NCBI GenBank assembly: GCA_024636855.1
Contig: JAGXGG010000014.1
Coordinates: 1 to 39,895 of the forward strand
Length of the DNA stretch: 39,895 nt
Source: Ignavibacteriota bacterium
GTDB lineage: Bacteria > Bacteroidota > Ignavibacteria > Kapaibacteriales > UBA2268
Direction of reading: 5' to 3'
Positions 1 to 39,895 of this stretch are shown here, in pieces. Positions within the stretch are counted from its first letter, which is position 1, and every line of letters begins with the position of its first letter. The position numbers and the translations under genes are program-made. The notes beneath the pieces are model-generated. The model was not told the origin of the DNA and did no database searches. It saw only the letters and a list, made by a program, of their open reading frames with translations.

Positions 1-1
1 A

Positions 2-3000
2 CTCTATGTAGGAATGGTAAATCAAGCAATCAAAGAATTGGAATATAAAAACTTTGAGATGCATGATAAAAACATAATGGATTACACAAAAAAGGCAGAT
101 GTTGTTTTTGCATTTGCATTAATTCATTGGATTTATTCTTGTACTTCTGATTACGGTAGTCTAACTCAAGCGGTAAGAAAATTAGCAGATTTGACTAATG
201 AAGTATTAATTATAGAATGGGTAGACCCAGAAGATGATGCCATTAAGTTCTTTAACCATATTGATTTTAACAAAAATATAATAAACGAACCGTATGATTT
301 GGAGCATTTTGAGAAAGCTCTATCTAATTCATTTGAGAGTTGGGAATTATTAGGCGATGTAAAAAGTACTCGTAAAGTCTATGCTTGCTATAAAAGCGAA
401 GACTTGAAAGAAATCCTTTCCCCAATTAAGAAAGAAAGTACTAATCTATACGACGACCCAAACAGATATGCTGAAAAAGGGAAACTAGAAATATCTGACA
501 AGTTAAACTTTTTTGGTTATCAGGAATTTAAGGTTGATAGAAACTCGATTGAAGTATCCTCTAATGACCCCAAATTAAAAAGGAAACAAAATCTAGTTGA
601 TTTCTTATTCAATTCATCATGGTTCGAAGGAAAATCTGTACTTGATTTAGGAGCTAATTCTGCATTCTTTTGTTTTTATGGTTTGCAAAATGGTGCCTCA
701 AGAGCCGATGCAGTTGAAATTGATAAACTTTATGTAAGTATGGTAAATCAAGCAATCAAAGAATTGGAATATAAAAACTTTGAGATGCATGATAAAAACA
801 TAATGGATTATACCAAGAAAGCAGATGTTGTTTTTGCATTTGCATTGATTCATTGGATTTATTCTTGTACTTCTGACTATGGAAGTCTTACACAAGCAGT
901 AAGAAAACTTGCTGACTTGACAAATGAAGTACTTATCATAGAATGGGTTGATCCAGAAGATGATGCTATAAAGTTCTTCAACCATATAGACTTTAACAAA
1001 GAAATAATTAATGAACCTTATGATTTGGAACATTTTGAGAAAGCTCTATCTAATTCATTTGAGAGTTGGGAATTATTAGGCGATGTAAAAAGTACAAGGA
1101 AAGTCTATGCTTGTTATAAGAATAGTAATGTCAAAAGTTTAATAGTAAATGTTTTTGAAAACAAATCAGAAATTGGAACTAAAGGTAAGTTGAAAATCAA
1201 CAATTTTAATGGAACTGTTTTTGATTTACGTAATGAAATTGTCAATTATGTTATTCAAAATGACTCTGAATATATTATTCCTTATTATTATGACCTTATA
1301 GATAGAAACGAAAAAACAAATGTTCTACTCGAAGTAGATATAATAACAGACAAAGAAACAATATCAAAAGTAGAAAGCCTATATGGCTATTCTTATCAAA
1401 CTGAAACATTTACTACTTTAGAATTAAGAATTTCTGATGTTAGATATATTATAAATCTTGTTGATCGGGAGTCATTTAATTGGGGTAATCAGATTTATAA
1501 TATTATTTCTAAAGACCCTAACAAAAGTAATAGGTTAAGAGTCCCAAATAAAATTCAATCATATAATTATTTACTTTTCAAAACAGTATATAATTATACA
1601 GGTGCTGAACATTTTATTATTAGTAAATTATGCAATGTTTTGGATGTAAAGCTTAACACAGACTTAAATAAACCTTTTATATTTTTTGAGTTTGTTAATC
1701 TTTTGGAGTCAAGAGGGTTAAAGTTGAAGAGTAAAAATAGCTTTTCTTCAACAGCTTCAATGGATTATATATATGAAATTGAGTATTGTTTAAAATCTCG
1801 AATAATTCATGTTACAACTATCGATAGATTCATCAGTAGACTCTACAAAATAGATGAAAAAATAGTAAAACAAGCAAACCAAGGGCTAGCTGCAAACGAA
1901 TATAAAGCTCTCTCTTTTGTACAAGACTCTGATTATTTTCCAAGGGTGTTTAACTTTAATTCTGCTGATAATTATGATTACTTTGAGATGGATTTCGTTG
2001 AAGGATTCGGATTGGGCGAAAATGAAAAATTTGATATTGAACTATCCTCCTCTGACAAAGTCTCGTTTGTTGGCGGCTTGTTAGACATTCTAGAAATTCT
2101 GCAAAGTAAAAATATTTCTCATCGCGATATAAACGCCAATAATATAATTGTTAGGAATAAAAAGCCAGTATTAATTGACTTCGGTTGGGCCGTAAATATA
2201 ACAACAGTTAGTCCTTTTACTCCAGAAGGATTAAACAGTCATTATAGAACTCCTAATGGAGAATTAAGTGATGTATATGCAGTAGCTAAAACCATAGAAG
2301 ATAATATTGGTTCTGAGTTTTCTGAATTAGTTGATTTAATGAAGTCAAACTATAATCTGCATATATCTGAGTATAGAAGATTATTAGAACAACAGAATTA
2401 CTCCCCCGAAGACTCACAAAAAGACCTTCCTCAGTTAATCAAAAATTTGGAAGAAGGGAATTACGAGAAAGCCTTGGAGATATCCGAAAGGTTAATGGAA
2501 AAGTTACCTCGTAAAACTATTAATCAGTCAAATTTACATTATTCGAAGGCGATTTGTCTTTTCAAACTTGGACGATATGACGAAGCTCATGAAGCTATAT
2601 ATGCCGAGATAATTATAAATCCTGATTTCGAACAAGCGTATGAATTGCAGTCTGCAATCACCGATGCTATGGAAAACAGTCCAAATCTAGATTATTCGAA
2701 CTACAAATCTGAAGAAAAAGTAAGTGAGTTATCATCTGAAGTTAATGACTTTGAAGTAAGTATAATTATACCTTGCTTCAACAAAGTTCAGTTGACTGAG
2801 CAATGCTTGGAATCTCTTTTTAGATTGACTAGCAAAGATATAAACTATGAAGTTATATTAGTAGATAATGCATCTGAAGATAATACACCCCGAATATGTG
2901 AACTATATAAAGGCAAGTTTAATAACTTTACATTTATAAGAAATGAAGATAATCTAGGTTTCTCTAAGGCTTGTAACCAAGGTATAGACGCGCGGAAAGG

Positions 3001-6000
3001 AAAACACGCCTTATTACTTAATAATGACATAGTAGTAACTGAGAATTGGCTAAAAGAAATGCTTTTAGTTATTCAAAATGACCCAAAAGCCGGGATTGTG
3101 GGGTCTTGTTTACTTTATCCAGAATCAGAATACATTCAACACAGCGGTGTGACTTTAGGTAGTGATATCAAAGGTCGTCTGGCTCCTTATCATCCATTTA
3201 TGTTTAGAAAATTAAGTGACACTCCATTTGCCAAAGAAATTAGAGAAATGAAAGCCGTGACTGGTGCATGCTTTCTAATTCGTGATGAAGTTATAAATGA
3301 AATTGGTGTTTTAGATGAAGATTATATCAATGGCTTTGAAGACATTGATTACTGTATGAATGCAATAACGCATAATTGGAAAGTAATTTACTGCGGTAAA
3401 TCATTGCTTTACCACTTTGAATCTATGTCACAATCTAGACACAAGTATGATGTCCCTAACTGGCAGAGATTCATTAGGAAATGGGAAAGTAAGATTGATC
3501 CTGAAGAAACAGTTGAGCAAACATTGGCGGAGCAAAAAGAAGGTCATCTAAGACAAGCAAAAGTTAATGAAGGATTAGAGTACGATTATAAACAAGTAAA
3601 AAGAAAAATACTTGGGAAGTCTAATGATGATATAGAATTATCTATTATTATTCCAGTTCATTCTAATATGAAATACACACGTCAATGTCTAAGATCAATA
3701 CATCAAACTTCACACTTACATAATATAGAGATTATTATCATCGATAATAACTCTGACCCAGAGACTAAAAAGCTTTTAGGTACATTAGGTGATTTTGCAA
3801 CTGTAATAGTAAATGAGAAGAACGAGAGCTATTCGCATGCTAATAATCAAGGGGCGGCTATAGCTAAGGGTAATTACCTTGTCTTTATGAATAATGATGT
3901 GCAAAGTATATCTGGTTGGATGGAAGCATTCGAAGATACTTTCGAGAAAGATCCAACAATAGGAATACAAGGCGCTAAGCTCTTGTACCCAGATGAAAGG
4001 ATACAACACGCGGGTGTAGTTTGGGGACCAGTTCCTGAGCTTAATAATATGAATCTTCATTATCACATTCACTTAGTTGAAGATGGAGAAGACCCTAAAG
4101 TCAATGTTTCTAAAGAATTTCAGATGGTGACGGGTGCTTTGCTCGCCATCAGAAGAGAACTATTCCACGAAGTTGGTGGATTCGATGAAAATTATTACTT
4201 CGGTCATGAGGATTTGGACTTATGTATGAAAGTCCGTGATGCTGGCTACAAAGTTTGGTATAATCACAAAGCGTCTGCATATCACTATGAATCTATTACA
4301 AAAATAGATGTAGGGATTGAGAAATTCGAACGATTCTACAAGAATACAAATAGTTATGACAAAGCAAATCATGAATATTTCTTATCCAAATGGTCCGACA
4401 AAATAGAAGTAGATGCAGATAAGCATCTACGAAGTGAATTGTCGATTCATTCACCTAAATCGACGTCAGATAAAAAGCGAGTTCTATTCACTATGTATGG
4501 GTGGAATGAAGTCGGCGGTGGTACTACTTTTCCAAAAGCAGTGGCAAAAGGTTTGGTACTTAAAGGTTATGAAATATATGTAATCTATGCTGCTGGCAAT
4601 CATGAGCAAATAGATACTCAATACTATATTGAGGAGACAACTGACGAAGGTGTTAATCTAATTGGTATTTATAATCGCCCGGTCAAATTCCTAGATTACG
4701 AAAAGCCGGAGCGTGAAATACGTGATGAAAGAATAGTAACTATTTTCGAGAAATACCTTGATAAAATAGATCCAGATATTGTTAATTATCACAATTTTAT
4801 TGGTCTTTCATATGGCATTATACAACCGACTATAGACAGAAATATCAAAACTATATTTACACCATACAATTATCATCCTATTGACCCTAAGTTGTATATG
4901 TTTACAGATGATATGGAGAAATGGGAAAGTACGGACTTTTTTGCCAATTCCGATGTTCCGGATTTGGATAGAAAACACGATTTATATAGTCAGAGAATAG
5001 ATAGCGCTAGAAGTGGAATAAACTCATGCGATATGGTACTAGCTGTGTCTGACAGACAAGCCGAGATATATAATGAATTTGGGGTTTACCCAGAAATCAC
5101 ATACAAAGTGAATCAGATTCATAATAATACTAGCTTGATTAATAGAAAAGAAAATTACGAGATTAGTCAACCTCTAAGAGTCGGTTTCATCGGTGCAGTG
5201 ATTCCTCAGAAGGGGATACAGACTCTTATCGCTGCTTGCTCACAAATAGAAGCAACAGATTTGGAGCTGAATATATATGGATATATAGACCCAGAGTACA
5301 AAGCACTATTGAAAAGTATTAATGTACAATGCGAGATGGTATTCCATGATGCTTATAGCAAAGAGGATTTCAATCAAATTGCGAATAAGCTAGATGTTGT
5401 AGTAGTCCCAAGTATATGGGAAGATTGCGCACCATTTGTTGTGCAAGAGTCATTAGCTATGGGGCTGCCAGTTATTGGTTCTGACCTAGGGGGTATCTCT
5501 GATTTCATAGAAGACGGTTATAATGGAATAATCTACAATCACAGCAATAGCTTAGAGCTGCGAGATATACTGTTAGATATTATAAAAAATCCTGAGCTGC
5601 TATATGACTTACAAGCTAACTGTACAGTGCCAATTAGCTTCAACGATTACTTGATACATTTGGGTCAAATTTATGATGGATTGATTAATAACGATCCACT
5701 AAAAAGGGAAGATGTAGAACTAGATTTCAAAGAGAAATTACTAGGTAAGAGAGCAAAGGAGAGTGTAATGGAACAGAAAGTAAGTGATACAAATGATTTT
5801 TATTTGAATCTAGATGGTACTAATTCTAGTAATAAAACAAACATCTACAGTAAGACAGAAGGTCAAACTTTATTTGACACAAATAGCTGTAAAATCAACT
5901 TAGATGATTCTTTTGCCGATTCTATTACTTTAGAAAGAACTTTAGAGTTCTACGAAGATAATGACATACAAAAGCTCCTTAACGAAGTAAAAAGAGTACT

Positions 6001-8086
6001 AAAACCATCTGGTAAATTAGAAATAATAGTCCCGGATATAGAAAAAATGGGAAGATTATTCAGCACAGGTGAGTGGTCGCTATCAGTTTTCAATAGTATG
6101 ATGTTCGAGAAAAGTGGAAGAGCATTAGTTAATACTTTCAACTCAGTTCGGTTGAACGAAATACTAAAAGCTCAAAACTATAATGATATAGAAGTAGGAC
6201 AAACTGATTCAGATCAAAACGAAGGAATTCGTAAACCTCTAGTAATAGCAAGTGGGACGAAAAGAGCCGAACAAACTACACAAAACGACTCTAACAAAGG
6301 TTATAGTTACTCAGAAGATTATCAACCACAACTAAATATAGTATGGGAAGGAACTCAATTCGTTCATCACTCTTTAGCACTTATTAATAGAGAGCAATGC
6401 TCGAATATTATAGATGCTGAAGTTGCTGATTTAACTATTGTTCCTTACGAACCAGAAAAATTCAACCCGAAAGGAAATGACAAATACGAAAAGCTGTACT
6501 GGCATGATATCCGAGTAAAACCAGAGAATAAACCAAAAGAAAAACTACCTTATGTTTGGATAAGACACCAATGGCCACCCAAAAATGAAGTACCAAAAGG
6601 TGCTAAGTGGATAATAAATCAGCCTTGGGAATTCTCAATGCTGGCGCAAGATATAAAGGAGGCATTTGAAGCTGCCGATGAAGTTTGGACACCATCTACT
6701 TGGTGTAGAAATGTGTACATAGATTCTGGTATTAATCCTGATAAAATCCAAGTCATTCCCAATGGTATCGACCCAGAGCTATTTACTCCTTATGGTAAGA
6801 AATTACCTCTGAAAACGAAGAAGAAGATCAAATTTTTATTCGTCGGTGGGACTATAGTAAGAAAGGGTATTGACATACTATTAGATGCATTTGTGAGTAC
6901 ATTTACAAAGCATGACGACGTATGTTTGGTAATAAAAGATATGGGCGGTGATTCATTCTACAAAGGACAAACTGCAAAAGAATATATAAATAAACTACAG
7001 TTAATAAACGATACACCCGATATAGAATATATAGATGAGATGCTAGATGAAAAAGATATAGCTGCTCTCTATCGTGCATGCGATGTTTTTGTATCTCCAT
7101 ATAGAGGGGAAGGATTTTCTTTACCGACTTTGGAAGCTATGGCATGCGGTTTGCCAGTAATAGTGACCAAAGGTGGTGCAACGGACGATTTCGTTGATGA
7201 AAATGTTGGTTGGCAAGTAAAAGCTACTAGAAAGCCATTAGATAAGACAATGGGTGATAGGGTTTTCGTAGATCAGGCATATTTGCTTGAGCCAGATAAG
7301 CAAGATTTGAGCGATATACTCAAGCAAGCTTTTGAAAGCTCAACTTCCTTGATTAGTGTTGGGCTAATAGCTTCTCTCAGAGCAAGGACTAGCTTTACTT
7401 GGAGAAAGGCGACTATCAAGACGCTAAAGAGATTAGATGTTCTTTACAGTACAGAGATGGCGACTAAGGCAATGGTAAAACTGCCCGAAATAGTTGACTC
7501 ATATATTCTATTAGGAGAAGCTGAGCAGGCATTCAATAACTTCGATTATGAAACTGCGCTAGCACTCTATAAAGAAGTAGTAGAGTCAGGTGAGCTATCT
7601 GACGATTACGAAGCATTAGCTCTGAAAGAAACTGTACTTATTATGCTGAATACAGGTAACTATGATCTTGCTCATGAGTTCTTGGAGAGCTTCAACCCAG
7701 CAGATGTTGATTACCAATATCTGAAAGCTAAAACATTGGCTTTTGGTGGGGAGTTCGAAGAAGCTTTGCAAATGCAAACTGACATTATGAATAATTGGCA
7801 ACAGTTAAAGCATGATAGTCAGATAAGTTTGACACTAGACCATATACTCGCTTTCACTGGTGAGATAATGGCAACTATGGGTGATTTGGAATCTGCTATT
7901 CAGATATACGAAGCATCACTGGAAATAAACGAAAATAATATAGACGCACTATTCGGTATAGGAGAAATACTATTTGAGAATGGTGAGACAGAAAAAGCAA
8001 AAGAATACTTAGAACTTACTTTAAAAATATATCCTCAACATGAACAAGCTGCTGATTTGCTTGAGGGAATTTTGCACTCCTTGTAA
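2..8086 (+). CDS. Giant multidomain methyltransferase-kinase-glycosyltransferase (5' end outside window)
   Basis: Partial: the frame is open to the left edge, and the residues before the first ATG (LYVG) match the internal repeat (LYVS), so the gene starts upstream. Domains in order by position: methyltransferase C-terminal half (2-406); complete methyltransferase with LDLGAN motif (480-1130); unassigned region (1130-1790); kinase-like domain with HRDINANN at 2120 and DFG at 2177 (1800-2390); TPR-like stretch; GT2 with NND and EDID (2750-3500); GT2 with NND and EDLD (3640-4410); GT4 with an E-x7-E region (4470-5660); a short methyltransferase-like piece (5880-6270); second GT4 (6330-7430); TPRs (7500-8080). 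Known: methyltransferase plus kinase on one chain is the architecture of WbdD, which caps O-antigen chains. Inferred: this enzyme builds and caps a surface glycan in the cytoplasm. Substrates cannot be read from sequence. Confidence 0.85.
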   Translation, partial: LYVGMVNQAIKELEYKNFEMHDKNIMDYTKKADVVFAFALIHWIYSCTSDYGSLTQAVRKLADLTNEVLIIEWVDPEDDAIKFFNHIDFNKNIINEPYDLEHFEKALSNSFESWELLGDVKSTRKVYACYKSEDLKEILSPIKKESTNLYDDPNRYAEKGKLEISDKLNFFGYQEFKVDRNSIEVSSNDPKLKRKQNLVDFLFNSSWFEGKSVLDLGANSAFFCFYGLQNGASRADAVEIDKLYVSMVNQAIKELEYKNFEMHDKNIMDYTKKADVVFAFALIHWIYSCTSDYGSLTQAVRKLADLTNEVLIIEWVDPEDDAIKFFNHIDFNKEIINEPYDLEHFEKALSNSFESWELLGDVKSTRKVYACYKNSNVKSLIVNVFENKSEIGTKGKLKINNFNGTVFDLRNEIVNYVIQNDSEYIIPYYYDLIDRNEKTNVLLEVDIITDKETISKVESLYGYSYQTETFTTLELRISDVRYIINLVDRESFNWGNQIYNIISKDPNKSNRLRVPNKIQSYNYLLFKTVYNYTGAEHFIISKLCNVLDVKLNTDLNKPFIFFEFVNLLESRGLKLKSKNSFSSTASMDYIYEIEYCLKSRIIHVTTIDRFISRLYKIDEKIVKQANQGLAANEYKALSFVQDSDYFPRVFNFNSADNYDYFEMDFVEGFGLGENEKFDIELSSSDKVSFVGGLLDILEILQSKNISHRDINANNIIVRNKKPVLIDFGWAVNITTVSPFTPEGLNSHYRTPNGELSDVYAVAKTIEDNIGSEFSELVDLMKSNYNLHISEYRRLLEQQNYSPEDSQKDLPQLIKNLEEGNYEKALEISERLMEKLPRKTINQSNLHYSKAICLFKLGRYDEAHEAIYAEIIINPDFEQAYELQSAITDAMENSPNLDYSNYKSEEKVSELSSEVNDFEVSIIIPCFNKVQLTEQCLESLFRLTSKDINYEVILVDNASEDNTPRICELYKGKFNNFTFIRNEDNLGFSKACNQGIDARKGKHALLLNNDIVVTENWLKEMLLVIQNDPKAGIVGSCLLYPESEYIQHSGVTLGSDIKGRLAPYHPFMFRKLSDTPFAKEIREMKAVTGACFLIRDEVINEIGVLDEDYINGFEDIDYCMNAITHNWKVIYCGKSLLYHFESMSQSRHKYDVPNWQRFIRKWESKIDPEETVEQTLAEQKEGHLRQAKVNEGLEYDYKQVKRKILGKSNDDIELSIIIPVHSNMKYTRQCLRSIHQTSHLHNIEIIIIDNNSDPETKKLLGTLGDFATVIVNEKNESYSHANNQGAAIAKGNYLVFMNNDVQSISGWMEAFEDTFEKDPTIGIQGAKLLYPDERIQHAGVVWGPVPELNNMNLHYHIHLVEDGEDPKVNVSKEFQMVTGALLAIRRELFHEVGGFDENYYFGHEDLDLCMKVRDAGYKVWYNHKASAYHYESITKIDVGIEKFERFYKNTNSYDKANHEYFLSKWSDKIEVDADKHLRSELSIHSPKSTSDKKRVLFTMYGWNEVGGGTTFPKAVAKGLVLKGYEIYVIYAAGNHEQIDTQYYIEETTDEGVNLIGIYNRPVKFLDYEKPEREIRDERIVTIFEKYLDKIDPDIVNYHNFIGLSYGIIQPTIDRNIKTIFTPYNYHPIDPKLYMFTDDMEKWESTDFFANSDVPDLDRKHDLYSQRIDSARSGINSCDMVLAVSDRQAEIYNEFGVYPEITYKVNQIHNNTSLINRKENYEISQPLRVGFIGAVIPQKGIQTLIAACSQIEATDLELNIYGYIDPEYKALLKSINVQCEMVFHDAYSKEDFNQIANKLDVVVVPSIWEDCAPFVVQESLAMGLPVIGSDLGGISDFIEDGYNGIIYNHSNSLELRDILLDIIKNPELLYDLQANCTVPISFNDYLIHLGQIYDGLINNDPLKREDVELDFKEKLLGKRAKESVMEQKVSDTNDFYLNLDGTNSSNKTNIYSKTEGQTLFDTNSCKINLDDSFADSITLERTLEFYEDNDIQKLLNEVKRVLKPSGKLEIIVPDIEKMGRLFSTGEWSLSVFNSMMFEKSGRALVNTFNSVRLNEILKAQNYNDIEVGQTDSDQNEGIRKPLVIASGTKRAEQTTQNDSNKGYSYSEDYQPQLNIVWEGTQFVHHSLALINREQCSNIIDAEVADLTIVPYEPEKFNPKGNDKYEKLYWHDIRVKPENKPKEKLPYVWIRHQWPPKNEVPKGAKWIINQPWEFSMLAQDIKEAFEAADEVWTPSTWCRNVYIDSGINPDKIQVIPNGIDPELFTPYGKKLPLKTKKKIKFLFVGGTIVRKGIDILLDAFVSTFTKHDDVCLVIKDMGGDSFYKGQTAKEYINKLQLINDTPDIEYIDEMLDEKDIAALYRACDVFVSPYRGEGFSLPTLEAMACGLPVIVTKGGATDDFVDENVGWQVKATRKPLDKTMGDRVFVDQAYLLEPDKQDLSDILKQAFESSTSLISVGLIASLRARTSFTWRKATIKTLKRLDVLYSTEMATKAMVKLPEIVDSYILLGEAEQAFNNFDYETALALYKEVVESGELSDDYEALALKETVLIMLNTGNYDLAHEFLESFNPADVDYQYLKAKTLAFGGEFEEALQMQTDIMNNWQQLKHDSQISLTLDHILAFTGEIMATMGDLESAIQIYEASLEINENNIDALFGIGEILFENGETEKAKEYLELTLKIYPQHEQAADLLEGILHSL
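14..1126 (+). repeat. Tandem duplication of a methyltransferase segment, 726-bp period
   Basis: The segment at 14-400 recurs at 740-1126, offset by exactly 726 nt (242 codons). Bases 14-84 equal 740-810, and 305-369 equal 1031-1095. Between these blocks the protein is the same except for one Asn/Glu change, yet about 28 of some 73 codons differ silently. The left copy lacks its N-terminal half, which presumably lies left of the window. Confidence 0.9.
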
Positions 8087-8113
8087 AAAAAAATCAGATT
8101 ATATAACACACAC

Positions 8114-8152
8114 ACAGCTAATCCTATACTATTGGGATTAGCTGTTTTTTTT
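8114..8152 (+). terminator. Intrinsic terminator after the giant glycosyltransferase gene
   Basis: An 11-bp stem (8114-8124 with 8135-8145, core CAGCTAATCC/GGATTAGCTG) has a 10-nt loop and runs straight into a T tract to 8152. It lies 28 nt after the stop codon. Confidence 0.9.
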
Positions 8153-8174
8153 ATGTGGTGGGACTAATTTTTTA

Positions 8175-8210
8175 TGTCATACTGAATGAACGAAGTGAAT
8201 GAAGAATCTT
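8175..8210. repeat. Degenerate copy of the GTCATxCTGAxCGAAGTGAAGAATC-type dispersed repeat
   Basis: This intergenic stretch contains TGTCATACTGAATGAACGAA followed by GTGAATGAAGAATCTT. From general knowledge it resembles a short repeat scattered through intergenic regions of many bacterial genomes. Only one copy is visible here, and it carries small insertions relative to the usual form. Its function is unknown. Confidence 0.4.
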
Positions 8211-8297
8211 TTAAAAAACTTTCACTTTCTAGGAGACGTTTTTGCTCTTGATGTGTCTATATAGTATATTAGAAAGTCAAATAATGAAAAACAAACT

Positions 8298-9623
8298 ATG
8301 AAATACATAATTACACTTCTATTAATTATAAACCTACCCCAAATGAGCTTCGCTGATGGAGAAGTTATATGGGAGACTGAAATAATTGGTGGTTTAAATG
8401 AAGTACAGGTATCGCCTTTAGGTGAAGTACTATATAATACCAATGACTCAATAATTGAAGTCAGAAGTATCGATGATGGCAGAATTGTTGACGCTATAAC
8501 ATTCCCCAACACTACCCGACTTGACCATATATCCATATCAGCTGATGGTCGATTTATGGCTGTTAGTGGACAAACTAAATATACAATTATCTACGATTTA
8601 TTCGAGAAAAAAGAAGTGAAGCGAATAACAACTGTAGTTTATGTTAGAAAAGAATATGGTAAAGATGTTGTGTATAATACGAATAAGTGGGTGTCATCAT
8701 CCATCTCTCCCGATGGGACAAAAATAACTGGTGTAGTATTAGGTAGTACAGGTGAAATGACAAACTTTGTAGTAATAGACATAGCCACTGAAAAAGTATT
8801 ATTCGAGCAAAGAAGAATAAGTTATGATCATTTTAATCCTAGTGATAATTTTTATAAATGGCATACAGCAGAATTTTCACCTGATGGCAACTACATCGTT
8901 TCTCAACTTGAGTATAGAGCAGAAAACAATGTTAACTCTCTTGATACTGTTTACATTTATAATACTAAGAATTTTGAAATAGATAATGTTCTACTAAATG
9001 CAATAACAAGCAATTCCCATTTTTCATTTGATGCTACAAGAAATTTATTATCTACATCAAAAGGTAAGACATTAATGATTTATAATTATGAGAGTAAGCA
9101 CTTAATAGAAAAATATTTAACTGGTGGATTACCATATTTTGTTGTTTTTTCAAAATATCATAATAAAATAACTTTGGGTGTGGGTGCTAGTAAACCATTC
9201 ATTTATAACTATGTTGATGATAGATTCGATTATGAATACCCTTATTTTGCTGGACCCAGATATGTAACCAATGATAATAAGTATCTAGTTTGTAGTAGTA
9301 AGAGTAGTAATAGAATTTCATTGATTGTTGCAGAATGGGACAAAGCCACATCGGTTAATAGTGTTGATAATGAAGTAATTATATCCCCTAACCCAACAAC
9401 TGGCTCTATCAATATCAGCTTTTCGAATCGGCATTCATCTATATTCCAATATGAGATAATATCAACATCTGGTCAGATAGTCCAATCAGGTGAGCTAGGT
9501 TATCTCAATATACATGCGAACACTATTAATATGGAAATATCTACAATTGCTAATGGGCAGTACCTACTCAGAGTTTTCAGTGAGCAAGAGGAGTTTGTGT
9601 TTAATGTGATTAAGGAGGATTAA
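8298..9623 (+). CDS. Secreted beta-propeller protein with T9SS C-terminal sorting domain
   Basis: 441 aa. A hydrophobic signal peptide (residues 1-19, ending SFA-D) is followed by a propeller-like body with repeated 'SPDG/SADG' turns, for example ISADGRFMAVSG and SPDGTKITG, typical of WD40-like or YncE-like folds. The last 80 residues begin ISPNPTTGSINISF and contain STSGQIV and NGQYLLRV, which is the classic Por/T9SS type A sorting domain. Inferred: exported by Sec, then carried across the outer membrane by type IX secretion. An ATG 14 nt upstream stops after five codons, so the start at 8298 stands. No strong ribosome binding site is visible, as is common in this group. Its stop codon overlaps that of the convergent DUF494 gene. 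The ligand or role is not known. Confidence 0.8.
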   Translation: MKYIITLLLIINLPQMSFADGEVIWETEIIGGLNEVQVSPLGEVLYNTNDSIIEVRSIDDGRIVDAITFPNTTRLDHISISADGRFMAVSGQTKYTIIYDLFEKKEVKRITTVVYVRKEYGKDVVYNTNKWVSSSISPDGTKITGVVLGSTGEMTNFVVIDIATEKVLFEQRRISYDHFNPSDNFYKWHTAEFSPDGNYIVSQLEYRAENNVNSLDTVYIYNTKNFEIDNVLLNAITSNSHFSFDATRNLLSTSKGKTLMIYNYESKHLIEKYLTGGLPYFVVFSKYHNKITLGVGASKPFIYNYVDDRFDYEYPYFAGPRYVTNDNKYLVCSSKSSNRISLIVAEWDKATSVNSVDNEVIISPNPTTGSINISFSNRHSSIFQYEIISTSGQIVQSGELGYLNIHANTINMEISTIANGQYLLRVFSEQEEFVFNVIKED

Positions 9624-10042
9624 TTAATAGAGTTGTTTCCGAGTATCAGATTATGAGTACTTACATTATTCTGTACTATGATGCCTGGTAATAGATGACG
9701 AAGAGCTTCTTTGTCTATTAGTCTGAACTCACGAAATATAGCAGTCTCTATTAGTTGCTCTATTTCCTTTCCTGTTATCAACCCGATAGATTGTAATTGT
9801 ATTAGTTCACCTTGTACTTCTTTTGTGAAGAACATTTGCTCTGATTCGAGTAGGAATCTGAAAGAGTTTTTACTCTCAGGTTTTACTCTTTCTAGCTCAT
9901 CGGCGTTACTTTCTAATGTTTCTAGATAATTATCACTTTTATTACTGTCTAATATACGCGATAGTTCGGCAGTGTTTAGCTCACCGTCTTCTTTTATACT
10001 TTTCAAAACGAATTCTAATACGTTTACTATGTCTTTATTCAT
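9620..10042 (-). CDS. DUF494 (Smg-like) family protein
   Basis: 140 aa, close to the usual length for the family. The C-terminal half (RFLLESEQMFF, LIQLQSIGLITGKEIEQLI, DKEALRHLLPGII) matches the DUF494/Smg pattern of an acidic helical N-terminus followed by 'LxxLxxxGLI... E.VI..A' and a final helix. Smg is named for its place near DNA topology genes in other bacteria; its biochemical role is not established. Here it is the last gene of a three-gene reverse-strand operon. Its ATG lies inside the end of ybeY (8-nt overlap), which suggests translational coupling. Family assignment comes from pattern recognition only. Confidence 0.6.
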   Translation of the reverse strand: MNKDIVNVLEFVLKSIKEDGELNTAELSRILDSNKSDNYLETLESNADELERVKPESKNSFRFLLESEQMFFTKEVQGELIQLQSIGLITGKEIEQLIETAIFREFRLIDKEALRHLLPGIIVQNNVSTHNLILGNNSIN

Positions 10043-10454
10043 TTACTGTACCTAAGTATTTATTCTCGAGCTCGTGCATAGCGGCTCTATCTTCGTCCGC
10101 ATGATCGTCGTATCCTAGTAGATGTAGCACGCCGTGAGCGGCTAATCTGAGTAATTCGGACTCATGGGTTACGTTGTATTCTTTCGAGTTCTCTAGCGCT
10201 GTTTCTACGCCAATTATTATTTCAGCTTCTTTCTCATCTTCGTCCAATACGAATGTAATAACATCTGTCGGATAATCGTGATTAAGATACTCTTTATTTA
10301 TTTCGTGTATGTCTTTATCATTGACGTATATAAGATTAATAAGTGCAGACTCTATCTTATAATCAGTGAATATATTATTCACCAACTGAGTTGTTTTTGA
10401 CTCAGGGATAATTCCAAATTCCCCTTCGTCTAATATATTTATCTCTATTGCCAT
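10035..10454 (-). CDS. ybeY: Endoribonuclease YbeY (16S rRNA 3'-end maturation)
   Basis: 139 aa, UPF0054 family. YbeY is a single-strand-specific metallo-endoribonuclease needed for 16S rRNA 3' processing and ribosome quality control. The zinc site is visible as HGVLHLLGYDDH, with His107, His111 and His118. The usual motif is H-x3-H-x5-H; here an extra Asp makes the second spacing x6. Further support comes from the upstream NHDYPTDVITFVL segment (usual form 'T DVLSF') and the C-terminal acidic helix EDRAAMHELE. It sits between an unknown 146-aa gene (4-nt gap) and a DUF494 gene (8-nt overlap), so all three are probably one transcript. Confidence 0.92.
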   Translation of the reverse strand: MAIEINILDEGEFGIIPESKTTQLVNNIFTDYKIESALINLIYVNDKDIHEINKEYLNHDYPTDVITFVLDEDEKEAEIIIGVETALENSKEYNVTHESELLRLAAHGVLHLLGYDDHADEDRAAMHELENKYLGTVNE

Positions 10455-10458
10455 TAAT

Positions 10459-10899
10459 TTAAAGGATTGATTCTGCTAAGGAAAGTTGCATAGCAGCTAA
10501 TAAAATAGCAGGGTCTAGTTCAGTTATATTCGATTTCAATATTGCTTTATCAATATTAGAGAAAAGCGAACAACTACTATTACTACCGATTACTAGACAA
10601 GAGACTCTCTCTTCTTCTGCACGAACGAAGATAACTTCGTCAGGTTCGAATAGCAAAAATCCTGTTAGTCCGTGTAGCTCAAAGTAGCCGTGCTTAGTTT
10701 GAACAGAAACTAATACACCAGTCTCATCTTTCTGAGGCGAAATTTGAGTTTTATTGTAAATTGTAAATACTACGGACTGGTTAGTCTCACTGTTTTTTAG
10801 TGTCCATGTCCAAGTATCTGAAGTACCTTTGTGATTAACCCCCAATGTCTCGGAGATTCTTTCAATGTCTTCATTTGTAAAATTGAAACTCATATTCAT
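10459..10899 (-). CDS. Hypothetical protein, first gene of the ybeY operon
   Basis: 146 aa, not recognised. It has no signal peptide or membrane segment and looks cytoplasmic. The N-terminus (NFTNEDIERISETLG) is helical and polar. The middle alternates hydrophobic and polar residues as in beta strands (VVFTIYNKTQI, GVLVSVQTKHGYFELHG, EVIFVRAEEERVSCLVIG). The end is helical (LDPAILLAAMQLSLAES). Two in-frame ATGs lie six bases apart (MNM); the first is used here and neither has a clear ribosome binding site. Four bases separate it from ybeY, so a job linked to RNA or translation is possible, but only from context. Confidence 0.65.
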   Translation of the reverse strand: MNMSFNFTNEDIERISETLGVNHKGTSDTWTWTLKNSETNQSVVFTIYNKTQISPQKDETGVLVSVQTKHGYFELHGLTGFLLFEPDEVIFVRAEEERVSCLVIGSNSSCSLFSNIDKAILKSNITELDPAILLAAMQLSLAESIL

Positions 10900-11018
10900 A
10901 TATTATTTAATTGAAAAGTCGGAATACATACTGATACTAAAATAGAAAATAAATACAAATTATTGTAAATAAAAGGCAAACTATTGTTAATTTTAAAAAA
11001 CAAAAAATATATGACTTC

Positions 11019-11813
11019 ATGATTTCTATTAAAAATCTACATAAAAGCTTCGGTGATAAGCACGTACTCAGTGGTATAAATATAGATGTTGAAAACGGTT
11101 CAACTCATTGTATCATAGGTAAATCTGGCTCTGGGAAAAGTGTACTTCTCAAACATATAGTTGGTTTACTCAAGCCAGATAAAGGCGAAATATACGTAGA
11201 TGACAAAGAAATAGAAACTTTGAGCTACAAAGAATTGTTTGAGATTCGTAAAAGTATGGGATTCGTATTCCAAGGTGCAGCACTTTTCGATTCGTATAAT
11301 GTGTACGAGAATATAATAATTGGTCTATACGAACACGGCGAAAGGGACTCTAAAGTCCTAGACGATACTGCGGTCAAAGTGCTCTCATCCGTTGGTTTAC
11401 TTCCTCCTATAGAAGAGCGAGAAACCGCCAATTTCTTGAAAGAGTGGGAGATATTGAAAACGAAAAAGCCGTCTGACTTATCGGGTGGAATGCGGAAAAG
11501 AGTAGGTGTTGCTCGAGCTCTAGTGGGCGACCCTCAATATATATTCTACGATGAGCCAACAACAGGACTAGACCCTGTTACTTCGGAGCAAATAGACGAT
11601 TTGGTAAAAGAAATAGGTAAATCTTTGGGTGTTACTTCGATTGTGATTACTCACGATATGTTTTCTGTATTCCGAGTTGCAGATCGGGTATCGATGCTAC
11701 ACGATGGTATAGTCAGATTTGAAGGGAATGTACAAGAGTTGAAAGATTCAAAAGATGAAGTTGTAAGTGAATTCATCGAAAGGTTCCGTTTAGAGGGCGA
11801 ATTTAACTCCTAA
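11019..11813 (+). CDS. mlaF: ABC transporter ATPase, MlaF/Mkl-like
   Basis: 264 aa. Walker A is GKSGSGKS (34-41), the Q-loop is at FVFQG (about 85), the signature is LSGGM (154-158), Walker B is IFYDEP (175-180), and the H-loop is in VITHD. The 'GxxFQGAALFDSxxVxENI' stretch and the 'TGLDPVTS' D-loop are typical of the MlaF/Ttg2A/Mkl branch, which drives phospholipid or other lipid movement between inner and outer membranes with a MlaE permease and an MCE protein. Neither partner is in the window, so it must pair with subunits encoded elsewhere. The start at 11019 is firm because an ATG eight bases upstream stops after three codons. Its last 24 nt overlap the end of a convergent outer-membrane protein gene. 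Confidence 0.82.
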   Translation: MISIKNLHKSFGDKHVLSGINIDVENGSTHCIIGKSGSGKSVLLKHIVGLLKPDKGEIYVDDKEIETLSYKELFEIRKSMGFVFQGAALFDSYNVYENIIIGLYEHGERDSKVLDDTAVKVLSSVGLLPPIEERETANFLKEWEILKTKKPSDLSGGMRKRVGVARALVGDPQYIFYDEPTTGLDPVTSEQIDDLVKEIGKSLGVTSIVITHDMFSVFRVADRVSMLHDGIVRFEGNVQELKDSKDEVVSEFIERFRLEGEFNS

Positions 11814-12671
11814 TTTTACTCCTCTCTGAGTGAGTACTTCGCTCCCTTTGAAAGGCCAGTAACTGTTTCTACTCCTTCCTTCATAGATCAAATATGAGAT
11901 TCCAGTCTTATAAATATGATAGATTAGTGGATAGTAGGCACCAAATTGTGATATAAAATACTCGTGAAATAAATCAGGAGTACGTTGCAATAGGTTCTCT
12001 ATTACCCAAGAGCCGCTCCACTCTACAAATTGGAAATTAGACCATATTACGTTGTGTTGATATTTGAGCTCTAAGCTGGTGACTCCCTCACCGAATACAT
12101 ACATCAGCCCGGAAGTATAAGCCATCCCGAAGTTTGTTTCTGTTTCGAATTCGTAAAGTAAGCGATTGTCTCTGTCGCTGTAAGTAAAGTTTTCTATATC
12201 TGATTGGACTTGCATTATCGAGCTACTATGCGAAAATAAAAATTTATTTCCTTTTTCCTCTCCTATACCGAATCCGTTATTGTATGTGCCTCCGTACCGA
12301 TACAATTCTGATTTGATAGTGAAATCGCTAACTCCTGATGGTTTGAACCTAGATGAAGAATTACCAAAAAATGCTCGTTCTGAGCTGAAGTACAACAGCC
12401 CATTTTTTGATAATCTTTTATCATATCTGAAGAAGCCATACTGTATTTCTGTGGAGTAATTGTCCTCGAATGAGCTACCAAAATCTGAGTGAAAAGTCGT
12501 CCACTCAGGGCCGTAACTAAGCTCAACTAACGGAATGTTTATATTCTCTTCAGTATTGAAATATCGTGAGATAATATCACCAATGCTTTCTTCTTCCTCT
12601 GACCAACTATTAGTTGATAAAAGAAAGAAGAATGCAAGAGGAAGTATAAATTTGTTGGGTCTTATACTCAT
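11790..12671 (-). CDS. Outer-membrane protein, paralogue of its upstream neighbour
   Basis: 293 aa with a signal peptide (about residues 1-24, ending NSWS-EE). The body has alternating hydrophobic/aromatic strands and ends in VKLGVKFAL, consistent with a membrane beta-barrel. It aligns with the neighbouring 312-aa protein at several places: LSYGPEW against LEYGMNE, NGLLYFSSERAFFG against TGLLKYSFSSLFFG, YKTGISYLIYEGRSRNSYWP against VKNGISYGFHRIRENNMNWP, and matching C-termini. The pair therefore arose by duplication. Its ATG shares one base with the stop of the upstream gene (TAATG), indicating coupled translation. I do not recognise the family, and the function is unknown. Confidence 0.7.
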   Translation of the reverse strand: MSIRPNKFILPLAFFFLLSTNSWSEEEESIGDIISRYFNTEENINIPLVELSYGPEWTTFHSDFGSSFEDNYSTEIQYGFFRYDKRLSKNGLLYFSSERAFFGNSSSRFKPSGVSDFTIKSELYRYGGTYNNGFGIGEEKGNKFLFSHSSSIMQVQSDIENFTYSDRDNRLLYEFETETNFGMAYTSGLMYVFGEGVTSLELKYQHNVIWSNFQFVEWSGSWVIENLLQRTPDLFHEYFISQFGAYYPLIYHIYKTGISYLIYEGRSRNSYWPFKGSEVLTQRGVKLGVKFAL

Positions 12672-13609
12672 TAGAAAATAAAGCTAACACCTATGTTGAA
12701 ATTTCTTTGGAATAGGGGAGGAGCGGTGTTCGAAGGCCAATTCATATTGTTCTCACGAATCCTGTGGAATCCATAAGAGATACCATTTTTTACTACAAAA
12801 TATAATATAGGTACAAGTGTAGGTGAAGTCTTTTTCACTCTATTAACGAAGTAGCTTGCTATACCTTGAGTAGTTCCTTCTATTAATTTACCCAAAGACC
12901 AATGCCAAAATAGGAAACGAGGCATAATTAAATTCTCGCTATAAGTAGCTGTGATTCCTATATTCTCTATTAATCTTACCTTTATTCCTGATTCGAATGT
13001 CTCTCCAAATCGAATACCGTCATCCATCACTTTTATTCTATCTATTTGGTTAGCATCAACTATTCCATTTGGATTAGTAAAGTCTAATGAGTTCCAAGAG
13101 AGCCCAGTACCATGGGTCAATAGAATCTGGAAATTACCGCTTATAGTGTAGCCATATCCACTGCTTGATAACATACCGAATGATAAAACTTTACTGTTCA
13201 ATGTTTGGTCTTCAATTATTTCGTCTATGTCGCCTAGTGATTGTCCAAAGAAAAGTGAACTAAACGAATATTTCAGTAAACCAGTACCTGCTACGGTTTC
13301 ACCATAATTGGCAAACCCAATTTTACCCATAAACCTGTTATTAGGGTTGAACTCAGTACTAAATGCATCTTCGTTATAAAAGGCTTCGTTCATACCATAT
13401 TCTAGTTCAATTGTAGGTCTTTTCAAATCGCTGTATGAATCCATACTCCAAAAATCGAAATCCCATTCCCTATATGCAGCCGAATCTAATGGCTCATTTT
13501 TATCAGAATACGTTGTAGTAACTTTGATATTATACTCTTTAGTTACAGTTGAATCTTGAGCATTTACAGTTATTGCTGCAATTAATAAAAATAGTAAATA
13601 CTTGTACAT
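12671..13609 (-). CDS. Outer-membrane protein, paralogue of its downstream neighbour
   Basis: 312 aa with a clear signal peptide (MYKYLLFLLIAAITVNAQ, cleavage after NAQ or just before). The mature part is rich in aromatic, strand-like segments and ends in FNIGVSFIF, with the terminal Phe typical of assembled outer-membrane barrels. It is a distant paralogue of the next gene downstream. It lies 19 nt after the stop of the Omp85-family gene on the same strand, so one transcript probably carries the Omp85 protein and both barrels. A plausible reading is that the Omp85 protein helps insert these two clients, but this rests only on position. The family is not recognised. Confidence 0.7.
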   Translation of the reverse strand: MYKYLLFLLIAAITVNAQDSTVTKEYNIKVTTTYSDKNEPLDSAAYREWDFDFWSMDSYSDLKRPTIELEYGMNEAFYNEDAFSTEFNPNNRFMGKIGFANYGETVAGTGLLKYSFSSLFFGQSLGDIDEIIEDQTLNSKVLSFGMLSSSGYGYTISGNFQILLTHGTGLSWNSLDFTNPNGIVDANQIDRIKVMDDGIRFGETFESGIKVRLIENIGITATYSENLIMPRFLFWHWSLGKLIEGTTQGIASYFVNRVKKTSPTLVPILYFVVKNGISYGFHRIRENNMNWPSNTAPPLFQRNFNIGVSFIF

Positions 13610-13628
13610 ATAAACTCCTAATAATTTG

Positions 13629-15857
13629 TTAGAATGTATGACCTAATCCAATGTGAAATAGAATATCTGAAAAAGGATCGTCAATTCCATTGGGGTCGTA
13701 AATTGGTGTAGCAATATCAAACCTCAAAGGACCAACAGGTGTAAAATATCTAATCCCAGCACCTATAGAAACGGCTAAAGTACTGAAAAAGTTACTTGAT
13801 TTGGTGTCGGATCTAGTATCATTTACTAACCAATCATAAGAATTACCGACATCAGCAAAAGCAACAAGTCCAAGACTTTCTATTTGATCTGCCAGAAAAT
13901 CTCCAAAGTACTCTGGTCTTTTGAATTTGTATCTGAATTCGAGTGAGGACTCTATCAAACTAGTTGACCCAACAAAATTTTCTAAAAATCCGATCAAATT
14001 GTTTTTCACTATACTAGAGTCCTGAGTTGGATGGTATCGTAGCTTTCTAGAGGCCCAACCTCGAACAGAGTTTGCACCACCAGCGAAAAATTGTCTATCG
14101 AATGGAACATAATATTCACTATTGAAATCTAAGAAAATATGCCCAGCACTGATTTTGAAAGCAGTTGTGAGCTGACTAGACAAACTAAAGTAATTGTATA
14201 TTTTAACCTGTGTCCTTATATAATTCGAAAGCACATTAGCAATGGGAAACTCCACAGAAGTATTGAGATAATAGCCTTTCGTAGGGTTTATAGGGTTATC
14301 TCTCTTGTCTCCAACAGCCCTGAAACTCATAGTGGCAAGAGTAATGAATTTATCATAGTCTTGAAGACTAGAATAGATAATTAATGCTTGAGCTATATCA
14401 TTTGTCAAAGTGGTATCTTGATTCAAGATATTGTCCAAACCGGACGGTTTTTCACTTTCAAAGTTCAAATCTACATATATACTATTGATTAACGTATAGT
14501 ATGGTAATCGGATTTGGAAAGTAAAAGGCCACGAAAAAGTATTGAGAGTGAAATTATTTAAAATATTACGAACGGCAAATTGTGGATTAGTACTCGCTCC
14601 AACGTTCCAATTCCAGAGTGCAAAAATATACGGTTGGTCAAACTTTATACCCGCTTGATACTCATATTCCAATAAGTTTTGATACTCATTAGTGCTATTT
14701 CCCGAGCCAATGAACCGGCTTATATCGCGTGCAAATATTTTTCCGTATAACCTGAATTTCTGAGCTGCTCCGAATATGTTCTTATGTCCATAACCTGCCT
14801 CAATACCGGCATTCGTAGTCTCATTGAATACAGTTCTATTTACAAAAGGGCTGACTTCCCAATCTTGCTGGTTATTATATACAAGACTTACTTTTACATT
14901 GACTATAGAATCACTGGTTGTAGAATCAGAAATATAGCTGATAGAAGCATTTTCGAACACGCCTAAAGATAAAAAGTTGATACGCGATTGTAGCTCGTCT
15001 CGCTTGCTATAGTAATCACCAGAGTTGAAAGCAAGCTGCATAACCCGCATATTATATGATACAGGAGGTTGGTCGTTTCGAATATCTACAATTTCTATTT
15101 GACCTATTTTTTTTCTTTTTCCTAATATATACTCGATAACTACGCTGTCGGATTTGGTCTCGTCATTTATGTATATTACAGGTCGGCTACTTTTTATGTA
15201 TAGAAATCCATTATTCTCGAGAATAGAAGTTACTTCGTTATATTCTTGTTCAATTTTTTGTTCAGAGTAGTAATCGCCGGAGTGGTCAGTTAGTGCGTTG
15301 TTGATTTTGTCTGTTACTTCTTGGTCTATACTGTCTAACCCAAGATAAGTAACGGTTGATATTCTGTATCTTTCACCTTCTTTTATGTAGAAAGCTAATA
15401 CATTTTCTTCTGTAGTACTATCTGGAAATATGTTATAGCTTATTTGTGATAGATGGTATCCGTTATTCTTATAGTACGATTCTAATGATTTCAAATCTTC
15501 TAATACTACTTTCTCATCGTAAATACGTCTTTCATTTTCAAACCAACGGATATTTTTCTCTATGGTCTCCATTGCCAATTTGGGAGTATGAGGGTTTTTC
15601 TCGCCTTCCCAATAATACATAAGCATAAGTGAGTGGAGTATCCCGATATTCGTAGGGCGGCTTTTGACTTTATTTATTAACTCAGCATCTGTGAAATCGT
15701 TATTCCCAATAAACTCTAGTCTATTTATCTCATAACCATAAGGAACAAACTTACTAGTATAAAGTCCTTTATTCTCTAGTTCGTCTGCTTTGATATTAGT
15801 CAATGAGCATATTATTACTATCGCAAATAATATAAGTCTATTGGGAATAAAGTGCAT
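13629..15857 (-). CDS. Omp85-superfamily assembly protein (BamA/TamA-like)
   Basis: 742 aa. A signal peptide (ends IKA-DE) precedes at least two or three POTRA-like units (EINRLEFIGNNDFTDAEL, IKEGERYRISTVTYLG, KKIGQIEIVDI). The C-terminal half is a 16-strand-type surface-antigen barrel. The conserved lid-loop motif appears as GGANSVRGWASRKL, and the protein ends FRFDIATP-like (LRFDIATPIYDPNG) then GHTF with a terminal Phe. Known: Omp85 proteins insert barrels or move proteins at the outer membrane. The short POTRA set suggests TamA-like rather than the five-POTRA BamA. An N-terminal stretch around residues 65-130 does not look like a standard POTRA. The gene heads a probable operon with two paralogous barrel proteins. 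Confidence 0.85.
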   Translation of the reverse strand: MHFIPNRLILFAIVIICSLTNIKADELENKGLYTSKFVPYGYEINRLEFIGNNDFTDAELINKVKSRPTNIGILHSLMLMYYWEGEKNPHTPKLAMETIEKNIRWFENERRIYDEKVVLEDLKSLESYYKNNGYHLSQISYNIFPDSTTEENVLAFYIKEGERYRISTVTYLGLDSIDQEVTDKINNALTDHSGDYYSEQKIEQEYNEVTSILENNGFLYIKSSRPVIYINDETKSDSVVIEYILGKRKKIGQIEIVDIRNDQPPVSYNMRVMQLAFNSGDYYSKRDELQSRINFLSLGVFENASISYISDSTTSDSIVNVKVSLVYNNQQDWEVSPFVNRTVFNETTNAGIEAGYGHKNIFGAAQKFRLYGKIFARDISRFIGSGNSTNEYQNLLEYEYQAGIKFDQPYIFALWNWNVGASTNPQFAVRNILNNFTLNTFSWPFTFQIRLPYYTLINSIYVDLNFESEKPSGLDNILNQDTTLTNDIAQALIIYSSLQDYDKFITLATMSFRAVGDKRDNPINPTKGYYLNTSVEFPIANVLSNYIRTQVKIYNYFSLSSQLTTAFKISAGHIFLDFNSEYYVPFDRQFFAGGANSVRGWASRKLRYHPTQDSSIVKNNLIGFLENFVGSTSLIESSLEFRYKFKRPEYFGDFLADQIESLGLVAFADVGNSYDWLVNDTRSDTKSSNFFSTLAVSIGAGIRYFTPVGPLRFDIATPIYDPNGIDDPFSDILFHIGLGHTF

Positions 15858-15918
15858 TATGATTCGACATCTTTTTTTAAAATATGATGTTTCTCTCTTC
15901 TCTTTTATGAGTTATTTT

Positions 15919-16158
15919 CTACTTGTACTGTTCTTCTTCGTCGTCATCATAGAAGTAATCTTCTTCGATCATATCTTCGTACTCAGACCACAAATCTTCC
16001 ATACTTTCAATTAACTCATCGGTATCTTCTAATTCGATTATATTGTCCAATACTTGTTGTGGGCAACCTGATCGATTAGCGTAATCCCAGAGCTCATCTT
16101 TTGTAGCTGGAAATGGTGCATCTTCTAATGTTTTTGCTAGTTCTGGTGTCCAAAACAT
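15919..16158 (-). CDS. DUF2795 family small acidic protein
   Basis: 79 aa. The first 40 residues (FWTPELAKTLEDAPFPATKDELWDYA then NRSGCPQQVLDNI) match the DUF2795 pattern 'LE..PFPATKDELI.YA...G.P.EVL', familiar from short proteins of Bacteroidota and relatives. The tail is very acidic (DDDEEE). No function is established for the family. A ribosome binding site AGGAG lies 14 nt before the ATG. It is 61 nt upstream of the Omp85 gene on the same strand and could be cotranscribed. A 6-bp inverted repeat lies in its promoter region. Confidence 0.8.
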   Translation of the reverse strand: MFWTPELAKTLEDAPFPATKDELWDYANRSGCPQQVLDNIIELEDTDELIESMEDLWSEYEDMIEEDYFYDDDEEEQYK

Positions 16159-16198
16159 AACCTGACACTCCTAAATTTGATTTAATTAATTTAATACT

Positions 16199-16215
16199 AT
16201 TACGTTAAGCGTAAT
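16199..16215. promoter_or_regulatory. Inverted repeat upstream of the DUF2795 gene, possible operator
   Basis: ATTACG-TTAAG-CGTAAT is a perfect 6-bp inverted repeat with a 5-nt spacer, about 40 nt upstream of the DUF2795 start codon. It could be a regulator site or chance in AT-rich DNA. No regulator gene is adjacent. Confidence 0.3.
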
Positions 16216-16280
16216 CCAATTTTTCGCAATATCCTAAAAATTGACTTAATAACAAGAAAAATATTACATAATTTGTGCCA

Positions 16281-16317
16281 AAATATAAAAAAAGGCGTTT
16301 ACCGAAGTAAACGCCTT
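16281..16317 (-). terminator. Intrinsic terminator of the DUF2723 gene, UUCG tetraloop
   Basis: Read on the reverse strand, an 11-bp stem (16307-16317 with 16292-16302) is closed by a C(TTCG)G tetraloop, an unusually stable loop, and followed by a T-rich tract. It begins 27 nt after the stop codon. Confidence 0.92.
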
Positions 16318-16343
16318 GTAATTAGACTCTTTGAACTGCTTTA

Positions 16344-19300
16344 TTAATTGCCAGTTGGGGCATTTTGAGCTGCTATAGTATCACTACTCGATTTTTGTTG
16401 TATTTCGATATAACGTCTATTCAACAATGCACCCAAAGTATTACTTACTTGAGTATTATCTGAACTGTATGTAGCCATTTTGTCTTGTATCAACTTCATA
16501 GCTTCTGCATTTTTGCCTTCATACTCTAGCTTAGCAATCTCAAGCTCATCTATAGTTACTAATGCATCTATTAGGTTAGAACGTACTCTCTCGTATTGAG
16601 ATTCATAACCTTGGCGTCCTCGCATTTGTTCTTCGAGTACTTCGACCTTGCCTTTTAGCTTATTAGTTACGTCTATCGCACCTTGGTAATCTCCCATAAC
16701 TTTGTATAACTCAGCTGAGTATCTATGAGGACCTAAGTAGCGGTTACCCACTTCATATTGAACTATATCAGGTCTCAGATTCTCATTAGTTATTATCTTG
16801 TTTGCTCTTTCTACACCTAGCTTAGCATATATCTTAGCTTGATCTTTTGCTCCTGCATCACTATAGAGTTGTGACATTCTATACAGCATGTCATATTCCA
16901 TAGGGAATACAGTAGGAGAGATGTTCTTATTCATCAAATCAAGAGTAGCTATTGCTTTATCATTATCATTTCTCATCGAGATATAAGAAGTAGCTAGCAT
17001 AGTGTATAGTTGTCTGTAACTGTTCATCAATCTTCTATGAACTGGATCAAAGTAAACTCCAGGATCGTTCAGATTTCTCATCTTGAATTCTCTCTTAGGT
17101 GTTTTACTGTATTCATCAGTATTGTTTACATTCAGTAATATCTCAGCCATAACATCTATATTTATTTTATCACCTACAGATGTTTTTTGTGGTACTGGAC
17201 ATACTCTCATTAGCATACCTTCATAACGGAAGAATTCTTCCAGTCCAGCATAAGCATCGGGACCTACTGTAGTCGAGAAATATATTGGTTTTTCAAATTT
17301 CAATTGTTCAAGTATATCTCTTATCAGTTTGTCTTGTACTCTGAATAGGTACATTTGTTTTCCACCTTGCTCTCCGTAATCCTGACCTTTGAATATTGCT
17401 TTGAATGTACCTCTAGCAAGAATATCTTGATCGTCAGTATATTTGGCCAATATTTCACGTTTAACTGGTATTTCCAAATTGAATGCTTCACCAAAATCAT
17501 AGCTTAATGCTCTTGGGTCTATTTCATCAACAAGTAAGCTCTCGTCAGGGAATGTAAGAGGTATTTTATCTGCTCCCCAAGGCTGCATATTTTTTAATTG
17601 ATATACATACCATAGCGTATTACCTAGTGATAAGTTCACTATTCTTACATCTCTTCTTACACCCATTACATCTTGTATATACCAAACTGGGAAAGTGTCA
17701 TTATCACCATTCGTGAAGATAATAGCTCCTTCCTCTGCTGATTGTAAGAGGTTATATGAATAATCGAATGGAAGGTAATTGCCAGTTCTATCATGAGTAT
17801 TCCAACCACCTACAGCCATATTAACTGGTACTAGAATAGTAGAAACTCCTACTATAGCACCTGCTATACCGGCTTGTACTTTCTTCTTACTCAAATTCAT
17901 AATTAGTGAGTAAACACCAATACCTATCCACATACACCACATCATAAATGAACCAGTGTAGAAATAGTCTCTTTCCCTCGGTTGTGGGTCTTGCTGTTGC
18001 TGTGCCACTGCTGCTAATACTCCCATCATTAGGAATATAACCAAATGTAGTACTGCCATTCTTCTATCTTCTTTGAAATGGAAGAAGAAACCTATAAGTC
18101 CGAATATTAGTGGTAGAGCAAAGAATCGAATTGGGAATTCACTTGCATATCCATTCAGATCGTTTAGTACTTCAATCTCTGGGTTAGTCTTATCTAAAAA
18201 TGCTACTCCAGCATCTTGCTCATCTGAGTTTTTCCCAATGAAATTCCATCCGAAATATCGCCAGTACATGTGACCCATCTGATATTTCCAGAGGTAAGCC
18301 ATCTCACCACCGAAATTAACTTTATTCCAAACTGGTTTAGTTACTGCTTGACCATCACTTGTTTCTACTCTTTCTCTAGAAGGTGGATACCATTCACCAT
18401 ATATATATTCACCATTGGCATCTTTAGAGAGATAATTCCTTGTAAATCTTTCTTCTGTCTTTATCCTTCTAGGCCAACTAGCATCATCACCATATTGCTC
18501 ACGTCCCAAATACGAAGCTAAATCACCAAACTCTTTAGGTGAATTCTCATTCATTGGAGGGTTTGCATTAGAACGTAGTAATATCTGAGTATATGTTGTG
18601 TATCCCAATAAAACAAGTACTACAGCACCAGAAGCCAACATTACCATTTGTTTTTTGTTTTTCATAGACCAAATAAATAGACCAATAGATCCAAACACGA
18701 ATAATAATGCAATGATTATCAAGGCAGTACTGTCGTTTACATTGTACTGATGTACTTCATTTCTACCAGGAGAGTGGCCTGCTAATAGAGCTGGAATCCA
18801 TTTGACAATAAAAGGATATATAATAAAGAAAATTACTAATGATAATATTCCAGTGATCATAAGACCACCAAAAGTTGTTTTATATTTTCTTAAGTAAACC
18901 AAGAAAACTATAGAGAAAATAGCTAATATTGGTAATAAATGCACACCAGTAGAAAGCCCTATCAGATATGCTATTAGTAATAAAAAGCGTTCATGTCCAG
19001 GATTGTCAGCTTCTTCGTTCCATCTCATCATCAAATAAATGATAATAGAAACGAACAAAGTGGACATAGCATAAACTTCGGATTCTACAGCGTTGAACCA
19101 GAATGTATCACTGAATGTGAATGCTGCAGCTCCTACAAAAGCAGAACCATAAACAGCTAATGCATCACCAAATGAAGAAATTGCTTCTTTTCTAAAATTC
19201 TTTATCGCCATTACAGTTATTAGATAAAGAAATAATACAGCAAAAGCACTACTTGTAGCAGAAGCCATATTGATTTTCCATCCTGGATCTCCAAATGGTA

Positions 19301-19499
19301 TAAGCACATCGAAAATCTTTCCTATCATTAGGAAGAGGGGTGCTCCCGGAGGGTGAGGTACTTGCTGCCAAATAGCAGCAGCAGAGAACTCGCCACAATC
19401 CCAGAAGGGAACGCTGTCTTGGACTGTTAATCCGAAAACTACCATTGCCGTAGCGAATGACAATAATGCAAATAAACGGTGTAAATTTTTGTTATCCAT
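16344..19499 (-). CDS. DUF2723 membrane glycosyltransferase (GT-C fold) with TPR C-terminus
   Basis: 1051 aa. The N-terminus shows the DUF2723 hallmark: a first membrane helix, then DSVPFWDCGEFSAAA and the loop QVPHPPGAPLFLMIGK. About ten further hydrophobic helices follow up to about residue 570. This resembles GT-C enzymes that use lipid-linked sugars, such as protein O-mannosyltransferases, with the acidic D/E pair in the first periplasmic loop. The middle contains NGDNDTFPVWY, then a soluble half ending in TPR-like helices (residues 800-1010). Inferred: inner-membrane enzyme transferring sugars to exported proteins or glycans, with TPRs facing the periplasm. The family is widespread in Bacteroidota, but its substrate is not firmly known. 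It is a single gene with its own terminator. Confidence 0.88.
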   Translation of the reverse strand: MDNKNLHRLFALLSFATAMVVFGLTVQDSVPFWDCGEFSAAAIWQQVPHPPGAPLFLMIGKIFDVLIPFGDPGWKINMASATSSAFAVLFLYLITVMAIKNFRKEAISSFGDALAVYGSAFVGAAAFTFSDTFWFNAVESEVYAMSTLFVSIIIYLMMRWNEEADNPGHERFLLLIAYLIGLSTGVHLLPILAIFSIVFLVYLRKYKTTFGGLMITGILSLVIFFIIYPFIVKWIPALLAGHSPGRNEVHQYNVNDSTALIIIALLFVFGSIGLFIWSMKNKKQMVMLASGAVVLVLLGYTTYTQILLRSNANPPMNENSPKEFGDLASYLGREQYGDDASWPRRIKTEERFTRNYLSKDANGEYIYGEWYPPSRERVETSDGQAVTKPVWNKVNFGGEMAYLWKYQMGHMYWRYFGWNFIGKNSDEQDAGVAFLDKTNPEIEVLNDLNGYASEFPIRFFALPLIFGLIGFFFHFKEDRRMAVLHLVIFLMMGVLAAVAQQQQDPQPRERDYFYTGSFMMWCMWIGIGVYSLIMNLSKKKVQAGIAGAIVGVSTILVPVNMAVGGWNTHDRTGNYLPFDYSYNLLQSAEEGAIIFTNGDNDTFPVWYIQDVMGVRRDVRIVNLSLGNTLWYVYQLKNMQPWGADKIPLTFPDESLLVDEIDPRALSYDFGEAFNLEIPVKREILAKYTDDQDILARGTFKAIFKGQDYGEQGGKQMYLFRVQDKLIRDILEQLKFEKPIYFSTTVGPDAYAGLEEFFRYEGMLMRVCPVPQKTSVGDKINIDVMAEILLNVNNTDEYSKTPKREFKMRNLNDPGVYFDPVHRRLMNSYRQLYTMLATSYISMRNDNDKAIATLDLMNKNISPTVFPMEYDMLYRMSQLYSDAGAKDQAKIYAKLGVERANKIITNENLRPDIVQYEVGNRYLGPHRYSAELYKVMGDYQGAIDVTNKLKGKVEVLEEQMRGRQGYESQYERVRSNLIDALVTIDELEIAKLEYEGKNAEAMKLIQDKMATYSSDNTQVSNTLGALLNRRYIEIQQKSSSDTIAAQNAPTGN

Positions 19500-19716
19500 A
19501 CTCTAAACCTTAATTAATATTATATTCATCGGTGAAATAAAACTTCAAATTTAACAAAACCCTATGTTTAAATAAAGCTACTTTTTAAATTGGCTTTACG
19601 TGACAAACATTTATTTTGTTCTAATTCTGATAATGTGGAATAAATTTATTTTAAATATACCAACAAATCAACTATATTTATAAGATTGTTTTTTAACATT
19701 TTTTAGGAGTTTTAAT

Positions 19717-20262
19717 ATGAAAAAAGTAATAATAAGTTTTGTTGTTGCACTTTTCCTTGCTGCAACCATTGGTGCGTCTGCACAGAATGAGAAAAAATCT
19801 GCTCTTCCTTTTGAGAAAGTTGGGCTGGGTGTAAAAGTATTTAATGATGCTTATGGGTTTAGTTTTGCTTATGCGATCCAAGAAAATATACACATTGGAA
19901 CTTCATTCGGAGCAAGTTATTTATCGGGTTATACTAAAAATGTAGGTAATAATAAAGTAGACGTAGATGGTGGTGTTCAATTCTCATTCGGGCCATATTT
20001 TAGATATATTTTTGATAATATGGGAAATATGTTTCCATATGCAGAAGTAAATTTTTCTTTTAGTGAAGTCCCAACTTCTTCAGTTGTAGCAGGGCAAAGT
20101 CAGTCAAGCAGTTCAGCAAATATTGAACTTGGTGGCTTATGGTTCCCATTCCCTACTGTTTCTATTAAAGGTGGAATAAGAGTTATTAGCTTAGATATTG
20201 ACAAAAGTCAATTAGGATTTGGTGTTGGTGCTCCTTTCATCGGTATCGATTGGTGGATGTAA
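19717..20262 (+). CDS. Small outer-membrane beta-barrel-like protein
   Basis: 181 aa. The signal peptide is clear (MKKVIISFVVALFLAATIGASAQ), with cleavage after SAQ. The mature part alternates polar and hydrophobic residues with many Gly and aromatics (IHIGTSFGASYLSGY, VQFSFGPYFRYIF, FPYAEVNFSFSEV, IKGGIRVISLDI), which suits an eight-strand barrel similar in size to OmpX/OmpW-like proteins. An AGGAG ribosome binding site sits 7 nt before the ATG at 19717, one of the best in the window. It is followed by its own terminator. Specific function unknown. Confidence 0.72.
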   Translation: MKKVIISFVVALFLAATIGASAQNEKKSALPFEKVGLGVKVFNDAYGFSFAYAIQENIHIGTSFGASYLSGYTKNVGNNKVDVDGGVQFSFGPYFRYIFDNMGNMFPYAEVNFSFSEVPTSSVVAGQSQSSSSANIELGGLWFPFPTVSIKGGIRVISLDIDKSQLGFGVGAPFIGIDWWM

Positions 20263-20295
20263 TATAATCCTCAATTATTCTGTATGTTTTTATGA

Positions 20296-20322
20296 AGTCA
20301 AGATTTAATCTTGGCTTTTTTT
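20296..20322 (+). terminator. Intrinsic terminator after the small barrel gene
   Basis: A 9-bp stem (20296-20304 with 20308-20316, one G-T pair) has a 3-nt loop and is followed by seven T. It lies 33 nt after the stop of the barrel gene and before the tiny membrane protein gene. Confidence 0.85.
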
Positions 20323-20375
20323 ATTTGCATAATTCAAAAATTAGTTGCATTTTAACAAAAACAATTGAGGTAAAT

Positions 20376-20537
20376 ATGACAGATGTTACAGCATTAGTAC
20401 TTGGTATATTAGTAGTTTTAGTAATACCAGCTATTTACTTAGGTAAGAAAGCAAAAGATGCCCAAGAAAAAGAGTACAAAAAAGAAATAGCACTAACCAG
20501 AAAATATAGAAATAGAAGAAGAAACAAAAAGAAGTAG
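20376..20537 (+). CDS. Tiny single-span membrane protein with basic tail
   Basis: 53 aa with the start chosen at 20376, where TTGAGG precedes the ATG by five bases. A longer reading from 20292 would run through the upstream terminator and is unlikely. Residues 5-22 form one hydrophobic helix (TALVLGILVVLVIPAIYL). The rest is highly charged and ends in a run of Arg, Asn and Lys (RNRRRNKKK), so the tail probably lies in the cytoplasm and may touch nucleic acid or lipid headgroups. No family is recognised. It ends 14 nt from the stop of the convergent histidine kinase gene. Confidence 0.6.
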   Translation: MTDVTALVLGILVVLVIPAIYLGKKAKDAQEKEYKKEIALTRKYRNRRRNKKK

Positions 20538-20551
20538 ATCGGAATTCAATT

Positions 20552-22417
20552 CTATTTATCTTTGGGTAATATAATTGAGAAGGTAGTTCCTTTGCCTTCT
20601 TGACTTTCTAAGGTGACTTGACCACCTGTCATCTCGATGAATTCTTTAGTTATTTTGAGACCCAAACCAGAACCTTTCTCGTTATTAGTACCAAGGGTTG
20701 TACTTGCATTACCTCTAAGTATCTCCTTTTGTATAACTTTAGTTATACCAACGCCAGTATCTACAACATCTATTCTAATATCACCATTATAACTAGCGGT
20801 TCTTACAACTACTTTGTGACCTCTATTACTAAACTTAATCGAATTGGAGATTAGATTTCTAATAGCAGTGCTTAATAAAGTGTAATCGGCTTTAATATCT
20901 ATATTCTCTGTATAGTCAGTACTAGTCACTAACTCAATATCTTTATCATTTGCAAAAGGACTAAGTATGTCAATACATTCAGATACTATACTATTTAGAT
21001 TCAATGGTTCAGGATTGTTTTCCATATTCCCAACTTGGGTACGTGACCAAAGTAAAATATTATCAACCAAAGTTAGTAGTTGTTTTGAAGATACATTCAG
21101 CTGGTCTAGAGTTGTGTCTCTTTCTGCTTCATCCATATCATTGGCATACATTTTCATTAGATTACTTAGATTACTTATGTTATAAAGTGGAGCTTTTAAA
21201 TCATGAGATATGAGTGTGAAAAATTTATTTTTCTCATCAGATAATCTTTCAAGGTCATCGTTGTACTTTCTAAGTTCTATTGAAAGAGACTTGTTCTCAG
21301 AAAATTTTCTGAAATAAATAAATATTAGGATACCTACTACCACTAAAGAAGTTGCTAATAGGATGATTAGATAATATTGTATAGTATTAGCTTCACTTAA
21401 TTTTTCTAAATTTCTGTCTTTATTTCTTATTTCAAAATCCTTTTCTAAGCTAGTAATTTTATCGGAAGTCTCTTCATTTATCAGCTTAGTTTTGATATCA
21501 TGATGTTTTTTGAAAGCTACAAGAGAATTCTCAAAATCTTTCTTTTCTTTATAATAGTCCGATAGATTATAATAAGTATCTGATTCTAAAAGCTCACTCT
21601 TTATTTCAATAGAAATGGTCAATGCTTTTCTTAAATCATTTTCTACCTCGTCTAATAACCCCAATTTCATTTTAAGAACTGATAAATTGTTGATTATATT
21701 AGCTATTTCCCATTTGTTATTTAAATTTATAGCCAAAGCATACGCTTGATTATAATATCCAAGAGCCCGTTTCAAATTCCCTAACTCAGATTGCAGCATA
21801 CCCAAATTGTTGAAAGAGCTAACTAGTCCTGCACTATCTTTCAAATCTCTACTGATAAGCATAGATTTGTGTATATAGTTGAAAGAGCTATCTAATAGGT
21901 TACCTCTCCAGTAGACAATACCAATATTATTAAGAGCATTACTTAAAGCAAGAGAGTCATTAAGATTAAGAGCAATTTGATATGACTTATTATAATATTT
22001 TAAAGCAATTTCGTTTTGTCCATATTGAAGATATGATGAGCCCAAATAATTTAGACAATTAGATTGCCATTTCTTATTATCTGTTTCTTTAGCTATTTCT
22101 AATCCATTAAGAAAATTTTCTAATGCCTTATCCAAACTATCAATAGAACGATAAGTAATTCCTAGTTTCGTATATGACTGGATTAGATAAGTTTTATCTT
22201 CAATATTTTTTGACAAAGTAATTGCATTCTTTGCGTTTTTTATGCTAGAATACGAATCGGTTTCTCTTTGAATAGTTGACAATCTTAGTAATGCTTTCAC
22301 CTTATCTTCATTAGTAGAATTACTATGATATATTTTCATCAAACTATCTTTCTCACCACTAACCGTAATGTAAGGTATTAAGTAGATGATAAATATTAAG
22401 AATATGGCTTTTCTCAA
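20552..22417 (-). CDS. TPR sensor histidine kinase without a neighbouring response regulator
   Basis: 621 aa. A signal-anchor or signal peptide (1-20) is followed by about seven TPR units (residues 40-310, for example KALENFLNGLEIAKE and IALKYYNKSYQIAL). Then come a short coiled coil, one membrane helix (about 347-369), a second coiled coil and the kinase core. The HisKA H-box is LISHDLKAPL with His405. The HATPase has the N-box NLISNSIKFS, G1 DTGVGI and G2 GSGLGL. This is the Bacteroidota-type architecture with a periplasmic TPR sensor. It lacks a receiver or DNA-binding domain, and no response regulator lies nearby, so its partner must be elsewhere. The signal is unknown. Confidence 0.9.
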   Translation of the reverse strand: MRKAIFLIFIIYLIPYITVSGEKDSLMKIYHSNSTNEDKVKALLRLSTIQRETDSYSSIKNAKNAITLSKNIEDKTYLIQSYTKLGITYRSIDSLDKALENFLNGLEIAKETDNKKWQSNCLNYLGSSYLQYGQNEIALKYYNKSYQIALNLNDSLALSNALNNIGIVYWRGNLLDSSFNYIHKSMLISRDLKDSAGLVSSFNNLGMLQSELGNLKRALGYYNQAYALAINLNNKWEIANIINNLSVLKMKLGLLDEVENDLRKALTISIEIKSELLESDTYYNLSDYYKEKKDFENSLVAFKKHHDIKTKLINEETSDKITSLEKDFEIRNKDRNLEKLSEANTIQYYLIILLATSLVVVGILIFIYFRKFSENKSLSIELRKYNDDLERLSDEKNKFFTLISHDLKAPLYNISNLSNLMKMYANDMDEAERDTTLDQLNVSSKQLLTLVDNILLWSRTQVGNMENNPEPLNLNSIVSECIDILSPFANDKDIELVTSTDYTENIDIKADYTLLSTAIRNLISNSIKFSNRGHKVVVRTASYNGDIRIDVVDTGVGITKVIQKEILRGNASTTLGTNNEKGSGLGLKITKEFIEMTGGQVTLESQEGKGTTFSIILPKDK

Positions 22418-22642
22418 GCGAAATTTCCGGGGTTTTAAGATTATTATTATTCAAGTTAATTAAATACTAATGATATATAAAGAGATAAAAGAATAATTTT
22501 AAATCATTGTATTGTTAATGTAACTATTCTTTGAGTTAATTGTTAAACTAGTGAGACTATAACGAAATTTAAAATTGTATTAGATTAGAATTACAAAATT
22601 GACTAAATTGAGAATTATTTAAAATTAAAATTGGTACGAAAA

Positions 22643-25600
22643 ATGAAAAAACTACTACTACTAATGATTATTTGTTTGATTTCTTATACAACGTATTCGA
22701 ATGAAACAGTGGTAAAAGTAAAAGCTCCTGGGTACAAAGGGGTTAATGTATTGAAAGCAAATAAATCTGATCTTGTCTATGTCGGTACCTGGGGAGATGG
22801 TATATATACTTCCTCTAATGGTGGGCAAGCATTCCAGACAAAGAATAATGGGCTTAATAATCTTTACATAAATGATATAGCCTTTGACAGTAAAGGTACA
22901 GCATATATAGGTACTCAGGGTGATGGTATATATGTCACTAAAAATGATGGAAATTTATGGACTAAACTGTCTTTCGATTCTAGTATGAATGTTACATCCA
23001 TTTATGTAAGTAGATTCAATGATAATACTATTTATGTTGGTACCTATGGTTCTGGATTATTCGTATCTGAAGATGCAGGTGCTACTTGGGCTTCATTAAA
23101 CAGATCGAAAGATAATAATGGACAAAATGTAGTATTGGAATCTAGACATATAACGGCGATTGCAGTTACAGTTGATTCTACTTTACTAGTTGGGTCTTAT
23201 GGCGATGGTGTATATAGATCTACTGATAAAGGAGATAATTGGAGAAGAGCAAATTCTGGAACAAATAATACGAAATTCATCAATCAGATTTCTGTAATTA
23301 GTAAAGACATAATCCTAATGGCTACAAATGACAAAGGATTGATGGAATCTAATAATGATGCATTACAATGGACAAAATATGAACCAGAAGCAGATTCGTT
23401 AAAAGATAATGGTATTACATGCTTTGAATATACTAGCGAAGGAGCTGTAGTTGGTACTAGAGAGAATGGTATTTGGTATTATAACCCTCTTCCATTTACT
23501 GAGTGGTTACCTTCTGTACTAAGAAATTTTGGTGTGGTAGATATTACTCAATTATCAAACGGTACTCTATTAGCTTATGATTTTGATAGAGGTTTAACTA
23601 AGAGTACTAACAAAGGTAAAAATTGGGATTATGTATCATTAGAAACATTTGGTGTTAAGAGTTATGTTGCAAATGTAGGGAATGAATTTGTAATCAATGT
23701 AAATGACAAGATGTATACTTCATCTGACTTAGGATTGAACTGGACTGAATTGAGTAACTACCCTGGTGGTATGGTTAATAATTTAAAGTTTATGAATGGT
23801 AGATTGATAGGTCTTAATAATAATAATGCTCTAATCTCTACTGACAAAGGTAATACGTGGACTTCAATTACGCCTGGAGATGGTGATGACACAGTAATGG
23901 ATTTAGTTGTAGCCCCTGACGGTACTATCTACGTGGCATTATTATTTTTTCAAGATGGTATGCCACCTACAGCAAGGCAAGAATTGCACAAATCGACTAA
24001 TGGCGGAGCAAATTGGACTAGAATACAGAATTATGCAGATGACGCTGTTGGTGGATGTCTACTAGATGTTGATGCGAATAATAATGTATACTTCTTCAGA
24101 CCAGATGCACAATTAGCTAATAAACTATACAAATCTACAGATGGTGGAGCTACATTTGCAAATACTGGTTATAATCTAAATAAAACTATAAATAAAATAA
24201 ATTCAGCTTTCGGTAATGTATATATTGGGACTTACGAAGGCTTATACATATCGAAGAATAATGGGACGAGTTTTACTAAAATGGATATTCCAATAGCAGC
24301 AAGAGATTTTGGACAATCACAACCTAATCAATCAGTTGCTTCTTTTGTTGTTGCATCTGCAAACGAACTTTACGTTGGATTGAGCCAACATTGGGGTGTT
24401 TATCATACAACTAACGGTGGGGTAGAGTGGGATTCGCTTCAATCTGGTTATCATACCGGTAGAATATATGGTATGGCTGTCAATTCTGATACGGATCTCC
24501 TTTTTGCTAGTAATTTACTTTATAAATACTTGAATAAAAATAGAATGGGTGTGCCACAGTTAGCAACACCGCTTAATAATGCTTTGAACCAACCACTCGA
24601 TTTATCATTTGATTGGAGTATTTCTGGTAAAGCTGATTTATATAATTTCCAAATTTCTGCAAACAAGAGCTTCACATTCTCTTATGAAGATATTATAACT
24701 TCTGATACATACTATGACATATTCTATAACCTTAGTCCAAATACTAAGTACTTCTGGAGAGTTAGAGGTAAAACTGGTGGAGTTTATAGTAACTGGTCCA
24801 TAGTTAACGAATTTACTACATTATTTGGACCACCTACACTAATTGAGCCTGTGAAAGATACTATATCAGTATCACATACACCAACTTTCTTGTGGTCTTC
24901 AGTTGAAGATGCTGAGAAGTACAAATTAATAATAGCAACTGATGAAGCATTAACTAATGTTGTGCTTACTAAATCTGGATTAACTGACACTACTTATACT
25001 CTTACTAATAATGAAAAGTTAACAGCATTAACTAATTACTATTGGGTAGCTGTAGTCGAAGGATCTGACGGAAGTCAAGGTCAACTTTCAGAGGTTTGGA
25101 AATTTAGAACAGTGCTAGCTGCACCAATTCTTTCGTTACCGGCTAATAATTCTGTTAATCAACCAGAATCGGTTATCTTCACTTGGTTGAAAGTAGATGA
25201 AGCTGTTGATTATCAGATTCAAATTTCACGCCTTGCGGATTTCACGATTGTAGCACAAGATAATCAAACACTAGGTGCTCTACAACAGCCTCTTTCTGAT
25301 TTGCAAACGAATGCAAATTACTATTGGAGAGTTAGAGCAACAGATACAAATGAAGTAAAAGGCCCATGGTCAGAAATATGGACATTCAAAACTGGTCAAG
25401 AAAGACCTATACATATAAGCCCTGCTAATAATAGCGGTGGTCATCAAGCTCCTGTTCTTTTAGATTGGTCAGAAGTAAAAGGGTATAAGTATGATTTACA
25501 AGTATCGCTAAAACCAGAATTCACTGGTCCTTTTGTTGTAGAACAATCAGAATTACCAGAGCACAAGTTTGAACTAACTTCAGTAGAAACAAACAAGACA

Positions 25601-26236
25601 TATTATTGGAGAGTTAGAGCAGTATTGAACGATACGCTTAGCCCTTGGACTGAGCCATGGAATTTCTCTACTGGTCTTGCTAGAACTGTACTATTGGCTC
25701 CGACTAATGGTGCTGTAGATTTGGATAAGAAATCAATTCTATTCAAATGGGAACCTACTACAGGAGCAAATTCTTATAAATTACAAGTATCGAAAAATGA
25801 TAGTTTCACTAACTTGTTTTTCAATGACTCGAATATAACTACTAGCTCTAAAGATTTATATGATCTGGAAGATGATCAAACATACTATTGGAGAGTAATG
25901 GCATTTGATGGCGAACTTGGAAACGATTGGTCAGAAGTATGGTCATTCACGACTGAGCAAGATCCTATTGGCTCAGTACTATCTGCTTCAGAATCGGGCA
26001 TATCAATATATCCGAATCCTGCAAGCGAAGAAGTAACTATCAATATACCACTAGAACTAGCTCAGAATATAGATAAAGCAACTCTCATCAGTCAAACTGG
26101 ACAAGAGTTAAGAACAGTAAGTATTAATACTTCTATTCAACAGCTTAGTCTAGCCGATCTGACGAGTGGTACTTATTATCTAATCCTCGAAGGAAAAGGA
26201 GATAGATATATGTTTAAACTCAATAAAATAAAATAA
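22643..26236 (+). CDS. Large secreted Asp-box propeller plus fibronectin-like protein with T9SS sorting domain
   Basis: 1197 aa. I chose the ATG at 22643 because a signal peptide (MKKLLLLMIICLISYTTYS) starts there; an in-frame TTG lies four codons earlier. Residues about 40-630 hold eleven Asp-box/BNR-type turns (STDKGDNWRR, STDKGNTWTS, STNGGANWTR, STDGGATFAN and others), as in sortilin-like or sialidase-like propellers. Residues about 640-1110 hold five similar fibronectin III-like units, each ending near 'YYWRVRA... WSEVWxFxT'. The last 80 residues (ISIYPNPASEEVTINI, SGTYYLIL) are a T9SS type A sorting domain. Inferred: surface-attached or secreted adhesion/binding protein. No sialidase active site was identified, so an enzyme role is not claimed. 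Confidence 0.85.
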   Translation: MKKLLLLMIICLISYTTYSNETVVKVKAPGYKGVNVLKANKSDLVYVGTWGDGIYTSSNGGQAFQTKNNGLNNLYINDIAFDSKGTAYIGTQGDGIYVTKNDGNLWTKLSFDSSMNVTSIYVSRFNDNTIYVGTYGSGLFVSEDAGATWASLNRSKDNNGQNVVLESRHITAIAVTVDSTLLVGSYGDGVYRSTDKGDNWRRANSGTNNTKFINQISVISKDIILMATNDKGLMESNNDALQWTKYEPEADSLKDNGITCFEYTSEGAVVGTRENGIWYYNPLPFTEWLPSVLRNFGVVDITQLSNGTLLAYDFDRGLTKSTNKGKNWDYVSLETFGVKSYVANVGNEFVINVNDKMYTSSDLGLNWTELSNYPGGMVNNLKFMNGRLIGLNNNNALISTDKGNTWTSITPGDGDDTVMDLVVAPDGTIYVALLFFQDGMPPTARQELHKSTNGGANWTRIQNYADDAVGGCLLDVDANNNVYFFRPDAQLANKLYKSTDGGATFANTGYNLNKTINKINSAFGNVYIGTYEGLYISKNNGTSFTKMDIPIAARDFGQSQPNQSVASFVVASANELYVGLSQHWGVYHTTNGGVEWDSLQSGYHTGRIYGMAVNSDTDLLFASNLLYKYLNKNRMGVPQLATPLNNALNQPLDLSFDWSISGKADLYNFQISANKSFTFSYEDIITSDTYYDIFYNLSPNTKYFWRVRGKTGGVYSNWSIVNEFTTLFGPPTLIEPVKDTISVSHTPTFLWSSVEDAEKYKLIIATDEALTNVVLTKSGLTDTTYTLTNNEKLTALTNYYWVAVVEGSDGSQGQLSEVWKFRTVLAAPILSLPANNSVNQPESVIFTWLKVDEAVDYQIQISRLADFTIVAQDNQTLGALQQPLSDLQTNANYYWRVRATDTNEVKGPWSEIWTFKTGQERPIHISPANNSGGHQAPVLLDWSEVKGYKYDLQVSLKPEFTGPFVVEQSELPEHKFELTSVETNKTYYWRVRAVLNDTLSPWTEPWNFSTGLARTVLLAPTNGAVDLDKKSILFKWEPTTGANSYKLQVSKNDSFTNLFFNDSNITTSSKDLYDLEDDQTYYWRVMAFDGELGNDWSEVWSFTTEQDPIGSVLSASESGISIYPNPASEEVTINIPLELAQNIDKATLISQTGQELRTVSINTSIQQLSLADLTSGTYYLILEGKGDRYMFKLNKIK

Positions 26237-26245
26237 ATATCAATA

Positions 26246-26276
26246 AAAAAGCTCTATAGTAATATAGAGCTTTTTT
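26246..26276 (+). terminator. Intrinsic terminator after the Asp-box protein gene
   Basis: Stem GCTCTATA (26251-26258) with TATAGAGC (26263-26270), loop GTAA, flanked by A on the left and six T on the right. It begins about 10 nt after the stop codon. Confidence 0.9.
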
Positions 26277-26324
26277 ATTACAATAATATTTGTTAATTTA
26301 AGCAATAATAAACACGATACTTTT

Positions 26325-27059
26325 TTGAGAAAACTTACATACATATTACTTATAGCTGCTTTACTCCCATTTGTTGGGTGTGAGAATGCTTTAGGTCCTC
26401 AATATGAAGAAACTTTACAAGTAAAAACAGAAACGAAATGGCGCGTCTCTACAGTTGACAATCATAAAATAAGTAAAGTATCTTACAAAGTATTCAATTC
26501 TAAAGGTGATATTATCTCCAAAATAGAATATAATCAAAATGGTGTGCTTCAATCCAAATCTGAGTTTAGCTATAAAAATGGTAATAGTTCAGAACAAGAA
26601 ATTCGGTTCTCTAATGGAGATACAGCTGATATATTTCTTCATGAATATGAGATAAAGAATGGTAATATTGTCAGCAAAAAGACTACTAATAAAGCTGGTG
26701 AAGTACTAGACAACGAACAACTCATATATGACATAAATGGAAACCTTACTGAGATTGTTAGATGCGAAGGTACAGATGGATGTGATAATAGAACTAAGTT
26801 TGATAACCAATATGTAAATGGTAATCTAACTGTACGGTATACTTTTGAAAACGATGGCTCTATCGCGCAAAAAGATAGTATAGTATACAATGTTAATGAC
26901 AATTATTTTGAGAAAATAACTTCTGATAATAACGGCAATATATTTTTTATTACTGGATATTCGATTTATAATGATGGAAGAATAGAGTCAGAAGTAATAA
27001 AAAATAATAGTGGAACAATAGTCGAGAAATTTATATACGAGTATACTTATTTCGAGTAA
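26325..27059 (+). CDS. Lipoprotein with repeated strand-turn (YD/MORN-like) units
   Basis: 244 aa. The N-terminus MRKLTYILLIAALLPFVGC is a lipoprotein signal with lipobox FVGC, so Cys19 should be lipid-modified. The start is TTG at 26325; the frame upstream is open back to a stop at 26265 and contains no ATG. The body repeats a 'N.NG..v..yeY.nG' pattern (YNQNGVLQSKSEFSYKNGN, EYEIKNGNIVSKKT, YDINGNLTEIV, YNVNDNYFEKI), as in YD or YwqK-like repeats of surface proteins. Function unknown. Its last 29 nt overlap the end of the convergent MFS gene. Confidence 0.7.
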   Translation: MRKLTYILLIAALLPFVGCENALGPQYEETLQVKTETKWRVSTVDNHKISKVSYKVFNSKGDIISKIEYNQNGVLQSKSEFSYKNGNSSEQEIRFSNGDTADIFLHEYEIKNGNIVSKKTTNKAGEVLDNEQLIYDINGNLTEIVRCEGTDGCDNRTKFDNQYVNGNLTVRYTFENDGSIAQKDSIVYNVNDNYFEKITSDNNGNIFFITGYSIYNDGRIESEVIKNNSGTIVEKFIYEYTYFE

Positions 27060-28449
27060 TTAGATTTTTGTAAATCAGAATTCCCACCAAAGACAATAGT
27101 CCAATAATTATAAATGGTAAAAATGCAATCATAGGATTGTAATGTGCCCAAAGCGTATTTGTAACCTGTGTATCATTATATCCCAAATTCTCTTTTAATA
27201 TAGAAAGAGCAAATTCAACCTCGACATTTTGACCAAAATTAGATAGCAAGTATTTCTGTGCTAGAGTAGCCTTCTCTCCAAATTGACCATACATATAGCC
27301 ACCCAAAAGAGCACCTATAGGATAACCTATCAGATTGGAAATAAAAAGCAATCCCATGTGAGTAGATTGTTCATTTTTTAAAGAAATTCTATCGAAATAT
27401 TCTGTGAATTTTGGATTCGTGATTAATTCACCTAAAGTATATATAGCGAATCCTAGTATTAGAAAAGTACCATTTTGATATATAATACTCATTCCAAAGC
27501 CAATAACTACTAATGCTACACCTACAAAAAGAGTATTTACAATACTATATCTTTTTAACAATATAGAAAATGGCAGTAAAAGTAATAAAGTTAACCCAGT
27601 ATTTATATTATATAACCATTCGAATGAGATTCCTTTGCCTGCCCAAGTATCCATAGTGAAAGTATGGTTGAAATTGAATGAGTTGACTATATTACTTGTA
27701 TTTGACCAATCATAAATGAAATTGGGTAAGGTCTCATAGAACTGCATATATAGAACAGCAAATCCAGACATAGATATAAGCAATACGAAATTGTAGTTCC
27801 TTTTAAATACTTCAAATGTTTCTTTTAGGTTAATTTTAACACTTGATTTTGGTTTTTCAACTATTATTTCAGATTTGAATAATAGCGATAGTAAGAAAGC
27901 AACTATGTAAAGTAACCCAGCTCCAATGAAGACGTAATCCCAACCTTGTTCGCGCAGATATTTAGAGTAAGGTACTCCGAATGCGAATATAGCAAGATTG
28001 TATAGCCAAAAGTGCAGACCCCATCCAAATGAGCCATTCTGCTTATCTATAAGATTACCAATTTGCCCTTTCATCAAAGGGTTGAATATACTTACACCAA
28101 TAGATACTAGAGTAATACCCACGAGCAAGCCAGCTAGATTATGATACATCCCTATGGATAGGAATGCTATAAATAGAGTTATACAAGAAAGCAATAGAAG
28201 GAATTTCTTCTTATTACTATTGTCTATTATACTGCCTGTAAAAAGGGGGAGGCTGTTCTGTAGTAAAACCCAATATAGGTATATAATTCCTTTATCAGCT
28301 TGTGAAAATCCTAATCCACCCTCACCTTTTTGTGCAATGAAAATAGGGATTTGGATTATCAATATAAACCAAGCAGTCCTTTCCAACATGAATATAAGAT
28401 TCAGTAAGTAATACTTTCGTGGAAACTGGAATCTACTTAGAACTGACAT
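27031..28449 (-). CDS. Major facilitator superfamily transporter
   Basis: 472 aa with about 12 hydrophobic helices in two bundles separated by a polar loop (residues 205-225, EKPKSSVKINLKETFEVFK). The overall layout is MFS-like. The N-terminal region (YYLLNLIFMLERTAWFILI and a loop with DNSNKKKF, similar to the MFS loop 2-3 'G.l.Dr.g.r.') recalls the peptide/POT-like branch ('ERFSYYG' in that family), but the match is weak. The C-terminal half has a long extra segment between the last helices (about 400-440). It begins directly after the stop of the DUF1460 gene (TAA then ATG) and so is the third gene of the rnhA operon. Substrate unknown. Confidence 0.75.
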   Translation of the reverse strand: MSVLSRFQFPRKYYLLNLIFMLERTAWFILIIQIPIFIAQKGEGGLGFSQADKGIIYLYWVLLQNSLPLFTGSIIDNSNKKKFLLLLSCITLFIAFLSIGMYHNLAGLLVGITLVSIGVSIFNPLMKGQIGNLIDKQNGSFGWGLHFWLYNLAIFAFGVPYSKYLREQGWDYVFIGAGLLYIVAFLLSLLFKSEIIVEKPKSSVKINLKETFEVFKRNYNFVLLISMSGFAVLYMQFYETLPNFIYDWSNTSNIVNSFNFNHTFTMDTWAGKGISFEWLYNINTGLTLLLLLPFSILLKRYSIVNTLFVGVALVVIGFGMSIIYQNGTFLILGFAIYTLGELITNPKFTEYFDRISLKNEQSTHMGLLFISNLIGYPIGALLGGYMYGQFGEKATLAQKYLLSNFGQNVEVEFALSILKENLGYNDTQVTNTLWAHYNPMIAFLPFIIIGLLSLVGILIYKNLITRNKYTRI

Positions 28450-29304
28450 TTATTTTAATGGTGCTATTGGACGAAGTACTGTAATTCCTATGAATTTGCT
28501 TACACCGTCTATATATTCGTCTATAGTTGTGTCTATTACTACTTTCTTAGCATTAGTAGAAGCATGCATTAATTTTGCTGTACCATCTTCTTTGTTAACT
28601 AGTCCGATATGTCCGTAATCTAGTCCATCTATACTAGTTACAAATGCGATTATATCACCATCTTGTAATTCTTCCAAAATATCAGATACATTCTCTTTTG
28701 GGATATAGTATGCAGGGTTAGAATTTATATCTTCTTCTATTTTCTTTATCTTTGCTATTAATGGTTTATTGCCTTTTAGCATAGGGTACTTATTAGCATT
28801 TTTAGACATAAAGTAAACATGAAGGATAAGAGGAATACCTCCTAATTCTTCAGTTATATCAGCAATTACGCCTTTCTCTATATTGTCATATATCCAATCA
28901 GCTGTATAGTGTAATCTACTCTCGTACCCATCAATCAATCCTTCACGGTATCTAGTATATTGCACTCTATCATATAGGCTACTGAATGTAGGCTCATCTT
29001 CCGTTATTAGCGCATCTGCTATTGCTAATGTTAGCTCAAAGTAAGTAACACAATCAAGTTTGTCTAATTCTATAGTACAGCTTTCAGATTCGTCTTTATC
29101 TAAAGTACCACCGACATAGGGTACTCCTAAAAATTCTTTCCCAACTTTGACTATTAATTCACCATAAGGTAAAGAAGTCCAATCCTCTTCGTTCGATTTC
29201 TTTACTATTTTTGCAAATTTCTTGTCCTCTGATTCAGAAGAGCGAGAAACTCCAAAACCGAATAACAGAATTAAAGCAACGTAAAGTATATTATTGAAAC
29301 TCAT
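28450..29304 (-). CDS. DUF1460 family cell-wall amidase-like protein (NlpC/P60-like fold)
   Basis: 284 aa. An N-terminal hydrophobic segment (MSFNNILYVALILLFGFGVS) suggests export. DUF1460 proteins have a papain-like fold and are annotated as N-acetylmuramoyl-L-alanine amidase-like. The likely catalytic Cys85 is in KLDCVTYFE, and histidines lie in YGHIGLV (His232) and LMHAS (His247). The GVPYVGGTLD segment and the GDIIAF strand are also typical. It overlaps the rnhA stop by four bases (ATGA), and the MFS gene follows at once. Inferred: trims peptidoglycan peptides in the periplasm; with the transporter next door it could serve in recycling. Confidence 0.82.
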   Translation of the reverse strand: MSFNNILYVALILLFGFGVSRSSESEDKKFAKIVKKSNEEDWTSLPYGELIVKVGKEFLGVPYVGGTLDKDESESCTIELDKLDCVTYFELTLAIADALITEDEPTFSSLYDRVQYTRYREGLIDGYESRLHYTADWIYDNIEKGVIADITEELGGIPLILHVYFMSKNANKYPMLKGNKPLIAKIKKIEEDINSNPAYYIPKENVSDILEELQDGDIIAFVTSIDGLDYGHIGLVNKEDGTAKLMHASTNAKKVVIDTTIDEYIDGVSKFIGITVLRPIAPLK

Positions 29305-29933
29305 TTTAGAAAATCTTCCAATTGTTGTTTAGTTATAGTTATTGACTTAGTTCCACTTTTAATTTTTATTGAAGGAACTCCATTCGATAAAACGTTTTCT
29401 AATGCTATTTTGTTCTCTTGTTTCGAATCTATAAGTGAGGGTTGCTTTGCTTCCCCATTTGGAATATAACCTTCGTCTTCTCCCAAATCACTTCCCATAG
29501 CAGCAGCCCTAGCCAGCTCATCAACTTGCTCGTTGTGTTCTATGCCACTATGTGCTTTTACTTTGAGGAAGTTCACATCCAATTTATTATACAATGGATA
29601 TATTTTCTTCCAAATATCAGCATTGGCTACAGGTTCATTCTTTTGCTTTTTCCATCCTTTTTTCACCCAACCTTCTAACCAATGTTGAGTAAATGCTTGG
29701 ATTATAAAATTGGAATCGGAATGGATATTAACTATACCTTTGCCGTGTTTTTCAGCATATTTCAATGCCATATACATAGCTTTCATTTCCATTCTGGAAT
29801 TTGTAGTTAGCTTGAATCCTTTAGAGTATTCCTCTATCTTGCCATTAGGTAATATCACTACTATTCCCCAGCCACCTTGACCCGGATTGTTCAGACATGA
29901 TCCGTCTGTATATATATTTAATTCGTCTTTCAT
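29301..29933 (-). CDS. rnhA: Ribonuclease HI with C-terminal extension
   Basis: 210 aa. Cleaves the RNA strand of RNA-DNA hybrids in the cytoplasm. The four acidic catalytic residues are visible: Asp10 (YTDGS), Glu49 (RMEM), Asp73 (HSDS) and Asp138 (NEQVDELA); the loop His128 in KAHSG is also present. The core ends near residue 148, about the length of E. coli RNase HI. A tail of roughly 60 residues follows, with Lys-rich, strand-like sequence (GVPSIKIKSGTKSITITKQQLEDFL) of unknown role. It is the first gene of an operon with the DUF1460 and MFS genes. Confidence 0.93.
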   Translation of the reverse strand: MKDELNIYTDGSCLNNPGQGGWGIVVILPNGKIEEYSKGFKLTTNSRMEMKAMYMALKYAEKHGKGIVNIHSDSNFIIQAFTQHWLEGWVKKGWKKQKNEPVANADIWKKIYPLYNKLDVNFLKVKAHSGIEHNEQVDELARAAAMGSDLGEDEGYIPNGEAKQPSLIDSKQENKIALENVLSNGVPSIKIKSGTKSITITKQQLEDFLK

Positions 29934-29949
29934 ATAAATGCAATTTATA

Positions 29950-29980
29950 ATAAAAAAGCCCCGTATAAAATACGGGGCTT
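29950..29980 (-). terminator. Intrinsic terminator of the OmpA-PD40 gene
   Basis: On the reverse strand a GC-rich 10-bp stem (29971-29980 with 29956-29965, core AGCCCCGTA) has a 5-nt loop and a T tract. It lies 28 nt after the stop of the OmpA gene. Confidence 0.92.
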
Positions 29981-30008
29981 GAAAATAATTTACTAATTTT
30001 TACTTTTA

Positions 30009-32645
30009 TTACTCTTTAGCCGCAACAGGAGTTTTGATTAGAACTTGTACAGTTCTATTGTAAAAACGACCTTCAGGTGTATCATTGTCGTAAAGTGGTT
30101 CATCTTCACCAACTCCACGCATTTCCAAATTAGCATAATTTCCTTTAGACTCTTTCTTGATACCAGTGTTTACAGTTTTTGCTCTGTTTACTGATAACTT
30201 AGCATTAGTTTCATAAAGTCCAACTACGTCAGTATGACCTATAATTTCTACTACTGATTCTGGTCTTACACGATTGTAAACATAATCTTTCATGATTCTA
30301 TCGTTAAGTGGCCCAGCATCATAGCTATTGAATTTGAATAGGATTAAGCTGTAGTTTTCGTACATAGTATCAGCACCTTGAGTAACAATTTTTTGTTCTG
30401 ATGATACTTGCATAACTGGTACAGTCACTGGATCAGAGATACACTCTTTACCTGCTTTTGATATTACTACTAATCGAGCTGTGAAAGCTTCTTCGTTTTT
30501 AGGGTATTTGCCTTCAGCAGATTTCCAATCCCACTCATAAAGTGATTCTGTTCTTCCAACTTCTTTCAAAGTTTTCCATTCGCCAGTACCTTTTTGAATT
30601 TCGATTCTTCTAGAAGCAATGATTGATTCGTCAATACCGTTTTCCATCTCCCATTTCATTTTTACTGGTTGTGGGAATGTTTTAGGATCTTTTTCAAATA
30701 CTGGTTTAGTTACTTCCCAATTATCACAAAGGATTTCTACACGTCTGTTTTCTGCAAGACCCATAGAGTCTCTTGGATTAGATTTGATTTCCGGAAAGTT
30801 TCTGTATTCTACTTTCATTCTATCAGCGCTGATGCCCCATACTTTGTTCAAGTAGTTGAAAACAGTTTCTGCTCTTGATTTAGATAGCTCTAGATTACCT
30901 TTCTCTTCTTCATTAGTATTGTCATTACAACCAACTAATGTTATCTTTTCATTTGGATATTGGCTCAATCTGAAACCATAGATATTTAATACGTGATAGT
31001 ATTTATCCATAGTACCACCTGGTATAGTAGTATCGGTGAAGCTAGATTTGAATGCAGATCCAGAACCAGCAAACGAAATGTATCTATCAGGTAAAGTAGA
31101 AGACCCAATATCAAAGAATACATAGTTCAATAGTGGATATAAATCCCAGCTTAAAACTTCTTCCATTACTAGACCATTGAAGCCAGCGATAGCAGGATTT
31201 TTACCTGAGTTTTTCTTAACGTAATCTGCCATATCTACATTAGCTTTTATAACAGGTTTGTTACCTAATGTGATATCTACATTGTATTCTAATGCGATTG
31301 CTCCAGCCTCACCTGCTTTGCTAGTTTGATCTGGTTTTTCGATTTTTTGAACAATTGTTCTTTTGCCGTAGCTAGGGTGCTCAGCAGTTATTTCTAGATT
31401 GATATATTTATTGTTATCTTTTGGATCACCATACCAATCATTAGTGATGATTTTCTCAAAAGTTTGATGACCTTCGTTTAACTCATCAGAGTAAAGTTCA
31501 CCAGTAATAGGGTTTCTGATAGATATACGTGCCGGGATAAATTCTCCTGTACACTCATCTCTAACTGTACCAGCAAGACTGACAGCTTTGAAGAAAGACG
31601 GTACAAATGCCATATAGACATCCAAATTACCTTGAGCTCCTCTTAAATCTTCTCTATTGGAAGAGAAATAAATAATGTCACCAGATGCAGGTAATGTTAT
31701 AAATTGCTCATCATTTTCTGTGTTTATTGGTGCACCAATATTTTCTGGTTTTGACCATGTATCAGTACTTGGGTCTAGTCTAGTAACGTAGAAATCTTGA
31801 CCACCATAGTTTGGCTTGTGTCCATCAGAAGCGAAAAATAATGTTACCCCATCTGCTGCGATGAAAGGTGATACGTCTCTACCTGGAGTATTGATTGCCG
31901 TTAAGTTTTTAGATGCACCCCACTCTTCCAAATCGAAGTCATAGTCAGAGTACCAAATATCAAAATTCGTTACATCTTCTTCTCCATCAGAGTTAGGACC
32001 TTTTCTTGTAGAAACAAAATAGATTCTACTTTGATCAGGCGCAATTGTTGGTTGAGAATCGAAGTTTTTAGAGTTAACATTTCTACCTAAGTTAACTGGA
32101 CGACCCCATTGGTCACCTTGAATTGAAGTTTTATATACATCACAGCTTCCTAGCCCATCTGGTCTATTACATGCTGTGAAATATAGAGTTTGTCTATCTG
32201 CTGCAACTGATGCTGCACCTTCATTCAGTACAGTGTTTACACCATTAAGACCCATGTTATTAGAAGGATCCAGGTTATATGGTTGATTGAAGACAGTATC
32301 CATACGGTCTGCTTTCTTCGCCACCCAGAAATCATGCGATAAATCATCGTCATCTGTTTTGATACTACCAGGCTTGTTTGATACGTAAAACAAAGTCTTA
32401 CCATCGGCCGAGATAGTCGGTGCATAATCTACACCGGAATGGTTTATAATAGGCCCGAGGTTAATAATTCTGATTTCCTTATTAGCGAGTATCCCGCCTT
32501 CTGAATCATCTTGAGCCGTAGCCTCAATTATCGCACCGTACATATATAATGAAGTACTACCTGCATCTTTTGCTGTCATATTTAGATGTGACAATGCAAA
32601 AAATAGAGCAAATAGCGATATCAGCTTAGTATATTTTCCAAACAT
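30009..32645 (-). CDS. PD40 propeller protein with two OmpA peptidoglycan-binding domains
   Basis: 878 aa. Signal peptide-like N-terminus; an AAGGGA ribosome binding site precedes the ATG. Residues about 65-350 hold PD40 repeats (YAPTISADGKTLFYVSNK, SQPTIAPDQSRIYFVSTRKG, VSPFIAADGVTLFFASD, FITLPASGDIIYFSSNRED). Next is a carboxypeptidase-regulatory-like segment (AGTVRDECTGEFIPARISI). A first OmpA-like domain (about 505-640) has NLELSKSRAETVFNYL and LAENRRVEI. A second (about 770-875) has IIGHTDVVGLYETNAKLSVN then RAKTV and FYNRTVQVLI. Most PD40-OmpA proteins carry one OmpA domain. Inferred: anchors an outer-membrane or periplasmic complex to peptidoglycan; related proteins occur around gliding/T9SS machinery (PorE-like), but that link is not shown here. 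Confidence 0.88.
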   Translation of the reverse strand: MFGKYTKLISLFALFFALSHLNMTAKDAGSTSLYMYGAIIEATAQDDSEGGILANKEIRIINLGPIINHSGVDYAPTISADGKTLFYVSNKPGSIKTDDDDLSHDFWVAKKADRMDTVFNQPYNLDPSNNMGLNGVNTVLNEGAASVAADRQTLYFTACNRPDGLGSCDVYKTSIQGDQWGRPVNLGRNVNSKNFDSQPTIAPDQSRIYFVSTRKGPNSDGEEDVTNFDIWYSDYDFDLEEWGASKNLTAINTPGRDVSPFIAADGVTLFFASDGHKPNYGGQDFYVTRLDPSTDTWSKPENIGAPINTENDEQFITLPASGDIIYFSSNREDLRGAQGNLDVYMAFVPSFFKAVSLAGTVRDECTGEFIPARISIRNPITGELYSDELNEGHQTFEKIITNDWYGDPKDNNKYINLEITAEHPSYGKRTIVQKIEKPDQTSKAGEAGAIALEYNVDITLGNKPVIKANVDMADYVKKNSGKNPAIAGFNGLVMEEVLSWDLYPLLNYVFFDIGSSTLPDRYISFAGSGSAFKSSFTDTTIPGGTMDKYYHVLNIYGFRLSQYPNEKITLVGCNDNTNEEEKGNLELSKSRAETVFNYLNKVWGISADRMKVEYRNFPEIKSNPRDSMGLAENRRVEILCDNWEVTKPVFEKDPKTFPQPVKMKWEMENGIDESIIASRRIEIQKGTGEWKTLKEVGRTESLYEWDWKSAEGKYPKNEEAFTARLVVISKAGKECISDPVTVPVMQVSSEQKIVTQGADTMYENYSLILFKFNSYDAGPLNDRIMKDYVYNRVRPESVVEIIGHTDVVGLYETNAKLSVNRAKTVNTGIKKESKGNYANLEMRGVGEDEPLYDNDTPEGRFYNRTVQVLIKTPVAAKE

Positions 32646-32855
32646 ACGCTTCCCTTATAAAATTTATAAAATTTATTTACTTTGTAGTAGTGTTGAGTAA
32701 TTCTGACACACTCTGACACTTTTGGAATAATAAATTAATACAAAACTCTTATTAAAACAAATAATATTTTTGATTATTGAGTGAAAATATAATATTTCAC
32801 TACCTAATAAAACTACATTTAAGAGGGGAATGTTACGAAAAGATTAAAATAGTAT

Positions 32856-32890
32856 GAAAAAAGTAACGCAGATTTACGCTACTTTTTTGA
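32856..32890 (-). terminator. Intrinsic terminator of the bufferin-type operon
   Basis: On the reverse strand AAGTAGCG (32877-32884) pairs with CGTTACTT (32861-32868) through one G-U pair, with an 8-nt loop and a following T run. It starts about 30 nt after the DoxX stop codon, so it closes the RiPP operon. The pairing is better on this strand than on the forward strand. Confidence 0.82.
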
Positions 32891-32913
32891 TTTGTTACTG
32901 TTATTCTAATTTG

Positions 32914-33339
32914 TTATTTCTTTGCAAACAAATGGTCTAGACTTAATTTACCACCACCAAATGCTACAAGAGTCAGTAACAATAATATATAATAAAGTGG
33001 AATTTCGTATCCGTTATTACTTGCTTCAAATCCATGTCCAATATGAACGGTAAATATTGCAACTAACATTACAATTATTAATGGAAATGAAATAATTCGT
33101 GTTAATAGGCCTAAAAATATCAATACTGCTCCAATTAATTCAGTGGCAGTTGCCATATAAGCAGCAAGTGTGGGGAAAGGTATTCCTAGAGATCCGAACC
33201 ATCCGACAATACTTTCAAAATTCTCATATTTCTTCATCCCAGGTCCCCAAAAACCATAGGCAAGCACAAACCTAATAAGTAATAAGGGTACATCTTGTAT
33301 TACATCAAGTTTTTCTAAGTATTCATAAATCTTTTTCAT
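32914..33339 (-). CDS. DoxX-family membrane protein of the RiPP cluster
   Basis: 141 aa with four membrane helices (about 17-35, 58-78, 80-100, 112-128). Typical DoxX features are LLLIRFVLAYGFWGPGMKKY, the ATELIGAVLIFLGLLTR segment and the closing FGGGKLSLDHLF. DoxX-like proteins are a regular fourth member of bufferin and HvfABCD-type clusters, where their exact role is not settled; redox or metal-linked membrane functions are discussed. It starts 20 nt after the bufC stop codon and is followed by the operon terminator, so it belongs to the same transcript. Inferred: inner-membrane partner in copper-stress handling or peptide maturation. Confidence 0.85.
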   Translation of the reverse strand: MKKIYEYLEKLDVIQDVPLLLIRFVLAYGFWGPGMKKYENFESIVGWFGSLGIPFPTLAAYMATATELIGAVLIFLGLLTRIISFPLIIVMLVAIFTVHIGHGFEASNNGYEIPLYYILLLLTLVAFGGGKLSLDHLFAKK

Positions 33340-33359
33340 ATCGGCTTACTCGTAATTAG

Positions 33360-34112
33360 TTATAAAATATCAAAACCGAGTACAAACCCCTGTGCTACCA
33401 AATCATTTGCAAATGCTAATCCGTGTTGAATTGATTGGTTGTAATCAACCCCAAATGCTACAGAGCTATTCTTGATTGCAGATTCTAGAGTGGTCTGCTC
33501 ATCTACAATTGTCTGTAAGGTGAGTGCGAAAAATGCAGATAAATTGATGAACCTCACGGCTCCTGTGTCATGCTTTCTAAATATTAGTACAAAATAACTT
33601 CCTTTTTTATCTATTAGCTCGTCACCCTTAAATTTGTGAACTGGGTATTCGAAAGCTAATAGCTCATGTTCAGGAGTAACTATTAATTTGTCGTGAAGTA
33701 TATCGCCTTCCTCCTTATATATAGGTATAGCCATATCTTCCATTGTGTGTAATTCTATTTCTATCCACTCAAAGTAAAGTAACTCATCTAGATATGGTTT
33801 GTTGAATTTTTCACCATGTTTTTGAGCCACACAATATTCGTAGAATTCGAAGGGCATTTTCCAAACTAATGGTGTTTGCATTTTATGATGAGCATAGTAA
33901 TCATCGACCATAGTTAGCCATTCTTTCTCTGATAAAGATTTCTGAGCAATTGGGTATGCTGTCGCCAAAGCACCTTTTACTATATTGTACGTCAAACGTC
34001 TATAGTGGTGCAATCTGTCTTGCTTTGCCCCTTCTATAGAGACTTCCAACCCTGTTTTGCAGTATTCGGCTAGTTTAGATTGTATATTATGAGTTTCTTT
34101 TTTCAGAAGCAT
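33360..34112 (-). CDS. bufC: BufC/HvfC-like partner protein of the MNIO enzyme
   Basis: 250 aa, with the DUF2063 ('putative DNA-binding', HvfC/BufC N-terminal) family layout. The N-terminal helical half (residues 10-95) includes EGAKQDRLHHYRRLTYNIVK then GALATAYPIAQ, where the family usually shows 'RL.vYr.n...l..aL...fP', and later DDYYAHHKMQTPLVWKMP then FEFYEY. The C-terminal half, from about residue 105 (YLDELLYFEWIEIEL), has mixed strands. Known: these proteins bind the precursor leader and present it to the iron oxidase; the old DNA-binding label is not supported by recent work. The ATG lies 26 nt inside the end of bufB, so the two are translationally coupled, as expected for a stable enzyme pair. 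Confidence 0.85.
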   Translation of the reverse strand: MLLKKETHNIQSKLAEYCKTGLEVSIEGAKQDRLHHYRRLTYNIVKGALATAYPIAQKSLSEKEWLTMVDDYYAHHKMQTPLVWKMPFEFYEYCVAQKHGEKFNKPYLDELLYFEWIEIELHTMEDMAIPIYKEEGDILHDKLIVTPEHELLAFEYPVHKFKGDELIDKKGSYFVLIFRKHDTGAVRFINLSAFFALTLQTIVDEQTTLESAIKNSSVAFGVDYNQSIQHGLAFANDLVAQGFVLGFDIL

Positions 34113-34932
34113 AATCGCTCGCCCATACTTTGTCTACTATTTCTTGCAATCTTGCTATCTCTTCTTGTAGTTCTTTCATCTGAGGAATATTAAAATCTCG
34201 TTCCAGTAATATAGGTACAGGTGATATCCGCTCTATAGTCCATTCGAATAAATCGAATACTGGATCTATTATCGGTTGTCCGTGTGTATCTATAATTGTA
34301 TCAGGAGAGACTTGCTCGTGACCAGCCATGTGAATATATTTTACTTTATCTAATGGTAGATTTTCTATGAATTCTTTTGCATTATAATTGTGATTGAAGG
34401 CATTAACATATACATTATTCACATCTAATAGCAGGTTACATCCTGATTTCTCTACTATTTGACTTATAAAGCTAGCTTCATCCATCTCAGCAGCTACTGC
34501 TGTATAATATGATACATTTTCTATTGCCAAGGGTCTTTCCAAATAGTCTTGAACTATTCGGATTCTCTCCGAAACGTGGTCGATGGCATCTTGCCTAAAA
34601 GGAATAGGTAGTAAGTCATACAAATGTGCATTATCGCATTTGCTATAGCTCAGATGCTCAGAGTAAACTTCTGGTTTGAACTCATCGAAAAATTTCTTCA
34701 ATTCTTTGAGGAACTCAAAATCCAAATCCTCTGGACTACCTATAGAAAGTGACAATCCATGACACATAATAGGGTATTTCTCAGCTGCTTCGCGTAATTT
34801 TTTTCTCCAATAACCACCCATCTGCATCCAGTTCTCAGGGGCAAACTCAATAAATTTGGGTTTGTCTTCTTCTAGTGCAATTATCTGTTTTGCTATATCT
34901 CTTCGGAATCCTAATCCTACGCCGCTTATCAT
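34087..34932 (-). CDS. bufB: Multinuclear non-heme iron oxidase, DUF692/BufB/HvfB-like
   Basis: 281 aa, the usual DUF692 length. All expected TIM-barrel metal-site motifs are present: His58 (CHGLSLSIG), His93 (SEHLSYS), Glu138/Asn139 (AIENVSYY), Asp170 to His181 (LLLDVNNVYVNAFNH), His201 and His205 (IHMAGH), Asp215 to His217 (DTHGQP), and Glu244 (LLERDFNIP). Members of this family (MbnB, TglH, HvfB, BufB) use two or three irons and oxygen to remodel peptide cysteines, making oxazolone-thioamide or thiooxazole groups. A precursor with EGKCG motifs lies directly upstream and the partner bufC overlaps downstream. Inferred product: copper-binding modified cysteines. The exact modification cannot be read from sequence. 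Confidence 0.93.
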   Translation of the reverse strand: MISGVGLGFRRDIAKQIIALEEDKPKFIEFAPENWMQMGGYWRKKLREAAEKYPIMCHGLSLSIGSPEDLDFEFLKELKKFFDEFKPEVYSEHLSYSKCDNAHLYDLLPIPFRQDAIDHVSERIRIVQDYLERPLAIENVSYYTAVAAEMDEASFISQIVEKSGCNLLLDVNNVYVNAFNHNYNAKEFIENLPLDKVKYIHMAGHEQVSPDTIIDTHGQPIIDPVFDLFEWTIERISPVPILLERDFNIPQMKELQEEIARLQEIVDKVWASDYASEKRNS

Positions 34933-34950
34933 TATACTATCTTCATTTAC

Positions 34951-34986
34951 TTAATAAAAAGGGCTGAAAAATACTCTCCAGCCCTT
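34951..34986 (-). terminator. Terminator-like hairpin between precursor and enzyme genes
   Basis: On the reverse strand AAGGGCTG (34979-34986) pairs perfectly with CAGCCCTT (34959-34966) across a 12-nt loop, followed by TTTATTAA. It lies between the bufA stop and the bufB start. Partial termination here would give much precursor mRNA and less enzyme mRNA, a common arrangement for RiPP operons. Confidence 0.85.
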
Positions 34987-35010
34987 ATGTAAAAATAATT
35001 TAGTCAAAAA

Positions 35011-35379
35011 TTATTGACCGCATTTACCTTCGCCACATTTACCTTCACCACACTTGCCTTCGCCTTCTTTACCTTCTTCGCCTTCTTCACCTTCTTCGCC
35101 TTCTTCACCTTCTTCTCCTTCGCCTTCACCACATTTACCTTCACCGCACTTACCTTCACCGCATTTGCCTTCTTGTAATTTAGCTTCAGTAGCTGATAGT
35201 GTACTGATATAATCAGTAGTTGATTGATTCAACAATTCTGATCTTACGTCATTACCACTTCCCATAGCTTCATAATCGAAGATACTTACTTCCATAGCAT
35301 TAGCCGATACAGAACCTGCTGCCAATACTCCAGCTGCTAATAATGATAATTTTGCAGATGCTTTTAATTTGTTACTCAT
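35011..35379 (-). CDS. bufA: Bufferin/HvfA-like RiPP precursor with six KCG motifs
   Basis: 122 aa. A Sec signal peptide (residues 1-28, LSLLAAGVLAAGSVSANA) is followed by a polar spacer and a low-complexity core. Cysteines occur only at 73, 78, 83 and 110, 115, 120, each in a Lys-Cys-Gly motif within an EGKCG-type pentad. The two triplets are joined by an acidic linker (84-108) of Glu-Glu-Gly tripeptides with one Lys. Known: in HvfA/bufferin precursors, EGKCG cysteines are oxidised by the DUF692 enzyme to copper-binding groups, and the peptide is exported by Sec. A GGAG site lies 8 nt before the ATG. Four genes on the same strand (bufA, bufB, bufC, doxX) form the cluster. Unusual points are the long acidic linker and the mirror-like layout. 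The gene is not a random repeat: it has a good start, a signal peptide and the right neighbours. Confidence 0.9.
   Translation of the reverse strand: MSNKLKASAKLSLLAAGVLAAGSVSANAMEVSIFDYEAMGSGNDVRSELLNQSTTDYISTLSATEAKLQEGKCGEGKCGEGKCGEGEGEEGEEGEEGEEGEEGKEGEGKCGEGKCGEGKCGQ
35080..35127. repeat. Short in-frame repeat encoding the Glu-Glu-Gly linker
   Basis: Repeats of about 9 nt (on the forward strand CTTCGCCTT/CTTCACCTT alternations) encode consecutive Glu-Glu-Gly tripeptides in the middle of the RiPP precursor. Such runs can gain or lose units by slippage without changing frame. Confidence 0.75.
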
Positions 35380-35447
35380 AATACTAACTCCAATAAATTG
35401 ATAAAAAATAATAATAAAAAGTTTCGATTAAATTAGTTGAAAAAAAA

Positions 35448-35858
35448 TTAATTTTCTACAACTTTTTTATGTTCTAAGTAAATACATTTGTCTTCTATAT
35501 AATCTATTCCATTGTCCTCTGCTAGTTTCTTAGCTTCGGCGTTTCTCAAACCCAACTGTAGCCATATTAGCTTGATGTCGCCTTTGGCTTTCCTGCGTTC
35601 TATTGCCTCTTGGACTATAGAAAGTGCCTCTTGCTCAGGGCGGAATATATTTAACATATCTATCCTATCTGGTATATCCATTAAGTTTCTATATACTTTT
35701 TGCTTCAGTATAGTGTCCGCTTTCGGATTGATAGGTATTACAGTATATCCTTTTTTGATCATATACCCAGGTACTGAGAAAGCTACCTTAGTTATATCCG
35801 CTGACATACCGTAGACAGCTATGTTTTTCATGTTTTCAAAGATTTCTTGCATTTTCAT
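35448..35858 (-). CDS. CoA-binding domain protein (YccU-like)
   Basis: 136 aa with a single Rossmann-like CoA-binding domain, as in the N-terminal domain of succinyl-CoA synthetase alpha. Visible features: KNIAVYGMSADITKVAFSVP (nucleotide-binding turn), PGYMIKKGYTVIPINPKAD, YRNLMDIPDRIDMLNIFRP and the closing GIDYIEDKCIYLEHKK with the conserved Cys. The function of the free-standing family is unclear. It lies 68 nt upstream of the RiPP precursor on the same strand. The gap is long enough for a separate promoter and contains no terminator that I could see, so membership in the operon is open. It is probably just a neighbour. Confidence 0.85.
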   Translation of the reverse strand: MKMQEIFENMKNIAVYGMSADITKVAFSVPGYMIKKGYTVIPINPKADTILKQKVYRNLMDIPDRIDMLNIFRPEQEALSIVQEAIERRKAKGDIKLIWLQLGLRNAEAKKLAEDNGIDYIEDKCIYLEHKKVVEN

Positions 35859-36021
35859 TTAGCTATCTCTCATTTATATTTTGATGATTCATCTAAAATA
35901 ACTAAATTTTTATTCGTTTAGTAATATAACGTTGCTACTTTGATTTTAGATGTTTTAAATGTAATTTTTCTTTTAGTTTGTAACATATATTACAGAACTG
36001 AAGTTTAATTCGTCTATATCT

Positions 36022-36040
36022 TACGTATAATATTACGTTT
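36022..36040. promoter_or_regulatory. Inverted ACGTA/TACGT element upstream of mscS
   Basis: ACGTATAATATTACGT has 5-bp inverted arms around a 6-nt AT spacer, ending about 28 nt before the mscS ATG. It could be a promoter element or operator. The sequence ATTACGTTTAAG here partly recalls the inverted repeat upstream of the DUF2795 gene. Evidence is weak. Confidence 0.25.
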
Positions 36041-36065
36041 AAGTTTAAATAATTAGAAGGACTAT

Positions 36066-36971
36066 ATGTTATCAAACGCATTTAACATTATATATAATAA
36101 AGTGAATGGTTGGTGGGAAGCATCAGTAGGTATGTTTCCTAATTTTGTTGTCGCGATGATAGTTGTAATTGTGTTTTTTATTGTTGCGAAGTATTTAAAA
36201 CACTGGATTAAGAAATTCTTGCAAAGATTCTACGGCCAATCGGCTGTTATTAATCTATTTTCGAATGTTGTTTATCTCACTGTCCTTGCGGCTGGATTAT
36301 TCGTAGCACTTGATATTTTAGATTTGGATAAAACTGTAACGTCTATGCTTGCAGGGCTAGGAATCATTGGTTTAGCTTTAGGTTTTGCATTCCAAGAGAT
36401 AGCTGCTAATTTCATATCAGGTGTTATACTCTCGATCAACAAACCATTTACTATAGGCGATATAATTGAAGTTGATAATATATTTGGTACTGTAGAATTC
36501 CTCTCTCTCAGAACTACGAACCTCAGAACTTTTGAAGGGCAGAAAGTATTGATTCCCAATAAAACTATGTTCCAAAACTCGATAACAAATTTCACTGAAT
36601 ATGGTAAGAGAAGAATAGATTTGTCTGTTGGTATCTCATACGGTGATGATCTAGAAAAAGTACAGAAAGTAACTCTTGATGCTGTTAATTCGCTAGAAGA
36701 TATACTAAAAGATGAAGAAGTTCTGTTCTACTACACTGGTTATGGTGATAGTTCTATAAACTTCGTGGTTATGTTTTGGACGGAATATAAGATAAAACAT
36801 AGCGAGTATTTGGAAGCACGACACAGAGCCATAAAAGCTATAACGAAAGCATTCAGTGATAATAGTATTACTATACCATTCCCTATACGTACACTAGATT
36901 TCGGAATCAAAGGTGGAGAAAAGCTATCAACTGTTATAAAAAATACTCCCCTAACCTTAAAGAAAGATTAA
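36066..36971 (+). CDS. mscS: Small-conductance mechanosensitive channel, MscS family
   Basis: 301 aa, near the E. coli MscS length. Three N-terminal membrane helices (about 25-47, 66-84, 90-115) precede the pore helix, with Gly/Ala packing visible in SMLAGLGIIGLALGFAFQEI then AANFISG. The beta domain follows (INKPFTIGDIIEVDNIFGTV, NLRTFEGQKVLIPN), then the alpha/beta vestibule (GISYGDDLEKVQKV). These are the standard MscS signatures. It is a homoheptameric inner-membrane channel that opens on membrane tension to release solutes during osmotic downshock. An AGAAGGA ribosome binding site precedes the ATG by six bases. It is a single gene, convergent with the fibre gene, with 15 nt between the stops. 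Confidence 0.95.
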   Translation: MLSNAFNIIYNKVNGWWEASVGMFPNFVVAMIVVIVFFIVAKYLKHWIKKFLQRFYGQSAVINLFSNVVYLTVLAAGLFVALDILDLDKTVTSMLAGLGIIGLALGFAFQEIAANFISGVILSINKPFTIGDIIEVDNIFGTVEFLSLRTTNLRTFEGQKVLIPNKTMFQNSITNFTEYGKRRIDLSVGISYGDDLEKVQKVTLDAVNSLEDILKDEEVLFYYTGYGDSSINFVVMFWTEYKIKHSEYLEARHRAIKAITKAFSDNSITIPFPIRTLDFGIKGGEKLSTVIKNTPLTLKKD

Positions 36972-36976
36972 GGGAG
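36938..36976 (-). terminator. Possible terminator of the fibre gene inside the end of mscS
   Basis: On the reverse strand CTCCC-TTAA pairs with TTAA and GGGAG across a loop, with a six-base bulge, followed by TATTTTTT. The imperfect stem lowers confidence. It would overlap the last codons of mscS. Confidence 0.45.
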
Positions 36977-36986
36977 AGGGTTAAAT

Positions 36987-39895
36987 TTATATCAATTTCC
37001 ATTCATTGTCTATATAAAAGAGCATTTTCAAATTAGTGTTACCTATATCAATAAATTGCCCAGAAATTTTTACCTTAATAATACCTGAAGATTTATTGAC
37101 GACAAAACATATTTGCCCATCAACACCATCAGGTAAAGTAATGTTTGATGTTTGAGCACTATCAAAGTAATAAACAGAATAACCTGCAGGTGGGTTAGTA
37201 CTATTCCCTTTCCAGATAGAAGCAAAGTTCATAGTACCATATTCACTTGAACCTGACCCACCAATTTTTAATGCTTGAGTCTTAGCGTCTGTCGAAACGA
37301 CCTGCAATCTAGCATCTGGCGCTTGTGTACCAATACCCACATTTGCTGAACTATCGGCTCCGTTCACTCCATCTATAGCTCCAAGCACGACTGTATGGTT
37401 GGCATTGACTTGGGCCAGTGCGCCTATAGCAGTTGAGTATTTAGCATTTGAATTATTTATTTTTGCTCCTGTACCAATAGCGACGTTGTTGCTATCTGCA
37501 GCAGCATTACCAATTGATATATTATTCCCAATTAGTACATTTGATTTACCATTCATACTCGTCGCTGATTTATTACCAACGACTACGTTATTACTGGCAG
37601 TAGTAGAAGATTTCATTGATTGATAGCCGACTACTACGTTGCTTGTTCCACTAGTAATACTATCACCAGCGGCATTTCCGACGAAGACACTTTGATTCTT
37701 ATTATGAAGCATAGTAGTGTCATTGATAGCATACGATTTGTCAGTAGTTATAACACCCTCTGCATCTAGAGCGAATGCTTTGCCTGTGGTATTAGTACTG
37801 TCAGCTATCGCGTGTATAGCAACTGCGTTACTACTACCACTTGATTTTGCAGTTACTGTTAATCCGGTTGCACTACCGCCGCTAGTACCACCAGTAGAAT
37901 TAATTCTTGCACCTAAAGCGTTAGTACTTGTACCTGAACTTTCATAACCCAAATCAAAGAGGTATTCATTTGCAGTAATATCAGCTGTGTTTTGTGCTGT
38001 CGTTGTACCATAATCAACAAAACCGCTACCAGCAGTCGAAGTAGTCCAAGTCATATTACCACTACCATCAGTAGTAAGGAATTGCCCATTAGTACCATAT
38101 CCATCGGGTAGAGTAAGAGTGTAGTTTCCACTAAGAGCAGAGACTGATCTAAGTGCTATGTAATTAGAGTTATCAGAGTCGTATAGTTTTAGTGAATCTC
38201 TACTTTGAATACTTAGACCTTCTGCAAAAGTCTTTTCTCCACCGAAAGTTTGAGAGTTACTACTAACTATTCCAGATTGAGTACTCCCAGCAAAATTGAT
38301 ATTTAGTGGATTGTTTGAAGTTCCATATCCCGTAAAAGGACTACCACTAGCAGTAACAATAGAGTCAAATTTGCTATTGAATTTATTCCAATCAGTAGAG
38401 TTCAGGTAACCATCTGTAGTTGTACTTGCCGAATCCATTCTTAATCTATCACCAGTTGTTCCATCTCCACGTACTGGGAGATTCGTATATATAGTAGATG
38501 ATGAATTGCTGTTGAAAGTCGTCCAATCCTCTTTGGATAAGTAACCATCTGTAGACGCATCGGCTTTATCCATTCTTACTTTGTTTCCACTCGTACCATT
38601 CCCTTTAACGGGTAAATCGGTAATTACATTCATAGCTGAAAGCTTGTTGTTGAAAGTGTTCCAGTCAGTAGAGTCTAGATAACCGCTAGTACTTGAATTG
38701 GCTTTGTCAATTCTTAGCCTATCACCAGATTTCCCATTCCCTTTCAGAATTCCACCAGTAGTAAAAACAGAATCCATTTTACTATAGAATTTTATATAGT
38801 CAGATGTAGCCAGATAACCTGAGTCTAAAAACCCTGCTTTTTTGATAGTAAGCGGATTACCCGAAGTTCCATTGCCAATAATGGGTGCAGTAGCACTTAC
38901 AGTAGATAATTTGCTGCTGAATGTCGTGTAATCGCCTGAGCTCAGATAACCGTGATTGCCTGTAGTTGCTTTTAGTAAAGTTATAGCGCTTGTAATACCA
39001 TTACCTGTTAAAGGAGCAGCAACTTTTACAGAATCTATGGAAGTATTATTATTGAATTTAGTCCAATCTGCAGCTGAAAGATAACCTGCTGTTGTACCAT
39101 TCGCTTGAGAAATTGTAAGAGGGTCACCACTCACACCTGTACCGCTTAGGGGAGTACCACTAGCCACAGTAACTGCAGATAGCTTATTGTTAAATGTCGT
39201 CCAATTAGATGCCGTTAAATACCCATCTGTCGTAGTGCTCGCCTTAGCTATTGTCAATGAATCACTGCTAGTACCACTACCAGACAATGGGATATTATTA
39301 GCAACTACTACAGTTGATAGTTTGTTATTGAATGTCTTCCAGTCAGTTGAGTCTAAATAGCCGTTAGTTGAACTACTTGCCTTAGAAATAGAAATACTAT
39401 TCGTAATACCATTTCCAGTCAAAGGAGTAGCAACTTTTACAGAATCTATGGAAGTATTATTATTGAATTTATTCCAATCTGTAGCCGAAAGATATCCGTC
39501 AGTAGTACCACTTGCTTGAGAGATAGTCAGTGAATCCCCAATGACACCAGAACCGCTAATCGGTATGCCACTAGCCACAGTTACTGCAGAAAGTTTATTG
39601 TTAAATGTCGTCCAATTGGAAGCCGTTAAATATCCGTCTGTCGTAGTACTCGCCTTAGCTATAGTCAATGAATCGCTACTAGTACCACTACCAGACAATG
39701 GGATATTATTAGCAACTACTACAGTTGATAGTTTGTTATTGAAAGTCTTGAAGTCAGCCGAATCTAAGTAACCATTAGCCGAACTACTTGCTTTAGAAAT
39801 AGAAATATTATTAGTAATACCATTTCCAGTCAAAGGAGTAGCAACTTTTACAGAATCTATGGAAGTATTATTATTGAATTTATTCCAATCTGTAG
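36987..39895 (-). CDS. Repeat-built surface or tail-fibre-like protein (5' end outside window)
   Basis: Partial: the frame is open to the right edge, and the repeat pattern continues past the first possible start (a TTG at 39833). N-terminal side: eleven complete units of 44-46 residues, each starting GYL and containing 'DW.TFNNK' and 'P.SGSGT..D.L.I..A'. Next come FGGEKTF and a spacer; then segments resembling YadA-type Hep/Hag head repeats (SNVVVGYQSM, NNVVVGNKSA, SNVLIGNNI, NNVAIGTGAK, YSTAIGALAQ); then NVGIGTQAPDARLQV, familiar from fibre proteins of Bacteroidota and phages; and finally a small C-terminal domain ending in FYIDNEWKLI. No S74 intramolecular chaperone or T9SS domain is visible at the C-terminus. 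Inferred: trimeric fibre. Its export route is unknown because the N-terminus is missing. Confidence 0.8.
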   Translation of the reverse strand, partial: TDWNKFNNNTSIDSVKVATPLTGNGITNNISISKASSSANGYLDSADFKTFNNKLSTVVVANNIPLSGSGTSSDSLTIAKASTTTDGYLTASNWTTFNNKLSAVTVASGIPISGSGVIGDSLTISQASGTTDGYLSATDWNKFNNNTSIDSVKVATPLTGNGITNSISISKASSSTNGYLDSTDWKTFNNKLSTVVVANNIPLSGSGTSSDSLTIAKASTTTDGYLTASNWTTFNNKLSAVTVASGTPLSGTGVSGDPLTISQANGTTAGYLSAADWTKFNNNTSIDSVKVAAPLTGNGITSAITLLKATTGNHGYLSSGDYTTFSSKLSTVSATAPIIGNGTSGNPLTIKKAGFLDSGYLATSDYIKFYSKMDSVFTTGGILKGNGKSGDRLRIDKANSSTSGYLDSTDWNTFNNKLSAMNVITDLPVKGNGTSGNKVRMDKADASTDGYLSKEDWTTFNSNSSSTIYTNLPVRGDGTTGDRLRMDSASTTTDGYLNSTDWNKFNSKFDSIVTASGSPFTGYGTSNNPLNINFAGSTQSGIVSSNSQTFGGEKTFAEGLSIQSRDSLKLYDSDNSNYIALRSVSALSGNYTLTLPDGYGTNGQFLTTDGSGNMTWTTSTAGSGFVDYGTTTAQNTADITANEYLFDLGYESSGTSTNALGARINSTGGTSGGSATGLTVTAKSSGSSNAVAIHAIADSTNTTGKAFALDAEGVITTDKSYAINDTTMLHNKNQSVFVGNAAGDSITSGTSNVVVGYQSMKSSTTASNNVVVGNKSATSMNGKSNVLIGNNISIGNAAADSNNVAIGTGAKINNSNAKYSTAIGALAQVNANHTVVLGAIDGVNGADSSANVGIGTQAPDARLQVVSTDAKTQALKIGGSGSSEYGTMNFASIWKGNSTNPPAGYSVYYFDSAQTSNITLPDGVDGQICFVVNKSSGIIKVKISGQFIDIGNTNLKMLFYIDNEWKLI
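38274..39895 (-). repeat. Tandem GYL repeats with a 411-bp higher-order period
   Basis: Eleven complete units (each 132-138 nt) start at 39773, 39635, 39497, 39362, 39224, 39086, 38951, 38819, 38684, 38546 and 38411 on the reverse strand, with a partial unit at the edge. The first six form two copies of a three-unit block of 46+46+45 residues (39773-39363 and 39362-38952). The landmark AAAGGAG(T/C)AGCAAC recurs at 39010, 39421 and 39832, exactly 411 nt apart. Units toward the C-terminus are more diverged. Confidence 0.92.

Follow-up and report, generated by a model that had tools for sequence, protein, structure and literature searches.

The window, a stretch of 39,895 nucleotides from an Ignavibacteriota genome, contains a four-gene cluster on the reverse strand. 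The cluster encodes a Cys-repeat precursor peptide, an HvfB-like MNIO (DUF692) oxidase, an HvfC-like DUF2063 partner, and an HvfX-like DoxX protein (Table 1). The hvfB and hvfC genes overlap by 26 nt, and a terminator-like hairpin closes the set. Each of these parts had been named in a preliminary description of the sequence, and each was found. A further hairpin, located between the precursor and oxidase genes, is absent from that description and is stronger than the closing one. The flanking genes that were profiled encode a CoA-binding protein, an MscS channel, and a PD40/OmpA protein; none of these is a copper gene. A promoter scan gave 12 matches, compared with 16.7 in shuffles.

Table 1. 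Features of the cluster, with positions counted from the first nucleotide of the window
Feature	Position	Strand	Basis
HvfA-like precursor of 122 aa with six EGKCG motifs	35011..35379	-	ORF; NCBIfam NF050137, NF050188
Region of the Sec-type signal peptide, residues 1-28 (boundary set by eye)	35296..35379	-	translation
Leader motif YEAMGSGNDVRSELL, residues 36-50; putative site of HvfC docking	35230..35274	-	motif conservation; function inferred
First EGKCG triple run, residues 70-84	35128..35172	-	translation
Acidic Glu/Gly linker, residues 85-106	35062..35127	-	translation, sister comparison
Second EGKCG triple run, residues 107-121	35017..35061	-	translation
Hairpin between precursor and MNIO genes, terminator-like and with a U-tract; proposed as partial terminator and precursor mRNA 3' end	34959..34986	-	z -3.91
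HvfB-like MNIO (DUF692) oxidase, 281 aa	34087..34932	-	PF05114, NF003818, 3bww
HvfC-like DUF2063 + RRE partner, 250 aa	33360..34112	-	PF09836, PF22106, NF050145, 3dee
HvfX-like DoxX membrane protein, 141 aa	32914..33339	-	NF050144, PF07681
Terminator-like hairpin closing the cluster	32857..32888	-	hairpin scan

The assignment of the oxidase to DUF692, with its metal-site motifs, is borne out. A DUF692 profile search, set beforehand as a check, returned PF05114 at 346.7 bits, and the protein aligns to the solved structure 3bww (E 6.5e-71) with the blocks HGLSLS, HLS, EN-SYY, LDVNN, YIH-AGH, DTHG, and LLERDFN kept. These metal-site blocks are invariant in the window protein and four relatives. 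The ligand roles of the blocks are those of the family, in part as given in PMC13419390. The oxidase scores 385.1 bits against the HvfB model NF003818, above the cut-off of 360, and 289.1 bits against the BufB equivalog NF050167, below the cut-off of 310.

The partner protein matches both PF09836 and PF22106 above cut-off. It falls just short of the HvfC equivalog NF050145 (137.3 bits, cut-off 142) and is thus not an HvfC in the narrow sense; all 36 partners of the Bacteroidota/Ignavibacteriota branch match that model at E 0.001 or better. The AF2 model of the partner (pLDDT 93.4) has a DUF2063 + RRE fold. Its best fold match is 3dee (E 2.6e-7). A TglHI chain ranks next, MbnABC chains match weakly, and every one of these belongs to an MNIO system. 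The DoxX protein matches PF07681 and scores 129.8 bits against the HvfX model NF050144, above the cut-off of 80.

In the precursor, EGKCG occurs exactly six times, grouped as two triple runs. Its N terminus, judged by eye, is of the Sec type, with positive residues, a hydrophobic stretch, and ANA before the likely cut. Both observations agree with the Sec-signal precursor with six KCG motifs proposed earlier. No Pfam match was found for the precursor. Against the repeat-domain model NF050137, it scores 19.4 bits in a single-protein search (cut-off 19.5) and 20.8 bits, above cut-off, in the genome search. With 21.6 bits against the HvfA equivalog NF050188 (cut-off 95), it is not classed as HvfA proper; among 34 precursors from the Bacteroidota/Ignavibacteriota branch, 29 match this model at E 0.01 or better. 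The predicted fold is mostly disordered (pLDDT 51), with one helix at residues 42-57, overlapping the leader motif. The precursor is 78-93% identical to those of three sister species. The core carries a net charge of -11 to -16 in the four members of the genus; for 73 precursors from elsewhere, the median is +7. The acidic linker is not a genus-only trait, as the unrelated precursors L113 and L119 are equally acidic or more.

The features of MNIO-PME1 captophorin/EGKCG clusters that can be read from sequence and predicted structure are present: an HvfB-family MNIO, the iron-site blocks, a DUF2063 + RRE partner, and a precursor with a Sec signal and EGKCG motifs. The gene identities (EGKCG precursor, HvfB, HvfC, and HvfX-family DoxX) are supported by the profile matches and the solved homologues 3bww and 3dee. 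We infer, with a probability of about 0.85, that the locus is a precursor-HvfB-HvfC-HvfX cluster of the HvfABC/captophorin (EGKCG) kind that makes an exported copper-sequestering RiPP. The cluster is of a known kind, and its product is very probably an exported copper-binding peptide. Copper binding and protection by such peptides have been described (PMC13097082, PMC12452194), and 5-thiooxazole is the modification now favoured for the EGKCG class (PMC13097082); by analogy, copper handling and thiooxazole formation may extend to the window cluster. If it works like its studied relatives, the iron oxidase HvfB would convert the Cys of each EGKCG to 5-thiooxazole (-4 Da per site) on a precursor held by HvfC. 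Sec would then export the peptide, and the modified residues would bind Cu(I) outside the cytoplasm.

The preliminary label, bufferin/HvfA-type, is retained in its EGKCG (HvfA/captophorin) half and dropped in its bufferin half, since the bufferin 1 model PF10048 (DUF2282) has no match in the host genome. A true bufferin cluster, or one whose peptide deals with a different metal or stress, would use identical enzyme classes, and gold-induced and MerC-fused relatives have been published (PMC12452194). Such an identity is nevertheless improbable in view of the missing DUF2282 match, the higher score of the oxidase with the HvfB model than with the BufB model, and the EGKCG motifs of the precursor. 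No second MNIO or KCG precursor was found in the host genome by PF05114 and NF050137. Two Cu-ATPase-type pumps above cut-off on other contigs say nothing specific, because 13 of 14 control genomes also have a match to that model above cut-off.

Among the closest known systems, HvfABC/oxazolin of H. influenzae shares with the window the Sec signal peptide, six modifiable Cys, the HvfB MNIO, and the HvfC partner (PMC13419390), as well as the EGKCG repeats (PMC13097082), and the window DoxX protein falls in the NCBIfam HvfX family. The two differ in leader and linker sequences and in host phylum, and the window precursor lies far below the HvfA equivalog cut-off. The captophorins fontiphorin (fon) and gonophorin (ngo) share the precursor-MNIO-PME1 set (PMC13097082). 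The window MNIO has an Arg pair and an ERDF block, matched by motif rather than by alignment to FonB, where the same study places residues for EGKCG selectivity and catalysis. Unlike the window cluster, fon as described there consists only of precursor, MNIO, and PME1, and the Neisseria precursor examined lacks the leader motif. Bulbicupramide (mmr) of Microbulbifer also has EGKCG units, an MNIO, and a DUF2063/RRE partner, with a leader that is conserved and a core that varies within its genus, as here; it differs in its Lys-flanked cassettes and Pseudomonadota host (PMC12538549). The Buf_EGKCG/oxazolin survey group comprises about 2,000 proteins, reported mostly in Pseudomonadota, and combines a signal peptide and repeated EGKCG with RiPP, MNIO, DUF2063, and DoxX genes, as in the window; its account in the available text of PMC12452194 mentions neither a leader motif nor a hairpin. 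Bufferins (DUF2282, Buf2) likewise bring together MNIO, PME1, DoxX, export, and copper, but their precursors belong to other families (PMC12452194), and DUF2282 is unmatched in the host genome.

HvfB is present in all four genomes of the host genus, and NF050137 matches were found in these four and in one more among 54 genomes of the family. The cluster is therefore more than a chance arrangement. With regard to possible horizontal transfer into the genus, the four-species HvfB clade is firm (support 99), but after removal of seven long or outgroup rows from the HvfB tree, the family grouping has a support of 59 and the class grouping a p-AU of 0.384. The earlier suggestion that this lineage would widen the known picture is weak, because Bacteroidota names are attached to 73 of the top 80 HvfB loci from named genomes; by this survey, the cluster type is common in Bacteroidota. 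A viral-contig scan for Pseudomonadota relatives returned none.

An HvfC gene is present in all 87 distinct MNIO loci examined, a Cys-repeat precursor lies directly upstream in 84, and an HvfX-like gene occurs in 59 within the stretch examined per locus. The survey covered 88 distinct places: a pattern search yielded a KCG precursor at 77, eight with a drifted core were added by eye, and three gave none. Two of these three (L061 and L073) are cut by contig ends; the third, L015, belongs to genome G006, which carries its precursor on a separate contig, and that precursor is one of the 77. Of the top 80 HvfB loci, four (L047, L048, L049, and L090) duplicate contigs already included and do not enter the counts of precursors and hairpins. 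The Pseudomonadota set had 14 loci, of which 12 provided a precursor for the motif check and eight a gap for the fold check.

In the sister species, some KCG repeats are altered to TCG, ACG, or GG. No HvfX above cut-off was found in the three other members of the genus, where the cluster contig of G001 ends inside hvfC, and G003 contains an hvfX relic-like stretch. These changes could indicate a decaying cluster, but decay is very improbable: HvfB is 91-97% identical in the three sister species and HvfC 77-87% in the pair whose gene is complete, the reading frames are open, and the window precursor keeps all six motifs intact.

A motif of the form [LM]G[STN]xxx[VLI]R follows the signal peptide in 82 of 85 precursors, compared with 0.01 expected from residue shuffles; the pattern was drawn from the same sequences as were counted, and all the loci come from one MNIO subclade. 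The motif is kept where the core has drifted and is no longer KCG. An alignment of 34 precursors has just three invariant columns, namely Met1, G40, and R46. Loci labelled Bacteroidota, Verrucomicrobia, Bdellovibrionales, and Ignavibacteriae contain it, and it occurs in none of 12 Pseudomonadota precursors, only three of which are of the KCG-repeat type. A search of published main texts, mostly of open-access papers, found no report of either this motif or the hairpin.

The motif may be the site on which HvfC docks. We give roughly even odds to HvfC reading an LGSGxxVR-type motif just past the signal peptide. Published accounts of how precursors are recognised concern MNIO substrates that lack a signal peptide; for substrates with one, only preliminary results with a single bufferin existed (PMC12452194). 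According to its title, a later paper reportedly gives the signal peptide the role of leader. HvfA without its signal peptide is modified far less well than the full-length protein in H. influenzae (PMC13419390), and FonA tolerated single Ala changes before the core (PMC13097082); the signal peptide may therefore be the main leader. HvfC would then read the Sec signal peptide, and the motif, which lies past it and would remain on the mature product, would serve that product in export, folding, or anchoring. We hold this as a tentative alternative. Against it, the motif is kept across several lineage labels and changed cores, as expected of an enzyme-recognition leader. With the motif in nearly all precursors and a well-modelled partner fold, recognition in the branch can be tested by a few point changes.

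The hairpin between the precursor and oxidase genes of the window is matched in stability by none of 200 shuffles and recurs at the matching place in all four genus members. Across the loci, z is below -2 in 72 of 80 precursor-oxidase gaps, with gaps shorter than 40 nt left out, compared with 9 of 79 upstream controls; the eight gaps that miss this value include that of the sister species G002 (L013, -1.7). Terminator-like structures were found in 45 of 75 gaps, with one 5-nt gap left out, compared with 1.3 expected from shuffles and none upstream. The other 30 have no terminator by the rule used, and 17 of the 75 also score in reverse. Terminator-like structures occur in 31 of 56 precursor-oxidase gaps, the number available with crude ORF calls, versus 21 of 112 other codirectional gaps (Fisher 2.6e-6). 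They are found in none of 12 hvfC-hvfX gaps, and within 150 nt past the last recognised cluster gene in only 17 of 84 loci.

The hairpin probably ends most transcripts past the precursor gene, which would yield peptide in excess over the enzymes. Alternatively, it could act as a 3' stabiliser or processing site on a single transcript, the parts of which are degraded unequally after cleavage. Stable folds outnumber terminator-like ones among the gaps, and the hairpins of Moraxella and Acinetobacter plasmid clusters are strong without a clear U-tract, as a stabiliser or processing site would allow. Such a role is unlikely, however, as a U-tract is present in the window and in three sister species. 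In G006, the precursor gene stands apart, yet hairpin and U-tract follow it. In addition, 26 nt separate the stem from the hvfB start codon in the window, a spacing that could hardly accommodate a second promoter and is consistent with readthrough.

If partial termination holds, the hairpin is a simple means of producing the sequestering peptide in far larger amounts than the enzymes. The Bacteroidota/Ignavibacteriota EGKCG branch could represent a distinct subtype, in which a dedicated HvfC-recognition motif of the Y-x-x-LG[ST]G-x-E-V-R-x-x-L type, placed past the signal peptide, remains part of the exported peptide and leaves the core free to drift. The hairpin, conserved in structure although its forms in Bacteroidota, Ignavibacteriota, and several Pseudomonadota clusters are unrelated in sequence, would be a widespread expression-ratio device of MNIO-PME1 clusters. 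This broader proposal is evenly balanced in our assessment.

In Pseudomonadota, the genes overlap in 3 of 12 clusters, which therefore lack a gap, and two of the eight gaps folded, with the Neisseria gap left out, miss z -2. In Chitinophaga, 16 of 19 loci were compared (L052, L053, and L059 were not included). For a stem drawn from the sequences tested, where relatedness can by itself exceed shuffles, both-side changes occur at 6 of 11 pairs, and the covariation score is reached by none of 500 shuffles.

The cluster is real, conserved and of a known kind; its lineage is thinly studied, and its own novelty is modest. The parts that deserve tests are a leader motif that follows the signal peptide of the precursor and a hairpin between the precursor and MNIO genes, both of which emerged from comparison with relatives. 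The preliminary description of a bufferin/HvfA-type copper-peptide cluster gave the gene set and the closing hairpin correctly, and the precursor-oxidase hairpin is missing from it.

Layout of the cluster and neighboring genes in the window
Feature	Position	Strand	Remarks
Whole cluster	35379 down to 32857	minus	four genes and two hairpins
Precursor gene			122 aa; Sec-type start, leader, three EGKCG, acidic Glu/Gly linker, three EGKCG
Precursor-oxidase hairpin	34959-34986	minus
MNIO oxidase gene		minus	next after the precursor gene
DUF2063 partner gene			overlaps the MNIO gene by 26 nt
DoxX protein gene			followed by the closing hairpin
PD40/OmpA gene	30009-32645	minus	large; downstream of the cluster
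Repeat ORF	36987-39833	minus	long; similar repeats of GYLDSTDWKTFNNKLS type

In profile searches, the MNIO oxidase scores 346.7 bits against PF05114 and passes the NCBIfam HvfB model (385.1 bits, cut-off 360). The solved structure 3bww aligns with it at an E value of 6.5e-71 and the metal-site blocks are retained, bearing out the earlier assignment to DUF692 with its metal-site motifs. The partner passes the cut-offs of PF09836 and the NGO1945 C-terminal domain and falls slightly below that of NCBIfam HvfC (137.3 bits, cut-off 142), a model matched at E <= 0.001 by all 36 partners aligned from the window's branch. The nearest fold to its AlphaFold2 model (mean pLDDT 93.4) is 3dee (E 2.6e-7), followed by chain A of the TglHI complex, taken as the TglI partner by exclusion; MbnABC chains are weaker matches (E 0.04). 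The DoxX protein lies above the HvfX cut-off. The precursor narrowly misses the repeat-domain model (19.4 bits, cut-off 19.5) and exceeds that cut-off when the whole genome is searched (20.8 bits). Against the HvfA equivalog it reaches 21.6 bits, far below the cut-off of 95, and is therefore filed in the EGKCG/captophorin class and not as HvfA itself. Profile searches of the host genome returned a single MNIO and no DUF2282 match.

The precursors compared number 85 from 88 distinct places, 77 recognized by their KCG pattern and eight with drifted cores by eye. The pattern [LM]G[STN][GASER]xx[VLI]R, derived from these same sequences, occurs in 82 of the 85, where residue shuffling gives a total expectation of 0.01, and a tyrosine stands three residues ahead of it in 70 of the 82. 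The three exceptions are L108, truncated at a contig end, L112 (LGEASDVR), and L130. Among 34 aligned precursors, the glycine and arginine of the motif are the sole invariant columns besides Met1, and the best cysteine columns are nearly invariant (at least 90%). The motif is retained in Verrucomicrobia-labelled precursors with NCGQSSCG cores and in Chitinophaga precursors whose cores read KCS, KCA or the like. All compared loci were drawn via one MNIO subclade, which favors similarity. The motif occurs in none of 12 Pseudomonadota precursors; only three of them belong to the KCG-repeat type, so its restriction to the window's branch is not firmly shown.

We propose that HvfC binds the leader motif. 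Published work on HvfA indicates the signal peptide as leader (PMC13419390), and a study of FonA describes single alanine changes ahead of the core as tolerated (PMC13097082). The signal peptide and the leader motif may both contribute to recognition.

The Verrucomicrobia-labelled precursors (L106:3555-3980 and L118:3546-3980) lack KCG altogether and are accompanied by hvfB, hvfC, and hvfX; their core is possibly a new type. Another precursor (L098:3503-3916) carries an unusual cysteine block, SDPNCKNKNCKEG, between its KCG runs.

A terminator-like hairpin, defined as a stem of five or more pairs at -9 kcal/mol or below with a T run after it, is present in 45 of 75 precursor-MNIO gaps, compared with 1.3 in shuffles and 17 in the reverse direction; equal-length stretches upstream of the precursor contain none. 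Within the same loci, 31 of 56 precursor-MNIO gaps have one, against 21/112 other codirectional gaps overall and 9/60 at 50-120 nt (Fisher, 2.6e-6 and 5.3e-6, respectively). The corresponding counts are 0/12 for hvfC-hvfX gaps and 17/84 after the last recognized cluster gene. When the T run is not required, 72 of 80 gaps fold at z < -2, against 9 of 79 upstream controls. The window hairpin has a z of -3.91, and all three sister species carry one at the corresponding place, with an extra G-C pair in one of them; the gap of one sister, G002 (L013, z -1.7), is among the eight short of z -2. In Chitinophaga, 16 of 19 gaps were compared, and six of the 11 pairs of their stem have changed on both sides (20 cells altogether). 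The covariation score of this stem is 0.406; shuffles give 0.164 and slid versions no more than 0.154. The stem was derived from the same sequences, which favors it over the slid versions. Six of the eight Pseudomonadota gaps folded reach z < -2; the precursor and MNIO genes overlap in 3 of the 12 clusters with a precursor, leaving no gap. In the draft genome G006 (about 160 contigs), the precursor gene and hvfBC lie on separate contigs, and a hairpin with a U-tract still follows the precursor gene (z -4.74). By eye, that gene (L127:5764-6183) adjoins a PD40/OmpA-like gene and ATP synthase subunit-like genes.

Partial terminators follow precursor genes in other RiPP operons. We propose that the hairpin acts as a partial terminator, which would yield precursor mRNA in excess of enzyme mRNA; the main rival reading is that it stabilizes a processed mRNA end. 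Our literature search found no report of a partial terminator after the precursor gene for this cluster family.

HvfB is present in all four genomes of the genus. Within the family, the KCG model matches five of the 54 genomes; of 395 genomes drawn from the phylum, 26 match the HvfB model, seven of them above the cut-off. A search of named genomes gave 115 HvfB relatives; the best 80 comprise, by name, 73 Bacteroidota, two Verrucomicrobia, one Bdellovibrionales, two Ignavibacteriae, and two labelled only 'bacterium'. Such clusters are therefore common across the wider group. The EGKCG group is found mostly in Pseudomonadota according to a survey (PMC12452194). The HvfB tree leaves descent versus transfer undecided. 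Plasmid-borne KCG-repeat precursor clusters with a downstream sigma-70 gene were seen in Moraxella (L140) and Acinetobacter (L141), the former with an IS4 transposase between the MNIO and partner genes.

Within the genus, the net charge of the precursor core ranges from -11 to -16; among 73 others the median is +7 and six are negative. Strong core acidity is not unique to the genus, as L113 (-12) and L119 (-21) are also acidic. Of the four genus genomes, only the window's has HvfX above the cut-off, the cluster contig of G001 stopping inside hvfC. In the sister species G003, a 383-column alignment (L014:6469-6947, 75.7%) starts in the last ~110 bases of the window's hvfX and extends downstream, with no reading frame there; this relic-like stretch suggests loss of hvfX. 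The PD40/OmpA gene is also present in the G002 (L013) and G003 (L014) loci, again downstream and on the cluster's strand. The repeat ORF, judged by eye, perhaps encodes a tail-fibre-like or adhesin-like protein, and the G003 locus holds a similar ORF (L014:10561-13146).
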